DNA of 64,000 bases. Origin: Cyclobacteriaceae bacterium (GTDB taxonomy: Bacteria > Bacteroidota > Bacteroidia > Cytophagales > Cyclobacteriaceae). The position numbers and the translations under genes were made by a program. Location: contig JAEUUJ010000002.1 in the NCBI GenBank assembly GCA_016786495.1, forward strand, positions 18,106 through 82,105, given 5' to 3'. Below are positions 1 to 64,000 of this stretch, piece by piece; the first letter of the stretch is position 1; the number at the start of each line of letters is the position of its first letter. The notes below the pieces were generated by a model. The model did no database searches and had not been told where the DNA came from. It saw only the letters and a list, made by a program, of their open reading frames with translations.

Positions 1-199
1 CTTTTGCATTCACCTTGTCGGCATAGATTTCAACTTGAAACGGGTCTTCGTCCAGGATAAAATCCAGCACTAAATCACTTCCCTGAACAAAACGCTCGGC
101 TTCGCGATGATCTCGCTCGAATGTGTATTTATGACTGTCGCCAAACTTTGCCCGGGCTTCGTCTAAATTCACCTGCTCACCGATTACGAGAATATTCAT
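1..199 (-). CDS. Unrecognised protein, N-terminal part only (runs off the left edge)
   Basis: An open reading frame starts at the ATG whose complement lies at 197-199 and stays open to base 1, giving 66 codons. The protein begins MNILVIGEQ and is rich in charged residues (it includes DEARAKFGD and VLDFILDEDP). The opening beta strand followed by glycine is compatible with a nucleotide-binding fold, but that is only an impression. The frame contains no stop over its visible length and codon use is like the neighbours. It is divergent from the RidA-family gene, with 42 bp between start codons. I do not recognise the family. The C-terminal part is outside the window. Confidence 0.6.
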   Translation of the reverse strand, partial: MNILVIGEQVNLDEARAKFGDSHKYTFERDHREAERFVQGSDLVLDFILDEDPFQVEIYADKVNAK

Positions 200-206
200 A
201 CTTTTG
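199..206 (+). promoter_or_regulatory. Possible -7 box for the RidA-family gene
   Basis: TACTTTTG matches the Bacteroidota -7 consensus TAnnTTTG and lies 35 bp before the start at 242. No convincing TTTG -33 element is placed about 19 bp upstream, so this is weak. Confidence 0.3.
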
Positions 207-241
207 AGAATACGCGAAGTTAATTTTTAAACCGTTAAAAG

Positions 242-622
242 ATGTCAAAAAATGTAGTTTATTCAGGCTCTGCCCCTGAGCCAATAGGTCCATACAGTCA
301 GGCCATCCAGGCAGGAAATATGCTTTTCGTAAGCGGACAAATTGCCATTCAAAAGTCGTCCGGCAAATTGATCACCGATGATATCGAACGTGAAACTGCC
401 CAGGTGATGAGAAACATTGGCGACATTTTAACTGCGGCGGGATTCGACTTTCAACATGTGGTGAAGAGCACAATCTTCCTTCAGGATTTTAACGACTTCG
501 CAAAAGTGAACGAAGTTTATGGCCGGAGTTTTCCCAATAATCCGCCGGCCCGCGAGACTGTTGAGGTAAGCCGCCTCCCGAAAGACGTGAACATCGAGAT
601 TTCGTGTATAGCTGTTAAATAG
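242..622 (+). CDS. ridA: RidA family reactive imine deaminase
   Basis: The 126-residue product matches the usual RidA/YjgF/UK114 length and pattern. RidA enzymes hydrolyse reactive enamine/imine intermediates, such as 2-aminoacrylate formed by PLP enzymes, to the keto acid and ammonia in the cytoplasm, protecting PLP enzymes from damage. Visible family features are the N-terminal PIGPYSQA segment, LFVSGQIAI, the central KSTIFLQD strand, and the C-terminal PPARETVEV with the conserved arginine that binds the substrate carboxylate. Start ATG at 242 gives the full family N-terminus. It converges on glnS, separated by a palindromic repeat that could end transcription in both directions. Confidence 0.92.
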   Translation: MSKNVVYSGSAPEPIGPYSQAIQAGNMLFVSGQIAIQKSSGKLITDDIERETAQVMRNIGDILTAAGFDFQHVVKSTIFLQDFNDFAKVNEVYGRSFPNNPPARETVEVSRLPKDVNIEISCIAVK

Positions 623-647
623 TCCGCATCAAAAATAGAGGCACGAT

Positions 648-688
648 CAGAGACGCAGTAGTAGAGACGCAAGATTTCGCGTCTCTAC
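648..688. repeat. Palindromic repeat (GTAGAGACGC inverted repeat) containing the glnS stop codon
   Basis: Two perfect 10-bp arms, GTAGAGACGC (661-670) and GCGTCTCTAC (679-688), flank an 8-bp spacer. A partial direct copy, GAGACGCAGTA, sits just before at 650-660. Similar GTAGAGACGC palindromes are, from memory, dispersed repeats in Bacteroidota genomes. The element lies between convergent ridA and glnS. The glnS TAG stop (685-687) falls within the right arm. No long T-tract follows, so its role as a terminator is uncertain. Confidence 0.8.
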
Positions 689-2340
689 TTGTTTGATTTC
701 GCCCACATATCCTTTAGCGTCACGGTTCGGTTAAACACCGGTTTGCCGGGCGTAGAATCAGGGTCCATCACAAAATACCCTTTACGCAAAAACTGGAAGC
801 GCAAATCAGGTGAGTCTTTTAACACAGCCGGTTCTGCATAAACAGTTTTAATCTGCAACGAATCGGGATTCAGGTAATCTTTGAAATCTCCTTCCGCTTC
901 GCCCAAATCTTCAACTTTAAAAAGACGTTCATACAACCGGGCTTCCACCGGCACGGCATGCTTCGCACAAACCCAGTGTAGTGTGCCTTTCACATTAATA
1001 CCGGAAGTATCCGATCCGCTTTTGCTTTCCGGGATATACGAGCAATGCAATTCTTTGATTTTACCACTTCCGTCCTTCACCACGTCATCGCACTTAATAA
1101 TGTATGCACTCTTCAGTCGCACCATCTGACCAGGCGCCAGACGGAAATATTTCTTTGGAGCAACTTCCATAAAGTCTTCCTCCTCAATCAGGATTTCCCG
1201 GCTAAAGGGCATCTGCCGTGTTCCGCCATTCGGGTCTTCCGGATTGTTCTCGCCTTCGAGCATCTCGACTTTTCCTTCCGGATAATTGGTGATAACAACT
1301 TTGATCGGATCAAATACCACCATTCTGCGCTGCGCAGTCTTGTTCAAATCTTCGCGAACGCAAAACTCAAGTAGCCCGACATCAATCAGGTTTTCACGTT
1401 TTGCCACACCAATGCGGTCGCAGAACTCCCGAATACTGGCCGGTGTATATCCTCTTCTTCTTACTCCACTCAACGTAGGCATGCGCGGGTCGTCCCAGCC
1501 ACTCACATGTTTTTCATTCACAAGTTGCAGCAGCTTACGCTTGCTCATAACCGTGTACGTCATGTTCAGGCGGGCAAACTCATATTGATGCGATGGATAA
1601 ATTTCCAGTTTCTCAATAAACCAATCGTACAAGGCGCGGTGCGGAATAAACTCAAGCGTACAGATACTGTGCGTAATGTTCTCAATCGAATCGCTCTGCC
1701 CATGCGCAAAATCGTACATCGGATAGATACACCATGTATCGCCCGTGCGGTGATGGTGTGCATGCTTGATGCGGTACATCAGCGGATCGCGCATGTGCAT
1801 GTTCGGATGCGCCATGTCAACTTTTGCCCGAAGAACCTTTTCTCCGTCACGATACTTGCCCGCACGCATGTCAGCAAACATTTTCAAATTTTCCTCCACG
1901 CTCCTGTTACGAAAGGGGCTTTCCGTTCCGGGCGTGGTGGGCGTACCTTTTTGTTTGGCAATTTCTTCGCTCGTACTGTCATCCACATACGCCAATCCCT
2001 TTTTGATCAGCGTTACCGCGAAGTCATACAATTTTTCAAAATAATCGGATGCATAAAGTTCATCAGCCCAATGGAAGCCAAGCCAGCGGATGTCGTTCTT
2101 TATGCTCTCTACATATTCGGTTTCTTCCGTTACCGGATTCGTATCGTCAAAGCGCAAATTCGTTTTGCCGCCATATTTCAGCGCCAAGCCGAAGTTCAGG
2201 CAAATGCTCTTTGCATGACCCATGTGCAGGTAGCCGTTTGGTTCGGGCGGAAAACGGGTAACAATGGTCTTATACTTTCCCTCGGCAAGGTCTTTCTCTA
2301 CAATTTCTTCCAGGAAGTTCAGGCTCTTTTCTTCAGTCAT
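685..2340 (-). CDS. glnS: Glutamine--tRNA ligase
   Basis: Class I aminoacyl-tRNA synthetase that charges tRNA-Gln with glutamine using ATP. With the start at 2340 the protein has 551 residues, close to the usual 550-560. The ATP-binding signature is the HMGH variant within PPEPNGYLHMGH (residues 31-42), and the second signature is the MSKRK loop at about residue 265, the glutaminyl form of KMSKS. The C-terminal beta-barrel anticodon-binding region follows. The frame is open a further 33 codons upstream, but that stretch is basic, low in similarity to the family, and the internal ATG gives the conserved MTEEKSLNF start. It is divergent from gltX (157 bp between starts). Having both GlnRS and GluRS implies direct Gln-tRNA charging rather than the amidotransferase route, although the latter cannot be excluded. 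Confidence 0.96.
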   Translation of the reverse strand: MTEEKSLNFLEEIVEKDLAEGKYKTIVTRFPPEPNGYLHMGHAKSICLNFGLALKYGGKTNLRFDDTNPVTEETEYVESIKNDIRWLGFHWADELYASDYFEKLYDFAVTLIKKGLAYVDDSTSEEIAKQKGTPTTPGTESPFRNRSVEENLKMFADMRAGKYRDGEKVLRAKVDMAHPNMHMRDPLMYRIKHAHHHRTGDTWCIYPMYDFAHGQSDSIENITHSICTLEFIPHRALYDWFIEKLEIYPSHQYEFARLNMTYTVMSKRKLLQLVNEKHVSGWDDPRMPTLSGVRRRGYTPASIREFCDRIGVAKRENLIDVGLLEFCVREDLNKTAQRRMVVFDPIKVVITNYPEGKVEMLEGENNPEDPNGGTRQMPFSREILIEEEDFMEVAPKKYFRLAPGQMVRLKSAYIIKCDDVVKDGSGKIKELHCSYIPESKSGSDTSGINVKGTLHWVCAKHAVPVEARLYERLFKVEDLGEAEGDFKDYLNPDSLQIKTVYAEPAVLKDSPDLRFQFLRKGYFVMDPDSTPGKPVFNRTVTLKDMWAKSNK

Positions 2341-2497
2341 CGTGATGGGTGTAGTGCAAACCACAAAGTTAGGAACGCTTTTCGATTTTGACTGAATTTT
2401 TCGGCTCCGCAGGCCACTTTTCGCAGCTTTTGTTGGCATTCAGCAAGGCTAAATGCGCCCCGAACGGTTAACTTTACCGGATATTTTTTTCTGAACG

Positions 2498-4018
2498 ATG
2501 AGAGACGTACGCGTACGGTTTGCACCCAGCCCCACCGGGGCCTTACACATTGGCGGAGTGCGCACAGCCCTGTACAATTACCTGTTGGCACGCCAGAACA
2601 ACGGCACCATGATTTTGCGCATTGAAGACACCGATCAGGGCCGCTTCGTGCCCGGTGCGGAAGAGTACATCCTTAACTCGCTGGCCTGGGTAGGAATTAA
2701 AATTGACGAAGGTGTAAGTGTTGGCGGACCACACGCCCCATACAGACAATCCGAACGAAAAGCACTTTATAAACAATACGCCCAGAAACTGATCGATGAC
2801 GGCAATGCCTACTATGCTTTTGATACCGAGGCAGAGCTTGATGCCATGCGCGACAAGCTAAAGGCAGCCGGAAACGATAATCAGCAATATGGCATGCATT
2901 CGCGCATGCAGATGAAAAATTCCCTCACGCTTTCCGCGGATGAAACAAAAAAATTAATCGAATCGGGCGCATACGTGATTCGCCTGAAAGTACCGGCGGG
3001 TGAGCAAATACAGGTGAACGATTTGATCCGGGGATTGGTAACGGTTGATTCATCGCAGATTGATGACAAGGTTTTAATGAAGTCAGACGGTATGCCCACG
3101 TATCATTTGGCAAACGTAGTGGACGACTATCTGATGAATATATCACATGTGATCAGAGGCGAAGAATGGCTGCCTTCTGCTCCGTTGCATGTTTTACTGT
3201 ATAGATTCCTGGGTTGGGAGAAAAACATGCCGCAGTTCGCGCATCTGCCACTGCTCTTAAAACCTGACGGGAACGGAAAACTCAGTAAGCGTGCAGCCGA
3301 CCAAATGGGATTCCCCATTTTTCCACTTACGTGGAAGGATCCCGCCACAGGCGAGGTAGCCAAAGGCTTCAAAGAGTCGGGGTATCTGCCGGAAGCATTA
3401 ATTAACTTTTTAGCGTTTCTCGGCTGGAATCCGGGAACCGAACAGGAGATTTTCTCCCTCAACGAACTCATCAACGCATTCTCCATTGAGCGTATTAATA
3501 AGGCTGGTGCAAAGTTTGATATTCAAAAGGCGCAATGGTTTAACCAGCAGTACATCAAGGCAACGCCCAATGACGTGCTGGCATCTCAACTGCTGAAAGA
3601 ATCCGGCCAGTCGGTTTCGATGGAAACAGCCTTGAAGATTGTGTCGATCATGAAAGAGCGTGCTACTTTTCCGCAGGATATTTGGGAGCAGGGGGCATTC
3701 TTGTTTAGCGCTCCGCAGGTTTTTGATGACAGCGTGGTGAGTAAAAAATGGAATGACGAAGCTGTAAAAGTTATCACGGCATATAAAAATGCACTTTCGG
3801 GAGTTACAACGATTGATGCCACCTCGGCAAAAAGTCTGTTGGAATCAGCCGCAGCTTCGGTTAATATTGGCGTAGGTAAAATCATGCAAGCACTGCGCGT
3901 GGCCGTTACCGGAAACGGATCGGGCCCCGACCTGATGATCACGATGGAAATCCTTGGCAAGGATGAAGTGATCAGACGTCTTGACTATGCAGTGAATACA
4001 TTAAAGGTTAAGGCCTAA
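2498..4018 (+). CDS. gltX: Glutamate--tRNA ligase
   Basis: Class I synthetase that attaches glutamate to tRNA-Glu. The 506-residue length is normal for Bacteroidota GluRS. Residues 8-20 hold FAPSPTGALHIGG (HIGH-type motif) and residues 261-265 hold KLSKR (KMSKS-type motif). The middle contains the usual Rossmann inserts and the C-terminal third the helical anticodon-binding domain. ATG at 2498 begins directly with the conserved RDVRVRFAPSPTG. A run of Ts and a TAACTTTA sequence precede the start but no clean promoter is evident. It is followed after 12 bp by a small basic protein gene, probably cotranscribed. Confidence 0.97.
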   Translation: MRDVRVRFAPSPTGALHIGGVRTALYNYLLARQNNGTMILRIEDTDQGRFVPGAEEYILNSLAWVGIKIDEGVSVGGPHAPYRQSERKALYKQYAQKLIDDGNAYYAFDTEAELDAMRDKLKAAGNDNQQYGMHSRMQMKNSLTLSADETKKLIESGAYVIRLKVPAGEQIQVNDLIRGLVTVDSSQIDDKVLMKSDGMPTYHLANVVDDYLMNISHVIRGEEWLPSAPLHVLLYRFLGWEKNMPQFAHLPLLLKPDGNGKLSKRAADQMGFPIFPLTWKDPATGEVAKGFKESGYLPEALINFLAFLGWNPGTEQEIFSLNELINAFSIERINKAGAKFDIQKAQWFNQQYIKATPNDVLASQLLKESGQSVSMETALKIVSIMKERATFPQDIWEQGAFLFSAPQVFDDSVVSKKWNDEAVKVITAYKNALSGVTTIDATSAKSLLESAAASVNIGVGKIMQALRVAVTGNGSGPDLMITMEILGKDEVIRRLDYAVNTLKVKA

Positions 4019-4030
4019 AAATATTTCAGT

Positions 4031-4237
4031 ATGGCGAAACAACCGGCAAAGAAAAAGAAACCCCGCGTTCATAAAGACCTTCAGGGTTTTGAGGTTTCGG
4101 TGAATCAGTTCGGAGAACTGAACGCAAGCATGAGCATCGACAAGATAAATGAGTTTCTCAACAAAAACGTTGAAGACAAAAAGCTTCTCGATCGGGATGA
4201 ATCAGAAGAACCGAAGACGAAAAAGAAACGCAAGTAA
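4031..4237 (+). CDS. Small conserved-looking basic protein, unknown function
   Basis: A 68-residue protein with lysine-rich ends (AKQPAKKKKPR at the start, KTKKKRK at the end) and a central acidic/hydrophobic part (GFEVSVNQFGELNASMSIDKINEFLNKNVEDKK). It begins 12 bp after gltX and ends 32 bp before a dehydrogenase gene, so it is probably part of one transcript. The codon pattern and tight spacing argue for a real gene. The charged termini could bind nucleic acid, but no domain is recognisable. I do not assign a function. Confidence 0.7.
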   Translation: MAKQPAKKKKPRVHKDLQGFEVSVNQFGELNASMSIDKINEFLNKNVEDKKLLDRDESEEPKTKKKRK

Positions 4238-4269
4238 TTGCCCAAACTTCTACCCCATCCTGCTTTCTC

Positions 4270-5475
4270 ATGTTAAAAATTGGAATCATCCGTGAAGGAA
4301 AAAACCCGCCCGACAAGCGGGTACCGTTCACGCCCCTGCAAACCGAAGAAATTGAACAGCGGTTTCCGCACATGAAAGTTACCGTTCAGGCGAGCAACGT
4401 TCGTTGCTTTCAGGATCATGAATACGCTGATGCGGGCGTGCAGGTAAGCGAATCGGTAACTCATTGTGATGTGCTGATGGGAATTAAAGAAGTTCCGGTA
4501 GACCAGCTCATTCCGAACAAGGTGTACTTGTTCTTCTCCCACACAATTAAAAAGCAGCCGTACAATAAAAAACTGCTGCAGGAAGTACTGAAGAAGAAAA
4601 TCAGGCTTATTGACTACGAAACCCTGACGGATCGTCTGGGAAATCGCATTGTAGCATTTGGCCGGTTTGCCGGGATTGTTGGTGCGTACAATGGGTTGTG
4701 GACCTACGGTAAGCGGTATGGTGGTTTTACCTTGAGGAGAGCGTTCGATTGTTTCGATGTGAACGATCTGAAACTTGAATTGAGAAAGGCCGCATTGCCT
4801 CCTGTGAAGATTATTCTGACCGGTGCCGGCCGTGTAGGGAAAGGCGCCATGGAAACGCTCGATACAGCCGGTATCCGCAAAGTGAGCCCCGCAGACTTTC
4901 TTTCACAAACCTTTCATGAGCCGGTTTATGTCCAGCTCGGCAGTGCCGATTATCACATCCGCAAAGAAGGTGGTCACTTCAATCGGGAGGAATTTCATAA
5001 GCATCCGGAGTTGTATAGCTCTGATTTCCTGAAATTCACTAAAGTGGCCGACATTCTTATGGCGGGCGCATTCTGGAATCCCAAAGCACCGGTGCTATTC
5101 ACGAAAGCCGATATGCAGGCGGCTGACTTTAAGATGAAAGTCATCGCCGACATTACATGTGATATCGAAGGCTCAATTCCAAGTACCAAAAAAGCGAGCA
5201 CCATTTCCGAACCGGTGTATGATTACAATCCCGACACCGATACCGTTGAAAAGCCGTTCTCGTCAGAAAAGTTTGTTACCGTAATGGCCGTGGATAACCT
5301 GCCGTGCGAATTACCGCGCAGCGCATCCGAAGAATTCGGCCGTGATTTGATCGACAAAATTCTTCCGCTTTTCCTGAACGATGACCCCGATGCCATACTC
5401 CACCGCGCAACAATTGCCAAAGGCGGAGAACTGACCGATACATTTGCGTATCTTTCAGATTATGTTGCGGGCTAG
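4270..5475 (+). CDS. NAD(P)-dependent oxidoreductase, saccharopine/alanine dehydrogenase-like
   Basis: The 401-residue protein has the two-domain layout of the alanine dehydrogenase / transhydrogenase / saccharopine (lysine-forming) dehydrogenase family. The N-terminal domain starts IGIIREGKNPPDKRVPFTP, with the conserved arginine-containing segment that binds the amino/keto acid. The nucleotide-binding loop is LTGAGRVGKGAMETL at about residue 185. These enzymes catalyse NAD-linked amino-acid oxidation or saccharopine cleavage; the true substrate cannot be told from sequence. It is not an orthodox alanine dehydrogenase (it lacks the tight family match around the catalytic His/Asp). The last codons overlap the start of the next gene. 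Confidence 0.8.
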   Translation: MLKIGIIREGKNPPDKRVPFTPLQTEEIEQRFPHMKVTVQASNVRCFQDHEYADAGVQVSESVTHCDVLMGIKEVPVDQLIPNKVYLFFSHTIKKQPYNKKLLQEVLKKKIRLIDYETLTDRLGNRIVAFGRFAGIVGAYNGLWTYGKRYGGFTLRRAFDCFDVNDLKLELRKAALPPVKIILTGAGRVGKGAMETLDTAGIRKVSPADFLSQTFHEPVYVQLGSADYHIRKEGGHFNREEFHKHPELYSSDFLKFTKVADILMAGAFWNPKAPVLFTKADMQAADFKMKVIADITCDIEGSIPSTKKASTISEPVYDYNPDTDTVEKPFSSEKFVTVMAVDNLPCELPRSASEEFGRDLIDKILPLFLNDDPDAILHRATIAKGGELTDTFAYLSDYVAG

Positions 5476-7045
5476 TTTTCTTGGCTTAATCTTACCAGTA
5501 TTTTCTGTCGTTAGCCTTTACGCACAAGGAAAAATTTCCCGTGACGTAACCTTTCATAATGGCAACTACCGGCCCGCTGCCTTTTCAAAAGCCTATTGGG
5601 GCGAAGAGTGGTACGATAATAAAAAGCTCAGGTTCAAAGGCAAGTTTTTGAAATGCACGACCCGTCAAAACGGTATTGACGTTTTTGAAAAACGAAAGAT
5701 CGGCAAGTGGGTTTACTATCATCCAAACGGAGCCATCAGTCGCATCGAAAATTACACCGATACACAATCGTGTGCCGATCAGGTTGTGAAAACGGGCAAG
5801 TGGCAATACTTCAACCAGTTGGGGCAGTTGTATCACGAAGAGCTTTATGAAAACGATTCGCTGGCGGCAGCCACGCTGGAAATCTACCGCGACAGTTCGC
5901 TCGTTCAGCAAATCAATACAGTCCACGGAAAAATCGAGACCATACAAACTTCTGCAGGCGAAACGTCTGATAATTATGTCGTTAACGGAAACTTTGAACG
6001 CTACCGATACAAACCTGTTTTGATCATCAATACTGGTCATGATCGGATTGAAGAACTGATTCCGGGATGGGTCTCACCCGGCACAAGTGCCGACTACTAC
6101 AACTATAACCGGAGGGTTCAGGATGTTCCTGACCACATCGAAAAGGGATCAAACGCTTCCGGTTATGCCGGAATCATGATTTTCAACAGCCGCAGAGAAA
6201 GCTATTCTGAGCATCTGCAAAATCAATTAAAGCAGCCGCTTACAAAAGGTCACCGCTATTGCCTGACGTTTGATGTTCGCCTCTCGATCAATTCCGGATA
6301 CTTCACAGAAAAGTTTGAAGCAATTTTTTCGGCACGGCCGGATTACAAATCTACTGACTCAACCTATGCTGACAGTACCCGGCTGTTGACCTATCAAAAT
6401 ACATTTGATAACACCGGCTATTGGCAAGAGTTGTGCGAGTGCTTTACCGCAGAAGGAACCGAGCGCTATTTGACACTCGGACTTTTCTCGTTACAGGATG
6501 CCGGTATAACCAAAACAACGGAGCGGTATAAAAGTCTGATGGACATTAATCAGGCAGCGTATTATTTAATTGATAACGTGTCGCTGAAGCCCGCGGCTGA
6601 CGATCAAACCTGCGTTCAAAAACTTGTGGTAAAACGACTGGAGAAGAAACGCCAGGAGGCGCTCAAGAATAATGTGTTTGCGGTCCTGCTTACCGGTGAG
6701 GCGCAGGCGATCACCTTCAAAAATGTTCAGTTCGAAACAAATCGTTCCGACCTGAAGCAGGCCTCATTTCCCGAACTTGAGCAGTTGAAGTCATTCCTCG
6801 AAAACACAACGGTACGCATCGAAATCGCAGGTTTCACCGACAACGTTGGTTCAGCAGAACATAATCAGGAGCTTTCGCTGGCACGGGCTGAATCGATAAA
6901 AACGTGGTTGAAACAGCGGGGCATAGAAGAATCGCGGCTTTCAACGGTTGGCTATGGCGCATCGAATTTCGTGGCCGACAATGAATCAGAAAGCGGGCGA
7001 CAGATGAACCGCAGGGTTGAAATCAGGCTCGTAGCGTCCGACTAA
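5462..7045 (+). CDS. Secreted OmpA-domain envelope protein with MORN/YwqK-like N-terminal repeats
   Basis: A 527-residue protein with a signal peptide (LGLILPVFSVVSLYAQ, cleaved after Ala-Gln). Residues about 50-130 have GKWVYYHPNGAISR and GKWQYFNQLGQLYHEEL, two repeats of the MORN-variant (YwqK) type. A middle region of about 200 residues resembles a carbohydrate-binding or jelly-roll fold (inference). The last 105 residues are an OmpA peptidoglycan-binding domain (VQFETNRSDL, GFTDNVGSAEHNQELSLARAESI, MNRRVEI). It probably anchors the outer membrane or a surface structure to peptidoglycan. ATG at 5462 gives a clean signal peptide; an alternative ATG at 5444 adds six residues. Either start overlaps the preceding dehydrogenase, suggesting coupled translation. 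Confidence 0.85.
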   Translation: MLRASFLGLILPVFSVVSLYAQGKISRDVTFHNGNYRPAAFSKAYWGEEWYDNKKLRFKGKFLKCTTRQNGIDVFEKRKIGKWVYYHPNGAISRIENYTDTQSCADQVVKTGKWQYFNQLGQLYHEELYENDSLAAATLEIYRDSSLVQQINTVHGKIETIQTSAGETSDNYVVNGNFERYRYKPVLIINTGHDRIEELIPGWVSPGTSADYYNYNRRVQDVPDHIEKGSNASGYAGIMIFNSRRESYSEHLQNQLKQPLTKGHRYCLTFDVRLSINSGYFTEKFEAIFSARPDYKSTDSTYADSTRLLTYQNTFDNTGYWQELCECFTAEGTERYLTLGLFSLQDAGITKTTERYKSLMDINQAAYYLIDNVSLKPAADDQTCVQKLVVKRLEKKRQEALKNNVFAVLLTGEAQAITFKNVQFETNRSDLKQASFPELEQLKSFLENTTVRIEIAGFTDNVGSAEHNQELSLARAESIKTWLKQRGIEESRLSTVGYGASNFVADNESESGRQMNRRVEIRLVASD

Positions 7046-7063
7046 AAAATGTACCTTTAACGC

Positions 7064-7369
7064 ATGTATTTATTCAACGAGACGGTCGGCATTGACGCTT
7101 CCGCGGAACAGGAATGGCTGGGCTGGGTTAAGTCGGTTTACGTTCCTTCGGTTTTAAACACACAGCTTTTTACCGGTCACCGGATTTATAAAGTTCTTCA
7201 CGAAAGTGAAGATGGAAGTATCTCCTACTCGATTCAGTTTTTCTCCAACTCACTGGAAAATGTTGTGCAGTTTCTGGAAGTTTTTGCGCCACCCCTGGTG
7301 GAACAACAGCGGCAAAAATTCAGTCATCGTCACGTGGCATTCCGTACGCTGCTCGAGGAGATGCGATAA
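7064..7369 (+). CDS. DUF4286 family protein
   Basis: This 101-residue protein has the DUF4286 pattern: an N-terminal beta strand (MYLFNETVGID), a tryptophan-containing helix (EQEWLGWVKSVYVPSVL), then F-T-G-H-R-IYKVL and SYSIQFFSNSLENVVQFLE. The domain is a small ferredoxin-like fold of unknown function that is common in Bacteroidota. It lies 18 bp after the OmpA-domain gene, probably in the same transcript. The next gene on the opposite strand abuts exactly: the two stop codons are at 7367-7369 and 7370-7372. Confidence 0.85.
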   Translation: MYLFNETVGIDASAEQEWLGWVKSVYVPSVLNTQLFTGHRIYKVLHESEDGSISYSIQFFSNSLENVVQFLEVFAPPLVEQQRQKFSHRHVAFRTLLEEMR

Positions 7370-7849
7370 TTATTTACCGAGCAGTTTTTTAATCTGATCG
7401 ATTTCCAGGCTGGTGTTAAGCCACTCCCCGTCAAACCTGGGATTGTAATGTTTTCGGTAGAAATTTATTCCGGGTTCGTTCCAATCGAGTACCTGCCACA
7501 ACATACCGGAACAATTTTCACCCACTGCATGTTGCATTGTGCGATCAAACAACAATTTGCCGATTCCTTTACCGCGCTCAGTTTCCGTTACAATGATGTC
7601 TTCCAGGTACAGGCGTTTGCCTTTCCAGGTTGAGTAACGCCAGTAATAAACTGAAATACCAACGATGCCACTTTCGCCTTCGGCCACAAAGAAACCATAG
7701 ATGGGATTCGGGCCGAAACCATCCTTTTCCATCAGTTCAACTGTGTTGATTACTTCATGCGGAGCTTTCTCGTAAAGTGCCAGTTCTTTTATAAGTTCCA
7801 GAACACGAGGAAGGTCTTTCTTTTCACCTGCGCGGATTGTTGTAGCCAT
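7370..7849 (-). CDS. GNAT family N-acetyltransferase (diamine acetyltransferase-like)
   Basis: A 159-residue single-domain GNAT enzyme that transfers acetyl from acetyl-CoA to an amine. The acetyl-CoA-binding motif A is ETERGKGIGKLLF (about residues 88-100). The order TIRAGEKKDLPRVLELIKELALYEKAP, YYWRYSTWKGKRLYLEDI and NFYRKH resembles the SSAT (diamine/thialysine acetyltransferase) branch. Substrate is inferred only at that level. It starts 15 bp downstream of serS in the same direction, so it is likely cotranscribed with it. Confidence 0.9.
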   Translation of the reverse strand: MATTIRAGEKKDLPRVLELIKELALYEKAPHEVINTVELMEKDGFGPNPIYGFFVAEGESGIVGISVYYWRYSTWKGKRLYLEDIIVTETERGKGIGKLLFDRTMQHAVGENCSGMLWQVLDWNEPGINFYRKHYNPRFDGEWLNTSLEIDQIKKLLGK

Positions 7850-7864
7850 AATAACGATGCAGGT

Positions 7865-9136
7865 TTAGTTTATCACATCAAAACCCGTAAACGGAACCAA
7901 CGCCTTTGGAATTTTAATTCCGGTTTTGGTTTGATTGTTCTCCAGAATAGCCGCCACGATCCGTGGGAGTGCGAGGGCACTTCCATTTAGCGTGTGCAAC
8001 AACTGCGTTTTTCCGTCTTTGGTTTTATAGCGAAGCTTCAAACGATTGGCCTGAAACGTTTCAAAATTGCTCACTGAACTAACTTCCAGCCAGCGCTGCT
8101 GCGCGGCTGAAAAAACTTCCATGTCGTACGTGATCGCTGAGTTAAAGCCCATGTCGCCTCCGCACAATAACAACTTGCGATAAGGTAGTTCCAGTTTTTC
8201 CAACAACCCTTGCACATGCAAACACATCTCATCCAGCGTGGCGTATGAGTCTTCCGGCTTTGTAATCTGCACAATTTCAACTTTATCGAATTGATGCAAG
8301 CGATTCAATCCACGCACATGCGCACCCCAACTCCCCGCCTCTCGTCTGAAGCATGGCGTGTAGCCCGCATTTTTTACAGGAAGATCATTTTCACTCATCA
8401 TCACATCGCGGTAGAGATTCGTGATCGGAACTTCTGCGGTAGGAATCAGGTACAAACCATCTTCTGTAACAAAGTACATCTGCCCTTCCTTGTCAGGAAG
8501 TTGCCCGGTGCCGTATCCGGATGCTTCGTTCACGACAATGGGGGGTTGAATTTCCCGATAGCCCTTCTGCTCAGCTTCTTGTAAAAAGAAGTTAATTAAC
8601 GCGCGCTGCAGTTTCGCACCCTTTCCTTTATACACCGGAAATCCGGCCCCGCTGATTTTGTTACCCAGGTCGAAATCAATGATGTCGTATTTTTTAATGA
8701 GTTCCCAGTGCGGCAACGCATCTGCGTCAAGCGTTGGAATGGTTCCGTGCTGATGAACATTAATATTGTCTTCTGCTGATTTACCTGCCGGAACTTTCGC
8801 ATGCGGCACATTCGGAATTTTATACAGATGTTTCAGCAACTGATCTTCGTACAAAGCCCTGTCATCCTCATGCTTTTTGATAGCATCTTTATCGCTTGCG
8901 ATCGCTGCACGGAGCGATGCGGCCTCATCAGCCTTACCGCTTTTCATGAGTTCACCAATGCGTTTTGACTCCGCATTGGATTTTGATTTCAGGTCGTCAG
9001 CGAGCTGTTGCGATTTTTTACGTTCATCGTCCAGGCGGATGGCTTCGTCAATCAGGCTTTCGGCATTCAGCCCGCGCTTCTTCAGTCCGGTTAGTACGGT
9101 TTCGCGATGCTCGCGGATAACGGAAACTTGTAACAT
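7865..9136 (-). CDS. serS: Serine--tRNA ligase
   Basis: Class II synthetase charging tRNA-Ser (and tRNA-Sec where present). The 423-residue length is standard. Residues 1-110 form the long antiparallel coiled-coil tRNA-binding arm (alternating charged and hydrophobic residues, many Glu/Lys). Catalytic motifs are LIPTAEVPITNLYRD, the motif 2 segment FRREAGSWGAHVRGLNRLHQF and motif 3 NGSALALPRIVAAILENNQ. Start ATG at 9136 gives the normal MLQVSVIREHRE beginning. It is divergent from rho across 262 bp. Confidence 0.97.
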   Translation of the reverse strand: MLQVSVIREHRETVLTGLKKRGLNAESLIDEAIRLDDERKKSQQLADDLKSKSNAESKRIGELMKSGKADEAASLRAAIASDKDAIKKHEDDRALYEDQLLKHLYKIPNVPHAKVPAGKSAEDNINVHQHGTIPTLDADALPHWELIKKYDIIDFDLGNKISGAGFPVYKGKGAKLQRALINFFLQEAEQKGYREIQPPIVVNEASGYGTGQLPDKEGQMYFVTEDGLYLIPTAEVPITNLYRDVMMSENDLPVKNAGYTPCFRREAGSWGAHVRGLNRLHQFDKVEIVQITKPEDSYATLDEMCLHVQGLLEKLELPYRKLLLCGGDMGFNSAITYDMEVFSAAQQRWLEVSSVSNFETFQANRLKLRYKTKDGKTQLLHTLNGSALALPRIVAAILENNQTKTGIKIPKALVPFTGFDVIN

Positions 9137-9215
9137 TTGCGTGAATTAATTGGCCGTAAAATTAGTTCTTTGACCGGACAGAAAGCCCGTAAAACCAACA
9201 AATTCTGCACATTTA

Positions 9216-9246
9216 TTTGATTGTATTCAATTTTAGCCTATACTTG
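9216..9246 (+). promoter_or_regulatory. Candidate rho promoter
   Basis: TTTG (9216-9219) is followed by a 19-bp spacer and TATACTTG (9239-9246), one mismatch from the Bacteroidota TAnnTTTG -7 box. The predicted start site is near 9252, giving a leader of about 145 nt before the rho ATG. The rest of the 9137-9398 gap shows no ORF, no obvious hairpin with T-tract and no riboswitch I recognise. Confidence 0.5.
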
Positions 9247-9398
9247 TGCCATCAACGGCTGACCCAAGCCTTCGAACGAATAACCTTACCCTGCTGAAAT
9301 TTTAGTTACTCTGGCTGCCGCTTGAATTTCATTCTCTGAATTTTTTCCAAACACACATCCTTCATATCTCTTATTATTAAAATCCACTTTTTAGTATC

Positions 9399-10967
9399 AT
9401 GTACACAATTGACGATCTGAATGTCAAGTTGCTTTCCGAGTTGAAAGAACTCGCGGAACAAATGGGCGTAAAAAATGCCAAGAAGCTCTCCAAGCAGGAA
9501 CTGGTCTATAAAATCCTCGACCAGCAGGCAATTACCGGCGAAGCCCCCGGTGCAAAAAAGGAAAAAGAAAAAGAAAAGCCGGCTCCCGAGGGTCGCACCA
9601 TGCGTCCGCGCAAGCGCGAAAACGTAACGGCTCCGGCAGCGAAAACTGAAAAAGAACAGTCGTCCGAAGAAATTCTGAATACCACTAACACCGAGGTCGA
9701 TTCAACCATTACCCGGTTTGAAGAGCCTCCGCAACAAAAACCTGTTCGCGAAGAAAATCAGCAACGCGACCAAAATCGCCCTCCGCGCGAAGAGCGCCAG
9801 GGAAATACCAGCCAGCACCCGGCACCACAGAACCGTCCTAATATTAAGGAGTTCGATGGCGCGATCTCAAATGAAGGCGTACTCGAAATTATGCAGGACG
9901 GTTATGGATTCCTGCGTTCCTCAGATTATAACTACCTGGCCAGTCCGGACGATATTTATGTGTCTCCTTCACAGATCAAGTTGTTTGGCTTGAAGACCGG
10001 TGACACCGTAAAAGGTTCGATCCGCCCTCCAAAAGAAGGCGAAAAATATTTTGCTTTGCTGAAGGTTGAATCCGTAAACGGAAAAACAACTGAAGAAATC
10101 CGTGACCGTGTAGCATTTGAATACCTGACACCGCTTTTCCCGGAAGAAAAACTCAAACTGAGCACTACGCCCGACAACATGTCAACGCGTATTCTCGATT
10201 TGTTTTCACCGATCGGTAAAGGACAGCGTGGTATGATCGTGGCACAACCGAAAACCGGTAAAACGGTTTTATTGAAAAACATTGCCAACGCGATCGCTGA
10301 AAACCATCCGGAAGTATACCTGTTGGTTCTTTTGATTGACGAACGTCCGGAAGAAGTTACCGACATGGCCCGTAGCGTAAGAGCCGAAGTAATTGCTTCT
10401 ACCTTTGACGAACAGGCTGAACGTCACGTGAAGGTTGCCAGCATCGTGCTCGAAAAAGCAAAACGCATGGTTGAGTGTGGTCACGATGTTGTAATCCTGC
10501 TGGATTCCATCACCCGTTTGGCGCGTGCCTACAACACCGTTGTTCCATCTTCTGGTAAGATTCTTTCCGGTGGTGTGGATGCCAATGCGCTGCACAAACC
10601 AAAACGTTTCTTTGGAGCGGCCCGTAACATTGAAAACGGTGGATCCTTGACCATTATCGCTACCGCCCTGATTGAAACCGGCTCTAAAATGGACGAAGTT
10701 ATCTTCGAAGAATTTAAAGGAACGGGCAACATGGAATTGCAACTTGATCGCAAGCTTTCCAACAAGCGCGTTTACCCTGCAATTGATGTTCCTGCATCCG
10801 GTACAAGACGTGAAGACTTGTTGATGCGTGAAGATGAACTTCAACGCGTTTGGATTCTCCGCAAATACATGAGCGACATGAACTCAAACGAAGCAATGGA
10901 ATTCCTGTTGAGCAAAATGAAAGGTACCCGCAACAACGATGAATTCTTGTTGTCGATGAATGGATAA
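9399..10967 (+). CDS. rho: Transcription termination factor Rho
   Basis: Hexameric RNA-dependent ATPase/helicase that ends transcription at Rho-dependent sites. At 522 residues it is longer than the E. coli protein (419): residues 1-45 form the SAP-like N-terminal helices, about 50-145 are a charged, low-complexity insert (rich in Glu, Lys, Pro, Arg, Gln) usual in Bacteroidota, then the cold-shock-type RNA-binding domain ([27 protein letters not shown]), then the ATPase. Walker A is AQPKTGKT at about residue 282; the Walker B strand is [15 protein letters not shown]; the Q-loop region is [20 protein letters not shown]. It is followed by a strong intrinsic terminator. Autoregulation of the 145-nt leader is possible but not shown by the sequence. 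Confidence 0.97.
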
Positions 10968-10989
10968 ATGGCCTAACAGTACGTAAGAC

Positions 10990-11025
10990 AATAGCCAATA
11001 GCGAAAACTATTGGCTATTTTTTTT
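10990..11025 (+). terminator. Intrinsic terminator of rho
   Basis: A perfect 12-bp stem AATAGCCAATAG / CTATTGGCTATT with a 6-nt loop (CGAAAA) is followed by an unbroken run of eight T (11018-11025). It begins 22 bp after the rho stop codon. The right arm (11008-11010) also contains the stop codon of the convergent DEAD-box helicase gene. Confidence 0.93.
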
Positions 11026-12264
11026 ATCATGAAAAGCCCCCTTGAATGTTGGGTCATCCCTGCGTTTGAGCTGATCGATGTCGCGTGCCATTTGTTGCGC
11101 CTCTTCAAACGGGGTCTTTGTGATCTCTACTCCTTCCGGAATTTTATCTTCACGGATCTTCTCGCGAATCAATTTCTCGATCCGTTCAATGTGAGCCTCC
11201 TCCGCTTTATTCACAAACGTGATGGCAGAACCTTCCTGAAATGCACGACCCGTTCTTCCAATGCGATGCACATAATCTTCATACAAAATCGGTACATCAA
11301 AATTGATTACGTGCGATACTTTCGTTACGTCAATTCCGCGTGCCGTAACATCCGTAGTCACTAAAACCCGCAGCGTGCCTTCCTTAAATTCATTTACTGC
11401 GTTTATGCGGGTATTCTGACTCTTATTGGAATGGATAACCTTTACCGGACCCAGATTCTTACGGTCGATGTACTTCGACACCGCATCCGCATTGGCTTTC
11501 GTTCGCGTAAAGATCATTACACGATTAAACGTCTCCCGATCCTGCAGCAGGTATTCAATGAAGTTAATTTTCGTTTTCAGGTTCGGAACACGATACATCA
11601 CCTGGGTTACCTGACGTGCCGGGGTTGCCTGAGGCGTGACTTCAATCTTAACCGGAAATTCTAAAAAGTCGCCTGACAATCGCTCAACTTTTTCCGGAAA
11701 CGTTGCGGAGAAAAGAAGGTTTTGCCGCTTACGCGGAAGAACATCAACGATCTTCCTAAGCTGGTGCATAAAGCCCATATCCATCATCCGATCAGCCTCA
11801 TCGATCACCAGTGTTTTGATTTGCTTAAGCGGAAGTTCGTTTGTCAGGTAAAGTTCCATGAACCGGCCAGGGGTGGCAACGAGAATGTCGACTCCCTTTT
11901 TTATAGATTCAATTTGAGCCTTTATGCCAACCCCGCCATAAATTGGCAAAATTCTCAGATCGGTGTTCCGCGCGAACGCTTTTGCGTGCTCCGTTATCTG
12001 GATCGTGAGTTCCTTTGTCGGCACCAGAATCACAGCTCGCGGATCAATCCCTTGCGCGTATTTTACCTTCATCAGCAGCGGTAATAAATATGCTGCGGTT
12101 TTCCCGGTTCCGGTTTGCGCAATTCCGATCACGTGTTGTCCGCCTAAAATGATGGGGATAGCTTTTTGCTGAATATCGGTGGGGTGCGTGAAGCCCGCCT
12201 CCTGCACTGCGTCAAGCAGCTGCCGGTTCAGGTTAAATTGTTCGAATGTGGCAGCTTCTTTCAC
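11008..12264 (-). CDS. DEAD-box ATP-dependent RNA helicase
   Basis: A 418-residue two-RecA-domain helicase. In order: Q motif (FEQFNLNRQLLDAVQEAGF...PTDIQQKAIP), Walker A AQTGTGKT (residues ~47-54), PTKELTIQ, TPGR, DEAD within VIDEADRMMDMGF, SAT in LLFSATFP, then motif V (VTTDVTARGID) and motif VI HRIGRTGRA. DEAD-box proteins unwind RNA in ribosome assembly or decay; the short tail resembles RhlE-type enzymes. The first codon appears to be GTG at 12264, because no in-frame ATG exists before the Q motif. It converges with rho, and its stop codon lies within the rho terminator. Only 12 bp separates it from dihydroorotase. Confidence 0.94.
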   Translation of the reverse strand: MKEAATFEQFNLNRQLLDAVQEAGFTHPTDIQQKAIPIILGGQHVIGIAQTGTGKTAAYLLPLLMKVKYAQGIDPRAVILVPTKELTIQITEHAKAFARNTDLRILPIYGGVGIKAQIESIKKGVDILVATPGRFMELYLTNELPLKQIKTLVIDEADRMMDMGFMHQLRKIVDVLPRKRQNLLFSATFPEKVERLSGDFLEFPVKIEVTPQATPARQVTQVMYRVPNLKTKINFIEYLLQDRETFNRVMIFTRTKANADAVSKYIDRKNLGPVKVIHSNKSQNTRINAVNEFKEGTLRVLVTTDVTARGIDVTKVSHVINFDVPILYEDYVHRIGRTGRAFQEGSAITFVNKAEEAHIERIEKLIREKIREDKIPEGVEITKTPFEEAQQMARDIDQLKRRDDPTFKGAFHDKKNSQ

Positions 12265-12272
12265 TAACTTTG
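12265..12272 (+). promoter_or_regulatory. -7 promoter box of dihydroorotase, leaderless arrangement
   Basis: TAACTTTG is a perfect match to TAnnTTTG and ends 4 bp before the dihydroorotase ATG (12277). With the usual start-site distance the mRNA would begin at or next to the ATG. The -33 region (TTCG, 12241-12244) is poor. The box fills most of the 12-bp gap between the two divergent genes. Confidence 0.55.
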
Positions 12273-12276
12273 CTTT

Positions 12277-13623
12277 ATGAGCTCAATATTGATTCTCAAT
12301 GCAAATATAGTCAACGAAAACAAGGTCTTTCAGGCCGATGTGCTGATCCGCAATGAACGGATTGAAAAGATCGGAACCGGCTTGCAATCAGAGAAAACTG
12401 ACAAAATCATCGATGCAAAGGGTAAATACCTGTTACCGGGTGCAATTGATGACCAGGTTCATTTCCGTGAACCCGGCTTAACGCACAAGGCGAACATCTT
12501 TACGGAATCGCGGGCAGCGGTAGCCGGTGGTGTTACCAGCTTTATGGAGATGCCCAATACGCTTCCGCCTACGTTTACACAAAGCCTGCTGGAAGACAAA
12601 TACCAGATCGCTGCTAAGAATTCGTTAGCGAACTACTCATTTTACATCGGTGCCTCGAACGATAATCTCGATGAGATTCTAAAAACTGACGCGTCAAAAG
12701 TCTGCGGTTTAAAAATTTTCATGGGATCGTCAACCGGTAATCTTTTGGTAGACGATCCGGCAGTGTTGGAAAAAATCTTTTCAAGTGTTCCGTTTCTGAT
12801 TGCCTCACATTGTGAGCATGAACCAACGATTCGCAGAAATACCGAGGAGTTCAAAAACAAGTATGGCGAAGATCTGCCGATGGATTATCACCCCTTGATC
12901 CGCAGTGAAGAAGCCTGTTATAAATCTTCCTCATTTGCCATCGATCTGGCCAAAAAGCACGGAACACGCTTTCATGTACTGCACATTTCTACCGCAAAAG
13001 AAACGTTGCTGTTTGACGACAAAACTCCGCTCGAGAAAAAGAAGATAACATCCGAAGCGTGTATTCATCACTTGTGGTTTAATGACTCCGACTACAAGCG
13101 ACTGGGCACGAACATCAAATGGAACCCGGCAATTAAAACTGCGCTCGATCAAAAAGCTATTATGATTGCGGTTTTATCGGACTACATTGATGTAATCGCA
13201 ACCGATCACGCACCACACACCGCGGAAGAAAAACGCAATACGTATTTCAAGGCACCTTCAGGCGGACCGCTTATTCAACACAGCGTTGTTGCCATGCTGG
13301 AATTTTTCCATCGCGGTGAAATCTCCATCGAAAACATTGTGAAGAAAATGTGTCACAACCCGGCCATTCTGTTCCGCGTCCGGGAGCGCGGATTTATTCG
13401 TGAGGGGTATTATGCCGACCTAACGCTGGTCGATCCGAATGACCCCTGGCAGGTTAGCCAAAACAACATCTTGTCGAAATGTGGCTGGTCGCCATTCGAG
13501 GGGCAGACGTTTAAATCTAAAATCACGCATACGATTGTTTCCGGCCATTTAGCTTATGAGAACGGTATTTTAAATGAAAACAGGCTTGGAAAAAGGCTTT
13601 TATTTAACCCGGAGTTAGGCTAA
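12277..13623 (+). CDS. pyrC: Dihydroorotase
   Basis: Zinc enzyme of pyrimidine synthesis that cyclises N-carbamoyl-aspartate to dihydroorotate. The 448-residue protein is the longer amidohydrolase type. Metal ligands appear in DDQVHFREPG (the D-x-H pattern, about residues 59-68), a lysine in GLKIFMGSSTGN, histidines in IASHCEHE and VLHIST, and an Asp-His pair in ATDHAPHT (about residue 309). ADLTLVDPN near the end is the amidohydrolase beta-sandwich return. Start ATG at 12277 follows a -7 box directly. Assignment to dihydroorotase rather than allantoinase or dihydropyrimidinase rests on DQVHFREPGLTHK. Confidence 0.93.
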   Translation: MSSILILNANIVNENKVFQADVLIRNERIEKIGTGLQSEKTDKIIDAKGKYLLPGAIDDQVHFREPGLTHKANIFTESRAAVAGGVTSFMEMPNTLPPTFTQSLLEDKYQIAAKNSLANYSFYIGASNDNLDEILKTDASKVCGLKIFMGSSTGNLLVDDPAVLEKIFSSVPFLIASHCEHEPTIRRNTEEFKNKYGEDLPMDYHPLIRSEEACYKSSSFAIDLAKKHGTRFHVLHISTAKETLLFDDKTPLEKKKITSEACIHHLWFNDSDYKRLGTNIKWNPAIKTALDQKAIMIAVLSDYIDVIATDHAPHTAEEKRNTYFKAPSGGPLIQHSVVAMLEFFHRGEISIENIVKKMCHNPAILFRVRERGFIREGYYADLTLVDPNDPWQVSQNNILSKCGWSPFEGQTFKSKITHTIVSGHLAYENGILNENRLGKRLLFNPELG

Positions 13624-13627
13624 CCTT

Positions 13628-13656
13628 TTGATTTTAAGCCAGCCTGTCTAACTTTG
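13628..13656 (+). promoter_or_regulatory. Promoter of tRNA-His
   Basis: TTG (13628-13630), an 18-bp spacer and a perfect -7 box TAACTTTG (13649-13656) form a Bacteroidota-type promoter. The start site would be near 13661, about 60 nt before the mature tRNA. It begins just after the dihydroorotase stop. Confidence 0.72.
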
Positions 13657-13667
13657 CAGTCCTTAAA

Positions 13668-13684
13668 TCCCGAAGGCATCGGGA
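13668..13684. repeat. Short palindrome TCCCGA-AGGCA-TCGGGA in the tRNA-His leader
   Basis: Perfect 6-bp arms with a 5-bp spacer. I recall similar sequence as a dispersed motif in Bacteroidota genomes, but that needs a genome search. In the tRNA leader it would form a small hairpin upstream of the mature 5' end. Confidence 0.55.
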
Positions 13685-13720
13685 GCGGGTTGCCGGAAAT
13701 GTCAACCCGGTGTTTACATG

Positions 13721-13794
13721 GTGATTGTAGCTCAGTTGGTTAGAGCGCCTGATTGTGGTTCAGGAGGTCGTGGGTTCGACCCCCATCATTCACC
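13721..13794 (+). tRNA. tRNA-His (anticodon GTG)
   Basis: Cloverleaf arms are all present: acceptor GTGATTG / CATTCAC, D arm GCTC...GAGC, anticodon stem CCTGA / TCAGG with loop TTGTGGT (anticodon GTG at 13755-13757), variable loop AGGTC, T arm GTGGG / CCCAT with TTCGACC loop. The G at 13720 can serve as the encoded G-1, paired with discriminator C (13794), as is typical of tRNA-His. CCA is not encoded. The acceptor stem has one U-U mismatch (position 5 against 68). Confidence 0.95.
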
Positions 13795-13805
13795 CGCTTA
13801 AAGAA

Positions 13806-13834
13806 AACCTCGCCTGATATTGGCGGGGTTTTTT
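13806..13834 (+). terminator. Intrinsic terminator of tRNA-His
   Basis: Stem AACCTCGCC / GGCGGGGTT (9 bp with one G-T pair), loop TGATATT, then TTTT following the TT of the stem. It begins 12 bp after the tRNA and ends 13 bp before the peptidase ATG. Confidence 0.88.
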
Positions 13835-13847
13835 AATTTTGAAGCTT

Positions 13848-14753
13848 ATGAAAAAACCCTTCCTGTCTGCGCTGCTTATTTTTTCAGCGCTTTTCTCTTC
13901 CGCTCAATATTCATTCGATCCCAAAAAATTAGCCCAGGAATTAAAAGAACTATCATCCAGCGTGATGGATGGACGAAAAACCGGCACCGAGGGAAACCGC
14001 AAAGCCCGGGTGTATATCATTGATCACCTGAAGCAAACGGGAATTGAGCGATATGTTCCCAACTACGAGCAACCATTCTCCATTTCACAGGCAGGCAGCC
14101 TGACGGATGGTACCGGGGGCGTAAACGTGCTGGGTGTTATTCCCGGGAAGAAGAAAGAGACTATTGTAATCAGTGCACATTATGATCACTTAGGCAGTCG
14201 CGATGGCAAGACTTATTTCGGAGCTGACGATAATGCCTCTGGTACCGCTGCCTTGCTGGCAATGGCCGAGTACTTTAAAAAGAACACTCCGGAACACCGT
14301 ATTATTCTCGCATTCTTTGACGCTGAAGAAATCGGGCTTCGTGGCTCGCGCTACTTTGTTAGCGCAACCGACTTGATGAAAGAGAATATTGTTCTGAATA
14401 TCAACATGGACATGGTGGCCCGTGGTGATAAAAACGAACTCTATGTATGCGGAACCTATTACCACCCGAATTTAAAACCGGCTGTGGAGAGTGTTCCGAA
14501 ATTTGAAGGTTTCAAGCTTCTATTCGGACATGATGGCCCGTCATCGGGTGAAGACGACTGGACAAATCAATCGGATCAGGGAAGTTTTCATGCTAAAAAG
14601 ATCCCTTTCCTGTATTTCGGTGTAGAAGATCATCCGGATTATCACCGCGCTACCGACACTTTCGACAAGATCAACCAGGATTTCTATGCGAAGAGTGTTG
14701 AAACAATCCTTCAGTCGGTAAAAGCACTTGATCGTTCACTGAATCAGAACTGA
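13848..14753 (+). CDS. Secreted M28 family zinc peptidase
   Basis: A 301-residue protein with a signal peptide (MKKPFLSALLIFSALFSSA). M28 enzymes are two-zinc aminopeptidases. Zinc ligands are visible in order: HYDHLG (His), GADDNASGTAALL (bridging Asp), FFDAEEIGLRGS (Glu, with the preceding Glu as general base), NMDMVARGD (Asp) and EDHPDYHRATDTFDKI (His). It is probably periplasmic and trims peptides. The start is ATG at 13848; a TTG three codons upstream also opens the frame but ATG is preferred. The gene lies directly downstream of the tRNA-His terminator and seems to be a single-gene unit. Confidence 0.92.
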   Translation: MKKPFLSALLIFSALFSSAQYSFDPKKLAQELKELSSSVMDGRKTGTEGNRKARVYIIDHLKQTGIERYVPNYEQPFSISQAGSLTDGTGGVNVLGVIPGKKKETIVISAHYDHLGSRDGKTYFGADDNASGTAALLAMAEYFKKNTPEHRIILAFFDAEEIGLRGSRYFVSATDLMKENIVLNINMDMVARGDKNELYVCGTYYHPNLKPAVESVPKFEGFKLLFGHDGPSSGEDDWTNQSDQGSFHAKKIPFLYFGVEDHPDYHRATDTFDKINQDFYAKSVETILQSVKALDRSLNQN

Positions 14754-14825
14754 TAATAAAAAACTTATTGAATTACAATACGCATACCGGCTTGAGGTGC
14801 GTTACTCTTTTAAGTAAGTTTAAGC

Positions 14826-15074
14826 ATGGTTACGTGGGCTGAATTCAAACGGTTTTCTCTGGATCATAAAGTCAAGACTTTATATGAACATGGAACGTTT
14901 GTAATGGCCATCCGATACTATCGTTACAAGGTGAATCTCTACATGCTCGGCAACGACTATCTCGAGGTGTTCATCAATCATAAGCACGCATCGATTGAAA
15001 AGATTACGTTGCTGGACCGCCATCACAGCCGAATGAAATTTTATTCCGACCAGATTAAGCTTCCGGCACTTTAG
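14826..15074 (+). CDS. Small protein of unknown function
   Basis: 82 residues, rich in aromatic residues, Lys and His (MVTWAEFKRFSLDHKVKTLYEHGTF, then KVNLYMLGNDYLEVFINHKHASIEKI). It has an alternating-strand look without a signal peptide or membrane segment. I do not recognise the family. A bidirectional terminator 7 bp after its stop separates it from the convergent gene, which supports a genuine transcript end. Confidence 0.65.
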   Translation: MVTWAEFKRFSLDHKVKTLYEHGTFVMAIRYYRYKVNLYMLGNDYLEVFINHKHASIEKITLLDRHHSRMKFYSDQIKLPAL

Positions 15075-15080
15075 GTCAAT

Positions 15081-15113
15081 AAAAAAGCCCTCTGAGATCA
15101 GAGGGCTTTTTTT
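15081..15113. terminator. Bidirectional intrinsic terminator
   Basis: Near-perfect hairpin AAAAAAGCCCTCTGA / TCAGAGGGCTTTTTTT, with poly-A before and poly-T after. It can therefore act for the gene at 14826 on the plus strand and the gene at 15131 on the minus strand. Confidence 0.9.
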
Positions 15114-15130
15114 AGAATGTCTTATTCGTA

Positions 15131-15865
15131 TTAAGCAGTTGCTGTAGCGCCTTCGAACTTTGTTGACGCTTTCAGCGTAACCGCCTTCTTAGCCTTGTAT
15201 CCGCAATATCCGCAGAGGTAGTGCTTCAGCAATTCACCCTCTTCACTTTCAGTAGGAGTTTTGAGAATTTCTTCTTTCACAACTTTGAACGTCTGATAGT
15301 TACATTCCGGGCACTGCACCGCATGCAGGTGACCTGCATATTTTTCGATTTTCACGTAGCCTGACTCCTCGTCCTTCCATACATCATAGTCCATGGAGAA
15401 CAGGTTTTCTTCAGCCTGCATACCTTCATCGAGGTAAACGTCTTCTTCTTCTTCGCTGAGAAGTTTCATTGGCTTACCGGTTTTCGGAGAAATCCGTGGC
15501 TTGTAACGGAGTACCTTCAAGCGCTTCTCGATGTAGAAAGGATAGTAGAATTTCAGGAGGTTCTGCATGATCAGACCTGCCAGCAAGCCCATGGAAATGG
15601 TTGTAAACAAACGTACAATGATCCATAAGGTAGTGCCGGTTTCTTCAGTAACCCATGAGTTAAAGTAAAAGGCGAATCCGATTACAATGATCACCGCGCC
15701 AATCAACAACAATTTGATTTCGTGCCGGTTGATATAATCGTACTTGTCTTTCGACTCTTTGGTCATTGATAACTTCAGCAAATGGCCGAGTACCACCAAA
15801 ATTCCTGCTGCCCAACAGCCAAACGCAATTTTCTGAGCCAGGTGATTCCAATCCGGGTAAGTCAT
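15131..15865 (-). CDS. Membrane protein with C-terminal zinc ribbon, unknown function
   Basis: A 244-residue protein. Three hydrophobic segments lie near residues 10-32 (IAFGCWAAGILVVLGHLLKL), 48-70 (LLLIGAVIIVIGFAFYFNSW) and 78-102 (LWIIVRLFTTISMGLLAGLIM). A cytosolic part rich in Glu follows, then a treble-cysteine ribbon, CPEC near residue 185 and CGYCG near residue 222, spaced like a zinc ribbon. The ribbon suggests metal-dependent folding or nucleic-acid/protein binding at the inner face of the membrane. I do not recognise the family. A good promoter lies upstream and a shared terminator downstream, so it is a single-gene unit. Confidence 0.8.
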   Translation of the reverse strand: MTYPDWNHLAQKIAFGCWAAGILVVLGHLLKLSMTKESKDKYDYINRHEIKLLLIGAVIIVIGFAFYFNSWVTEETGTTLWIIVRLFTTISMGLLAGLIMQNLLKFYYPFYIEKRLKVLRYKPRISPKTGKPMKLLSEEEEDVYLDEGMQAEENLFSMDYDVWKDEESGYVKIEKYAGHLHAVQCPECNYQTFKVVKEEILKTPTESEEGELLKHYLCGYCGYKAKKAVTLKASTKFEGATATA

Positions 15866-15898
15866 GTTCAGGGTTGTTTTAGTGAGTTATTTTCGTTG

Positions 15899-15929
15899 CA
15901 AATATAATTTCTTAGTCAAATAAGTCACA
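15899..15929 (-). promoter_or_regulatory. Promoter of the membrane zinc-ribbon gene
   Basis: Read on the minus strand: TGTG (15929-15926), a 19-bp spacer, then a perfect -7 box TATATTTG (15906-15899). The start site would be near 15893, giving a leader of about 28 nt. Confidence 0.6.
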
Positions 15930-16014
15930 GGCTGGTTAATCCTGTGAAAAAACTACCCAATTTAATACTCTTTTCGGTTAAAAGTGACCGAAAAACGCGT
16001 CTTTTTTAGCAAAA

Positions 16015-16788
16015 TCAGGTGGTGGCTTTTACGAGAAAGCTATGGATAAGATTCACCGTCTCGGCTTCTTTTTCAAACATGCCCATGTGTGCGGCATCCC
16101 GGACAATGTGAAGATTGGATTTGGTGGCCAATTTGGCCTGTTTTTGCAACGTTTCTACCGGAATCACGGTGTCTTTCTCTCCTGCAACGAAGATTATCGG
16201 TTTATTAAATTTTTGGATAACGCCTGTTAGGTCAGGGCGGTCGCGCATTGCTTTCGCGTAGCCGATCAATGTCGCTTGTCTGGTTTGCAGGGCCATCTTC
16301 ACCGCGGCCGGAATGTCGGGGTGTGCTTTATCGTAAAACAGTGGGGGGATAAACGTTTCAATGAAGGGTTCAACTCCATTCTTCGTAACAAATTCAATGA
16401 CCTTGTTACGCGAAGCTTTCCGCTCATCACTATCCGCGTAAGCCGTAGAATGAAACAACCCAAATGCCGAAAACAATTCCGGCTGTTGATTTACCATAGC
16501 CAGTGTGACGTATCCGCCCAGGCTATGTCCGATGGGTATGCATTGCTTTATCTTCAAACTTGTCAGAAGCTTGCGAATAGCGCTCGCAGCATCTGCTACT
16601 GAAAAGTTATCGGGTAATGGGGTACTTTGACCAAAACCCGGAAGATCGACTGAAATAACGCGGAAATCGTTGGCAAGTTGTTTTCCAAAACGCGACCAGA
16701 CCTCGTGCGTTTCGCAGAACCCATGAATCAATATTACCGGGAATCCTTCACCATGGTCGGTATAGAAAACATCAGCAGCCTCAGGCAT
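16015..16788 (-). CDS. Alpha/beta hydrolase
   Basis: A 257-residue alpha/beta-hydrolase fold protein. Oxyanion-hole motif HGFCETHEVW lies near residue 20; the nucleophile elbow is GHSLGG (catalytic Ser, about residue 91); the acid is in GEKDTVIP and the catalytic His in DAAHMGMFEK. Substrate is unknown; members include esterases, haloperoxidase-like enzymes and epoxide hydrolases. It overlaps the 3' end of dxs by 8 bp (16781-16788), which suggests translational coupling, although a link to isoprenoid synthesis is only inferred. Confidence 0.9.
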   Translation of the reverse strand: MPEAADVFYTDHGEGFPVILIHGFCETHEVWSRFGKQLANDFRVISVDLPGFGQSTPLPDNFSVADAASAIRKLLTSLKIKQCIPIGHSLGGYVTLAMVNQQPELFSAFGLFHSTAYADSDERKASRNKVIEFVTKNGVEPFIETFIPPLFYDKAHPDIPAAVKMALQTRQATLIGYAKAMRDRPDLTGVIQKFNKPIIFVAGEKDTVIPVETLQKQAKLATKSNLHIVRDAAHMGMFEKEAETVNLIHSFLVKATT

Positions 16789-18703
16789 GCTTAACTGCTT
16801 TCAACATCTCCATCACGGCCTTTTCGATGTGTTCCGGATCAAATCCCGCCTCGTGTTGAAGTTCGATTTGTTCGCCATGCTCAATCACCGCATCCGGGAT
16901 ACCGAGACGTTTTACATCTGCCGTGTAGTGATGGTCGGCCATGAATTCGAGCACTGCGCTTCCAAAGCCACCGTCCACACATCCATCTTCAACCGTAATA
17001 ACTTTCGTGTATTTGCTGAAAACTTCGTGCAGGAGCTTCTCATCAATGGGTTTTACAAACCGCATGTCGAAGTGACCAACACGGATATTTTGCTTTTCGA
17101 GCTTTTCACAAACTTCCACCGCATAGTTGCCGATGTGGCCGATCGTTAGAATTGCCAGATCATCGCCATTGCGAAGTTTGCGGCCCGTACCAATTTCAAT
17201 TTCTTCAAACGGAGTTCTCCATTCGGGCATTACACCCTGACCCCTCGGGTATCGGATTGAGAATGCCTGACCTTTTCTTGGCTTCGATGCCGTGTACATC
17301 AGGTTTCTGAGTTCCTGTTCATTCATCGGAGCAGAAACGATCATGTTCGGAATACACCGGAAATAGGCGATGTCGTACGCACCGTGGTGTGTAGGACCAT
17401 CTGCGCCGGCAAATCCCGCGCGATCAAGACAGAAGTTCACCGGTAGGTCCTGAATGCATACATCGTGAATTACCTGGTCGTAGGCCCGCTGCATGAACGA
17501 ACTGTAAATGTTGCAGAACGGAACCAGTCCCTGCGTGGCAAGACCAGCAGAAAACGTAACTGCGTGCTGTTCGGCAATACCGACATCAAATGCGCGGTCG
17601 GGCATTTCCTTCATCATGATATTCATCGATGAGCCCGAAGGCATTGCAGGAGTAATGCCCACAATTTTTCCATTGGCTTTTGCAAGCTCTACCAGCGTAT
17701 GACCAAACACATCCTGATATTTAGGAGGCTGTGGTTTTTCGTGAACCTTCTTATAAATCTCGCCCGTGATTTTGTCGAACACTCCCGGTGCATGCCACGT
17801 GGTAGCGTTACCTTTTTCAGAAGGGCCGTAACCCTTTCCTTTTACGGTCACGCAGTGAAGAATTTTCGGGCCCTTAATATCTTTCAGATCATTCAACACG
17901 CTGGTCAGATGATTAACATCGTGCCCGTCAACCGGACCGAAGTAACGCAGGTTGAGCGACTCAAATAAATTGCTTTGACTCAACAATGCCGACTTAATGC
18001 TATTCTCAATCTTCGAAACAATCTCCTGAGCATTCTTTCCAAAGTGAGAGAACTTACCCAGCATGTTCCAAACATCATCCTTCAGTTTGTTGTATGTTTT
18101 GGATGTTGTGATATCGGTGAGATAATCCTTTAAAGCACCCACATTCGGATCAATCGACATACAGTTGTCGTTGAGGATGATCAGAACATTGGTGTCAGAT
18201 ACTCCGGCATGATTAAGGCCTTCAAACGCCATTCCTCCGGTTAAGGCACCGTCACCGATTACTGCGATATGTTGTTTGTCTGTTAGCCCGAGATACTTCG
18301 AAGCCACGGCCATGCCTAAGGCTGCTGAAACCGATGTTGAAGAGTGGCCTACGCCAAACGTATCGTATTCACTTTCTTTCCGTTTGGGGAACCCTGAAAT
18401 ACCACCGTACATCCGGTTGGTATGAAAAGCGTCTTTCCGGCCGGTTAGAATTTTATGACCATAGGCCTGGTGGCCTACATCCCACACGAGCTGGTCGTAC
18501 GGAGTATTGAAAACATAATGGAGGGCAACCGTAAGTTCAACCACCCCGAGGCTGGCACCAAAATGACCTCCATACACCGACACGTTATCAATAATAAAGT
18601 GTCGAAGTTCATCACAAAGCTGCACGAGCTGTGCCTGATCGAGTTTTTTAAGGTCGGCAGGGCTGTTGATTTTCTTCAGTAGTGGCCCGGGAGTTATCAG
18701 CAT
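16781..18703 (-). CDS. dxs: 1-deoxy-D-xylulose-5-phosphate synthase
   Basis: Thiamine diphosphate enzyme that condenses pyruvate and glyceraldehyde 3-phosphate, the first step of the MEP isoprenoid pathway. The 640 residues match the usual 620-640. Seen in order: the HFGASLGVVELTVALHY start, VWDVGHQAYGHKILTGR, the TPP-binding GDGALTGGMAFEGLNHAG...NDN, HCVTVKGKGYGPSE, then the transketolase pyrimidine-binding domain (DVGIAEQHAVTFSAGLA) and DRAGFAGADGPTHHG, and the C-terminal domain with IEHGEQ. The downstream hydrolase overlaps its end. The polyprenyl synthase at 49561 would use its products. Confidence 0.97.
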   Translation of the reverse strand: MLITPGPLLKKINSPADLKKLDQAQLVQLCDELRHFIIDNVSVYGGHFGASLGVVELTVALHYVFNTPYDQLVWDVGHQAYGHKILTGRKDAFHTNRMYGGISGFPKRKESEYDTFGVGHSSTSVSAALGMAVASKYLGLTDKQHIAVIGDGALTGGMAFEGLNHAGVSDTNVLIILNDNCMSIDPNVGALKDYLTDITTSKTYNKLKDDVWNMLGKFSHFGKNAQEIVSKIENSIKSALLSQSNLFESLNLRYFGPVDGHDVNHLTSVLNDLKDIKGPKILHCVTVKGKGYGPSEKGNATTWHAPGVFDKITGEIYKKVHEKPQPPKYQDVFGHTLVELAKANGKIVGITPAMPSGSSMNIMMKEMPDRAFDVGIAEQHAVTFSAGLATQGLVPFCNIYSSFMQRAYDQVIHDVCIQDLPVNFCLDRAGFAGADGPTHHGAYDIAYFRCIPNMIVSAPMNEQELRNLMYTASKPRKGQAFSIRYPRGQGVMPEWRTPFEEIEIGTGRKLRNGDDLAILTIGHIGNYAVEVCEKLEKQNIRVGHFDMRFVKPIDEKLLHEVFSKYTKVITVEDGCVDGGFGSAVLEFMADHHYTADVKRLGIPDAVIEHGEQIELQHEAGFDPEHIEKAVMEMLKAVKHA

Positions 18704-18785
18704 TTACGGTGTTTTTTCTATTAACAGCCAATTAAGTTAAAGGTTTAAAACGCATACGCAAAGTGCTGTGTTTCAGAACCAGGTG

Positions 18786-18793
18786 CAAAGATA
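18786..18793 (-). promoter_or_regulatory. Candidate -7 box of dxs
   Basis: Read on the minus strand, TATCTTTG matches TAnnTTTG perfectly and lies 83 bp before the dxs start. The -33 region is weak. It sits in the 157-bp divergent gap shared with scpA. Confidence 0.5.
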
Positions 18794-18833
18794 GATATTT
18801 CCGGCAGGTCGGAATTTTATGGTGGATTATGGG

Positions 18834-18841
18834 TAAATTTG
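18834..18841 (+). promoter_or_regulatory. Candidate -7 box of scpA
   Basis: TAAATTTG matches TAnnTTTG perfectly and ends 19 bp before the scpA ATG, implying a leader of about 12 nt. The -33 region is weak. Confidence 0.5.
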
Positions 18842-18860
18842 CCGTTCGATTTTTGGGGAT

Positions 18861-19655
18861 ATGACGGCACAGGACAATTTTGAGGTAAAACTCCCGCTTT
18901 TTGAAGGGCCTTTCGACCTTCTCCTGTTTTTTATTGAACGGGACGAGTTGGACATCTATGATATTCCCATTTCCCGTATCACCAAGGATTTTCTGGACTA
19001 CCTCCATCATTTGGAGCAGTTGAACGTAGATGTTGCCAGCGAATTTATTCTGGTAGCCGCTACGTTGATGCGTATCAAATCAAAAATGTTACTGCCGCGT
19101 CCACAGATTGACGAGCAGGGCAACGAGATTGACCCGCGCGAAGAACTTGTTAAGCATCTTCTGGAGTACAAGAAGTATAAATCGGTGATCGACAGCTTCC
19201 ACAAAATGGAAGAAATCGAGCTGATGAAGGAGAAGCGCGGCAACCTGATGAAGGAACTGAAAGTGTTAGCGGAAAGCAGCAACGTGGAAGCCGAACTTCA
19301 GGATGTTGACTTGTTCAAGCTGATGACGGTTTTTGAAAAAGTTCTCAAGCGCCAGGAAGAAGAAAAGAATAAACCGGTTCACCAGGTTATTCAATATCCC
19401 TATACGATTGAAGGGCAGCGTGAATTCCTGCTCGGTCAGGTAACAACGAAAAAGCGTGTATCGTTTATGGAGATCGTTGAAACCTATCAAACCCGCATTG
19501 CGCTGATTTTTAATTTCCTCGCAATACTGGATTTGTTAGCGCAAGGGATGCTCGCCATTCAGGTGGGGGAAGGTTATAACAATTTCTGGATCACCGACCC
19601 GGAAACCGCGAAGGAAGAGCAACAACCTTCCGAGACTGAAACGCCAACAGTCTGA
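18861..19655 (+). CDS. scpA: Segregation and condensation protein A
   Basis: Kleisin subunit that bridges SMC heads in the bacterial condensin complex, needed for chromosome compaction and segregation. The 264-residue protein begins with the family signature FEVKLPLFEGPFDLLLFFIERDELDIYDIPISRITKDFLDYL, and continues with LMRIKSKMLLPRP. The C-terminal winged-helix end includes VSFMEIVETYQTRIALIFNFLAILDL. ATG at 18861 gives this start. No scpB is seen nearby, so the partner must be encoded elsewhere. Its stop is one base from the stop of the convergent tolC-like gene. Confidence 0.95.
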   Translation: MTAQDNFEVKLPLFEGPFDLLLFFIERDELDIYDIPISRITKDFLDYLHHLEQLNVDVASEFILVAATLMRIKSKMLLPRPQIDEQGNEIDPREELVKHLLEYKKYKSVIDSFHKMEEIELMKEKRGNLMKELKVLAESSNVEAELQDVDLFKLMTVFEKVLKRQEEEKNKPVHQVIQYPYTIEGQREFLLGQVTTKKRVSFMEIVETYQTRIALIFNFLAILDLLAQGMLAIQVGEGYNNFWITDPETAKEEQQPSETETPTV

Positions 19656-19656
19656 T

Positions 19657-20973
19657 CTATTTCAACAGGCTTCCGTTCAGCCGGAGCAATTCTGTCTCAG
19701 CAACTTTGGTATTGTATCGCGCAGCGATCAGACGGTTGTAGGCTTCCGCCAGGCTTTGTTGCGCTGTACGAAGTTCAATGAATGTGGCCACTCCCCGTTT
19801 AAAGCTCTCTAACGCGATCGAAACGTTTTCGCGTGCAAGAGAAATGTTCTCTTCTTCTATTACCAGAATTTTCTTCGTGTTGTCGTAATTCACATACGCA
19901 TTTCTGACTGCCACGTCAACCGACTGCTTTTGCTGGTTGTAGAGGAGTTCTTGTCTGCGCACGTTAATCCGCGCTTGCTGAACATTGCGGGTGATGTTGA
20001 ATCCATTCAGAATCGGCAGGGTCATGGAGAAGCCGTACGTAAAGCCATTAATCTGACTTTCGAGCGAGGAGAATGGGTTGATCAGCTTGGTGTTGTTTGT
20101 TTTTGAATAATTGTAGGCTCCGTTGAAATTAATGATGGGCGAACGACTTGCGCGGCTTTCGCGCAGCATCAGGCTGGCGATCTCGCGGTTCTTGTCGGTA
20201 CTCAATAGTTGATAGTTTTTATTCTCAATGTCCGCCGAAATTTCCGGCTCCCGGATGTCCAGATTGATCAGGATTGTATCCGCTACGTCGTAGTTGGCAG
20301 GAAGTCTGAGCCCAACCAGTCCATTGAGTTGATCTTTCAATTGGGCAATTAAGGTTTCCTGTTGGATAGCCAGCGTGCGCTGTGCGTTCAAATCGACTTT
20401 TGCCTGCAGCAATTCCGGTCGCGCGCCTATGCCGACATCAACCTTACGATCGGCAACTTTAACACGTTCTTCGTTTACCGACATGAGCTCCTGAATGGCC
20501 TTCAACTGTTGTTTCTGTCGGACAATGTTGTAATAATTAACAATCACGGCAGAGATTGAATTAACCATTTGGTTCTTCACGTTCAATTCTCCCTGGGCGG
20601 CAATCTGCTCCAGCCGCTCGCGCGTTGCAAACATTTTTGTTCCATCAAAAAGTGTCCACACAGCCTGAAGCGAAGCAGTGGCGTTATTTGATTTTGCGTC
20701 ACCGCTAACGTTTCTCGATTCATCCGCGAATGCGAATTCCTGATGATTTGAATTCCAATTGGTGGCAGCCGTTCCGTTTAGCTGCGGAAGCAACGCTCCA
20801 ACACTGTATTTTTCATCGGTCCGCGCCGAAAGGGAAAGATTTTGCGCCAATTGCACGTCGTAATTTTCTTTCAGCGCAAGCGCAATTGCTTCTTCCAGCG
20901 TAACCAATTCCTGCGCAACCCCCTGCTCACCGAAAACAAGGATCAACAGAACTACCAATAACCTAAACTTCAT
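19657..20973 (-). CDS. TolC family outer-membrane efflux protein
   Basis: The 438-residue product is the outer-membrane channel of the tripartite pump encoded just upstream. A signal peptide (MKFRLLVVLLILVFGEQGVAQ) is followed by two OEP repeats with long heptad-rich helices (LVTLEEAIALALKENYDVQLAQNLSL near the start; ARENVSIALESFKRGVATFIELRTAQQSLAEAYNRL at the end). Start ATG at 20973 is chosen because it makes the signal peptide; the frame extends 15 codons upstream into the pump gene. It overlaps the pump gene by 11 bp, consistent with coupled translation. Confidence 0.93.
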   Translation of the reverse strand: MKFRLLVVLLILVFGEQGVAQELVTLEEAIALALKENYDVQLAQNLSLSARTDEKYSVGALLPQLNGTAATNWNSNHQEFAFADESRNVSGDAKSNNATASLQAVWTLFDGTKMFATRERLEQIAAQGELNVKNQMVNSISAVIVNYYNIVRQKQQLKAIQELMSVNEERVKVADRKVDVGIGARPELLQAKVDLNAQRTLAIQQETLIAQLKDQLNGLVGLRLPANYDVADTILINLDIREPEISADIENKNYQLLSTDKNREIASLMLRESRASRSPIINFNGAYNYSKTNNTKLINPFSSLESQINGFTYGFSMTLPILNGFNITRNVQQARINVRRQELLYNQQKQSVDVAVRNAYVNYDNTKKILVIEEENISLARENVSIALESFKRGVATFIELRTAQQSLAEAYNRLIAARYNTKVAETELLRLNGSLLK

Positions 20974-23900
20974 ACGCCAATTCATTTTTTGAGGCAGGAA
21001 CTTCATCGCCAAATTCAATATGTTTTGGCTTTCGCGACAAGTATGAATACACCGCTGGAATTACAAACAATGTAAGCACAAGGGAGAACATGATACCTCC
21101 CACGATCACAATTCCCAACGGCTGACGACTTGTGGAAGCTGCGCCAAGCGAAAGTGCAATCGGCAAGGTACCCAGCGCCATCGCTAAACTTGTCATTAAA
21201 ATCGGGCGAAGACGAAGTCGGGATGCCTCCAATACGGCCTCCATTTTAGAAAGACCCTCTTCGCGTTTCTGGTTTGCAAATTCGACAATCAAAATACCAT
21301 TTTTTGTTACGAGGCCAATCAGCATAATCATACCGATCTGTGAAAATATGTTGATGGTTTGCCCGAAAATATAAAGGCAAATCAGTGCGCCCGGAATGGC
21401 CAGCAACACCGTAACCATCACGATAATCGGATCGACAAAACTTTCAAACTGTGCAGACAGGATCAGATAGATGAGCAGCAACGCCAGGATGAAAGCAAAC
21501 GTTGTATTGCTCGCGCTTTCAGCATAGTCGCGGGATGTTCCGGCTAACGAAGTGGTAAATGAATCATCAAGCAGTTTTGCTTTGATGTTTTCCATAGCCT
21601 CAATACCATCGCCTACGGTTCGTCCGGGTGCTAATCCGGCAGAAATCGTTGCTGACTTGTACCGATTAAAGTGATACAGGGATGGCGGGGTTGTCGACTC
21701 CTCGATGGTTACGAGGTTGTCAATCGACACGAGTTCACCGGAACGGGTACGCACATACAGATTCTTCAAATCGCTTGGATCATCGCGGTTCACGCGCGAT
21801 ACCTGCCCCATCACCTGGTACTGTTTACCCTCTTTCGTAAAATACCCAAAGCGCAGGTTGCTGTACGCGAGCTGTAACGTTTGAGCGATGTCCTGAACGC
21901 TCACGCCTAATTGCGTTGCTTTAAGCCTGTTAATGCTAACCTTCAACTCAGGTTTATTGAATTTCAAGTCTACATCAACCGTTTGAAGGACCGGATTGGA
22001 GTTTGCTGCTTCCAGAAATTTGGGAAGAACATCCCGCAGTTTGTCGAAATTATTGTTTTGAATTACGAATTGCACTGGCTGCCCGCCTCGCCTGTTAACC
22101 GAGATGGTTTGTTCCTGAATGGCAAAAGCTCGACCCTGCGGATACCGGCTCAGGTTGCGATTGACCATATCCACGATTTGCTGCTGGGACCTTTGCCTTT
22201 GCTCGGGATCCACGAGGGTTGCCCGTACGAACCCTGTATTTACGGAACCTGACCCGGTGAAACCCGGAGCGGTTACAGAAAGCGCAGTGCGATATTCCGG
22301 AACCGAGTCCATAATTAACTGCGTGAGATCGTTCACGTAGTTATCCATGTACTCAAAAGCCGTTCCTTCGGGAGCCGTCAATTGCAGCCTGAACTGGTTA
22401 CGGTCTTCCATGGGCGCGAGCTCCGACTGAAGATTGATCCCTGCAAAATACCCACCGACAATACAACAGATAATCAGCAGCACAGCAACCCAGCGGATTT
22501 TCATGAACGATGAAAGCCAGCGCTGATACGCGCTTTCCATTCCGGTAAAGAATGGTTCGGTAACACGGTAGAACCACGAGTGTACGCCTTGCTTTCCGGA
22601 AAGTTTTACACTTAATACTGGTGTCAGCGTAAGCGAAACAAAACATGAAATCAATACGGCTCCGGCAACAACAACTCCAAATTCACGGAATAATCGACCG
22701 GTAAATCCCTGCAAAAACAGGATCGGCAGAAACACGACCGCCAGTGTGACGGAGGTTGAAATAACCGCGAAGAAAATTTCCTTTGCTCCTTCCCGGGCCG
22801 CACGGTATTTATTCATACCCTGCTCAAGCTTCTTGTAAATGTTCTCCGTCACAACAATACCGTCATCTACTACTAGGCCGGTCGCGAGTACAATCCCCAG
22901 CATGGTTAGCACGTTTATTGAAAACCCACACAGGTACATGATAAAGAATGTTGAGATCAGCGAAACCGGAATATCAATCAGCGGACGCAAGGCGATAATC
23001 GGGTCGCGGAAGAACAGGTAGATGATTAACACCACCAGTAAAAATGAAATCAACAGTGTTTCTTCCACTTCGGAAATCGACCGCTTGATGAACACCGTTT
23101 GATCAAGCGCAATGTTGAGCGTGATGTCGGACGGCACTTCTTTTTCAATTTGGGCCATGCGCTTGTAAAACTCATCTGAGATGGAGACGTAGTTCGCACC
23201 CGGAAGCGGTACGATCGCCAGCCCAATCATTGGAATGCGGCTTTCGCGGAGTACCGACTCTTCATTTTCCGGACCCAAGACCGCCTGGCCAACATCCTTT
23301 AACCGGATATCACCCGTTTCCGTGCCCGACTTAATAATGACGTTGCTGAAATCCTCCTCGGTATACAACCGACCGAAGGTTCTTACGGTTAATTCCGTAT
23401 TGTTTCCATAAATCTTACCGGAAGGCAGTTCAACGTTTTCGCGGCTAAGCGCCTGCTGAACATCCAATGCTGTTAAGCTATATGCGCTCAATTTAGAAGG
23501 ATCAAGCCAAATGCGCATGGCATATCTGCGTTCGCCCCACACCTGGATGCTGCTTACTCCGGGGATGGTCTGCAACCGCTCAACGAGTACGTTATTACAA
23601 TACTCTGTCAGCTCGAGTTGATCTCTTGTATTGCTCTGCACGGTCATTGAAATAATGGCGTCAGAGTTTGCATCGGCTTTCGAAACAACCGGTGGCGATG
23701 TTAGATCCTGCGGAAGTGAGCGTACGGCCTGCGAAACTTTATCGCGCACGTCATTCGCAGCCGCTTCCAGGTCAACGCTAAGCTCAAATTCTATGTTGAT
23801 ATTGCTTCTGCCAACACTGGAAGAAGAAGTGATGTTTTTAATTCCGGCAATACCGTTAATCGCCTTCTCAAGCGGCTCGGTGATTTGAGATTCAATAATG

Positions 23901-24070
23901 TCGGCATTGGCACCTGAGTACGATGTGCTCACGTTCACGTTGGGCGGATCGATAGCCGGATAATCGCGGACCCCCAGAAAACTAAACCCGATCACGCCAA
24001 ACACAACAATGATGATGTTCATCACAATTGCGAATACCGGGCGCTTCAGACTTAATTCGGAAATATTCAT
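20963..24070 (-). CDS. RND efflux pump inner-membrane transporter (HAE1/AcrB-like)
   Basis: A 1035-residue proton-driven exporter of drugs or other amphiphilic compounds. It starts MNISELSLKRPVFAIVMNIIIVVFGVIGF, has twelve predicted membrane helices with two large periplasmic loops (PN/PC and docking domains), and carries the proton-relay aspartates in GIVLATGLVVDDGIVVTENIYKKLE (the adjacent DD in TM4). The second half has MIMLIGLVTKNGILIVEFANQKREEG, the TM10-11 hallmark. It sits between the periplasmic adaptor gene (9 bp before) and the tolC-like gene (11-bp overlap), so the three form one operon. Confidence 0.97.
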   Translation of the reverse strand: MNISELSLKRPVFAIVMNIIIVVFGVIGFSFLGVRDYPAIDPPNVNVSTSYSGANADIIESQITEPLEKAINGIAGIKNITSSSSVGRSNINIEFELSVDLEAAANDVRDKVSQAVRSLPQDLTSPPVVSKADANSDAIISMTVQSNTRDQLELTEYCNNVLVERLQTIPGVSSIQVWGERRYAMRIWLDPSKLSAYSLTALDVQQALSRENVELPSGKIYGNNTELTVRTFGRLYTEEDFSNVIIKSGTETGDIRLKDVGQAVLGPENEESVLRESRIPMIGLAIVPLPGANYVSISDEFYKRMAQIEKEVPSDITLNIALDQTVFIKRSISEVEETLLISFLLVVLIIYLFFRDPIIALRPLIDIPVSLISTFFIMYLCGFSINVLTMLGIVLATGLVVDDGIVVTENIYKKLEQGMNKYRAAREGAKEIFFAVISTSVTLAVVFLPILFLQGFTGRLFREFGVVVAGAVLISCFVSLTLTPVLSVKLSGKQGVHSWFYRVTEPFFTGMESAYQRWLSSFMKIRWVAVLLIICCIVGGYFAGINLQSELAPMEDRNQFRLQLTAPEGTAFEYMDNYVNDLTQLIMDSVPEYRTALSVTAPGFTGSGSVNTGFVRATLVDPEQRQRSQQQIVDMVNRNLSRYPQGRAFAIQEQTISVNRRGGQPVQFVIQNNNFDKLRDVLPKFLEAANSNPVLQTVDVDLKFNKPELKVSINRLKATQLGVSVQDIAQTLQLAYSNLRFGYFTKEGKQYQVMGQVSRVNRDDPSDLKNLYVRTRSGELVSIDNLVTIEESTTPPSLYHFNRYKSATISAGLAPGRTVGDGIEAMENIKAKLLDDSFTTSLAGTSRDYAESASNTTFAFILALLLIYLILSAQFESFVDPIIVMVTVLLAIPGALICLYIFGQTINIFSQIGMIMLIGLVTKNGILIVEFANQKREEGLSKMEAVLEASRLRLRPILMTSLAMALGTLPIALSLGAASTSRQPLGIVIVGGIMFSLVLTLFVIPAVYSYLSRKPKHIEFGDEVPASKNELAYEV

Positions 24071-24078
24071 CGTGAAAA

Positions 24079-25131
24079 TTATTTAGAAATTCTTTTTACG
24101 CTAACCTTTGCGTTTGGCTTAAGCACCATCAATCCGGTAGTAATCACCGTGTCACCCGCTTTCAATCCGTTTGTAATCTGTACAAACACCGAATCACGCG
24201 CCCCGGTCTCCACTATATTAAACACAACGCTATCCTTACGAAGTACAGCCACTTGTTTGTTGCGGGCCGTTGAAATAACCGCTTGCGTAGGAATCAACAA
24301 GGCATCTGCCGTTTTACCCAACTGAAGACTTACCCGGGCAAATACTCCCGGAACAAGCTCCGTGTCAATTTTATCCACACGTGCACGGATACGCAGCGTT
24401 CGGGTTGTTTGTTCAACGCTGTTTTCAGTAGCGATTACCGTTGCCGCATGGTCGCGCTGGCCACCGTCTACGCGGAAGGTAATCAGGTCACCTTTCTTAA
24501 CTTCCTTGGCATATTTCTCAGGAACCGAAAACTCGAGTTTCAATTCATCTACCTGCCGGATTACGGTGATGATGTCGGCTGGTGAAATGTATGCGCCCAT
24601 ACTCACATTTCTCAAACCAAGCTGGCCGGCATACGGGGCGCGAATTTCGGTTTTAACGATCGCAATCTCAGTCGCCTCAATGTCAACTTCGAGAGTCTCT
24701 ACGTTGAGCTTTACCAAATCGTAGTCCTGCTGACTGATACCCTTGATCTCAAGCAACTGACGCTGGCGTTCCTCGGTGGTTTTCGCGATGGCCAACTGCA
24801 CTTTCAGTTTTTTCAGTTGGGCCTGAAGATCGCCATCAAAGAGCTTCACCAGCAACGCACCTTTTTGCACGGTCGTGCCTTCCGCGACATTTAGCTTCAC
24901 AATACGACCGCTTACTTCTGCGCGAATTTGCGTTTGCTCCGAAGGCATGAGCGAACCGGGAACTTCAATCTTATCGCTGATACTCTGGTTGCGCACAATA
25001 AATCCGTCAACCTCCGGTGTGCGCATTTGACGCGCCTGGCCGGTCGGAGGTACACCCTGTTTTTTGCCACAGCCCGCTACGATGGCACTGATAAATAGGA
25101 TAATTAAAAATTTCGAATACGATTTATTCAT
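24079..25131 (-). CDS. RND efflux periplasmic adaptor lipoprotein
   Basis: 350-residue membrane-fusion protein that links the RND pump to TolC. A signal peptide with lipobox IVAGC makes it a lipoprotein (Cys about residue 21). The biotinyl-lipoyl half-motifs (VSGRIVKLNVAEGTTVQKGALLVKL and AGQLGLRNVSMGAYISPADIITV) flank a hairpin rich in Lys, Glu and Leu (QAQLKKLKVQLAIAKTTEERQRQLLEIKGISQQ). Beta-barrel and MP domains follow. First gene of the efflux operon. Its specificity is not predictable. Confidence 0.95.
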   Translation of the reverse strand: MNKSYSKFLIILFISAIVAGCGKKQGVPPTGQARQMRTPEVDGFIVRNQSISDKIEVPGSLMPSEQTQIRAEVSGRIVKLNVAEGTTVQKGALLVKLFDGDLQAQLKKLKVQLAIAKTTEERQRQLLEIKGISQQDYDLVKLNVETLEVDIEATEIAIVKTEIRAPYAGQLGLRNVSMGAYISPADIITVIRQVDELKLEFSVPEKYAKEVKKGDLITFRVDGGQRDHAATVIATENSVEQTTRTLRIRARVDKIDTELVPGVFARVSLQLGKTADALLIPTQAVISTARNKQVAVLRKDSVVFNIVETGARDSVFVQITNGLKAGDTVITTGLMVLKPNAKVSVKRISK

Positions 25132-25171
25132 TGACGTTCTGATGAATTAGTTCGGTGTTGGTGCCGGCAAA

Positions 25172-25774
25172 CTACTTTGCCATGGAGAGGAATTGTTCGT
25201 GAAGGCCAAGTACCTGAGGTATCAGGGGTGTGCTTTCGTCATTCCGGATTATATAGTCTGCCAGCTTCAATTTTTCCTCTTCCCTCAATTGATTGCGAAT
25301 AATGTTTCTTACCTGTTGTTCCGTACGATGCTTATCGCGCTGGAGTACTCGTTTAATTCTCAGTTCTTCGGGCGCAGAAACTACGATAATCTTGTCGAGT
25401 GCCTGATTCGACTTCGCCTCAAATAATAAGGCGGCTTCTTTTAACACGTAACGGCCGGGTTGCTCCATCACCCACCGGCTGTAGTCTTCGCCCACCCGCG
25501 GATGCACCAGGCTGTTTAACAATGCCAGTTTATCCGGATGGCTAAAAACGTGCTCTGCCAGATACTCCCGGTTCAGACTTCCATCTGAACGGAACGACAA
25601 TACTCCGAATTCTTTCTTGATGTGTGACACTAATATTCCATCGGTGGTCATTAAGGTCTTCGCTCGGCTGTCGGCATCATACACGGGCACTCCGAGTAAT
25701 GCGAAAATGTGACAAACCAGAGACTTACCTGAGCCAATACCTCCGGTTACTCCTATCTGCAAAGGTTTTTTCAA
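25172..25774 (-). CDS. coaE: Dephospho-CoA kinase
   Basis: Phosphorylates the 3'-OH of dephospho-CoA with ATP, the last step of coenzyme A synthesis. The 200-residue P-loop kinase has Walker A GVTGGIGSGKS (residues ~8-18), YDADSRAK, a HP[R]-containing NSLVHPRV helix, and LFEAKSNQALDKIIVVSAPEELRIKRVLQRD. Length and motifs are standard. It is the last gene of the nusB-yajC-ybbR operon, 2 bp after the YbbR gene. Confidence 0.96.
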   Translation of the reverse strand: MKKPLQIGVTGGIGSGKSLVCHIFALLGVPVYDADSRAKTLMTTDGILVSHIKKEFGVLSFRSDGSLNREYLAEHVFSHPDKLALLNSLVHPRVGEDYSRWVMEQPGRYVLKEAALLFEAKSNQALDKIIVVSAPEELRIKRVLQRDKHRTEQQVRNIIRNQLREEEKLKLADYIIRNDESTPLIPQVLGLHEQFLSMAK

Positions 25775-25776
25775 AT

Positions 25777-26721
25777 TCAGAAGTTAATAATAACCGTATC
25801 TGTCTTAATCACTTGCGCAACAGCCGGTAGTCCTGCAATCTTTGGCACAAGCTTATGTTCGCCTTTTGCCGTATCCTTCAGATCGATCACGGCACGGAGC
25901 GAATCATCTGCGAACGTTCGCACACGTGATTCAGGCAAACGAAAAGCGCAGGAAATTTCTTTTGCGACTGTGCCCTGCTTCAATCGCGCAGGAACATTGA
26001 CAATAACCAATCTTACACGTCGGGTAACTTCTTCAAACTTTTCAATGTTCAATGAAACACTGATATTACCAGGTTGCGCATTAATTAAATCCCGGTTTCC
26101 AAAATTTAGTTCAACTTCATCCCGAAAATCCTTGCGCAGGTTTTTTTGCGGCAGCGTAAGTTGAACGGTTGACGGTAATTCTGCGATTGATTGCCGGGGT
26201 CCTTCTACCCAAACCGAATCAGGAGAAAGTTTTGGTTCCTCCACGAGGCCGAACTCCGGGTCAAGAAACTGCCAGGCCGAATCCAATCGAACGCGGATCT
26301 TTTTTCGCGCTCGTTCTTCGATATGAATGCGCACCGTGTCGGTAATAACAAAGTTGATTTTCAGCCGATCGAGCTGTCCGGCAAAGGTGGCGGGGAGCGT
26401 AGCGCCTACAATTTTTCTGATTTCTGCGGGTTTCTCGAGGGGAATAACCAGCGGTGGAACTTTAAAGCCAAGGCTTCTGCGAAATAAATCCCAGCCGGAA
26501 CCCGTCACGTTCATGCGAACCGATGCGGGCATTGGTTTTACCGGCACAAAATGATCCTGATCGTAATCGAACGTAACCGGAAACGTCAGGTTGGTTGAAT
26601 AATTTTTATTGAGGGCGTTAAAAAACCAGAAGACCGTAGCGGCAAAGATGCACAATACTACGGCCTTCCAGTTTTTTTTATTGAAGCGTAAAAAGTTGAA
26701 TATCGATGTTACAATACTCAC
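25777..26721 (-). CDS. YbbR-domain membrane-anchored protein
   Basis: A 314-residue protein with one membrane helix near residues 20-38 (WKAVVLCIFAATVFWFFNAL) and an extracytoplasmic region of repeated YbbR-like beta domains (PVTFDYDQDHFVPVKPMPASVRMNVTG; ISVSLNIEKFEEVTRRVRL). Function in Bacteroidota is unknown; in other bacteria YbbR-type proteins often neighbour yajC and cell-wall genes. The true start appears to be GTG at 26721, one base after the yajC stop (TAA-C-GTG). The frame is open 34 codons further upstream, but that part overlaps yajC and has no family likeness. No ATG precedes the helix, so GTG is the best choice. Confidence 0.85.
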   Translation of the reverse strand: MSIVTSIFNFLRFNKKNWKAVVLCIFAATVFWFFNALNKNYSTNLTFPVTFDYDQDHFVPVKPMPASVRMNVTGSGWDLFRRSLGFKVPPLVIPLEKPAEIRKIVGATLPATFAGQLDRLKINFVITDTVRIHIEERARKKIRVRLDSAWQFLDPEFGLVEEPKLSPDSVWVEGPRQSIAELPSTVQLTLPQKNLRKDFRDEVELNFGNRDLINAQPGNISVSLNIEKFEEVTRRVRLVIVNVPARLKQGTVAKEISCAFRLPESRVRTFADDSLRAVIDLKDTAKGEHKLVPKIAGLPAVAQVIKTDTVIINF

Positions 26722-26722
26722 G

Positions 26723-27037
26723 TTATTTTTTACCGGCTGCGATTTTGGTTGCTTCCATGGAAATGGCTGACTTGTTGAAACGGATTCGACCGCCTTTTTC
26801 AACTTCGAGAATGAATGTATCACCTTCCATTTCGGCTACTTCTCCGTGTGCGCCTCCAATGGTTACCACGTAGTCGCCACGCTTGATTTCTTCAATGAAT
26901 TTCTTTGCGTCTTTCGCTTTCTTCTGCTGGGGGCGGATCATGAAGAAATAGAATACGAGGATCATACCTCCCATCATCACATAAAAGCTGATGCTGCTTC
27001 CGCCCGACTGAGCTTGTAATAAAAATGCACTTACCAT
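26723..27037 (-). CDS. yajC: Preprotein translocase subunit YajC
   Basis: Accessory membrane protein of the SecDF translocase complex. The 104-residue protein has one membrane helix (SFYVMMGGMILVFYFFMIRPQQKKAK) followed by the conserved YajC cytosolic domain (GDYVVTIGGAHGEVAEMEGDTFILEV). The family length and spacing fit. Its stop lies one base from the start of the YbbR gene, so they form one operon. Confidence 0.95.
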   Translation of the reverse strand: MVSAFLLQAQSGGSSISFYVMMGGMILVFYFFMIRPQQKKAKDAKKFIEEIKRGDYVVTIGGAHGEVAEMEGDTFILEVEKGGRIRFNKSAISMEATKIAAGKK

Positions 27038-27135
27038 ACTTGGTTGTTTATTGAACGTGTAAAGTTATCTTATTAAAAACAAACATCCCAATCGATCAGG
27101 GAAGGATTGGGATGCCGGAATTATTGTTCTGTTAA

Positions 27136-27672
27136 TTACTTACGAACCGGGCCGTTCTGCGCATCAGGTTTTGGTGTAACCATCGCCTTAAAGCTGAGGC
27201 GTGTTGTTTTAGGCCATGTGTTTGCCGTAACGGTGATGGTTTTGTTCTGTGCATTGGGTTTACCGTTACTGTCGAACTCAGCCTTTACAAAACCTTCGCC
27301 ACCCGGAGGGATCGGTGTTCTGGTCCAATCAGGCGCTGTACATCCGCAGGAAGGCTTGGCATCCTGAATAATCAACGGAGCTACGCCTGTGTTTTTGATT
27401 TTATAAACATGCGAAACCTTCTCGCCTTCCTTAATCACACCGAAATCGTAATCCACTTGATCAACTTCCATTACCGGAAGCGGACCATCGGGCTTCACTT
27501 CAGCCGGCGGGGTAACCACTTCTTTGCCGGGTTCAGCTGCTACAGGAGTTTTCTTTCCTTCGAGTGAGTTAATCCGTGCCTCGAGCGCAGCGATCTTCTT
27601 TTCTGCATCACGGTCTTTGCACGCGGTGAATGAAACCGCTGCAATCAATACTAAAATCAATTTTGCTTTCAT
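27136..27672 (-). CDS. DUF1573 domain lipoprotein
   Basis: 178 residues; an N-terminal lipoprotein signal (LILVLIAAVSFTAC, Cys about residue 18) is followed by a Lys/Glu-rich coiled-coil stretch (EKKIAALEARINSLEGKK) and a proline-rich linker. The DUF1573 domain covers about residues 65-165 with the typical YDFGVIKEGEKVSHVYKIKNTG, the CGCT motif and the Gly-Gly-hydrophobic strand FVKAEFDS. DUF1573 domains resemble immunoglobulin/ASH-type folds of the periplasm or outer membrane. It is in the nusB-coaE operon, 6 bp after the YtxH gene. Confidence 0.92.
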   Translation of the reverse strand: MKAKLILVLIAAVSFTACKDRDAEKKIAALEARINSLEGKKTPVAAEPGKEVVTPPAEVKPDGPLPVMEVDQVDYDFGVIKEGEKVSHVYKIKNTGVAPLIIQDAKPSCGCTAPDWTRTPIPPGGEGFVKAEFDSNGKPNAQNKTITVTANTWPKTTRLSFKAMVTPKPDAQNGPVRK

Positions 27673-27678
27673 ATGCTA

Positions 27679-27999
27679 TCAACTATATTCATTAACCTTT
27701 TTCCCTTTGATCTGCTCCAGCAGGTCATCTACGTCTTCGAGCAATTTCTCGGCTTTCAAACGCGCCTCGTCAACTACTTTCTGACCCTGCGATTTAGCCT
27801 CTGAGGTAAGGGGTGTTTCTTTACCCTCCATCATGTCTTTCAAGAACGACTGAAGCATGTCTTTATACTTCTCCAGTTGAAACGAGAGTTTCTGACGCGT
27901 GTTCACTCCTTTGTCAGGAGCATATAAAATTCCAAGTGCCGCACCGGCTGCTGCTCCGATCAGGAACGCCAGAAACGCATTTCCGCTTTTTTTACCCAT
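27679..27999 (-). CDS. YtxH domain protein
   Basis: A 106-residue protein with the YtxH signature: an N-terminal membrane helix of small residues (AFLAFLIGAAAGAALGILYAPDKG, with the GxxxxGxxYAP pattern) followed by a long charged amphipathic helix (QLEKYKDMLQSFLKDMMEG and DEARLKAEKLLEDVDDLLEQIKG). Usually linked to envelope or general stress proteins. It lies between nusB and the DUF1573 gene in the same operon. Confidence 0.9.
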   Translation of the reverse strand: MGKKSGNAFLAFLIGAAAGAALGILYAPDKGVNTRQKLSFQLEKYKDMLQSFLKDMMEGKETPLTSEAKSQGQKVVDEARLKAEKLLEDVDDLLEQIKGKKVNEYS

Positions 28000-28091
28000 A
28001 GGACTTCAAATTTCATCAGGATTTTCGGGATTTACACGCTTTTTCGGCAAGAAATCAGGCCGCTGCCCTGAATTAACAGCTTTTTAACAGG

Positions 28092-29231
28092 CTATTTGTT
28101 ATCGATCAGCCCACGGCCACTTTTCTTCATACTTCCCTTCGTTTTAAGCTCTTTGGAGATTACGTCCAGAATACCATTGATGAACTGACGGCTTTTGGGG
28201 GTGCTGTAATTTTTTGCGAGTTCTATGTACTCGTTAATGGTAACCTTTACCGGGATGTTCGGGAACGAAATGAGTTCAGCGATGGCCATCTCCAGGATAA
28301 CACGGTCGGTTAACGGCAGACGTTCTACTTCCCAATTTCGTGTGTTGCTCGAAATAAGTTCTTTGTGTTGCTCACTCAGGTTAGCGCCTTCCGAAAAGAG
28401 TTTTTCAATGAAATCCCGGTCGTCATCCCAATTCAGCGAAAGCACCGGAAGTTGAATGGTCTTGTCTTTCTCCGGATTAAATGATTTGATGGTCTTTTCA
28501 ACCATGCCCTTCACGATGTCGTGGTCTTCAGCCCAATAAAGAACCTCCTCTTCGAAGAACTCATTAATCACTGTCTTGCCCAGAATGACTCTCCTGAACA
28601 AATGATTCATGATTTTCTTCTGATCATCTGTTGAGGGATTTTTCTTGTCGAGATAGTGCATGTAGTCATTATCCTGCTTCAGCACATCCTTTAGCCACTG
28701 GCGTACGCGATCAAAATTCTTATCCCACGCAATGCCCGCTTTCAGTGATTCCTTTTTTAGTTCTTCGCTTTTGCCGAGTGCTTTGATCCAACTGTTCTTA
28801 ACAAAATTTCCGTGGTTGATTTTCTTATCCGCATCAGCGGCTTCCGCCAGTGAAACGCCAAGTGCCAGTACAGACAGGTAGTGATCGTAAATTTTTTCAG
28901 ACTGAAGAACCAGGTTCTTTTTAATGAAGTCGAAGTCCTTTTTAATGCCTTTTGTATACAAGGCAAAAGCTTCTTTTAATGCTTTCTGGATTTTCGGGTC
29001 GTCATGCTCCGCAGACATCTGATTCTTTTCGAAGGCCTTCTCGAACGCTTTCAGCGCCTGAGCCTTTTGCTTGCTCAACTCCTTTTTATCCTGTACTTCC
29101 ATCGAGTTCAGGTCAGGGGCGAACGTTTCCTCAATGGAATCGGTGGCGAGGGTGTAGTTGGCATCCTTACATTGCTGGTAGGCAAAAAGGCTTTGCATTA
29201 CTTTTACGCGGAGGCTTCTACGATTGAGCAT
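28092..29231 (-). CDS. nusB: Transcription antitermination protein NusB (long Bacteroidota form)
   Basis: NusB binds boxA RNA with NusE/S10 and supports rRNA antitermination. At 379 residues it is much longer than E. coli NusB (139). The helical NusB domain is at the C-terminus (IPVKVTINEYIELAKNYSTPKSRQFINGILDVI), and the N-terminus keeps the typical RRSLRVKVMQSLFAYQQ. A large insert of about 200 helical, charged residues separates the two halves, a known feature of Bacteroidota homologs. ATG at 29231 matches that start. First gene of the run nusB - YtxH - DUF1573 - yajC - YbbR - coaE. Confidence 0.94.
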   Translation of the reverse strand: MLNRRSLRVKVMQSLFAYQQCKDANYTLATDSIEETFAPDLNSMEVQDKKELSKQKAQALKAFEKAFEKNQMSAEHDDPKIQKALKEAFALYTKGIKKDFDFIKKNLVLQSEKIYDHYLSVLALGVSLAEAADADKKINHGNFVKNSWIKALGKSEELKKESLKAGIAWDKNFDRVRQWLKDVLKQDNDYMHYLDKKNPSTDDQKKIMNHLFRRVILGKTVINEFFEEEVLYWAEDHDIVKGMVEKTIKSFNPEKDKTIQLPVLSLNWDDDRDFIEKLFSEGANLSEQHKELISSNTRNWEVERLPLTDRVILEMAIAELISFPNIPVKVTINEYIELAKNYSTPKSRQFINGILDVISKELKTKGSMKKSGRGLIDNK

Positions 29232-29253
29232 GTATCAAAGAACAAATTCGCTG

Positions 29254-29261
29254 CAAAGATA
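29254..29261 (-). promoter_or_regulatory. Candidate -7 box of the nusB operon
   Basis: On the minus strand TATCTTTG is a perfect TAnnTTTG match, 22 bp before the nusB ATG. No good TTTG element is placed at the usual distance. Confidence 0.5.
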
Positions 29262-29321
29262 ATCAGGATTGATGAATTTGCCGGATTTTAAAGTTGCCTT
29301 TGAGATTCTGAATAGGCCATA

Positions 29322-29356
29322 AACAAAAATACCTGCCGGTAATCAGGCAGGTATTT
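29322..29356 (-). terminator. Intrinsic terminator of the amino acid dehydrogenase gene
   Basis: Perfect 11-bp inverted repeat AAATACCTGCC / GGCAGGTATTT (29327-29337 and 29346-29356) with an 8-nt loop. Read on the minus strand it is followed by a T-rich run. It lies 24 bp beyond the stop of the gene at 29380. Confidence 0.85.
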
Positions 29357-29379
29357 CGTATAAAACAACTTAGAAACAG

Positions 29380-30480
29380 TTATCTTCTGGTTCTCACCTG
29401 AGCGATATCTGCGATACGCTTTTCGGCAAGTTTGATAGCAGCCTCCTGTGTGTTGATCTTTTCCTGCTCGGCCAGTTTAAAGATGTTCATACAGGTTGTA
29501 TAAATTCCTTCGGCCTGCTCGAATACGCGGGCACGATTGTAGTTCCCTAAAAATTCATTGTACACGTTGATCAGTCCGCCAGCGTTGATCAGGAAATCCG
29601 GAGCATAGGTGATGCCCTTGTCGATCAGCATGTATCCGTGCTTTACTTCGTCTTTCAGCTGGTTGTTGGCCGCACCGGCTACAACCTGGCAGTTCAACCG
29701 CGCAATCGTATCGTCATTTAAGGTTGCCCCGAGTGCGCATGGAGCATAGATATCCATGTCGAGATCATAAATTTTATCCTGCGCTACGGTTTTAACTCCG
29801 AGGCGTTGTGCCAAAGCCTTCACCTTGTCTTCCGCGATGTCGGTGATGTATACGTTTGCATTCTCTTTTACAAGATGCTCCACCAAATACGTACCTACCT
29901 GACCAATACCCTGAACGGCAACTGTTTTTCCGGTCAGGCTGTCGTTGCCGTATGTTTTTTTCGCAGCGGCTTTCATGCCGAGGTAAACACCGTATGCTGT
30001 AACGGGTGACGGATCACCACCACCACGCATCGATTCCGGTAATCCGGTAACGTGTTTGGTCTCCATGCCGATGAATTCCATGTCAGCAGTTTTCATGTTT
30101 ACATCTTCCGCAGTGATGTATTTTCCATTGAGGCTGTCGACAAATTTTCCGAACCTGCGCATGAAGGCTTCCGTCTTCATGGTTTTGGCATCGCCAATGA
30201 TAACTGCTTTACCTCCGCCAAGATTTAATCCGGAGATAGATGCTTTGAACGTCATGCCGCGTGAAAGGCGCAATACATCGGTAAGCGCTTCCTGTTCGGT
30301 AGCGTAGTTCCACATACGCGTTCCGCCCAGGGCAGGCCCGAGTACAGTGTTGTGGATGGCAATGATCGCTTTAAGCCCGGTAGCCTCATCATGACAAAAC
30401 ACCACCTGCTCATGTCCCAGTTGTGAAAGCTTGCCGAAGATGCCAGCCTGCTCTACCTTTTCAAGTTCTTTAATCTCCAT
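29380..30480 (-). CDS. Glu/Leu/Phe/Val dehydrogenase (leucine dehydrogenase-like)
   Basis: A 366-residue NAD-dependent amino-acid dehydrogenase that interconverts a branched or hydrophobic amino acid and its 2-oxo acid. Visible motifs: LGPALGGTRMW (substrate pocket), the catalytic lysine in GLNLGGGKAVIIGD, GPHVT-type region AEDVNMKTADMEFI, and the NAD-binding GIGQVGTYLVEHL. The length and the GGTRMW pattern favour leucine/valine dehydrogenase over glutamate dehydrogenase. Stand-alone unit with its own -7 box and terminator. Substrate remains inferred. Confidence 0.92.
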   Translation of the reverse strand: MEIKELEKVEQAGIFGKLSQLGHEQVVFCHDEATGLKAIIAIHNTVLGPALGGTRMWNYATEQEALTDVLRLSRGMTFKASISGLNLGGGKAVIIGDAKTMKTEAFMRRFGKFVDSLNGKYITAEDVNMKTADMEFIGMETKHVTGLPESMRGGGDPSPVTAYGVYLGMKAAAKKTYGNDSLTGKTVAVQGIGQVGTYLVEHLVKENANVYITDIAEDKVKALAQRLGVKTVAQDKIYDLDMDIYAPCALGATLNDDTIARLNCQVVAGAANNQLKDEVKHGYMLIDKGITYAPDFLINAGGLINVYNEFLGNYNRARVFEQAEGIYTTCMNIFKLAEQEKINTQEAAIKLAEKRIADIAQVRTRR

Positions 30481-30529
30481 CGGATTTGTTTTAGTTTGGA
30501 ATCTGTTACTTTTCGCGTTTATGGAAGCA

Positions 30530-30537
30530 CAAAATTA
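30530..30537 (-). promoter_or_regulatory. Candidate -7 box of the dehydrogenase
   Basis: On the minus strand TAATTTTG matches TAnnTTTG, 49 bp before the start. The remainder of the 30481-30709 gap holds no ORF and no strong palindrome. Confidence 0.45.
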
Positions 30538-30709
30538 CCGGGAAAAGTTCGTTTTTGGCACATCTCAAACGATTGCAATAAAAATAAAGGGATTCTACTG
30601 GAGCGGCTGTCGTTGGCAGAATTTTATTAAATATTTTGCGGCATTACCCAAACTTTGTAGGTGCCAAATCAGTTGAATCAAATGCCTTTTTAGGCCTGTG
30701 TTGCCCGTT

Positions 30710-32512
30710 ATGACAGAACTCAAGTATCTCAACAAGTATCTTCTTAAATATAAAAGGCATCTTATCTGGGGGGTTGTGTTCGTCATTATCTCTACCGTGT
30801 TCCAAATTATACCGGCAGAACTTGTCAGACGCTCCATTGATCTCGTAACCGATGACGTACTGGTGTATCGTTCTTTTGAAGGGTTAACGCTTCAGGACAA
30901 CTTCTTTCGGGTGTTTGCTTTCAGTCTGATGCTTTATGCGGGGTTGATCTTACTGATGGCTTTACTCCGCGGGTTTTTTCTTTACCTCGTACGCCAGACA
31001 CTGATCGTTATGTCGCGGCACATCGAGTACGATCTGAAAAATGAAATCTTTGAGCATTACCAAACACTCCCGCTTAGTTTCTACCGCAGAAACAACACCG
31101 GTGACTTAATGAACCGGATTTCGGAAGATGTAGGCCGCGTGCGCATGTATCTGGGGCCCGTGATCATGTACGGACTTCAACTGATCACCTTGTTTCTGAT
31201 TCTTATTCCATACATGTTCAGTAAGAATCCTACGCTCACGTGGTACGCCATCATTCCGCTGCCGTTTCTCTCGGTTGGAATCTACCTCGTGAATAACATG
31301 GTTGAAAGACGGTCGGAAGAAATTCAAAAAAGCCAGTCGAAGCTTTCCACATTTGTTCAGGAAGCATTTAGCGGTATTCGCGTGATCAAGTCGTTCAATC
31401 GTGAAAACGAATCAATCAAGAACTTTTCAGAGGAGAGCGAAAACTATAAAAACAAATCGCTCAAGCTTACCCGCATTCAGTCGTTATTTTTTCCATTGAT
31501 GACAGGCCTCATCGGGCTGAGCATTATTTTAACTGTATATGCCGGAAGCGTAGAAGTCATTAACCGTGGACTCCCCATCAGTTACATTGCAGAATTCATC
31601 ATCTACGTAAACTTGTTAACCTGGCCGGTAGCTTCACTCGGATTAACCAGCAGTTTATTGCAACGCGCGGAAGCCTCCCAGAAGCGGATCAACGAATTCC
31701 TAAAAACGCAAAACACGATTACTTCCGAGAAAAACCTCGTGCGGGAAATAAAGGGCAAGATTGAATTTAAGAACGTCAGCTTCACGTATCCCGACACGGG
31801 CATACAGGCATTGAAAAACGTTTCGTTTACGATCAATCCGGGTGAGTCGCTGGCGATTATCGGTACAACCGGATCGGGAAAAAGTACCGTTTCCAACCTG
31901 ATTGCGAGGCTTTATGACGCCCGCGAGGGTGAAGTGCTGATTGACGACACGCCGATCGAAGATTACAATCTCAATTCGCTGCGCACCCAGCTAGGCTCTG
32001 TACCTCAGGATGTGTTTTTATTCAGCGACACCATTTATAACAACATTGGTTTCGGCTTGACCGAGTCCGGTAACGATAAAATTACACAGGCCGCCAAAGA
32101 TGCTGACGTATACGACAACATCATGGCATTCCCGCAGGGTTTTGAAACCCGGATCGGTGAACGAGGCATTACGCTCTCGGGCGGACAAAAACAACGTGTG
32201 TCCATTGCGCGCGCTATTGTACGAGAGCCAAAAATTCTGATCCTGGATGATGCCCTTTCGGCTGTCGACACAAAAACAGAAAACACCATTCTCAATAGCA
32301 TGCGGAGGATCATGCAAAACCGGACTTCGGTAGTCATCTCTCACCGGGTATCATCGGCCAAGCTGGCCCATAAGATCATTGTGCTGGTTGACGGACAAAT
32401 TGTAGAAGAGGGCACGCACATCGGCCTGATCCGCAAAGGCGGAGTTTATAAAGACTTGTACCGAAAACAGATTGAAACGGAAAAAGAGTCAGCGTTAGAA
32501 AACGTATCGTAA
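30710..32512 (+). CDS. ABC exporter half-transporter with atypical Walker B (MdlA-like subunit)
   Basis: 600-residue fused membrane domain plus ATPase. Six membrane helices occupy residues ~20-330. The ATPase has Walker A GTTGSGKST, signature LSGGQKQRVSIARA, and Walker B ILILDDALSAVD, with Asp where catalytic Glu is normal. That Asp is the mark of the degenerate-site subunit in heterodimeric exporters such as MdlA or TM287 (established for those proteins). Start ATG at 30710; the GTG 4 codons upstream is less likely. The matching partner is encoded at 33266-35035 on the other strand, which is unusual because such pairs are normally adjacent and codirectional. Confidence 0.94.
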   Translation: MTELKYLNKYLLKYKRHLIWGVVFVIISTVFQIIPAELVRRSIDLVTDDVLVYRSFEGLTLQDNFFRVFAFSLMLYAGLILLMALLRGFFLYLVRQTLIVMSRHIEYDLKNEIFEHYQTLPLSFYRRNNTGDLMNRISEDVGRVRMYLGPVIMYGLQLITLFLILIPYMFSKNPTLTWYAIIPLPFLSVGIYLVNNMVERRSEEIQKSQSKLSTFVQEAFSGIRVIKSFNRENESIKNFSEESENYKNKSLKLTRIQSLFFPLMTGLIGLSIILTVYAGSVEVINRGLPISYIAEFIIYVNLLTWPVASLGLTSSLLQRAEASQKRINEFLKTQNTITSEKNLVREIKGKIEFKNVSFTYPDTGIQALKNVSFTINPGESLAIIGTTGSGKSTVSNLIARLYDAREGEVLIDDTPIEDYNLNSLRTQLGSVPQDVFLFSDTIYNNIGFGLTESGNDKITQAAKDADVYDNIMAFPQGFETRIGERGITLSGGQKQRVSIARAIVREPKILILDDALSAVDTKTENTILNSMRRIMQNRTSVVISHRVSSAKLAHKIIVLVDGQIVEEGTHIGLIRKGGVYKDLYRKQIETEKESALENVS

Positions 32513-33202
32513 GCCTACACCGCCCTGGATTTTAGTCCAGCCCGGATCTTTTACTACATCGTAGTAATATTCAAGCTCCATGAATGCAGACACCGGGATT
32601 TTGAAATACGAGTATTCGATTCCGAAAACACCTTGTGCTCCTTGTGTAAGCCGGTCGTATTGATTTTTAAAGTTTTTTGAGAGGCCATCTTCTTCGGCAA
32701 AGTAGTCATACTCAATTCTGAGGTTCCGGACTTCCCAGCCCAGCCCGACATACAGTTGCAAGCCCGGAGAAACTTGTTCAAGACCCATCTGATACAAAAC
32801 CTTTGCTTCGCCAACCCAGTCTGCCTTTACGTTATGGGAATAATACTCAGAAGTTTCCGGCTGAAACTCGTTAAACAGTTCGCTGTAATATTTGCTGTAG
32901 AGACCGCTGGCTGACTTGCCAAAATCCACATCAACTGCAAAATGCTTGTTCGCATAATACTTGTAGGTGAGGGCAAAAGGATCTCCAACCTTGATTCCGA
33001 TTCCGTGGTAGGGATAGCCGTTGTCGACAAAAATCGGACACACCACCCTCCGCTTTGAAACAGACATCCGGATCGGGTTGTGTTTGTTGACTGTTCTGCT
33101 CTTCGTATACACCTTTTGCGAGCCATTTGACCCCTGAGAATAGGCCGAAAAGGCCATTACTTGGCACAAAAGCAGCGTCAAACAGGTTTTTGTAAAGCGC
33201 AT
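32495..33202 (-). CDS. Secreted beta-barrel-like protein, unknown
   Basis: 235 residues with a signal peptide (LTLLLCQVMAFSAYSQ). The mature part alternates polar and hydrophobic residues in antiparallel strand style (KHFAVDVDFG; GLQLYVGLGWEVRNLRIEYDY) and ends with GGVGLRYVF, a terminal aromatic residue as found in outer-membrane barrels. It is likely a small outer-membrane protein. Its last 18 bp overlap the 3' end of the ABC exporter gene on the opposite strand. No function is recognised. Confidence 0.72.
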   Translation of the reverse strand: MRFTKTCLTLLLCQVMAFSAYSQGSNGSQKVYTKSRTVNKHNPIRMSVSKRRVVCPIFVDNGYPYHGIGIKVGDPFALTYKYYANKHFAVDVDFGKSASGLYSKYYSELFNEFQPETSEYYSHNVKADWVGEAKVLYQMGLEQVSPGLQLYVGLGWEVRNLRIEYDYFAEEDGLSKNFKNQYDRLTQGAQGVFGIEYSYFKIPVSAFMELEYYYDVVKDPGWTKIQGGVGLRYVF

Positions 33203-33207
33203 TAAAG

Positions 33208-33215
33208 CAAATATA
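33208..33215 (-). promoter_or_regulatory. -7 box placed next to the start codon (possible leaderless transcript)
   Basis: On the minus strand TATATTTG is a perfect match to TAnnTTTG, ending 5 bp before the ATG at 33202. The start site would fall at or next to the ATG. The -33 region is weak. Confidence 0.45.
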
Positions 33216-33265
33216 ACCCTTTTGGCCCTACTTGCTTAGAGTTGAGGCGTTTTGGCCGGTGGGAT

Positions 33266-35035
33266 TCATAGAAACTCTTTGTACTGCATTTTGTATAGTT
33301 GAGTATAGAATCCCTCTTTTTGCAGCAGATTCGCATGAGTGCCCGACTCCTTAATCTCGCCCTTGTCGAGTACCACGATGGTATCGGCCTTTTGGATGGT
33401 TGAAAGCCGGTGCGCAATCACGATGGACGTGCGCCCCTGCATCATTTTCTCGATGGCGTTCTGGATCATTTCTTCCGTTTCCGAGTCGACCGATGAGGTG
33501 GCCTCGTCCAGCACCAGAATTCTCGGATCGTAAACCATCGCGCGGATAAAGGATATCAACTGGCGCTGACCAACCGAAAGTGTTGACCCGCGCTCCATTA
33601 CGTTGTACGACAACTGCCCCGGCAAGCGTTCGATAAACTTCCGGGCGCCAACCATGTCGGCCGCGCGCCACACCATCTCTTCTGTTACATCCGGGTTGCC
33701 AAGCGTAATGTTTTTGAAAATCGAATCGGAGAAGAGAAATACATCCTGAAGCACCGCCCCGATGTTCCTGCGCAGGAAGCCAAGATCGTATTCGCGGATA
33801 TCCACCCCGTCAACCTTAATGGAGCCCTGATTGATTTCGTAGAAGCGGCTTAACAGGTTAATGATCGATGATTTGCCGGCACCGGTTGCACCCACCAGCG
33901 CGAAAGTTTTGCCGGCTTGTATCTCGAGGCTGATATTTTTCAGCACATATTCTTCCTCTGTGTACGCGAAAGAAACGTTTTCGAATTTCACTTCACCCTG
34001 AAGCGTTTCCGGTTGATGCGTTCCATTCGGCTGTACATCTTCCTGACTGTCCAGCAGATTGATGATCCGCGAAGAACTTACAATACCCATCTGCAACGTG
34101 TTGTAGCGATCGGCAATCATCCGAATCGGGCGGAAGAATTGCTGAAGCAGCATGATGAATGCCACCAGCTTTCCGATGGTCATGCCCGTATCGTTCTGGA
34201 TAATGCTTTGCGCGCCATACCAAACCAGCAGTCCAATGCCCGCGGCCGCGATGATTTCCGCCACCGGAAAATAAATTGAATAGTACAACACCGACCGGAG
34301 GTTTGATTGCCGGTGCTCTTCATTGATTACCTTAAACTTATCAAACTCGCGTTTCTCGCTCGCAAAAATCTGCACGATGTTCATTCCGGTAATATGTTCC
34401 TGAACGAATGTATTCAGACTTGCCACCGCATTGCGCACATCGTTAAACGCCACTTTAATTTTTTCCTTAAAAATGTATGTTGAGATCAACAACAGCGGCA
34501 ACGTGGCCAAACTTATCAATGCCATCCGCCAGTCGATATACACCATCACAGCTACGATGAAGACGATTTGCAGCAAATCGCTGATGATGGCCGCTAACCC
34601 TTCGCTGAATACGTCTGCCAGTGTTTCCACATCTGAAATGGTGCGGGTTACGAGTCGGCCGATGGGTGTCTTATCAAAAAACCGAAGGCGGAGGTTAATC
34701 AGATGCTCGTAGAGTTTGGTGCGGATGTCGCGGATAACCTGCTGGCCCAGCCACCCCGACAAGTAGGTATGAATGTATTCGGTAAATGCCTGAACGATCA
34801 GCATAAAAAACAACACCAGCACCATCACAATTACCCCCCGATAATTGCCTGTGGCTACATCGTTATCAATCGTATACTGAATCAGGATGGGCCGTAAGGG
34901 TGTGAGCACCCCAAGGGTGAACGTTAACACGATCACGAGATAGAAGCGGCCTTTGTAGGGCATCACAAACTTCAGCAGGCGCCTGAGAACCTTGAAATCG
35001 ATAATATTGCCGCTGGTGGTTTGATCTTTCTCCAT
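33266..35035 (-). CDS. ABC exporter half-transporter with atypical signature (MdlB-like subunit)
   Basis: 589 residues, six membrane helices then an ATPase. Walker A GATGAGKSS, Walker B ILVLDEATSSVD with the normal catalytic Glu, but the signature motif is LSVGQRQLISF rather than LSGGQ. In MdlB and other degenerate-site partners the signature is altered in this way. Paired with the subunit at 30710, the altered signature here and the altered Walker B there would lie in the same nucleotide site, as in established heterodimers. It follows truA by 16 bp on the same strand. Confidence 0.94.
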   Translation of the reverse strand: MEKDQTTSGNIIDFKVLRRLLKFVMPYKGRFYLVIVLTFTLGVLTPLRPILIQYTIDNDVATGNYRGVIVMVLVLFFMLIVQAFTEYIHTYLSGWLGQQVIRDIRTKLYEHLINLRLRFFDKTPIGRLVTRTISDVETLADVFSEGLAAIISDLLQIVFIVAVMVYIDWRMALISLATLPLLLISTYIFKEKIKVAFNDVRNAVASLNTFVQEHITGMNIVQIFASEKREFDKFKVINEEHRQSNLRSVLYYSIYFPVAEIIAAAGIGLLVWYGAQSIIQNDTGMTIGKLVAFIMLLQQFFRPIRMIADRYNTLQMGIVSSSRIINLLDSQEDVQPNGTHQPETLQGEVKFENVSFAYTEEEYVLKNISLEIQAGKTFALVGATGAGKSSIINLLSRFYEINQGSIKVDGVDIREYDLGFLRRNIGAVLQDVFLFSDSIFKNITLGNPDVTEEMVWRAADMVGARKFIERLPGQLSYNVMERGSTLSVGQRQLISFIRAMVYDPRILVLDEATSSVDSETEEMIQNAIEKMMQGRTSIVIAHRLSTIQKADTIVVLDKGEIKESGTHANLLQKEGFYTQLYKMQYKEFL

Positions 35036-35051
35036 GCTTGTTAGCCCCTCG

Positions 35052-35798
35052 TTACTTCAAAAAAATTGATGCCGGATATTTCACCTTCGTCAGGTACAAA
35101 CCCTCAGGCGAAACATTCTGCCCTGCCTGTTTGCGGTCTTTGCTGTTGATGATTGTTTGAAAATCTTTTACGGTCATTTTACCTGTTCCGATGTCCAGCA
35201 GGGTGCCGACAATGGCCCGTACCATGCCGCGCAGAAAACGATTTGCAGTGATTGTAAATTCCAGTGTGTCATTTTTTTGCTTCCATTCGGCCCAGGAGAT
35301 GTCGCACAAAAAGTGGTTCACATTCGTCTTAACCTTGCTGAAACATTGAAAATCGTGTTCGCCCAATAATAACGCAGCCGCTTTGTTCATCGTTGCAACA
35401 TTGGGCGATTTAAAGTAATGCAACGCCAATCCGTCCAACAAGGGATTTTTTACGAGTGTAATCCGGTATTGATACGTCCGCGAAAGCGCGGCAAAACGGG
35501 CACTTACGTCAGGTTTTACTTTTCGGATTGATTGAATCGAAATGTCTTTGGGCAGCAGCACATTCAACCGGTGTTGGAAATCTTTTAACACAATAGATTT
35601 CTCAATGTCTGCATGGAAGAACTGCTGTTCGCAATGCACACCGGTGTCGGTTCGGCCGCTTCCGATAATTTCCGTCTTCGTTCCTGTTAAGGTGAAAATT
35701 GCTTTTTCAACCACTTCCTGAACCGTAACCGCATTGTGCTGCGTTTGCCAGCCTTTGTACTGAGTTCCTTTATAAGCGATTTCAAAAAAATACCGCAT
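35052..35798 (-). CDS. truA: tRNA pseudouridine synthase A
   Basis: Converts uridines 38-40 in the tRNA anticodon arm to pseudouridine. The 248-residue protein has the family start (RYFFEIAYKGTQYKGWQTQ), the catalytic Asp in GSGRTDTGVH (about residue 52), and the C-terminal FTITANRFLRGMVRAIVGTLLDIGTGK. Length is typical. First gene of a two-gene unit with the ABC exporter downstream. Confidence 0.96.
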   Translation of the reverse strand: MRYFFEIAYKGTQYKGWQTQHNAVTVQEVVEKAIFTLTGTKTEIIGSGRTDTGVHCEQQFFHADIEKSIVLKDFQHRLNVLLPKDISIQSIRKVKPDVSARFAALSRTYQYRITLVKNPLLDGLALHYFKSPNVATMNKAAALLLGEHDFQCFSKVKTNVNHFLCDISWAEWKQKNDTLEFTITANRFLRGMVRAIVGTLLDIGTGKMTVKDFQTIINSKDRKQAGQNVSPEGLYLTKVKYPASIFLK

Positions 35799-35861
35799 GG
35801 TTGAAAAACTTTATTGGCTTCAGACTTTCAAAGGTGTACAGGGTGCTTTTTATTAACGCGG

Positions 35862-36638
35862 TTACTTTACCTGATCGCATTTCCTTTCGAGCAGACTTTT
35901 CATTTCCAAAATTTCCAACTCCATTATCTTAAATACTGCTTTTTTCCGGGCATTGGAGTTAAGGTGTAAAATCGCTTCGTTGAGAAGCTTTTCCCGGATC
36001 GCATCCGGCATCGGTGAATTTTTCTGCAATTTATTAACATCTACCAGCGAGGTGTCCAACTCGGCCTGCACAAAATCAATCTGCGGAAAACCGGCTTCCA
36101 AAAAGTCTTTCGAGGGTTGCAGGTAGCTGTCCAGGCTGGCATCTGCCACAATATCCTGGATATCGCCATAACCCGCGAGCACAGCATAATAATTCAGTAA
36201 TTTTTTCTTCAGCTCAAGGTCCCGGATAATTCCCAGTTTGCCGCTCGACTTCAAGTCATCAAATGCCGAGAGGCTGGGTTTGAAGTTGAACCGAATAAGG
36301 CTGATGGAATTCCGCATTGCATTGGCAACCTCGGCACGATTCACACGATCCTGCTGCAAAAGATGTATGGTTTGATTGACCCATTGAATACGCTCCTGAT
36401 CTTCTTCAACCAATTTCCGCAACAGAATTTGATCCTGCGTTACGTCTTCGAGAAGCTTACAATAATATACACGCTCCAGTTGCCGGTCTTTATGGGCTTC
36501 ATTCCAGTTGTTGATCTGCAACGCTATAAGAATACCGATCACTACCAGCACGATTTCCCCGATAGCATAAAGCACGTACTTTTTAACTTTACCGCCCTCC
36601 ATGGTTTTTTGCCGAAGTTTCCGAAAGAATGCAATCAT
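35862..36638 (-). CDS. DUF6090 family membrane protein
   Basis: 258 residues; it begins with a basic stretch (FFRKLRQKTMEGGKVKKY) and one membrane helix (VLYAIGEIVLVVIGILIALQINNWNEA), then a mostly helical extracytoplasmic or cytoplasmic region. This arrangement matches the DUF6090 family, of unknown function and frequent in Bacteroidota. ATG at 36638 shares its first base with the TGA of the thiolase gene (TGATG), the classic arrangement for coupled translation. The functional link to the thiolase is unclear. Confidence 0.82.
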   Translation of the reverse strand: MIAFFRKLRQKTMEGGKVKKYVLYAIGEIVLVVIGILIALQINNWNEAHKDRQLERVYYCKLLEDVTQDQILLRKLVEEDQERIQWVNQTIHLLQQDRVNRAEVANAMRNSISLIRFNFKPSLSAFDDLKSSGKLGIIRDLELKKKLLNYYAVLAGYGDIQDIVADASLDSYLQPSKDFLEAGFPQIDFVQAELDTSLVDVNKLQKNSPMPDAIREKLLNEAILHLNSNARKKAVFKIMELEILEMKSLLERKCDQVK

Positions 36639-37831
36639 CACATTCGTTCATAAATGATGGCTGCTCCCTGTCCTACTCCAATGCACATCGTGGCGAGGCC
36701 GTACCGCACGTTTCTCTTTTGCATCTCATGAATCAGCGTTGCGCTGATCCGCACTCCGCTACAACCCAGCGGGTGACCAATTGCAATCGAACCTCCGTTA
36801 ACATTTACGATGTCCGGATTTAACCCGAGGTCGGAGATACACGCCAACGCCTGTGACGCAAATGCTTCGTTCAATTCAATCAATCCGAGATCAGATACTT
36901 TCAGCCCTGCGCGCTTCAGCGCTTTTTGTGTAGCGGGTACCGGACCGATGCCCATGTGAGCCGGATCAACCCCGGCTACTGCCATCGATACCACTTTCGC
37001 GAGCGGCTTTAGATTATACTTCACTACGATGTCTTCGCTTACCACCAACGAGGCCGCTGCTCCATCGTTGATCCCGGATGAATTACCGGCTGTCACTGTA
37101 CCGTCGGGTTTGAAAGCGGGTTTTAACGCAGCAAGCTTTTCGAGTGAGGTTGCACGCGGATGTTCATCGCGATCAACGCGTAACGTTTCTTTTCCTTTTG
37201 ATACCGGAACCGGAATCAGCTCGTGTTCAAATTTCCCTTGTTCAAATGCCCGTTGATAGCGCTCTTGCGACTGAAGTGCAAACTGATCCTGCCTTTCACG
37301 ACTGATCTTCCACTTATCCGCAACATTCTCGGCCGTTTCGCCCATCGAGTATGGGTGGTAAAGTTTTGACAGCTTCGAGTTGATGAATCTCCAACCCATT
37401 GTGGTATCGAAAATTTCCGCCTTACGGGAAAACGCTTCCTCTGCTTTCGGCATCACAAACGGTGCGCGGCTCATGCTTTCCACTCCGCACGCGATAAACA
37501 CATCGCCATGGCCGGTCATAATTCCGCGTGAAGCATCCATGATTGCCTGCAAGCCGGAAGCACACAACCGGTTTACCGTAACGCCTCCGATGTGCACGGG
37601 CAGACCCGCGAGTAACAACGCCATACGCGCAACGTTGCGATTGTCTTCACCGGATTGATTGGCAGCTCCCGCAATCACATCTTCAATTAATTGGTGGTCG
37701 ATAGCGGGGTTACGTTCGATCAATGCTTTGATCGCATGTGCAAGCAGATCATCGGGCCGAACAGATGCCAGGGCACCGCCATACTTACCAATCGGGGTAC
37801 GAAGAATATCAATGATGTAGGCTGTTTTCAT
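36638..37831 (-). CDS. Thiolase family acetyl-CoA acyltransferase
   Basis: A 397-residue thiolase that cleaves or condenses 3-oxoacyl-CoA with CoA. Catalytic residues seen: the acyl-carrying Cys in VNRLCASGLQAI (about residue 89), His in GHPLGCSG and Cys in CIGVGQG near the C-terminus, plus NEAFASQALA. It resembles PcaF/PaaJ (3-oxoadipyl-CoA) or FadA-type thiolases; the exact substrate is not evident. Start ATG at 37831, preferred over TTG three codons upstream. The start region faces the DUF4293 promoter. Confidence 0.93.
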   Translation of the reverse strand: MKTAYIIDILRTPIGKYGGALASVRPDDLLAHAIKALIERNPAIDHQLIEDVIAGAANQSGEDNRNVARMALLLAGLPVHIGGVTVNRLCASGLQAIMDASRGIMTGHGDVFIACGVESMSRAPFVMPKAEEAFSRKAEIFDTTMGWRFINSKLSKLYHPYSMGETAENVADKWKISRERQDQFALQSQERYQRAFEQGKFEHELIPVPVSKGKETLRVDRDEHPRATSLEKLAALKPAFKPDGTVTAGNSSGINDGAAASLVVSEDIVVKYNLKPLAKVVSMAVAGVDPAHMGIGPVPATQKALKRAGLKVSDLGLIELNEAFASQALACISDLGLNPDIVNVNGGSIAIGHPLGCSGVRISATLIHEMQKRNVRYGLATMCIGVGQGAAIIYERM

Positions 37832-37868
37832 ATCCGGCAAACGGCAGAATTAAGCCGCTTAGATTTTG

Positions 37869-37876
37869 TAGTTTTG
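37869..37876 (+). promoter_or_regulatory. Candidate -7 box of the DUF4293 gene
   Basis: TAGTTTTG matches TAnnTTTG and ends 12 bp before the ATG at 37889. Confidence 0.45.
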
Positions 37877-37888
37877 CCGGCAAGTTAA

Positions 37889-38350
37889 ATGAACCTCAAT
37901 ATGTGGCAAAGAATTCAAACGGTATTTCTGGCAGTGGCCGCAATAGCATTGCTTGTGGCGCTTGTACAGCCGCTCTGGGAAGCCCGCGTGGGTGAAGAAA
38001 AGATCATTCTCACACCTTTTTATCTGTTACAAAACAACCAGTACGTGTATTATCCCTACGCGCTTACGGCAGTGTTAACCGTAGCCGGATTGACCCTTAC
38101 GCTATTAACGATCAGGCGATATGACAACCGCATGGTTCAGATGAAACTGGGCCTTTTCAACACGCTGATCTTAACAGCTGTAATGGGTTGCATCGTAATT
38201 TTTGTATTGAAACTCAATAAGCAATATCCACTGGCCCAAAATGGTGTTGCGATGTATTTTGTTTTCGCAGCCGTGGTTTGCAACTGGCTTGCGGTTCGGT
38301 TCATCCGGAGGGATGAAAAACTTGTACGTGACTCCGAACGATTGAGGTAA
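37889..38350 (+). CDS. DUF4293 family membrane protein
   Basis: 153 residues with four membrane helices (about residues 9-27, 55-73, 88-107, 118-138). The WQRIQTVFLAVAAIALLVAL start and the PFYLLQNNQYVYYPYALTAVLTV segment match the DUF4293 family, conserved in Bacteroidota with no known role. An ATG at 37901 would also give a family-like start (MWQRIQT); 37889 is chosen because it opens the frame. Followed by the Tsp-like protease after 12 bp. Confidence 0.88.
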   Translation: MNLNMWQRIQTVFLAVAAIALLVALVQPLWEARVGEEKIILTPFYLLQNNQYVYYPYALTAVLTVAGLTLTLLTIRRYDNRMVQMKLGLFNTLILTAVMGCIVIFVLKLNKQYPLAQNGVAMYFVFAAVVCNWLAVRFIRRDEKLVRDSERLR

Positions 38351-38362
38351 GATCGGGTTTTT

Positions 38363-40357
38363 ATGCGTTGGGGATCGGTTGGTTTGCTGGTGATCTTTTT
38401 CTCTGTAGTTGCCTACGGGCAAACAACCAATCGTTGCGAAAGAGCCAACGCACTGATCACGCTTATTCAAAAAAATCACGTTCAGCCCATTCCGGTTAAT
38501 GACGAATGGTCGAAGCGTGTTTTTAACAATTTCTTCGATGAACTCGATCCTCAACACCTCTATTTTACCCAAAAGGATCTCGACACATTCGCCTCACAAA
38601 AAACGCAGCTCGACAGTCTGGTAAAAATCAACAAGCACTGCGCATGGGTAAGCTCGGTCGGTGAGTTGTTCAAACAACGGGCAGCCGATTATAAAATCTG
38701 GCTTGAGCAGGCCTTCAGCAAATCGTTCGATTATGCTGCGCGTGATCAGTTCGATCTTGCCAATTTCCCGTCAAAAGGTTTTAGCGCCTCACCCCAGGCG
38801 TTGGATTCGTACCGCAAGTCGTATCTCAAATTTTTAATTCTTATGCGCATGTACGTGGAGCGCGTTGCAGACAGTTCCGCACGTGAACTTTTGTCGTACG
38901 AAACCTTTGCGCGAAAAAACATCCGCAAAAAAGAACTGCAGAAACTGGTTGAAATTGCAGACACAGGATTTGACGCGTATACCAGCAACGCATTTTTGAA
39001 AGCCATTGCACTGGCGTACGATCCGCACACCACGTATATGTCAGAATCCGAGAACGAGTCATTCAACGAACAATTGAGCGATGAAAATCTTTCGTTCGGA
39101 TTCTCGGTATCGGAAAACCAAACCGGATCGTTTGTGGTGAGTGAAATGATCCCGGGCGGGCCAGCCTGGAATTCAAACGCCATCCGCGAAGGTGACATTC
39201 TTTTGAGCGTTTCTCTTCCCGACAACCGCGAACTGCACACGATGGATTATGAGATCGATGACTTTATGGCGGCCATCACTTCTCCAACCATCAGCAAGGC
39301 AACGTTCACCTTTCGCCACACCGACGGGGAGCTCACCAAAATTGAACTCACGAAAGAAAAATTACGCTCGCTCGAGAATACGGTTTCAGGATACGTGTTA
39401 AAGGGCAGTAAAAAAATCGGGTACATACCGCTGCCCAGTTTTTACTTCGACCGGGGCAAAGCATCCGGTGGTGCTGCGGGCGATGTTGCCAAAGCCATTA
39501 TCAAACTCAACAAAGAGAATATTGAAGGATTGATTCTCGACCTTCGGTCGAACGGTGGCGGATCGGTTGAAGAAGCTATCGACCTTGCCGGAATTTTCAT
39601 TGATTTCGGGCCGGTGATCATGTATAAAAATTCCGATCAATCGGTTTCTGTTTTGAAAGACATGAACCGCGGAACAATTTACAATGGCCCGCTCATCGTG
39701 ATGGTGAATGGCTTTAGTGCATCCGCTTCTGAGTTACTGGCCTCGTCACTGCAGGATCACAAACGCGCCTTGATTGTGGGCGGCCGGACACACGGCAAAG
39801 GAACCGGACAGCATGTTGTTCCGCTGCCGGGAAGTACTACGGAATTTGCGAAAATCACTTCCGTGAAGATTTTTCGCATCAATGGAAAAACCTTTCAGCA
39901 CCGCGGTGTTATTCCCGACATTCTTCTCCCGGATGTAACGCAGAGTTTGGGCGACCGCGAAGAAAACTACACCTATGCGCTGCCGTCAGACTCGGTAACA
40001 AAAAAAGCATACTACACTCCGCTGGCAATGAAAACATTTACCCCGTTCGCGGAAAAAAGTATGAAGCGTGTGGAGCAGTCGCCCGCTTTTCTGGGCGTAA
40101 AAAAATTGCAAGCGAATCTTCTGCAGCCGGTTCCCCTCGATCCGGCAGGATTTATTCAATACATCAGCAGGCCTGACCGTGTGGAAAATGAAGATCACGG
40201 CACGTTTACCGTGACCAACCCGGGTTTTGACAATCCGCTGTTTGCCGTTGACGGCTTCAGCAAGGCCCTGCATGAAAAATCGGTGAAAGAAATCGGGGAG
40301 AGTTTTTATATTCAGGAAGCTTATAACATCCTGATCGATTATATTTTGCAAAAATAG
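38363..40357 (+). CDS. Periplasmic S41 tail-specific protease (Tsp/Prc-like)
   Basis: A 664-residue serine/lysine protease of the C-terminal processing family. A signal peptide (VGLLVIFFSVVAYG) leads to an N-terminal helical region, a PDZ domain (about residues 235-330) and the S41 catalytic region: NGFSASASELLASSLQDHKRA with the catalytic Ser and, about 25 residues later, the Lys in GRTHGKGTGQ. The long N-terminal part and FDELDPQHLYFTQKDLDTF match the Tsp/Prc branch, which degrades misfolded periplasmic proteins and peptidoglycan hydrolases. It is followed by a secreted protein gene 6 bp later. Confidence 0.93.
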   Translation: MRWGSVGLLVIFFSVVAYGQTTNRCERANALITLIQKNHVQPIPVNDEWSKRVFNNFFDELDPQHLYFTQKDLDTFASQKTQLDSLVKINKHCAWVSSVGELFKQRAADYKIWLEQAFSKSFDYAARDQFDLANFPSKGFSASPQALDSYRKSYLKFLILMRMYVERVADSSARELLSYETFARKNIRKKELQKLVEIADTGFDAYTSNAFLKAIALAYDPHTTYMSESENESFNEQLSDENLSFGFSVSENQTGSFVVSEMIPGGPAWNSNAIREGDILLSVSLPDNRELHTMDYEIDDFMAAITSPTISKATFTFRHTDGELTKIELTKEKLRSLENTVSGYVLKGSKKIGYIPLPSFYFDRGKASGGAAGDVAKAIIKLNKENIEGLILDLRSNGGGSVEEAIDLAGIFIDFGPVIMYKNSDQSVSVLKDMNRGTIYNGPLIVMVNGFSASASELLASSLQDHKRALIVGGRTHGKGTGQHVVPLPGSTTEFAKITSVKIFRINGKTFQHRGVIPDILLPDVTQSLGDREENYTYALPSDSVTKKAYYTPLAMKTFTPFAEKSMKRVEQSPAFLGVKKLQANLLQPVPLDPAGFIQYISRPDRVENEDHGTFTVTNPGFDNPLFAVDGFSKALHEKSVKEIGESFYIQEAYNILIDYILQK

Positions 40358-40362
40358 TTTTT

Positions 40363-41394
40363 ATGAGAGGCTTTTTTCTGACGCTCGTTCTGGTGACGGG
40401 CATTTTATCTGCGTACGCACAAAGTGAAGCTTACCAGTATCTCGAAACAATCGGTAACGAGTTTCAGGAGATTTCACAAAACAGCATGAGTTACACCAGC
40501 GCAGCTTCACACGGGAAAAGCGCCCGGAAAGTTGAAAAAAGACGAACCGAGCTGATCAACAGTATTAAAGCAGCAGAAACCCGCATCCGCAGAATGAAAC
40601 CTTTTGCAGGCGATGCATCCCTGCGCGATTCGGTGGTAGCGTATCTCGTGATCGACCGCATTGTGATGACCGAAGATTACGGCAAGATTTTGAACATGGA
40701 AGAAATTGCAGAGCAGTCGTACGATGCAATGGAAGCTTACCTGCTGGCAAAAGAGAAAGCCGAAGAGAAACTTGAGGCCGCATACGATCGCGTGGGTGAG
40801 CAGCAAAAACTCTTTGCCAACCGCAACAACATTAAAATTGTGGAGGGCACCAGCAAGCTCGGAAAGAAACTTGAGAAATCAGGCCGGGTGATTTCCTATC
40901 ACAACAAAGTGTACCTGCTGTTTTTCAAGAGTTATAAAAACGAAGCCTACCTGATGGACGCACTGAATAAAAAGGATATCAGTGCCATGGAACAAACCAA
41001 GAACACACTGCTGATGAGCGCTGAACAGGATCTGGAGAAACTTGGTCCGATACCGGCATTCAATGGCGACAATACGCTTAAAACAGCATGCCAGCAGATG
41101 CTTGCTTTTTATAAAATGGAGGCTTCACAGAAAGTACCCGAGATGGTTAACTTCCTGTTGAAACAGGAGAATTTTGAGAAGATGAACAAGGCTATTCAGG
41201 CCAAGCGGCCGTCTGACCGCAGCCTGACGGATATCGACAACTACAACAATGCGGTAAAAGAATTTAATGCCGCGGTGGATAAAGTTAACGCCATGCACAA
41301 CGACTTGAACAAAAAGCGCAGTACGCTGCTGGAACAGTGGAATAACGCCAGCGAGAATTTCCTGGACAAGCACGTGCCCAAACACAACGGTTAG
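40363..41394 (+). CDS. Secreted helical protein of unknown function
   Basis: 343 residues with a signal peptide (FFLTLVLVTGILSAYAQ). The mature protein is almost entirely alpha-helical and charged (KSARKVEKRRTELINSIKAAETRIRRM; LLAKEKAEEKLEAAYDRVGEQQKLF), with no membrane segment. It faintly resembles surface proteins annotated as LIC11966-type, but I cannot confirm this. It is 6 bp after the S41 protease gene and may be its substrate or regulator (inference only). Confidence 0.7.
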   Translation: MRGFFLTLVLVTGILSAYAQSEAYQYLETIGNEFQEISQNSMSYTSAASHGKSARKVEKRRTELINSIKAAETRIRRMKPFAGDASLRDSVVAYLVIDRIVMTEDYGKILNMEEIAEQSYDAMEAYLLAKEKAEEKLEAAYDRVGEQQKLFANRNNIKIVEGTSKLGKKLEKSGRVISYHNKVYLLFFKSYKNEAYLMDALNKKDISAMEQTKNTLLMSAEQDLEKLGPIPAFNGDNTLKTACQQMLAFYKMEASQKVPEMVNFLLKQENFEKMNKAIQAKRPSDRSLTDIDNYNNAVKEFNAAVDKVNAMHNDLNKKRSTLLEQWNNASENFLDKHVPKHNG

Positions 41395-41396
41395 GC

Positions 41397-41423
41397 TGAC
41401 ATCCTGTCATTTTCGTACCTTTG
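41397..41423 (+). promoter_or_regulatory. Candidate htpG promoter with palindromic operator
   Basis: TACCTTTG (41416-41423) matches the -7 consensus. Six bases upstream lies the perfect palindrome TGACA-TCC-TGTCA (41397-41409), overlapping the region where a -33 element should be. The position over the promoter of a heat-shock gene suggests a regulator-binding site. This is inferred from symmetry only. Confidence 0.5.
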
Positions 41424-41435
41424 GAATACTATTTG

Positions 41436-41462
41436 AAATCCTGCCTGCTCGCAGGATTTTTT
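41436..41462 (+). terminator. Terminator-like hairpin in the htpG leader
   Basis: Perfect 9-bp stem AAATCCTGC / GCAGGATTT with a 6-nt loop and a run of six T. It could end transcription from 40363 upstream, but it lies downstream of the candidate htpG -7 box, only 18 bp before the htpG ATG. Confidence 0.7.
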
Positions 41463-41480
41463 ATTTAACACACCATAACT

Positions 41481-43379
41481 ATGTCAACTGTTCAGGAAAA
41501 AGGGACTATTTCCATCCATACCGAAAATATCTTCCCGATTATTAAGAAGTTTCTCTATTCGGACCACGAGATCTTTTTACGGGAACTGGTGAGCAATGCT
41601 GTTGATGCCACCCAGAAATTGAAAAAACTTGCATCGCTGGGTGAATTCTCAGGCGAGCTGGGCGACCTGACGATTGACGTATCGTTCGATAAAGAGAAGA
41701 AAACCATTACCGTGAGCGACAAGGGCCTCGGGATGACGGGTGAAGAAATTAAAAAATACATTAACCAAATCGCCTTTTCGGGCGCGGCCGAATTTGTTGA
41801 AAAGTTTAAAGATAAAACCGATGCGAAAGACATCATCGGGAAATTTGGTCTTGGCTTCTACTCCGCGTTCATGGTGGCCGACAAGGTTGAGGTGATTTCA
41901 AAATCCTTTAAAGAAGGCACCGAAGCTGCGCGCTGGGAATGTGATGGCTCAACAGAGTTTGAATTGAGCACGGCAACCAAAGCAGAACGCGGAACGGATG
42001 TAATCCTTCACATCAATGCTGATTCGGAAGAATTTCTGGATGAGTTCCGGTTAAAAGGCATTCTTGAAAAGTACTGCAAGTTCCTTCCTGTGCCGATCAA
42101 GTTCGGCACGAAGAAAGAAAGCGTTGAAGATGGCACCGATGCAGAAGGCAAACCTAAATTCAAATCGGTTGACGTTGATAACATCGTTAACAATACCAAC
42201 CCGATCTGGACGAAATCGCCCAACGACTTAAAAGACGAAGACTACCTAAGTTTCTACCGCGAATTATATCCGTTCAGTGAGGATCCGTTGTTCTGGATCC
42301 ATTTGAATGTTGACTATCCGTTCAATCTTACCGGTGTTCTGTATTTCCCAAAAGTGAAGAACGATTTCGAAATGCAGAAGAATAAAATCCAGTTGTACTC
42401 ACGTCAGGTATTCATTACCGATGAAGTGAAAGACGTTGTGCCCGACTTCCTGATGTTGCTGCACGGGGTACTCGATTCGCCGGACATTCCGCTCAACGTT
42501 TCCAGAAGCTATCTGCAAAGCGATTCGAATGTGAAAAAAATCAGCACTCACATCACCAAAAAGGTTGCCGACAAGCTGAACGAGATGTTCAAAAAAGATC
42601 GTGCTGATTTTGAAAAGAAATGGGATGACGTGAACCTGTTCGTGAAGTACGGCATCATCAGCGATGAAAAATTCTATGATCGCGCGAAAGATTTTTCGCT
42701 ATTCAAAAACACCGACACCAGGTATTTTACACTCGAAGAATACAAGGAAAAGGTTAGTCCGGCACAAACCGACAAAGACGGCAACGTGATTTACCTGTAC
42801 GCTTCGGATGCCGGCAAGCAGGACAGCTTTATTCAGGCGGTAAAAAACAAAGCATATGATGTGCTGGTGCTAAACGGTCCGCTCGACAACCACTACATCA
42901 ACACACTTGAACAAAAGCTTGAGAAAGTTCAAATCAAACGGGTTGACAGCGACACGGCCGACAAGCTGATCGATAAAGGTGAAAAAATCGAAAGTGTGTT
43001 GAGTGACTCCGAAAAAGAACAGGTTAAAACTGTATTTGAAAAGGCCGTCAACAACAAGAATATGAACATCACGGTCGAATCGCTCGCCCCGGACGAGCTG
43101 CCCGTAATTATTACCATGAGCGAATTCATGCGCAGGATGAAAGACATGGCGAAGCTTGGCGGTGGCGGCTATGCATTTATGGGTTCAATGCCCGATCAGT
43201 ATGCAGTTGCCATCAACGGAAACCATGCAATTGTTCAGAAAATCCTGAAGGCCGAAAGTGATGAGCAAAAAGCTACGCTGGCCAAGCAGGCATTCGATTT
43301 AGGGTTGCTTTCGCAGAACATGCTGACAGGCTCAGATTTGACGAACTTCATCAAGCGCAGCATCAGCCTCGTGGGATAA
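41481..43379 (+). CDS. htpG: Molecular chaperone HtpG (Hsp90)
   Basis: Hsp90-family ATP-dependent chaperone. The 632 residues fit the family. The N-terminal GHKL ATPase shows LRELVSNAVDATQKL (catalytic region), DKGLGMTGEEI and IGKFGLGFYSAFM. The middle domain has LYFPKVKNDFEMQKNKIQLYSRQVFITD and the conserved NVSRSYLQ (Arg contacts ATP). The C-terminal dimerisation domain follows. ATG at 41481 gives the usual short start before NIFPIIKKFLYSDHEIFLRELVSNA. Palindromic and terminator-like sequences in front of it suggest regulated transcription. Confidence 0.97.
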   Translation: MSTVQEKGTISIHTENIFPIIKKFLYSDHEIFLRELVSNAVDATQKLKKLASLGEFSGELGDLTIDVSFDKEKKTITVSDKGLGMTGEEIKKYINQIAFSGAAEFVEKFKDKTDAKDIIGKFGLGFYSAFMVADKVEVISKSFKEGTEAARWECDGSTEFELSTATKAERGTDVILHINADSEEFLDEFRLKGILEKYCKFLPVPIKFGTKKESVEDGTDAEGKPKFKSVDVDNIVNNTNPIWTKSPNDLKDEDYLSFYRELYPFSEDPLFWIHLNVDYPFNLTGVLYFPKVKNDFEMQKNKIQLYSRQVFITDEVKDVVPDFLMLLHGVLDSPDIPLNVSRSYLQSDSNVKKISTHITKKVADKLNEMFKKDRADFEKKWDDVNLFVKYGIISDEKFYDRAKDFSLFKNTDTRYFTLEEYKEKVSPAQTDKDGNVIYLYASDAGKQDSFIQAVKNKAYDVLVLNGPLDNHYINTLEQKLEKVQIKRVDSDTADKLIDKGEKIESVLSDSEKEQVKTVFEKAVNNKNMNITVESLAPDELPVIITMSEFMRRMKDMAKLGGGGYAFMGSMPDQYAVAINGNHAIVQKILKAESDEQKATLAKQAFDLGLLSQNMLTGSDLTNFIKRSISLVG

Positions 43380-43418
43380 CCGGAAAAATAATTTCGGTTA
43401 TCTTTCGTTCAGTTATCT

Positions 43419-44240
43419 ATGCTCAGGTATATTCCTTTTGCGGTTATCTTGTTTTTGAGTTTCCCGGCTGCGCTCATGGCCCAGGAAACCGAACCGGAAG
43501 ATCAGCGCTTCACGGTAGACACGCCCGTGAACCTCGATTTTTTGAAGGAGGAAAAAGTTGAGGAAGCTCCCAAAAAGAAGAAGGTCAAGAAAAAAGTCTT
43601 CTACGGGATAAAAACCAAAAAGGGTTTTGCCCGGAGAGGTTCCGGTACCCGCGTTACCTACGAACTTTTCTACTACCTGAAAAAGCCTGAGATGCCCAAG
43701 ACGTTCGTGCGTGACATCTACTACTACGACTACGCGCGCAGGGAAGTAATTCGCACCAGTAAGTTCGATCCTAAAAAGGGAGTTCTCCTTCACGGCCCGT
43801 ATAAGCGCGTGATGAATCAGGTTATCCTGGAGTCTGGTATCTTTTACAAGGGCACCAAGCACGGACGATGGATGACATACAAACAAGACAGTACGCTTAC
43901 CGATAAAGCGTTGTATTTCCGGGGCTGGCCGAAAGAATCTCAGGTAACCTACTACGATCCGATGGAACGCAAAAAAGTAAAAGAGATTACGCCCATCGAG
44001 TTTGGTGAGAAAGAAGGCTTCTACTACATGTTCCATGAAAACGGTTTGATTGCCGTTACGGGTGAATACAAGTGGGGAAGAAAAGTTGGCAGTTGGGTTG
44101 AATACTATCCCACCGGAAAAAGAAAGAAACTTGTTACTTACTCAAAGGATCCGTTCGACAAAGACGTAATGCCGTATGTTAAAACCGAATGGAACGAAAA
44201 GGGCAAGGAAATCTACCGGAATAATAAAATGGTGAAATAA
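43419..44240 (+). CDS. Secreted YwqK/MORN-variant repeat protein
   Basis: 273 residues; a signal peptide (LRYIPFAVILFLSFPAALMAQ) and a Lys-rich stretch (EEAPKKKKVKKKVFYG) precede repeats of the type G-x-W-x-x-Y-x-x-x-G (HGRWMTYKQDSTLTDKALYFRGW; VGSWVEYYPTGKRKKLVTY). These MORN-variant repeats are seen in the toxin-antitoxin YwqK-like family, but no toxin partner is apparent, so an antitoxin role is doubtful. It is more likely an envelope protein. Follows htpG by 39 bp. Confidence 0.75.
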   Translation: MLRYIPFAVILFLSFPAALMAQETEPEDQRFTVDTPVNLDFLKEEKVEEAPKKKKVKKKVFYGIKTKKGFARRGSGTRVTYELFYYLKKPEMPKTFVRDIYYYDYARREVIRTSKFDPKKGVLLHGPYKRVMNQVILESGIFYKGTKHGRWMTYKQDSTLTDKALYFRGWPKESQVTYYDPMERKKVKEITPIEFGEKEGFYYMFHENGLIAVTGEYKWGRKVGSWVEYYPTGKRKKLVTYSKDPFDKDVMPYVKTEWNEKGKEIYRNNKMVK

Positions 44241-44328
44241 ATCATCACCGGCGTAAAAAGTACAACCGAGAGATTCGGCAGGAGCGTACTGAATTATGGG
44301 ATTCTTCGCTATCGCTCAGAATGACAAT
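44241..44328. repeat. Intergenic repeat with ATTCT...AGAAT hairpin
   Basis: The stretch between the convergent stops of the YwqK-like gene and yraN holds GGGATTCTTCGCTATCG and CTCAGAATGACAAT, with 5-bp arms ATTCT (44301-44305) and AGAAT (44318-44322). Related sequences are dispersed repeats in Bacteroidota genomes as I recall. A related hairpin lies at 46444. Its end touches the yraN stop codon. Confidence 0.6.
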
Positions 44329-44678
44329 CAGTAGAACGCATCCTCAAAGTGCACGATCTCCGGGTTAAGCCCCGTTTTCACTGACACAATGTCAAACCGG
44401 ATATTTCCTTCATATCTATTCTCGTAGGTGTATTGCTCCGCTGCGCGGATAACCGTTGCTGCCTTCCGTGAGTCTACAAATGCTTCCGGTTCACCGTAAA
44501 AGGAATAACTCCGCGTTTTCACTTCCACAAAAACAATAAACGATCCTTTCTTTACGATCAGGTCAATCTCGCCATGTTTATGCCGATAATTGCGAACGAG
44601 AATCTCGTAACCCTTGCTCCGCAGATAGTCTGCTGCACTTTCTTCACCAGCTTTACCGGTTTTTGCTCTATCATTCAT
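44328..44678 (-). CDS. YraN/UPF0102 family endonuclease-like protein
   Basis: A 116-residue protein of the UPF0102 family with a PD-(D/E)XK nuclease-like core: GEESAADYLRSKGYEILVRNYRHKHGEIDLIVKKG and FVEVKTRS, giving the Glu-x-Asp ... Glu-Val-Lys pattern. Nucleic-acid cleavage or repair is suspected for the family but unproven. Its stop codon lies at the edge of an intergenic repeat. It is divergent from the sugar isomerase gene. Confidence 0.93.
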   Translation of the reverse strand: MNDRAKTGKAGEESAADYLRSKGYEILVRNYRHKHGEIDLIVKKGSFIVFVEVKTRSYSFYGEPEAFVDSRKAATVIRAAEQYTYENRYEGNIRFDIVSVKTGLNPEIVHFEDAFY

Positions 44679-44707
44679 GGTGATCGGAAATCATATTTCT
44701 AAAATCG

Positions 44708-44715
44708 TAAATTTG
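44708..44715 (+). promoter_or_regulatory. -7 box of the sugar-phosphate isomerase, probable leaderless transcript
   Basis: TAAATTTG is a perfect match to TAnnTTTG and ends 4 bp before the ATG at 44720. The transcript would start at or beside the start codon. Confidence 0.5.
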
Positions 44716-44719
44716 CAGC

Positions 44720-45727
44720 ATGTCTGTTACAAAAAAATCAATTGAGACTTTCACGCGCCAGTTGGGCGATGCACTGAAGATCGGTCAATCACTTGATCTT
44801 ATGCGTCCGGGAAGTGATATCCGGAATGTGGTGATAGCCGGAATGGGTGGCTCGGGCATCAGTGCGAATCTGGTTGAGTCGTTAACCTGGGGACGAATTC
44901 CAATTCCGATTACGGTTTGCAAAAGCTATACAATTCCGCAGTTTGTTAGCCCGCATACGTTATTCATCGCCAGCTCGTACAGCGGCAATACAGAAGAAAC
45001 AATTGCTGCTCTTAATAAAGCGTTACTCAAACGTGCGCACTGCATTGTGATCGCTTCAGGCGGGAAAATTCTTGATATCGCACGCGAATACAACCTGTTT
45101 TACATTCAATTGCCGTTAGGTTGGGCCAGCCCGCGGGCCATGCTGGGTTACAACATGGTGTCGCTGTTGTCATTATTATACCACACCAACCTGATCGGTG
45201 CTGCCTTTATTAAAGAAACGGAAAACGCGATGGAATATCTCGACCGCAGCGAGAAAGCCATCCAGACAGAAGCCGAGATCATCGCCCGGAAATTGAAGGG
45301 CAAACTGCCGGTTATTTATTGCGACAGCCGGTTACAAGCCATGGCTACGCGTTTTCAGCAACAGCTAAACGAAAACTCAAAACAGCTGGCGCACGTGAAC
45401 GTGTTTCCGGAAATGAATCACAACGAATTAACAGGCTGGAAATTCCCGGAGAACCTTTTGCCGATGCTTCAGGTTATCTACCTGTATTCCGACCACGACC
45501 ATGAACGCGTGGAGAAACGCATGGACATTTGCCGGGATATATTCGAAAAGAAATCGAACAGCATTATTGATATCGTGGGCGAAGGAGCCTCACTGCTCGA
45601 ACAATATTATTACCTCATCCACTTAACCGACTGGATTTCGTTCTACCTCGCCAAGGAAAATGGGGTTGAGGCCGATCCGATCGAAACGGTGGACTACCTA
45701 AAAGCCGAGCTGGAAAAAAACAGGTGA
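44720..45727 (+). CDS. Bifunctional phosphoglucose/phosphomannose isomerase (SIS domain)
   Basis: 335 residues. The N-terminal SIS domain begins VVIAGMGGSGISANLVESL and shows SSYSGNTEET, the sugar-phosphate binding serines. The C-terminal half has PEMNHNELTGW, the conserved His-Asn-Glu segment of the bifunctional PGI/PMI family. It would interconvert glucose-6-P or mannose-6-P with fructose-6-P. The stop overlaps the GTG start of lipB (GTGA), so the two genes are translationally coupled. Confidence 0.9.
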   Translation: MSVTKKSIETFTRQLGDALKIGQSLDLMRPGSDIRNVVIAGMGGSGISANLVESLTWGRIPIPITVCKSYTIPQFVSPHTLFIASSYSGNTEETIAALNKALLKRAHCIVIASGGKILDIAREYNLFYIQLPLGWASPRAMLGYNMVSLLSLLYHTNLIGAAFIKETENAMEYLDRSEKAIQTEAEIIARKLKGKLPVIYCDSRLQAMATRFQQQLNENSKQLAHVNVFPEMNHNELTGWKFPENLLPMLQVIYLYSDHDHERVEKRMDICRDIFEKKSNSIIDIVGEGASLLEQYYYLIHLTDWISFYLAKENGVEADPIETVDYLKAELEKNR

Positions 45728-46443
45728 ACGCAGTTCTCAACCATCAAACAAAATTTATCGACCTGGGGCTGATAGCCTATCAGCAAGCCTGGGATTATCA
45801 AACCAATCTCTTCAATTCGATTTTAGAAATAAAATCTGCCAATCGCACCGCAGCAGAAGGCGAACAACAATTAACCGACAACTACCTGCTGTTCTGCGAA
45901 CACCCGCATGTATACACGCTTGGCAAAAGTGGTAACGAAGAAAATTTATTGATTAAGAAAGAAGAACTGCCTGCCATCGGTGCGACTTATTTTCATATCA
46001 ATCGCGGTGGCGACATCACGTATCACGGCCCGGGGCAATTAGTGGGGTACCCAATCCTGGACCTTGAAAATTTTTTTACGGATATCCATCAGTACATGCG
46101 GTTGCTGGAAGAAGCGGTGATCCAAACACTGCAGGAATTTGAAATAAAAGCTGGCCGAATTAAAGGATTGACGGGTGTTTGGCTGGATATTGACGATCCG
46201 AAAAAAGCTCGTAAAATCTGCGCAATGGGTGTAAAAACCAGTCGCTGGGTAACGTTGCATGGTTTCGCGCTGAATGTGAATACTGATCTTTCCTATTTCG
46301 ATAAGATGATTCCCTGCGGGATCAACGATAAAGCGGTGACTTCCATGCAGAAAGAGCTGGGAAGACTGGTAGATATGACGGAAGTCAAAAATCTGATGAA
46401 AGAAAAATTAGCTACGCTTTTTAAAATGAACTTGCTCGCGTAG
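45724..46443 (+). CDS. lipB: Lipoyl (octanoyl) transferase
   Basis: Transfers octanoyl from acyl-carrier protein to lipoyl domains of 2-oxoacid dehydrogenases, the first step of lipoylation. The 239-residue protein has the RGGDITYHGPGQLVGYPILDL motif (about residues 95-115), the catalytic lysine in GVKTSRWVTLHGFALNV and Cys in MIPCGI. GTG at 45724 overlaps the preceding stop. The next gene is separated by a repeat-like segment. LipA is not in the window. Confidence 0.95.
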   Translation: MNAVLNHQTKFIDLGLIAYQQAWDYQTNLFNSILEIKSANRTAAEGEQQLTDNYLLFCEHPHVYTLGKSGNEENLLIKKEELPAIGATYFHINRGGDITYHGPGQLVGYPILDLENFFTDIHQYMRLLEEAVIQTLQEFEIKAGRIKGLTGVWLDIDDPKKARKICAMGVKTSRWVTLHGFALNVNTDLSYFDKMIPCGINDKAVTSMQKELGRLVDMTEVKNLMKEKLATLFKMNLLA

Positions 46444-46500
46444 TTACGCTTCGCCAGACTCAGCGTGGCAATACGAGTTAGTAGCCTGAGTCAACAAACC
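46444..46500. repeat. Repeat-like hairpin ACGCT...AGCGT after lipB
   Basis: Arms ACGCT (46446-46450) and AGCGT (46462-46466) flank TCGCCAGACTC and are followed by GGCAAT. This is the same layout as the hairpin at 44301-44328, whose arms are ATTCT and AGAAT and whose tail is GACAAT. No coding sequence is present here. Confidence 0.5.
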
Positions 46501-46564
46501 TTTACTCCGTTGACACCACTTGTCTGATCAAATCGTTACCTTCGGTAAAATTTGTTTGAATTAT

Positions 46565-47284
46565 ATGCTCCCCGAACTTCGCGACATTGTTTTCCTGGAT
46601 ATTGAAACCGTTGGTTGTACCGACCAGTACAACACGCTCGATGACCGCCTGAAAGCTCAGTGGGAACGCAAAGCGGCTTTTTTAAAACGCGAAGAAGATG
46701 CTACCGATGAAGATTTGTTTTACCTCCGCTCCGGCATTTATGCAGAATTCGGAAAGGTGGTATGCATCGGAGTCGGGATGCTATACGACACGGAATCCGG
46801 AGAACTTGGCTTAAAAACAAAAACCTATTGCGGCCATGACGAGCGTGCGTTACTGCTGGAATTTAAAGACATGCTTGAGAAGATCGACTCGTCATCCGTG
46901 AGGCTATGTGCCCACAATGGCAAGGAGTTTGATTTCCCATATCTGAGCCGGAGAATGCTGGTGCAGAACATTCCGTTGCCGATTGCGTTAAACCTCTCAG
47001 GACGCAAGCCATGGGAAACTCCGCACCTCGATACCATGGAAATGTGGAAATTTGGCGACTATAAGAATTTCACCTCCCTCGATCTGCTGGCCGCCATTTT
47101 TAATATTCCTTCCAGCAAAAACGACATGGACGGCAGCCAGGTCAATCATGTATATTATAAAGAAAACAATCTGGAGAAAATCAAAAATTATTGCGTCAGC
47201 GATGTTGTAGTGCTCACGCAGCTTTATTTAAAATTAAAAGGAATGCCTGTGTTGGATACCAAAAACATCATCCAGCGGGCATAA
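46565..47284 (+). CDS. DEDDy 3'-5' exonuclease (PolB-type ribonuclease H fold)
   Basis: 239 residues from ATG at 46565. Exonuclease motifs: FLDIETV (Asp and Glu of ExoI, at about residues 10-12), AHNGKEFDFPYL (ExoII Asp), and YCVSD near the end (ExoIII Y-x3-D, the DEDDy variant). Between them is a Rossmann-like ribonuclease H fold. Such orphan exonucleases are annotated in Bacteroidota as predicted 3'-5' exonucleases similar to PolB; a precise role is not known. An alternative TTG start at 46520 would add 15 residues but the ATG is preferred. Rnr starts 5 bp after it. Confidence 0.88.
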   Translation: MLPELRDIVFLDIETVGCTDQYNTLDDRLKAQWERKAAFLKREEDATDEDLFYLRSGIYAEFGKVVCIGVGMLYDTESGELGLKTKTYCGHDERALLLEFKDMLEKIDSSSVRLCAHNGKEFDFPYLSRRMLVQNIPLPIALNLSGRKPWETPHLDTMEMWKFGDYKNFTSLDLLAAIFNIPSSKNDMDGSQVNHVYYKENNLEKIKNYCVSDVVVLTQLYLKLKGMPVLDTKNIIQRA

Positions 47285-47289
47285 GTATT

Positions 47290-49467
47290 ATGAGTAAAAA
47301 ACAAAACAAGAAAAAATCCAAAGACGATAAACATCAGATCGGACGTCTCCGGTCAGCCATTTTAGACCTCTTCGAAACAAACCCGGGCCGGGCATATTCG
47401 ATCAACCAGCTCACCAAAAAACTTGTCCTCAAAAAACGGGACGACATAAAAACGGCAACCTTTCTGGTTTACGAACTGGAAGAAGATGGCAAGCTGAAAG
47501 AACTTCCCAATGGAAGTTATGTAAGTGCGCAAGCTGCCGAATCTGCAACCGGTGGCATCACAGGCATTGTGGACCATGTAAATCCACGCTTTGCGTACAT
47601 CCGCATTGGTGAAGACAAGAAAGACATCTATGTTAAAACATCCGATCTCGGATCGGCTGTGGATGGCGATACCGTTACTGTATCGGTGTTTTCAAAGAGA
47701 AGCGGTGCAAATCCGGAGGGCAAAGTAATGGGCGTGATCAAACGCGGCCGTACACGGTTTGCCGGTCGCGTGGAACTTTCACGCAACGTTGCATTCGTAG
47801 TTCCTGACTACCGCAAAATGCATCAGGATTTCTACATCCATTCGGAAGATATCAATGGAGCGAAGAATAACGACAAGGTTGTTATTGAGGTAGTGGAATG
47901 GGCCTCCGGTGAAAAAAACCCGGTAGCCAAAATCGTGAACGTGTTGGGAAGTGCCGGTGAAAACGAAGCCGAGATTCACTCGATCATGGCTGAATTTGGA
48001 TTGCCGTTTACATTCCCGGAAAAGGTTGAACGCGAATCCGAAACAATTGATGAAGGTTTTACACAAGCTGAAATCAAGAAACGCTGGGATTTCCGCGATA
48101 TCTTAACGTTTACCATCGACCCGGAAGATGCAAAAGACTTTGATGATGCATTGTCATTCGAATATTTGCCCGGTGGCGATTACCGGATTGGTGTACACAT
48201 TGCCGATGTAACGCACTACGTACGTCCGGATTCGGAACTCGAAAAGGAAGCATACGATCGCGCAACTTCAGTTTATCTGGTTGACCGCACGATCCCAATG
48301 CTGCCGGAAAGATTATCAAACGGACTGTGTTCGCTTCGACCGAAGGAAGACAAGTTTACGTTTTCTGCCGTCTTCGAAATGGACAAGCAAGGCCATATCA
48401 AAAAAGAATGGTTTGGACGCACGATCATCCACTCCGATCATCGCTTCAGCTACGAAGGAGCACAGGAAGTGTTGGAGACAAAGCAGGGTATGTTTGCCAA
48501 TGAGCTGAACATCCTGAACGAGCTGGCCCATCAACTGCGGAAAGAACGTTTTAAAAACGGAGCGGTGAACTTCGAGGCCACGGAAGTAAAGTTTAAGCTC
48601 GATGAAAAGGGAAAGCCGCTTGCCGTAATTCCGAAAGTTCGCAAAGACGCGCACAAACTCATTGAAGAGTTTATGCTGCTTGCCAACAAACAAGTTGCGC
48701 GGTTCATCTACAACATGAAAAAAGGTGAAGAGCGCAACACATTTGTCTACCGCACACACGACAATCCTGATCCGGAAAAGCTTCAAAATTTTGCCACGTT
48801 CGCGCGGCAGTTTGGCCATAAACTGAATGTAGAAGGTAATGGGGTTTCACGATCACTTAACCGGCTGATGGATGAAGTGGAAGGCAAGCCCGAACAAAAC
48901 GTGTTGCAGTCGCTTGCGGTACGCGCCATGGCGAAGGCAAAATACACAACCGAAGCGAAGGGTCACTTCGGTCTGGCGTTCGATCATTATTCGCACTTTA
49001 CCTCGCCCATCCGGCGTTATCCCGATATGATGGCGCACCGGTTGTTACAGCACTATCTCGATAAAGGAAAATCAGTGAACAAGAAAGAGTTTGAAGAGCG
49101 TTGCCTTCATTCTTCTGAGCGCGAGAAACGTGCGGCTGATGCCGAGCGTGCCTCCATTAAATACAAGCAGGTTGAGTACATGTCGATGATGGACAAGGGC
49201 AAGACCTACGATGGTATCATCTCAGGCGTTACGGAGTGGGGTATCTTCATTGAAATGATCGAAACCAAATGTGAGGGTATGATTCGTCTGGCTGATCTGG
49301 AGGATGACTTCTACGAGTTTGATGAAAAAAGCTACAGTGTAATTGGCCGGAGAAGAAGAAAAATCTATACGCTGGGCGACCAGGTGCGCGTGAAAATCAA
49401 GAAGACCGATGTCGACCGAAGAACGATAGACTTGGTGTTCGCACGGGAAGCGTCACCGGCTGAGTAA
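47290..49467 (+). CDS. rnr: Ribonuclease R
   Basis: Processive 3'-5' exoribonuclease (RNB family) of 725 residues. An N-terminal winged-helix region (LRSAILDLFETNPGRAYSINQLTKKL) precedes cold-shock domains, then the RNB catalytic core starting FTIDPEDAKDFDDALSFE (catalytic Asp residues) and ending SPIRRYPDMMAHRLL, and a C-terminal S1 domain (KTYDGIISGVTEWGIFIEMIETKCEGMIRLADL). ATG at 47290 follows a short gap of 5 bp after the exonuclease gene; the frame is open further upstream but overlaps it. Two RNA/DNA 3'-5' exonucleases thus sit in one unit. A terminator follows. Confidence 0.97.
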   Translation: MSKKQNKKKSKDDKHQIGRLRSAILDLFETNPGRAYSINQLTKKLVLKKRDDIKTATFLVYELEEDGKLKELPNGSYVSAQAAESATGGITGIVDHVNPRFAYIRIGEDKKDIYVKTSDLGSAVDGDTVTVSVFSKRSGANPEGKVMGVIKRGRTRFAGRVELSRNVAFVVPDYRKMHQDFYIHSEDINGAKNNDKVVIEVVEWASGEKNPVAKIVNVLGSAGENEAEIHSIMAEFGLPFTFPEKVERESETIDEGFTQAEIKKRWDFRDILTFTIDPEDAKDFDDALSFEYLPGGDYRIGVHIADVTHYVRPDSELEKEAYDRATSVYLVDRTIPMLPERLSNGLCSLRPKEDKFTFSAVFEMDKQGHIKKEWFGRTIIHSDHRFSYEGAQEVLETKQGMFANELNILNELAHQLRKERFKNGAVNFEATEVKFKLDEKGKPLAVIPKVRKDAHKLIEEFMLLANKQVARFIYNMKKGEERNTFVYRTHDNPDPEKLQNFATFARQFGHKLNVEGNGVSRSLNRLMDEVEGKPEQNVLQSLAVRAMAKAKYTTEAKGHFGLAFDHYSHFTSPIRRYPDMMAHRLLQHYLDKGKSVNKKEFEERCLHSSEREKRAADAERASIKYKQVEYMSMMDKGKTYDGIISGVTEWGIFIEMIETKCEGMIRLADLEDDFYEFDEKSYSVIGRRRRKIYTLGDQVRVKIKKTDVDRRTIDLVFAREASPAE

Positions 49468-49481
49468 GTGATTTCTGAAAG

Positions 49482-49505
49482 TCGCGGCCCGGTGCCGCGA
49501 TTTTT
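49482..49505 (+). terminator. Intrinsic terminator of rnr
   Basis: Stem TCGCGGC / GCCGCGA with a 5-nt loop, followed by five T. It starts 15 bp after the rnr stop. Confidence 0.82.
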
Positions 49506-49560
49506 GTTTACGTGATTATTTTAGGATTGCTTTAAGTAATTTGGCAGCCTAATCGCGCTC

Positions 49561-50535
49561 ATGAACCCCGTCAAAACCTACCAGCAGTGGATCGAACAGG
49601 AAATCAAACGAAAACCGTTCGGCAAGCAGCCTGTTTCACTTTATGAACCCATCCGCTATATCATGGCGCTGGGTGGAAAGCGACTCCGGCCCATCCTTGC
49701 GCTTCTCTCCTATTCGCTGTATAAAGATGATGCAAAGGCCATTGTACCGTATGCGACTGCAATTGAGGTATTCCACAATTTTACACTCATGCATGATGAT
49801 ATCATGGATAACGCCCCGTTGCGGAGAGGAAATGTAACGGTACACGAAAAGTGGAACATGAGCACCGCCATCCTATCGGGCGATGTGATGCAGGTGAAGG
49901 TATACGATCTGCTGTTATCCTTGCCGGCAGAGAAATTCAAAGAAGTTGTTACGTTCTTCAATCAATGCGCCACCGAAGTGTGCGAAGGCCAGCAGTGGGA
50001 TATGGAATTTGAAACCACTCAGTCGGTAACGGAGGCACAGTACATTAACATGATACGGCAAAAAACAGCCGTGTTGCTTGGTTTTAGTTTGGAAATGGGC
50101 GCTATCCTCGCAGATGCCTCACTGACAGACCGGAAACTGCTGCGCGCATTCGGGACCAATATTGGTATCGGTTTCCAGTTAAAAGATGATTTACTGGATG
50201 CCTATGCCGACCCAAAAAAATTCGGCAAGCAGGTCGGTGGCGATATCCTCGCGAACAAAAAAACATATCTGCTAATCAAGGCACTCGAAAAAGCAAAAGG
50301 AAAAACAAAAACAGCCTTGCAGGAACAGCTTGCGCTGAAAAAATTTAACAAAGCCAAAAAAGTAAAAGCCGTAAAGTCGATTTATGATGCGCTGAATATT
50401 CCTGCGCTAACCGAGAAAAAAATCAATCAGTATTTTGAAAAAGGGTTTACAGCGCTTGATCAGTTGAACGTTGCGCCCGACAAGAAACAAGGGCTTGTTG
50501 CTTTTGCGAAAGATTTGATCAGCAGGCAGTCATAA
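49561..50535 (+). CDS. Polyprenyl (isoprenyl) diphosphate synthase
   Basis: Elongates allylic diphosphates with isopentenyl diphosphate to make quinone tails or carrier lipids. 324 residues with both aspartate-rich motifs: first DDIMD (MHDDIMDNAPLRRG, about residues 79-83) and second DDLLD (QLKDDLLDAYADP). The GGKRLRPILALLSYSL segment binds the substrate phosphate. Product length cannot be judged safely. Depends on MEP pathway precursors, of which dxs (16781) is the first enzyme here. Confidence 0.94.
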   Translation: MNPVKTYQQWIEQEIKRKPFGKQPVSLYEPIRYIMALGGKRLRPILALLSYSLYKDDAKAIVPYATAIEVFHNFTLMHDDIMDNAPLRRGNVTVHEKWNMSTAILSGDVMQVKVYDLLLSLPAEKFKEVVTFFNQCATEVCEGQQWDMEFETTQSVTEAQYINMIRQKTAVLLGFSLEMGAILADASLTDRKLLRAFGTNIGIGFQLKDDLLDAYADPKKFGKQVGGDILANKKTYLLIKALEKAKGKTKTALQEQLALKKFNKAKKVKAVKSIYDALNIPALTEKKINQYFEKGFTALDQLNVAPDKKQGLVAFAKDLISRQS

Positions 50536-50609
50536 AAAGTAAAGCGAAGAATTTCCTCCAACCAGTCTTCGGAAATCCTTCACTTTCTCTTCCGCATGAA
50601 GCTCTTTCG

Positions 50610-51365
50610 TTACCGGATGTTAACGGCGTTCGACAATTTTACTTTATATCGCACGCCCCCGCCAAAATCTTCGTCCATCCGCAATACTTCCCTGCCCTTT
50701 TTACTGATGTAGAAAATAGCGTAACTCCGGGCATCATAATCAATGCGAAGTTTCCAACAGGGAACACTTCCTCCTTCGATCACCGAAAGATTCTCCTCCC
50801 CGATTACCGTGTACACATACAGTTTAGGCTCGGTCCGGCCACCCGGATGATAGAAACTGATGGCAAAGCTTTTTCCTGCTTTTAAATCGAGCAACGGAAA
50901 CATTTCGAGGTCCAATTCCCAATTCAGCGTGGGGTCTTTCAGCGTGATCAGAAAATCTTTCTTGGAGTTATTTGACACAGAGTCTGAGCCTTTAATCTTA
51001 TCCGAATAAAAGTCGTACGCCTCAATCACGCGGTTCATTTTTGTGTAGTGATAAATGGGTGAAAACGTGCTCGCATCCATCAGGGAATACACGTTACGCA
51101 CACGTGCCGTGTCTGAACCATACCATTTCTGATTGATCTCGATCAGGTCTTTACCGCCGCGATTAACAAATTTCACGTCACGACTCCAAACCGTTGTGAA
51201 TGTCTGGCGTGCGTCTCCTTTTCGCTGAATGAACACCAGATATTGGTTCGAAGAGGGCTTAAGGTGCTTCTTAATCAACTTACTGCCGAGGTGATAAATA
51301 GTATCCGTCTGCGCACGCAGCATCATGGGCGCCAGTAACAGCAATAGAATAATGTTGAGTTTCAT
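50610..51365 (-). CDS. Secreted protein of unknown function (DUF3108-like)
   Basis: 251 residues with a signal peptide (LNIILLLLLAPMMLRA). The mature protein is strand-rich; it includes ARQTFTTVWSRDVKFVNRGGKDLIEI, and VPCWKLRIDYDARSYAIFYISKKGREVLRMD, a pattern similar to DUF3108-type periplasmic proteins (tentative). It lies 9 bp downstream of the degenerate metallo-beta-lactamase gene, so the two are very likely cotranscribed. Confidence 0.65.
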   Translation of the reverse strand: MKLNIILLLLLAPMMLRAQTDTIYHLGSKLIKKHLKPSSNQYLVFIQRKGDARQTFTTVWSRDVKFVNRGGKDLIEINQKWYGSDTARVRNVYSLMDASTFSPIYHYTKMNRVIEAYDFYSDKIKGSDSVSNNSKKDFLITLKDPTLNWELDLEMFPLLDLKAGKSFAISFYHPGGRTEPKLYVYTVIGEENLSVIEGGSVPCWKLRIDYDARSYAIFYISKKGREVLRMDEDFGGGVRYKVKLSNAVNIR

Positions 51366-51374
51366 GAGTTGATT

Positions 51375-52853
51375 TTATTTGTTTTGATCAAGTACGGTTG
51401 TGATCTCCTTCCATGCAATCGGACGGGTGTGCATCGCGTAAACGGTTTCCACATCGAGTTTGTGGCGGTCAACAACTGCTTTTACTTCCGAGAGATACTC
51501 AATGAAGAAGAAACTCTTATCGCGCATTTGCTGTACCAGGTCGCTGGCGTAGAGCACTTTTTGTTTCGGGAAATAGACAGCGACCATGCGCTCACCTCCC
51601 TCGCCTTGCACCGGAATGATCTGTATCGGTATGTTTTTGTCGTTGAGTGTGATCGCGTTGTCGACCAGCGTATAAACGGGTTTCGACTTCCTGATTTGTT
51701 GATTGTCCGGTTTGGGCGAGTGATCAGCCTGTGATACCCGATCCAGGATGGCCTTGTTCAGCTTGTTGGTATATACAGGAATACCGGCTGCAACATACTC
51801 ACGCACCCCGGCCAGGTGCGGCCATGCGTCAGAACTCACCACTACGCCTTTTATCTTTTTTGATGGGTAGCGCTTCTTTACTTCATTCATCAGCTGAACG
51901 CTATAACCCGAACTAATGGGTGCCTCGATCACCACGATGCCATCTTCCTGCTCTGCCCAGCCGGTAAACCAGTTTCCGGGGATGACAAAAATTCCTTTCG
52001 CAATTTCTATAGCCTGATCAACCTGTAGTTTGGTGTCGTTTACATTTCGCTTGTTCGCAGGTGCTTTCTTTACTTCATCGGGGATGGTGAATACAGACTC
52101 GTCTGTTGTTTCAAGAAACTCAATGCTGTTAATGGATATCTTTTTCCAGAGGTGGCCTGCACGATAGATGTCCCATTGTTCCGGATATACGATGTTGCCT
52201 TTGTGCAGGGCATACAACGTGTACTGAATACGGGTTGTGAACTTACCCCACACGGAAAAGAAAAATTCATAGGGAGAATACGTGTCAATCCCTGCTTCAG
52301 AAATCAAAAACGTACTGGCGTTGATAAAAATTTTGTATCCCGTGTTTGCAGTCGTAAAACTCAGCTGATAGTGATTCACACCCTCTAATGCGACTTGCTT
52401 TTCCAGCCTGGCACCATACTTTTTTGCGAGCGCAAGCAAATGTTCCGGACCGTAGTGAAGCCAGCGAATATTTTCTTCGCCATAGCTGTAGGGAGACGGC
52501 ATCTTACGGTCGCCAAAAGCCATGCAACCCAGCGAGTCGTTTTGGATGTAAACAAGTGTGTTGGACTCAGGACTTTGACCCATCTTCGATTCCGTCTTTT
52601 GATAAAGCTTCAGTCCCCGTGCAGACCGGATCTCGTCTGTATCGGTGTACGAGGTAATAAACGGCCCTTCCGGGTTTTCAGATTGTTCAAGCCAGTGCTG
52701 ATGTCCGATGTGGTGCATGTGAATGTAATTCACCTTGTCCCATGCGTTGCCGCCATAGGCTTCAGTCGTTTTTTCGAGGATACTTTTTGCATCCTGACCC
52801 TTTACAAAGACCGGAGCAACGATGATGAATATAAGAGGTATAAGTTTACGCAT
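51375..52853 (-). CDS. Secreted protein with degenerate metallo-beta-lactamase fold
   Basis: 492 residues with a signal peptide (IPLIFIIVAPVFVKG). The first half carries an outer-membrane-lipoprotein-like region (ILEKTTEAYGGNAW at the start). The second half looks like a metallo-beta-lactamase fold, from IFVIPGNWFTG and IVVIEAPISSGYSVQLMNEVKKRYP, to VVVSSDAWPHLAGV, where the usual metal-binding HxHxDH is reduced to S-S-D-A-W-P-H with one histidine left, followed by LYASDLV and AMHTRP. Zinc binding is therefore likely partial or lost (inference). It is divergent from the LytS-LytTR pair and precedes the 50610 gene by 9 bp. Confidence 0.78.
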   Translation of the reverse strand: MRKLIPLIFIIVAPVFVKGQDAKSILEKTTEAYGGNAWDKVNYIHMHHIGHQHWLEQSENPEGPFITSYTDTDEIRSARGLKLYQKTESKMGQSPESNTLVYIQNDSLGCMAFGDRKMPSPYSYGEENIRWLHYGPEHLLALAKKYGARLEKQVALEGVNHYQLSFTTANTGYKIFINASTFLISEAGIDTYSPYEFFFSVWGKFTTRIQYTLYALHKGNIVYPEQWDIYRAGHLWKKISINSIEFLETTDESVFTIPDEVKKAPANKRNVNDTKLQVDQAIEIAKGIFVIPGNWFTGWAEQEDGIVVIEAPISSGYSVQLMNEVKKRYPSKKIKGVVVSSDAWPHLAGVREYVAAGIPVYTNKLNKAILDRVSQADHSPKPDNQQIRKSKPVYTLVDNAITLNDKNIPIQIIPVQGEGGERMVAVYFPKQKVLYASDLVQQMRDKSFFFIEYLSEVKAVVDRHKLDVETVYAMHTRPIAWKEITTVLDQNK

Positions 52854-52939
52854 GATGTTGGGGTTTGGTGCAACAAACGCTCAAACCCTTTTGGAGATTT
52901 AGCTTTTCAACATCTGGCCGATTTCATTTGCCAGTGACA

Positions 52940-52973
52940 CAAATCTCTCTACCGATTGAATCGGTAGAATTTG
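52940..52973. promoter_or_regulatory. Inverted repeat in the divergent gap beside the LytTR operon
   Basis: TCTACCGAT (52948-52956) and ATCGGTAGA (52960-52968) are perfect 9-bp arms around TGA, with outer CAAAT (52940-52944) and ATTTG (52969-52973). It lies 87 bp upstream of the minus-strand gene and 95 bp upstream of the kinase. The symmetry suggests a dimer-binding operator or hairpin; no known motif is claimed. The rest of 52854-53067 has no clear promoter. Confidence 0.45.
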
Positions 52974-53067
52974 TTTTAGCAGAGATGAGCTATTGGTATC
53001 AAATCCGTACAGAATCCGTTAACTCACCGGAGTTAAATGCTTAATTTCAAGCTTTCCCTTATAAACC

Positions 53068-54099
53068 GTGCAGAATACCTTGTTCAAATACCGTGTGCTG
53101 CTGCTGCACATTTCGTTTTGGGTATTATACTTTTCCTACCGGATCTATGACCTCTACGAATACACAGGTTTGCAAAGAGCGCTCATTTATACGGGCCTGC
53201 CCATTACGTTTAACCTGATTGCCAGCTACACACATTACATTTTCATTCTTCCGATTCTGTTTCGCGACAAGAATTGGAAAAAATACCTGCTGCTGTTGAT
53301 TGCCTTACTGATTCCTGTTTTCTGTGCAAGAATCCTGTTCGAAAATCAGGTGTACGCGCAGTTTGTTCCCAACGAAGATTATTTCAAAACGCTCAAGCTT
53401 TCGCGGATTATCAGCACCGTTTGGGATACGTTAACGTTTCTGGCATTTACCGGAATGATTCGTTTTGCGCTCGACTGGTTCGAACTGGAGAATAAACGGA
53501 AGCAACTCGAAAACGAGAAGCTGAACGCGGAACTGAACTATCTTAAGTCACAAATCAACCCTCATTTTCTTTTCAACACGCTGCACAATTTAAATGCACT
53601 GGTTTACGCAGGGGCAAAAAACGCCAACGATGTGATTATCAAGCTTTCGAACATCATGCGTTACATGATCTACGAATCGGGGAAGGAACGGGTGTCGCTC
53701 GCGAGCGAAATTAACTACATGAATGACTACATCCACCTGGAAAGCATCCGGTTGAACAACTCATTCAAACTTGACTTTACAATAGACGGGCCTGTCGAAC
53801 AAATCAAAATCGCTCCGCTTTTACTGATTACGTTTCTGGAAAATGCCTTCAAGCATGGCGTGAGCGATCAGGAACCCGATTGCTGGATTAACGTTACGCT
53901 GTCTGTAACAGAAACTCAGTTGCAGTACCGCGTGTCCAACAAAAAAATTAAATCCACCAGACAGAACAAACTAAAATCGGGTTTCGGACTGGATAATGTA
54001 AAAAGAAGGTTGTCGCTGAGTTATCCGGATAAACATGTGCTGATCGTGGACGAGGCTGACGATATATACACGATTAACGTAACACTTCAGCTTACATGA
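53068..54099 (+). CDS. LytS-type sensor histidine kinase
   Basis: 343 residues from GTG at 53068. Four to five membrane helices fill residues ~10-140 with no large sensor loop. A coiled-coil (WFELENKRKQLENEKLNAELNYLK) leads into the His_kinase domain: SQINPHFLFNTLHNLNALV (phospho-acceptor His, about residue 168) and FLENAFKHGV (ATP-binding N box), then GFGLDNVKRRL. This is the HisKA_7TM/LytS-like kinase family. It overlaps the LytTR regulator by 4 bp and forms one two-component system. The signal is unknown. Confidence 0.92.
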   Translation: MQNTLFKYRVLLLHISFWVLYFSYRIYDLYEYTGLQRALIYTGLPITFNLIASYTHYIFILPILFRDKNWKKYLLLLIALLIPVFCARILFENQVYAQFVPNEDYFKTLKLSRIISTVWDTLTFLAFTGMIRFALDWFELENKRKQLENEKLNAELNYLKSQINPHFLFNTLHNLNALVYAGAKNANDVIIKLSNIMRYMIYESGKERVSLASEINYMNDYIHLESIRLNNSFKLDFTIDGPVEQIKIAPLLLITFLENAFKHGVSDQEPDCWINVTLSVTETQLQYRVSNKKIKSTRQNKLKSGFGLDNVKRRLSLSYPDKHVLIVDEADDIYTINVTLQLT

Positions 54100-54818
54100 T
54101 CCGGTGCGTTGTCATCGATGATGAGCCCTTGGCCCGCACGCTGTTGACGGACTTCATTTCCAAAGTTCCGGAGCTGTCGCTGGAGGGTTCGTTTTCGAGC
54201 GCGCTTTCATCGCTGGAGTTGCTGCGCAAAAAACAGGTGGACGTTTTGTTTCTCGATATTCAGATGCCGGACATTACGGGCATTGAATTCCTGAAAGCTC
54301 TTGATAACAAGCCGCTAGTGGTTTTTACAACTGCATTCGCGGAGCATGCCTTGCAGGGATATGAGCTTGATGTGGCCGATTATCTGTTGAAGCCGTTCGA
54401 CTTCAACCGGTTTCTCAAATCAATCAACAAAATCAGCCAACGTTTAAACCTTAATTCATCAACGAAGATCGAAGCCGAAAAGATCGAGTTTATCTTCATT
54501 AAAGACGGCACCAAACAGGTTAAGCTGCCGGTTGATTCCATTCGATACATTAAGGGTTCGCGGGAATATGTAACCATTGTTACGCACGATAAAAAGGTTA
54601 TGAGTCTTCAAACCATGAAAAGCATGGAAGAAATGTTGCCTGATAATTTCATCCGGATCCACAACTCGTTTATTATTTCGCTCGCTGCAGTCGATACCAT
54701 CTTCAAGAATAAACTTCAGATCGGGACAGAAGAATTTCCGATCGGCATCACCTATAAAAAGAAGGTTTTCGAAGCCCTGAAGCAGTTCTATCTCGCTAAA
54801 AAAATCTCGGAAGACTAA
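54096..54818 (+). CDS. LytTR family response regulator
   Basis: 240 residues. The receiver domain has VIDDEPLARTLL, the phospho-Asp in VLFLDIQMPDITGIEFL (about residue 54), the switch Thr in VVFTTAFAEHAL and the Lys in DYLLKPFDF. The C-terminal LytTR DNA-binding domain follows (IKDGTKQVKLPVDSIRYIKGSREYVTIVTHDKKVM and IRIHNSFIISLAAVD). ATG overlaps the kinase stop. The stop overlaps the convergent glycosyltransferase stop by 3 bases. Its target is not seen; the neighbouring palindrome is a candidate. Confidence 0.95.
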   Translation: MIRCVVIDDEPLARTLLTDFISKVPELSLEGSFSSALSSLELLRKKQVDVLFLDIQMPDITGIEFLKALDNKPLVVFTTAFAEHALQGYELDVADYLLKPFDFNRFLKSINKISQRLNLNSSTKIEAEKIEFIFIKDGTKQVKLPVDSIRYIKGSREYVTIVTHDKKVMSLQTMKSMEEMLPDNFIRIHNSFIISLAAVDTIFKNKLQIGTEEFPIGITYKKKVFEALKQFYLAKKISED

Positions 54819-55981
54819 TCCGGAAAAATTTTCACAAAACTGTCCGACAGTTTTTTCCGCGAGTACATGCTTTCTGCCAGTATCCGCGCGCGCTGTTGTG
54901 TAAGCCGTAACTCATTCTGATTTTGAATGATTGAAGAAATCTTTTCAGCAAATTCATCCGGTGAACTCACACGGATTCCGCACCCGTTATCGTCAATCTC
55001 CTTTTGAATCCAGCCGCCAAAATTCACAACAATCATTTTACCGGCTGCCAGTGCATCGAAATACTTGTTGGGTGATCCGGTTTCCAAAACCGGCAACGGC
55101 TGATAACTGATGAAAGCTGCATCCGTTACATTTAACACCTCTTTCACCCCGTTACGATGCTGCATCGGCAGAAAAGAAACATTGGTGAGCTTACGTTGCG
55201 CTGCGTATTCCAAAAGCGCGGGCAGCCGCGCGCCCTCGCCACAAAAAATAAAATGAATACGCGGTTCATGCTTAACGGATTCGGCACAATCGAGTATGTT
55301 TTCAAGTCCGTTCGCCAATCCAAATGTTCCGATGTATGAGAGCACGAATTTATCCTGCACATTAAATTTCCGCACGAGGTCCGGATTCTTCTCCGTGGGA
55401 TTGTAGAATTCGGTATCCGCCATATTGGGAATAACATCGATTCGTTTTCCGGGTACTTTTCCGTCAATGGCTTTTTTTATCGGCTCTGAAAGTGCCACGA
55501 TTGACGTTGCTCTTTTGTAAATCGATCGTTCGAGTTGATATAGAATTTTCTTCAGAACTGAATTCCTGACAATCCCAACCTGAATGGGGGCTTCCGGCCA
55601 CAAATCGCCCACTTCAAAAATGTACGGGATTTTGTATCGCCATTTAATCCAGATTGCGGCAAGACCGATTGTTAAGGGTGTTGAGATCGCATAGCAAACA
55701 TTGTACTCCTTAAACTGTCCGGCTTCTTTCACAATGCTGAACACAAATTTCAAGAATGACGCAACGCGTTTAAAAAACCCGAAGCTGTTGCTATACGGGA
55801 TCGGCAGGTAGTGTACCTGAATGCCATCGATAACTTCCTTACGAAATTCGACAGCATTATGAGTAGTGATGACCGAAGTGGTAATGCCCTTTTCGGCCAG
55901 AGCTTTCGCCAGGTAAAACGAACGAAGCGGCCCACCCGTTTCAGGTGTATTAAAATACTGGTGCAGGATGAGCACTTTCAC
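54815..55981 (-). CDS. Family 4 glycosyltransferase (WbuB-like)
   Basis: 388 residues, GT-B fold. Starts with VLILHQYFNTPETGGPLRSFYLAKALAEKG (GT4 N-terminal signature); the C-terminal half has LSYIGTFGLANGLENILDC, IHFIFCGEGARLPALLEYA, and PLPVLETGSPNKYFDALAAGKMIVV, the nucleotide-sugar binding segment with the conserved Glu. It probably adds a sugar in surface polysaccharide or O-antigen synthesis. GTG at 55981 gives a sensible start (VKVLILHQYF); a TTG five codons before is less likely. Only this one polysaccharide gene is present, so it is an isolated member here. Confidence 0.9.
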   Translation of the reverse strand: MKVLILHQYFNTPETGGPLRSFYLAKALAEKGITTSVITTHNAVEFRKEVIDGIQVHYLPIPYSNSFGFFKRVASFLKFVFSIVKEAGQFKEYNVCYAISTPLTIGLAAIWIKWRYKIPYIFEVGDLWPEAPIQVGIVRNSVLKKILYQLERSIYKRATSIVALSEPIKKAIDGKVPGKRIDVIPNMADTEFYNPTEKNPDLVRKFNVQDKFVLSYIGTFGLANGLENILDCAESVKHEPRIHFIFCGEGARLPALLEYAAQRKLTNVSFLPMQHRNGVKEVLNVTDAAFISYQPLPVLETGSPNKYFDALAAGKMIVVNFGGWIQKEIDDNGCGIRVSSPDEFAEKISSIIQNQNELRLTQQRARILAESMYSRKKLSDSFVKIFPD

Positions 55982-56115
55982 GCTGTAAAGAAACAATTTT
56001 TAAGGTTTTGTGTATGTTTACATCGGGAATACCGCCTCTGAAAACTACAATTCGAATAACTTCTTTGCCTGGAAGGGCTAAAACAGCCTGATCTTCCTGA
56101 TCAGGTGACTACACA

Positions 56116-56134
56116 CGTCTGCATTTAGCAGACG
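56116..56134. repeat. Small hairpin CGTCTGC-ATTTA-GCAGACG
   Basis: Perfect 7-bp arms around a 5-nt loop, in the 55982-56166 gap between divergent genes. No T-tract follows. The gap also holds CCTGATC sequences in short palindromes but no ORF. Significance unknown. Confidence 0.4.
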
Positions 56135-56166
56135 AAAGGGAGTTTATTTTCATTAATTATCAATCC

Positions 56167-56679
56167 ATGTTAGAAACAACACGACTTAAGCTTGTGCCGC
56201 TTACGCACGGGCAACTGTTACTTTATAAAAATGATCCCGAGGCGTTAGCGCATTCATTGGGCATACATTACCTGGAACGACAAAATGATCCGGCCGTGGC
56301 GAATGATCTCCAGGAAGCCATCGAATTCTGGATTGCGAAAACAAAACAGCATCCGGAAAATTTCGAGTGGTTCACCAACTGGGAAATAATTCTTAACGAC
56401 GAAAACGTATCGGTTGGGGGAATCGGATTTGCCGGTCTGCCGGGCGTTGATGGCAAAAGTATGACCGGGTATGGGCTCGACATACGGTACTACGGCCGCG
56501 GCATCGCTACGGAAGCGCTCGCAGCCATGATTCAGTGGGGCTTCAATAATCCATCGTTGCAAACAATTTTGGCTGATACGCCTCTGTTGCATGTGGCATC
56601 ACAACGAGTGTTGATCAAAAACAATTTCGTTGAGGGCACACGCGATGAGTTGCTGATCCACTGGAGTTTGAACCGGTAA
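56167..56679 (+). CDS. GNAT family acetyltransferase (RimJ/RimL-like)
   Basis: 170 residues starting LETTRLKLVPLTHGQL, the N-terminal pattern of the RimJ/RimL/L12-acetylase subgroup. GYGLDIRYYGRGIATEALAAMIQWGF is the acetyl-CoA binding motif A (with RGIATEA as the loop) and VLIKNNFVEGTRDELLIHWSL the C-terminal strand. Substrate unknown. A bidirectional terminator follows 3 bp after the stop. Confidence 0.9.
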   Translation: MLETTRLKLVPLTHGQLLLYKNDPEALAHSLGIHYLERQNDPAVANDLQEAIEFWIAKTKQHPENFEWFTNWEIILNDENVSVGGIGFAGLPGVDGKSMTGYGLDIRYYGRGIATEALAAMIQWGFNNPSLQTILADTPLLHVASQRVLIKNNFVEGTRDELLIHWSLNR

Positions 56680-56682
56680 AAC

Positions 56683-56713
56683 AAAAAGGCCATCAAAAAT
56701 GATGGCCTTTTTT
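56683..56713. terminator. Bidirectional intrinsic terminator
   Basis: Stem AAAAAGGCCATCA / TGATGGCCTTTTT with a 4-nt A loop, A-run on the left and T-run on the right. It serves the acetyltransferase on the plus strand and the small gene at 56733 on the minus strand. Confidence 0.9.
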
Positions 56714-56732
56714 ACGTTGTCGTTTTACGACA

Positions 56733-56972
56733 TTAATGCTCGTGGTCATGATGCTGCTCGTTGCGCGAGTAGCTGAGGATGTTCAGCACGGTACTGGCTG
56801 CTGGTTCCAGTTGTGCTTTGTCAAGCTCGTTTTTCATGGCACTCATTGATTGGTACAGCTCGCGAAGCTCGTTATCGGCAAGCAGGGCTCTATTGATCTC
56901 CTGCTCCTCCTTCTCCGTAGTTTCGTGATATAGGTACCTCATCAGATCGTTTTGGGTAAAAGTTTTTATCAT
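56733..56972 (-). CDS. Small probable anti-sigma-type protein overlapping the sigma gene
   Basis: 79 residues from ATG at 56972: IKTFTQNDLMRYLYHETTEKEEQEINRALLADNELRELYQSM followed by a His-rich tail (EQHHDHEH). Its start lies inside the 3' end of the sigma factor gene: the two reading frames overlap by 83 bp. Small Glu-rich proteins beside ECF sigma genes are common in Bacteroidota and often assumed to be anti-sigma or accessory proteins, but no membrane segment or zinc motif is present to prove it. The His-rich tail could bind metal. The TTG two codons upstream is also possible as the start. Confidence 0.7.
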   Translation of the reverse strand: MIKTFTQNDLMRYLYHETTEKEEQEINRALLADNELRELYQSMSAMKNELDKAQLEPAASTVLNILSYSRNEQHHDHEH

Positions 56973-57546
56973 AGGCAAGATGGTTTTTGATCATTTTCTT
57001 TCTCAGGTTGATGAGCGCATAGCGCATTCTTCCCAAAGCCGTGTTGATACTTACGCCGGTGCGTTCGGCAATTTCCTGAAAACTCATTTTCAGGTAATGC
57101 CGCATAATCAGCACCTGCTTTTGCTCTTCGGGAAGCTCTTTAATCAGCTCCCGCAGGCGGGCAGCGGTATCTTTCATAATCTGCTTGTCTTCGATAGACT
57201 CTTCTGCGAATTGCAGCGAGTTCATCAACGGACTGCCGTCTTCCAGTACAATCTCCGGGTAGCGCTTTTCTTTCCGGAAATGGTCGATGGCCAGGTTATG
57301 CGCGATTCTGCTAATCCATGGTAAAAATTTACCTTCTTCGTTATAGCGTCCGCTACGGATCGTATTGATTGCCTTGATGAAGGTTTCCTGCAACAGGTCT
57401 TCCGCTACGTAGCGGTCTTTCACAATCAGGTAAATGGCTGTAAAAACCCTTGATTTGTGCCTGTGGAGGAGAATCTCGAAAGCTTTCTCGTTACCATCTT
57501 TATAGCGTGACACCAGCTCGCTGTCACTCCATTTGTTCTGAATCAT
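56890..57546 (-). CDS. ECF-type RNA polymerase sigma factor
   Basis: 218 residues with sigma-70 region 2 (FEILLHRHKSRVFTAIYLIVKDRYVAEDLLQETFIKAINTI and WISRIAHNLAIDHFRKEKR) and region 4 (LPEEQKQVLIMRHYLKMSFQEIAERTGVSINTALGRMRYALINLRK). The DNA-binding helix-turn-helix is clear. The last 30 residues (from AYDKNFYPKRSDEV) look disordered and are read from the DNA that also encodes the start of the next gene. The extra tail is not part of the usual family core. ATG at 57546 gives the full region 2. No clear promoter is visible in 57547-57723. Confidence 0.92.
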   Translation of the reverse strand: MIQNKWSDSELVSRYKDGNEKAFEILLHRHKSRVFTAIYLIVKDRYVAEDLLQETFIKAINTIRSGRYNEEGKFLPWISRIAHNLAIDHFRKEKRYPEIVLEDGSPLMNSLQFAEESIEDKQIMKDTAARLRELIKELPEEQKQVLIMRHYLKMSFQEIAERTGVSINTALGRMRYALINLRKKMIKNHLAYDKNFYPKRSDEVPISRNYGEGGAGDQ

Positions 57547-57723
57547 TCTGTCTCACATTTAGGTAACGTAGAAGTCTATTCGATATTGTTGGGGGGTTTA
57601 GTTGAACAATTAGTTTGAAAAGATATTAAGTTTCCGGAAAACCGCAAAAAAAATCCAAAAATTCTTGTCACAAATGAAAATTCTTAATGTATTTGTCCTC
57701 GATTTTTTGCGTATTTAACCTGT

Positions 57724-58104
57724 ATGCCTGATAACAAGAAGCGCCTGATCAAAAGTCTCGATAATCTGAGCGAAGACCTTAAAGAGCTTATCAAACGTCA
57801 ATACCCGAATGGGTATGAAAGTAACATTACACGGATTGTAAGCCCTAAAAAGGAGCAGCTATTCGTGTTTCCGCTCGAAACCGATGATGCGATCATCCTG
57901 GTGAAGGTGCCCGTTACCAAAAACAGCGATGGGGGGTACGATATGGAGAAGGAAACCAAGGATGAATTCTCAGACGACCGGGATGATCTGGCCGACAATG
58001 AGGAAGGTGATGACGACAGCGAAAGCGAAAGCGGTGATGATGATTACGAGGGCGGTGGGAAACCCGGAAAAGAGGGCAGCTACGACCCCGATTTCGATAA
58101 TTAA
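57724..58104 (+). CDS. Small protein with strongly acidic C-terminal tail, unknown
   Basis: 126 residues. The N-terminal half (KKRLIKSLDNLSEDLKELIKRQYPNGYESNITRI) is basic-helical, then a strand pair (EQLFVFPLETDDAIILVKVPV), and the C-terminal 45 residues are mostly Asp, Glu, Ser and Gly (DDRDDLADNEEGDDDSESES). Such a tail is likely disordered. I do not recognise the family. An intrinsic terminator follows about 30 bp after its stop. It precedes uvrA but with its own terminator. Confidence 0.7.
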   Translation: MPDNKKRLIKSLDNLSEDLKELIKRQYPNGYESNITRIVSPKKEQLFVFPLETDDAIILVKVPVTKNSDGGYDMEKETKDEFSDDRDDLADNEEGDDDSESESGDDDYEGGGKPGKEGSYDPDFDN

Positions 58105-58133
58105 TTTATTCCGTAAGAATTTATACTTAGTCA

Positions 58134-58167
58134 GGACACCATCCCAACCGATGGTGTTCTTGTTTTT
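58134..58167 (+). terminator. Intrinsic terminator after the acidic-tail gene
   Basis: Stem ACACCATC / GATGGTGT (8 bp, extendable by a G-T and a G-C pair) with a 6-nt loop, then a T-rich tail (TCTTGTTTTTG). It lies 29 bp after the stop at 58104 and 71 bp before uvrA. Confidence 0.8.
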
Positions 58168-58237
58168 GAACTTGTCTGGCCCAATTCAGGTTTCCGATAG
58201 GATGGGGCAACGTGTTTCCCTATTTTAGCACTTCTGC

Positions 58238-61138
58238 ATGAACACCGATTTGATTCGCAACGATTCGCACCTCGACAACCTCGATCCCAAAGAATACATC
58301 ATCATCAAGCGCGCCCGGGTTAATAACCTGAAAAACCTGAGCGTGGCTATCCCCCGCAACAAACTTGTCGTGATTACCGGTTTGTCGGGATCCGGAAAAT
58401 CGTCCCTGGCATTTGATACCCTTTTCGCAGAAGGCCAGCGCATGTACGTAGAAAGCCTCAGCTCATATGCCCGCCAGTTTTTGGGCCGCATGGAGAAGCC
58501 GGACGTGGACTACATCAAAGGTGTGTCGCCTGCCATTGCCATCGAACAGAAAGTTAATACCCGAAACCCGCGCTCAACGGTTGGTACGAGCACCGAGATT
58601 TACGATTACCTCAAGCTGCTGTTTGCACGAATCGGGAAAACCTACTCGCCCGTCAGTGGCAAGGAGGTAAAACGCGACACGGTTACCGATGTAGTAAACG
58701 CGATCAATAAGCTTGCGGCAGGTACACGCATCATGATTGCTGCTCCGGTTACGCTCGCTAAGGGCAAAAAAATTCAGGATGAATTGAACCTATTGTTAAG
58801 CAAAGGTTTTGCACGGGTACTTTTAAATGGAGAGACATTTTTTATTGAAGATTTGTTGAGTAGTCCCTCACCCCGTCCTTCGGACCTGCCTGTCCGGCAG
58901 GCAGGCACCGCTCTACCTCGGGAGAGGGGCAGGGGTGAGGGAAAGAAGAAAATCTCCGAAAAAGATAAAGTTGAAATCCTGATCGACCGGGCTTCGGTTA
59001 ATGCGGAGGATGAAGATACCGTGTTCCGCATTTCAGACTCCGTACAAACAGCATTTTACGAGGGGCATGACGAATGCCTCGTGCACGTGGAAGGTCAGAT
59101 GCCAATGTATTTTTCCGACCGGTTTGAACTGGACGGCATTCAGTTTACTGAACCCTCGGTAAACTTCTTCAGTTTCAACAATCCGTTCGGGGCATGCCGT
59201 ACATGCGAAGGTTTCGGAAAGGTGCTGGGCATCGATGAAGACTTAGTTATTCCCGACAAATCGCTTTCCGTATTTGAAGGGGCGATTGCTCCATGGCGGT
59301 CAGAAGCCATGAGCGAGTGGGCTAAACCGTTGCTCAAGAATGGCATCAAATTCAACTTCCCGATTCATCGGCCCTACAATGAGCTGACGCAGAAAGAGCA
59401 GGAATTGCTGTGGAATGGTAACGACTACTTCGAAGGCATTCACGCATTCTTCAAATACCTCGAAACAAAGACTTATAAAATTCAGTACCGGGTTATGCTG
59501 TCGCGCTACCGCGGAAGAACAACCTGTCCGGATTGCCGCGGAACCAAACTTCGTAAGGATGCGCAATACGTCAAGATTGCCGACACATCCATTACAGATA
59601 TCGTTCTGATGCCAATTGAAGACGTGTTGACCTTCTTTACCGGCTTAAAACTTCCCGACTACGAGAAAAAAATCTCTGAACGGATTTTAACAGAAATCAA
59701 ATCACGCCTGGAATACATGGTGAAGGTTGGATTGGGCTATCTGACACTCAACCGGGTTACGGCAACACTATCCGGAGGTGAGTATCAGCGCATCAAGCTA
59801 GCAACTTCTCTCGGAAGCGCGCTGGTGGGTTCGATGTACATTATGGATGAACCCAGCATTGGCCTTCATCCGAAAGACACTGCCCGAATGGTGGAAGTGT
59901 TGAAATCGCTTCGCGATTTGGGTAATACGGTTATTGTGGTTGAGCACGAAGAAGAAATTATGCGTGCGGCCGATGAAATTATCGATATCGGGCCTGATGC
60001 CGGAGCACACGGAGGTGAATTGATTTTTCAGGGATCGATCAAACAACTCAATGGAAAAACAAATTCGCACACGGTTAATTATCTGAGCGGCCGCGATACC
60101 ATTGCAGTTCCGGCCAAGAGGCGGAAGTGGAAAGATTCGATTGTTATTAAAGGTGCGCGTGAAAACAACCTGAAGAACCTCACGGTAAAATTTCCATTGG
60201 GAACATTAACCGTTGTTACCGGAGTGAGCGGATCGGGTAAGTCGACCCTCATTAAAAAGATTCTCTATCCTGCCATTGGCCGCTTAAGCGGGTCGGTGGG
60301 TGAATCGCCCGGCAAGTTTGATTCGATGGATGGAGACATCTCACGCATCACACAGGTGGAGTTTGTCGATCAGAATCCCATTGGTAAATCATCGCGGTCG
60401 AACCCGGTTTCGTATGTAAAAGCATACGACATCATTCGTCAACTCTATGCCGATCAGCCGCTGGCCAAGCAGCGTGGTTACAAGCCTTCCAATTTTTCTT
60501 TCAACGTAGAAGGCGGACGCTGCGAAACGTGTGAGGGTGAAGGCGAGATCAAAGTTGAGATGCAGTTCATGGCCGACATTTACCTGGAGTGCGAAAGCTG
60601 TCATGGTAAACGCTTCAAGCAGGAAACGCTCGAAGTTGAATACAACGGCAAGAACATAGCCGAGGTGCTGGACATGACCATTGAAGATGCGCTTGACTTC
60701 TTCAAAGATAAAAAGCCGGTGTACGACAAGATTGTCCCGCTGAACGATGTCGGGTTAGGCTATGTGAAACTCGGGCAATCGTCAAACTCCCTGAGCGGAG
60801 GGGAAGCCCAACGCGTGAAACTGGCGTCTTTCCTGGGAAAGAACTCCACGGAAGGAAATATTCTGTTCATTTTCGATGAGCCAACAACAGGATTGCATTT
60901 TCATGACATCTCGAAATTGCTCAAAGCCATGAATGCACTGGTTGATCAGGGTCATTCGGTGATCGTGATTGAACACAATCTCGAAGTGATTAAGTTTGCC
61001 GATTGGATTATCGACCTGGGGCCTGAAGGCGGAGAGAAAAAAGGTGGCAATTTGTTATTCGAGGGCACACCGGAAGACATGGTGAAGAAAGCAAAGGGCA
61101 GCTACACCGCAGATTTTTTGAAAGATAAGCTCGACTAA
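58238..61138 (+). CDS. uvrA: Excinuclease ABC subunit A, with in-frame repeat insertion
   Basis: UvrA is the damage-sensing ATPase of nucleotide excision repair. 966 residues. The N-terminal ATPase has [14 protein letters not shown] (about residue 48), the zinc segments CRTCEGFG and CPDCRG, and the signature [16 protein letters not shown]; the second has [22 protein letters not shown] and [25 protein letters not shown] and [10 protein letters not shown]. Residues 209-235, encoded by 58864-58942, are a translated palindromic repeat with sequence DLPVRQAG inside; this stretch is not part of UvrA in other organisms and accounts for the extra length over about 940. The insertion sits in the variable insert region following the first ATPase segment, presumably tolerated. 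Confidence 0.95.
58864..58942. repeat. Palindromic repeat element inserted in uvrA
   Basis: Terminal inverted repeats TCCCTCACCCC (58864-58874) and GGGGTGAGGGA (58932-58942) are perfect 11-bp arms. An inner hairpin has CCTGCCTG (58885-58892) and CAGGCAGG (58898-58905) around TCCGG. The total is 79 bp and the reading frame of uvrA continues through it without stops. Sequences of this kind are, from memory, dispersed in Bacteroidota genomes. Confidence 0.82.
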
Positions 61139-61162
61139 CCCAGATATTTAACCTCCATTGTA

Positions 61163-62275
61163 ATGAAATCTAAAGTCGCGGTTTGGCTGCCGGCTTTGCT
61201 GACAGTCGTGCTTCTATCGGCAAGCAGTTGCCAGGTGGGTCGTTTTGTTGTGCGCAACTTCGCCAACATCACCGACTACAAGATTTTCCCTTCCCGCTCA
61301 CTTCACAACGATTCAGTAAAATTTACTTTCTATGCTGCGAACTCAGCAGATCCAAAGAGAATCAGCCCGACCAAACAACTAAGTGCTTCTTTTGAAGATT
61401 ACCTGGAAGACAACAAAACTGTTGCATTCCTGATTATCCGGAACGACAGCATTCTGTACGAAAAATACTTTGATGCGTATACGGAGGAAAGTATCGTAGC
61501 GTCTTTCTCAATGGCGAAGTCGGTTACGTCTATACTCATTGGCTGCGCATTAGATGAAGGTTTGATTAAATCCGTTGATGAACCCGTTACCAATTATGTT
61601 CCTGAACTGAAAAAGAACGGCTTTGAAAACGTAACGTTAAAACATCTGTTGCAGATGACTTCCGGACTGGATTTCAACGAGAGTTATGTTAATCCGTTCG
61701 GGGATGCAGCAACCTATTACTACGGCCGGAATCTTCGCAAGAGCATCACGAAGATGAAGTTAAAACGTGAACCCGGTAAGCGTTTCGAATATGTGAGCGG
61801 AAACCCTCAGCTTCTTGGGCTGGTACTGGAGCGCGCATTGAAGACCAAAACCGTCACCGAATATTTGCAGGAAAAACTCTGGCAGCCACTGGGAATGGAG
61901 TATGATGCAAGTTGGAGCCTCGACAAAAAGAAAAACGGCCTGGAAAAAACATTTTGTTGCATCAATGCGCGGGCGAGAGATTTTGCGAAGATTGGCCGGT
62001 TGTACCTGAACAAGGGAAACTGGAACGGGAAACAAATTGTGTCGCAAACGTGGGTGGAGGAATCCACACATCCGGAGTTAACCGAAGGCGGGGCTGCATT
62101 TTACCGGTATCAATGGTGGCTGCCAAGTACCCATGGCGACTATATGGCGGAGGGCATCCTGGGGCAATTCGTTTATGTAAACCCTTCCAAAAACATGATT
62201 ATCGTTCGCCTGGGCAAAAAATATGGCGATGCCGACTGGCCGAACGTGTTCATGAAGCTGGCCGCAGCCTATTAA
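61163..62275 (+). CDS. Class C beta-lactamase-like serine hydrolase (lipoprotein-like)
   Basis: 370 residues with an N-terminal signal (VAVWLPALLTVVLLSASSC) ending in Cys, so probably a lipoprotein although the lipobox is weak. The DD-peptidase/esterase fold shows the SxxK motif in SFSMAKSVTS (about residue 116), the YxN-like YVSGNP, and the conserved ending GILGQFVYVNPSKNMIIVRLG with the H/KxG-type motif altered to GIL-G. Family members are esterases, D-aminopeptidases or carboxypeptidases; resistance to beta-lactams should not be assumed. Located 24 bp after uvrA; the shared strand may be coincidental. Confidence 0.85.
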   Translation: MKSKVAVWLPALLTVVLLSASSCQVGRFVVRNFANITDYKIFPSRSLHNDSVKFTFYAANSADPKRISPTKQLSASFEDYLEDNKTVAFLIIRNDSILYEKYFDAYTEESIVASFSMAKSVTSILIGCALDEGLIKSVDEPVTNYVPELKKNGFENVTLKHLLQMTSGLDFNESYVNPFGDAATYYYGRNLRKSITKMKLKREPGKRFEYVSGNPQLLGLVLERALKTKTVTEYLQEKLWQPLGMEYDASWSLDKKKNGLEKTFCCINARARDFAKIGRLYLNKGNWNGKQIVSQTWVEESTHPELTEGGAAFYRYQWWLPSTHGDYMAEGILGQFVYVNPSKNMIIVRLGKKYGDADWPNVFMKLAAAY

Positions 62276-62322
62276 ATCAATCCCCGATTTTTTTATACGA
62301 AACCCTGAGCCGGAACTTTCCG

Positions 62323-62330
62323 TATATTTG
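62323..62330 (+). promoter_or_regulatory. Candidate -7 box of padR
   Basis: TATATTTG matches TAnnTTTG perfectly, ending 23 bp before the padR ATG. The -33 region is not clear. Confidence 0.55.
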
Positions 62331-62353
62331 CTTAACAAAATATAAGCATATAT

Positions 62354-62680
62354 ATGGCTAAGGAATTCCTGGGTGAATTTGAAGAAATCATCCTCACGCT
62401 GGTGGCAGGTCTGCAGGAAGATGCATACGGTGCCGCCATTGCCGAAGAAATCGAAACGCGGTTGAAACGCGAAGTCAACCTGAGCGCGGTTCACGTAACG
62501 CTGTATCGTCTCGAAGACAAGGGATTGATCAAATCGAAATTTGGTGGTGGCACCAACGAGCGGGGCGGAAGAAAGAAAAGAATCTTCACCATCACCAACT
62601 CTGGCCTGGCTATGCTTAAAGCTATGAAAGAAGCCCGGATAGATCTCTGGAAACTCGTTCCACAATTGCAGATCGCGTAA
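62354..62680 (+). CDS. PadR family transcriptional regulator
   Basis: 108 residues of the PadR winged-helix family. FLGEFEEIILTLVAGLQEDAYGAAIAEEIE is the typical N-terminal helix pair, VNLSAVHVTLYRLEDKGLIKSKFGG the recognition helix and wing, and RRKRIFTITNSG the trailing strand. PadR regulators repress adjacent genes and often control ABC permeases of the FtsX type in Bacteroidota. It ends 6 bp before the permease gene, so the pair is cotranscribed and probably autoregulated. Confidence 0.94.
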   Translation: MAKEFLGEFEEIILTLVAGLQEDAYGAAIAEEIETRLKREVNLSAVHVTLYRLEDKGLIKSKFGGGTNERGGRKKRIFTITNSGLAMLKAMKEARIDLWKLVPQLQIA

Positions 62681-62686
62681 TCGACT

Positions 62687-64000
62687 ATGGCAAAAGCGAA
62701 TCCTCCCAAGGGTGCGTTACGAATGCTGTCGTGGTTTTGTCCCGGGCATTTGTATGAAGAAATCGAAGGTGACCTGATACAGCAGTTTTCCCGCGATTTG
62801 AAAAAGTTCAGTGAAAGCCGCTCGCGCAGGCGATTCTACTGGAATACCATCCGGTTTTTCAGGCCCGGAATTCTCTTACGAAATAAACCTACTACACGTT
62901 TAACATCCCTCGACATGTTTACAAACTATCTAAAAGTTGCGGTTCGCGTGATGCTGCGCAACAAGGGCTACTCGTTTATTAATCTGTTTAGCCTGGCATT
63001 GGGCATCACAGCTTTTGCTTTTCTGTTCTTGTGGATTCAAAACGAATTTACGTACGATCAGTTTCATGCCGATAAAGACCGGATTTACAAGGCCTGGAAT
63101 CGCATGGATGCCAACGGTAAAATCAACTGTTGGGACGTAACGGCACGGGTGCTCGCCCCTACCCTGAAAGAAGAATATACGGGAGTTGAAAGTGCCGTCA
63201 GCTACACGGCATGGGGCGAACAACATTTGTTCATCAAGGGCGACAAGCGACTCATCAAGACTTCGGGTGCTTATGCGGATAGTGCATTCCTCACGATGTT
63301 CTCATTTCCCTTACTTAAAGGTGACGCCAGAACCGCATTCAAAGATCCCCAGTCGATCGTAATGACAGAAAGTTTCGCACGGGAGCTGTTTGGCGACCAG
63401 GAGGCTTTTGGTGAAAGTGTTTACATCGGTGAAGGTGGCGATGGTCTTTCGCTGACGGTAACGGGAATTATGAAAGACCTTCCGGGCAACACCGATTTCC
63501 ATTTTGAATACATGATTCCCTACACGCTGGTGGAACAATTCAACGGAAAAGAAACGTACTGGGGAGTTAATTCGGTTTATACGTTCGTAAAACTTAAAAA
63601 AGGTGTCGACATCAACAGTTTTAATGCTCAGGTCAAGACGATCGTTAAAGACCATACAAAAGGCGAGGGTGAAAACGAAATTTTCCTTTACCCGCTCACC
63701 AAAATGCGCTTGTACTCGAAATTCGAAAATGGCGTGCCTTCCGGTGGCCGGATCGAAATAATCCGGTTAATGGGGATTTTAGGAATTTGTTTGCTGGTAA
63801 TCGCCTGCATTAATTTCATCAACCTGAGTACGGCCCGGGCGCAACGCAGATCGAAAGAAGTGGCTGTGAGGAAAGTGACAGGCGCTTTCAGAAATTCGCT
63901 GATTGCACAGTTCTTATCCGAATCTGTACTGCTGTCGGTAGGCGCTGGGATTTTGTCGCTGCTTGCCGTGTATCTCGGTCTGCCGTTTTTCAGTCAGTTG
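62687..64000 (+). CDS. FtsX-family ABC permease, partial at the right edge
   Basis: 438 codons without stop from ATG at 62687 to the window end. An N-terminal region of about 85 residues (FCPGHLYEEIEGDLIQQF) matches the permease-prefix domain found in PadR-linked permeases of this phylum. One membrane helix (NLFSLALGITAFAFLFLWIQ) precedes a MacB-type periplasmic domain (residues ~125-350, e.g. SFPLLKGDARTAFKDPQSIVMTESFARELFG), then the first FtsX helix (GILGICLLVIACINFINLSTARAQRRSKEVAVRKVTGA). No ATPase gene is visible before it; the partner ATPase may be elsewhere or downstream. The 3' end is not in the window. Confidence 0.92.
   Translation, partial: MAKANPPKGALRMLSWFCPGHLYEEIEGDLIQQFSRDLKKFSESRSRRRFYWNTIRFFRPGILLRNKPTTRLTSLDMFTNYLKVAVRVMLRNKGYSFINLFSLALGITAFAFLFLWIQNEFTYDQFHADKDRIYKAWNRMDANGKINCWDVTARVLAPTLKEEYTGVESAVSYTAWGEQHLFIKGDKRLIKTSGAYADSAFLTMFSFPLLKGDARTAFKDPQSIVMTESFARELFGDQEAFGESVYIGEGGDGLSLTVTGIMKDLPGNTDFHFEYMIPYTLVEQFNGKETYWGVNSVYTFVKLKKGVDINSFNAQVKTIVKDHTKGEGENEIFLYPLTKMRLYSKFENGVPSGGRIEIIRLMGILGICLLVIACINFINLSTARAQRRSKEVAVRKVTGAFRNSLIAQFLSESVLLSVGAGILSLLAVYLGLPFFSQL

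Follow-up and report, generated by a model that had tools for sequence, protein, structure and literature searches.

How does a palindrome come to lie in frame inside the gene of a DNA repair protein, and what could have moved it there? The question is raised by a window of 64 kb (the whole stretch of DNA analysed here) from an uncultured Cyclobacteriaceae-type bacterium, in which uvrA (58238..61138, + strand; an ORF of 966 aa with Pfam UvrA_inter, UvrA_DNA-bind and ABC_tran) hosts a palindromic element of 79 bp at 58864..58942, recognised from its sequence, its folding and its relatives and corresponding approximately to residues 209-235. As the first-pass annotation had claimed, the element is bounded by 11-bp terminal inverted repeats, the left arm TCCCTCACCCC (58864..58874) and the right arm GGGGTGAGGGA (58932..58942) being exact reverse complements. 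Its translation within uvrA, also claimed, was confirmed, as the frame runs uninterrupted across the element, which encodes 26 residues. Four of the six reading frames of the element are stop-free, that of uvrA among them. An inner hairpin had been described as well; it is present, but its supposed 8-bp anatomy had to be corrected to a second palindrome, CCTGCCTGTCCGGCAGGCAGG, of 21 bp or 7 codons, nested in the first at 58885..58905 and missing from the two closest relatives. By sequence and family alignment, two more hairpins belong to the outer element, a small one, GTCCTTCGGAC (58875..58885), and a large but degenerate one, CCGCTCTACC-TC-GGGAGAGGGG (58908..58929). The latter corresponds to the hairpin CCCCTCTCC/GGAGAGGGG that is seen in family members and at many ends of the DUF559 units described below. 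Perfect 11-bp inverted pairs at start-to-start spacings of 14-118 number 15 in the window, overlapping ones included; the arms of the element are one of these and the sole such pair at their spacing within the 64 kb. RNA folding of the element gave -51.4 kcal/mol (z = -4.1), which none of 200 shuffles equalled.

To place the element among its relatives, 59 genomes were searched and 30 UvrA loci were read (genomes and loci are referred to by G and L numbers). The loop element, full or half, was present at 8 of the 30 loci, the window's own included, and absent from 22. It is an insertion, as had been proposed, since most of the relatives read have a gap here and the closest have a shorter form. 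A gap over residues 209-235 in every close relative had also been anticipated, and this fits the 22 loci without the element but not the window's two nearest relatives, G011 (UvrA 98% identical) and G008 (96%), which carry a shorter element (a peptide of ~20 residues) without the nested palindrome. Because both of them lack it, the nested palindrome would be either a later gain in the window lineage or a loss in both G011 and G008; most simply, its 7 codons would have been gained within the window lineage with the frame kept. UvrA dS relative to the window is 0.88 for G011 and 1.47 for G008 and element identity is 0.84-0.86, and the element is therefore old in this trio. Its insertion appears to predate the split of the window lineage from its two closest relatives. 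Among named genomes, the MAG Cyclobacteriaceae bacterium SSF30 is the nearest, with UvrA 97% identical in the best segment.

Half-elements occupy the same UvrA loop in G005, G002 and G014 (SPLSLGRGAGGEGN-type) and in G009 (KKLPSPTGRGAGGEG). In a wider loop set (64 of 109 loci kept after two motif filters and a length limit), the loops of two named MAGs have SSPLFQRGAGGE (L240) and SSPLLQRGAGGE (L247). The first-pass annotation would have counted the same peptide in unrelated genera against its interpretation, and here the outcome is mixed: in G033, from another genus, a similar peptide occupies this position, and the same peptide occurs in the MAG SZAS-64 (L234). However, in a UvrA tree (35 rows, quick method, loop columns removed) the loop states require 6 changes and the full element requires 2, in the window clade and in G033, both forced by starred branches. 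With at least two changes of the full-element label forced, the peptide is therefore not one conserved feature. Rather, related elements appear to have struck the same disordered loop several times. Two solved UvrA chains have 6-7 residues aligned where the window's UvrA has ~35 (after residue 206). An AlphaFold2 model of the latter has pLDDT < 50 at residues 210-238, the longest such stretch (mean 81; four other short stretches also fall below 50), which suggests that this loop is disordered.

Alignment of 11 elements gave a common layout, subject to minor differences, of CCTCACCCC, a small hairpin, CCCCTCTCC-loop-GGAGAGGGG and GGGGTGAGG. The family comes in three size classes, namely single half-palindromes, full palindromes of ~54-80 bp between arm cores, and DUF559 units of ~0.5 kb. 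A covariance model of the family had matches in 12 of 17 genomes of the genus, 6-29 in each at E <= 0.05, counts that take in both strands and weak matches. Copies elsewhere in the window's own genome, which had been expected, are borne out by 6 matches of this model at the same threshold, but full copies are few: in a nucleotide search of that genome the uvrA copy was the only full-length match, the other 11 being pieces of 14-32 bp. A search of it with the pattern CCTCACCCCNNNCC (2 mismatches) gave 302/344, hardly above the reversed control (283/306). When element positions were counted (49 of 51, with L322 and L330 left out as misplaced), 31 lay outside any open frame of at least 150 aa and 18 were covered by one. 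Elements in frame or adjacent to genes were found in UvrA, in MetH of G014, in an ArgF-like carbamoyltransferase of G009 (a half element), at the DUF559-HutF junction and in front of QueG in G000 and G014. At the HutF junction, the element of G002 is oriented opposite to those of G014 and G005, and the frame is open either way. A palindrome resembling the nested one recurs within elements of G007 and G015; in the window's own genome, the nested sequence is also in frame in a 2-oxoacid dehydrogenase E2 (L044), in the linker between lipoyl domains. Lengths divisible by three, seen in 11 of 12 exact-arm copies, were dropped as a rule, these copies being related to one another and the wider set having many other lengths (53, 56, 58, 61 and 79-81 among them).

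The window element lies wholly inside an ORF, keeps the frame, is missing from most homologues and has dispersed copies in the genome, as coding palindromes do, and its proposed likeness to the coding palindromic elements of Rickettsia is apt as a kind. RPEs and in-frame REPs are, like it, short palindromes in frame within genes, often DNA repair genes; they differ from it in sequence family and host group. No GTAG or CGTC tag was seen at the arms on reading the window element and the aligned family arms. The first-pass annotation had further called such elements little described in Bacteroidota. In-frame REPs in repair genes were reported in 2013 (both uvrA genes of O. terrae, uvrA of Thioalkalivibrio), with tRNA synthetases of three species also among the targets, and CGTC repeats in Bacteroidetes were reported in the same paper (PMC3733652). 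The uvrA palindrome is thus not new in kind, and taken alone it is a further member of an already published one.

A larger system was absent from the first-pass annotation, consisting of nuclease-carrying units with similar ends in essential genes. The ends of the uvrA palindrome resemble those of DUF559 inserts that lie in frame in such genes; nuclease genes placed in this way have the look of a mobile element, not described before, that resides in proteins. Many units have terminal inverted repeats. For 82 non-redundant DUF559 instances, the left flank was compared with the reverse-complemented right flank of the same unit. The median score was 41, whereas other pairs had 19 and the direct orientation gave 21.5, and 0 of 10000 permutations reached the observed mean. 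The own partner end was the single best match in 25 of the 82 units only, and 1429 of 6642 unrelated flank pairs also scored at least 30, a score reached by 46 of 68 fused units versus 5 of 14 free-standing DUF559 genes. A left hairpin was found in none of the nine units in front of HutF, QueG or TrmH. We considered whether the uvrA palindrome might simply be the scar of a lost DUF559 unit, against which its intergenic cousins and its left part speak: GTCCTTCGGAC was not found in DUF559 unit ends, and the palindrome is therefore a separate small element. Among the UvrA proteins found, none has DUF559 in the loop used by the window element; in the sole DUF559-bearing one (L162), the domain sits elsewhere, in a linker that joins the two nucleotide-binding domains.

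Palindromes and unit ends could instead be moved by a classical REP system, that is, by an HUH tyrosine transposase (TnpA-REP/RAYT, Y1_Tnp), with DUF559 as a passenger between two REPs. Y1_Tnp was found in 13 of the 17 genus genomes, its presence is loosely associated with that of the palindromes (Fisher p = 0.053), and the TnpA-REP subclass 2.6 is mostly from Bacteroidetes and has atypical secondary structures on its flanks (PMC6006769). Yet none of the eight loci examined among the 26 Y1_Tnp matches had the exact arm or hairpin motifs, flanks of 1.5 kb included, which led us to reject RAYT as the cognate enzyme of the palindromes and to retain it as a rival only, and G002 has palindromes while lacking a Y1_Tnp match. 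What the palindromic ends do follow is the nuclease. Measured in 40 DUF559 loci of ~5-9 kb, GC-rich hairpins number 34 in the 12.8 kb of sequence adjoining DUF559, which makes them ~9x denser there than beyond a distance of 500 bp, where 307 kb contain 88; 12 of the 40 loci have one on both sides (strict stem). Among 51 clear-repeat units, end sequence tracks DUF559 identity with rho 0.50 over all pairs, 0.48 for differing host sites and 0.31 for the 868 pairs differing in both site and family (0/2000 permutations). A classical REP system is, on these grounds, an unlikely explanation. Presence of palindromes and DUF559 also coincides in the 17 genomes (Fisher p = 0.0099), weakly, as this test ignores kinship and its DUF559 threshold was set post hoc; in G003 palindromes are present but a full DUF559 gene is not, and in G012 (87% complete) a DUF559 lies at a contig end while palindromes are missing. 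Near one Y1_Tnp locus (L103), a different inverted repeat was observed.

DUF559 (PF04480) is widespread. It occurs in 14 of the 17 genus genomes, where 15 of its 26 matches belong to open frames that reach 350 aa or more (one of which, L120, runs through masked bases), in 223 of 390 genomes of the order and, at E <= 1e-20, in 159 of 395 genomes of the phylum. In the order, the 150 best-scoring matches include 64 whose frame is 350 aa or longer; for 43 it is 900 aa or longer. In the loci fetched, mid-gene hosts include LeuRS, at site A before the FTTRxDT motif (editing domain) or at site B before ELTTMPGW, as well as IleRS, MetH (between its B12-binding domains), UvrD-like helicases, HsdR and methylase-type restriction enzymes; PurQ and MetH are among the hosts of C-terminal copies. 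In Pfam scans, host families flank DUF559 on both sides in 11 of 17 proteins (L114, L162, L133, L184, L178, L154, L331, L338, L343, L349 and L336). The window's own genome has a unit at site A of its only strong LeuRS match (696 bits with an N-terminal query, the next match reaching 34.7). Loci were fetched selectively, comprising 40 of the 42 order matches in frames of at least 350 aa for which a locus was lacking (G125 and one of G365 were left out) and, for the phylum, 20 matches with frames > 1000 aa, a subset of such matches; the host lists are therefore not unbiased samples. N-terminal 'fusions' (HutF, QueG, TrmH, RecQ) may be neighbour genes without an intervening stop and were set aside as proof of insertion, so that the proof of in-frame insertion rests on mid-gene inserts only.

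Occupancy of the sites is patchy and alternates. LeuRS A is empty in G008, near kin of G000 and G011, and short apparent remnants of the repeat peptide without the nuclease are seen at LeuRS A in G012 and at LeuRS B in G001 and G009. The search for MetH, found in 54 of 59 genomes, gave 29 readable loci of 30, and only that of G014 has an insert at the MetH site; this insert is a palindrome, and 65 residues separate the fixed anchors there versus 46-56 elsewhere. Palindromes without DUF559, or apparent remnants, thus lie at DUF559 sites in LeuRS (A and B), in MetH (G014) and before QueG (G000 and G014). In a DUF559 tree (90 rows, a short alignment and many unresolved forks), the host-site labels require 28 changes, compared with a possible minimum of 17 and an average of 64 for shuffles, and host sites are therefore kept yet often changed. 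One such change is seen in LeuRS, where the G015 unit at site A is sister to the G006 and G007 units at site B (100/82, starred).

One clear signature of transfer was found, in the LeuRS of G000 and G011. Here, dS is 0.10 in DUF559 versus 1.34 and 1.14 in the flanking host parts, and this low divergence of the unit, which is clear, would mark a transfer across species, as expected of homing. Third-position identity is 0.48 in codons 251-275, 0.80 in codons 276-300 and 0.88-1.00 in codons 301-450, followed by 0.84, 0.80 and 0.68, a profile that homing with short co-converted tracts would predict. The graded flanks are suggestive of co-converted tracts and not conclusive, because other 25-codon blocks of the same LeuRS are as high (0.80 in codons 1-25 and 0.88 in codons 76-100). 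Among 25 same-site pairs (DUF559 identity of at least 0.72), strong discordance between host and unit was confined to G000/G011; it was lesser or less certain in LeuB (L111/L129), HutF (L106/L107) and TrmH (L109/L122), and in L164/L172 divergence was equal in host and DUF559. In all 12 PurQ pairs, the dS of DUF559 is above that of the host or saturated, with dN of 0.00-0.07, and the PurQ-attached domain appears to descend vertically under strong constraint. Since neither the PurQ pairs nor most same-site pairs have a drop in dS, much of the spread of DUF559 is vertical.

Such purifying selection at high or saturated dS would also fit a second alternative, in which DUF559 is a host-serving domain (for example in mismatch-type repair) that became joined to housekeeping enzymes, the repeats having served only as substrates for the recombination that produced the fusions. 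The Caulobacter DUF559 protein VsrA, a predicted Vsr-like repair endonuclease to which a methylase mutant owes its SOS response (PMC12907096), could be read the same way. A host-serving role sits poorly with the presence of the domain at different sites of one gene among members of a single genus (LeuRS A and B), with hosts that are functionally unrelated, with occupancy that alternates with empty sites and remnants, and with the G000/G011 divergence profile, which indicates transfer. We regard this alternative as improbable.

Residues of catalytic type are conserved in the inserted domain. In the numbering of the L114 domain, E16, W20, Q35, D44, F45, E55, D57, G58 and H61 are shared by all 76 fused copies. 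These positions presumably include the active site, as in Vsr-like and PD-(D/E)XK enzymes, and the invariance of all nine argues for retained function in the fused copies. That the inserts are removed by protein splicing, RNA splicing or ribosome bypassing, as cryptic inteins, introns or bypass elements placed like these in conserved essential enzymes would be (and hairpin-bounded inserts are known in bypassing), is highly improbable, as no intein domain is among the Pfam matches of 17 DUF559-bearing proteins, no Rfam family was found at gathering score in 6 unit-bearing loci or at E <= 1 around uvrA, and the reading frame is uninterrupted across those mid-gene inserts that were read, which neither bypassing nor RNA splicing would need. 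The host protein seems to keep the nuclease domain, unspliced.

We consider it probable, judging from sequence comparisons, that the units are a splice-less, in-frame homing-endonuclease element with palindromic ends, of which the uvrA palindrome would be a likely non-autonomous relative. The large unit would consist of two inverted half-palindromes around a frame for DUF559 (Vsr-like, PD-(D/E)XK-type). Its hosts are conserved and in many cases essential proteins, whose frame it keeps and with which it is presumably translated. Most likely by homing, the DUF559 nuclease would cut the empty allele, and recombination would then copy the unit across; occasionally a unit would jump to a new gene, and occasionally the nuclease frame would be lost, leaving an in-frame palindrome behind. 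At uvrA, a short palindromic mobile sequence would have entered a disordered surface loop as an old in-frame insertion, to be joined in the window lineage by the nested palindrome with the frame kept. The activity of the endonuclease, homing as the mechanism, and the mobilisation by the nuclease of palindromes that lack one, such as the uvrA copy, are what we infer. A broader reading, which we put forward tentatively as a little short of an even chance, is that of a phylum-wide class of mobile elements residing permanently and unspliced inside host proteins, in which a Vsr-like homing endonuclease with terminal repeats built for translation would home into conserved positions in essential enzymes (LeuRS, IleRS, MetH, UvrA and restriction enzymes) and shed loop-remodelling palindromes without the nuclease, that of the window's UvrA among them.

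Several known systems come close to such a homing element. DUF559 has been connected to the EDxHD homing family (PMC9403480), and the account of in-frame REPs discusses REP mobility with specific (RAYT) transposases in mind, while its passages drawn on here mention no nuclease-carrying in-frame unit with the same ends (PMC3733652). With REP/REPIN-RAYT systems, the units have in common half-palindromes, inverted pairs, an enzyme gene flanked in this way, and ends that covary with the enzyme; the enzyme there is an HUH tyrosine transposase, whereas here it is DUF559 (PD-(D/E)XK/Vsr-like), in frame inside other proteins. Conserved essential hosts and site fidelity with occasional jumps are features of homing endonucleases (EDxHD/Vsr-like, I-Bth0305I) and inteins, and one DUF559 unit younger than its host gene is likewise homing-like. 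The units differ from these in that no intron or intein was found in the searches above, the nuclease seems to be retained, and the termini are palindromic inverted repeats. A further likeness is to organellar endonuclease frames that are continuous with the host coding sequence, as in rps3. We know of no palindromic ends in these. Apart from their organellar location, the intron cases, one of which has been described with a continuous frame (PMC8260586), differ in being spliced. In the open-access literature, we found no printed account of nuclease-bearing in-frame units. The units would work like a homing-endonuclease element with REP-like ends, and they are assigned to neither family and remain candidate members only, because cleavage is inferred and no RAYT with these motifs was found among the eight Y1_Tnp loci.

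If the units do stay in LeuRS and MetH unspliced, they would represent another way for a mobile element to persist in such genes, namely insertion where an extra domain is tolerated. Their ends would then be readable through in several frames. The units would also be a candidate agent behind in-frame palindromes, of which the Rickettsia elements were the first known, and would point to natural positions in essential enzymes at which an insertion is tolerated.

The 21-bp palindrome nested within the uvrA element, CCTGCCTGTCCGGCAGGCAGG, has a second in-frame location in the same genome (locus L044, G000:C86:72980-73000). Its host there is a 2-oxoacid dehydrogenase E2 of 516 aa, in which the palindrome occupies the linker separating the two lipoyl domains. 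In a relative, a half-palindrome lies in frame within an aspartate/ornithine-carbamoyltransferase-like protein (L315, G009:C1:1711732-1711793). At the junction between the DUF559 unit, a predicted Vsr-like endonuclease frame, and HutF, the palindrome of L093 (genome G002) is inverted relative to those of L087 and L092 (genomes G014 and G005), and the reading frame is open with either orientation.

The sole strong LeuRS match of the window's genome also contains an in-frame DUF559 unit (L114, G000:C40:10583-10897), which lies at the editing domain. Where the loop at this insertion site, which precedes the FTTRxDT motif, is without the unit, AT-rich repetitive codons such as ATTCAAAATTCTGCATTCAAAATT are frequent (L205, L206, L208, L210, L211 and L213), possibly representing a second type of in-frame repeat. 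At two further loci, L154 and L197, a DUF559 unit links two coenzyme A transferase subunits into a single open frame; in L154, Pfam recognizes host families on either side of DUF559.

A further UvrA-like match was found in the window's genome at G000:C51:10315-12519, with 46% identity across query residues 244-965. Relatives have comparable second matches as well, and this may make inserts in UvrA easier to tolerate.

At the C-terminus of PurQ, DUF559 is carried in one family, f13 (L146, L148, L150, L153, L158, L163, L167 and L175). Comparison of 12 same-site pairs gave a low dN for the attached DUF559 part (0.00-0.07), with dS saturated or above that of the host part. Judging from these sequences, it looks as if DUF559 has gained usefulness at this position.
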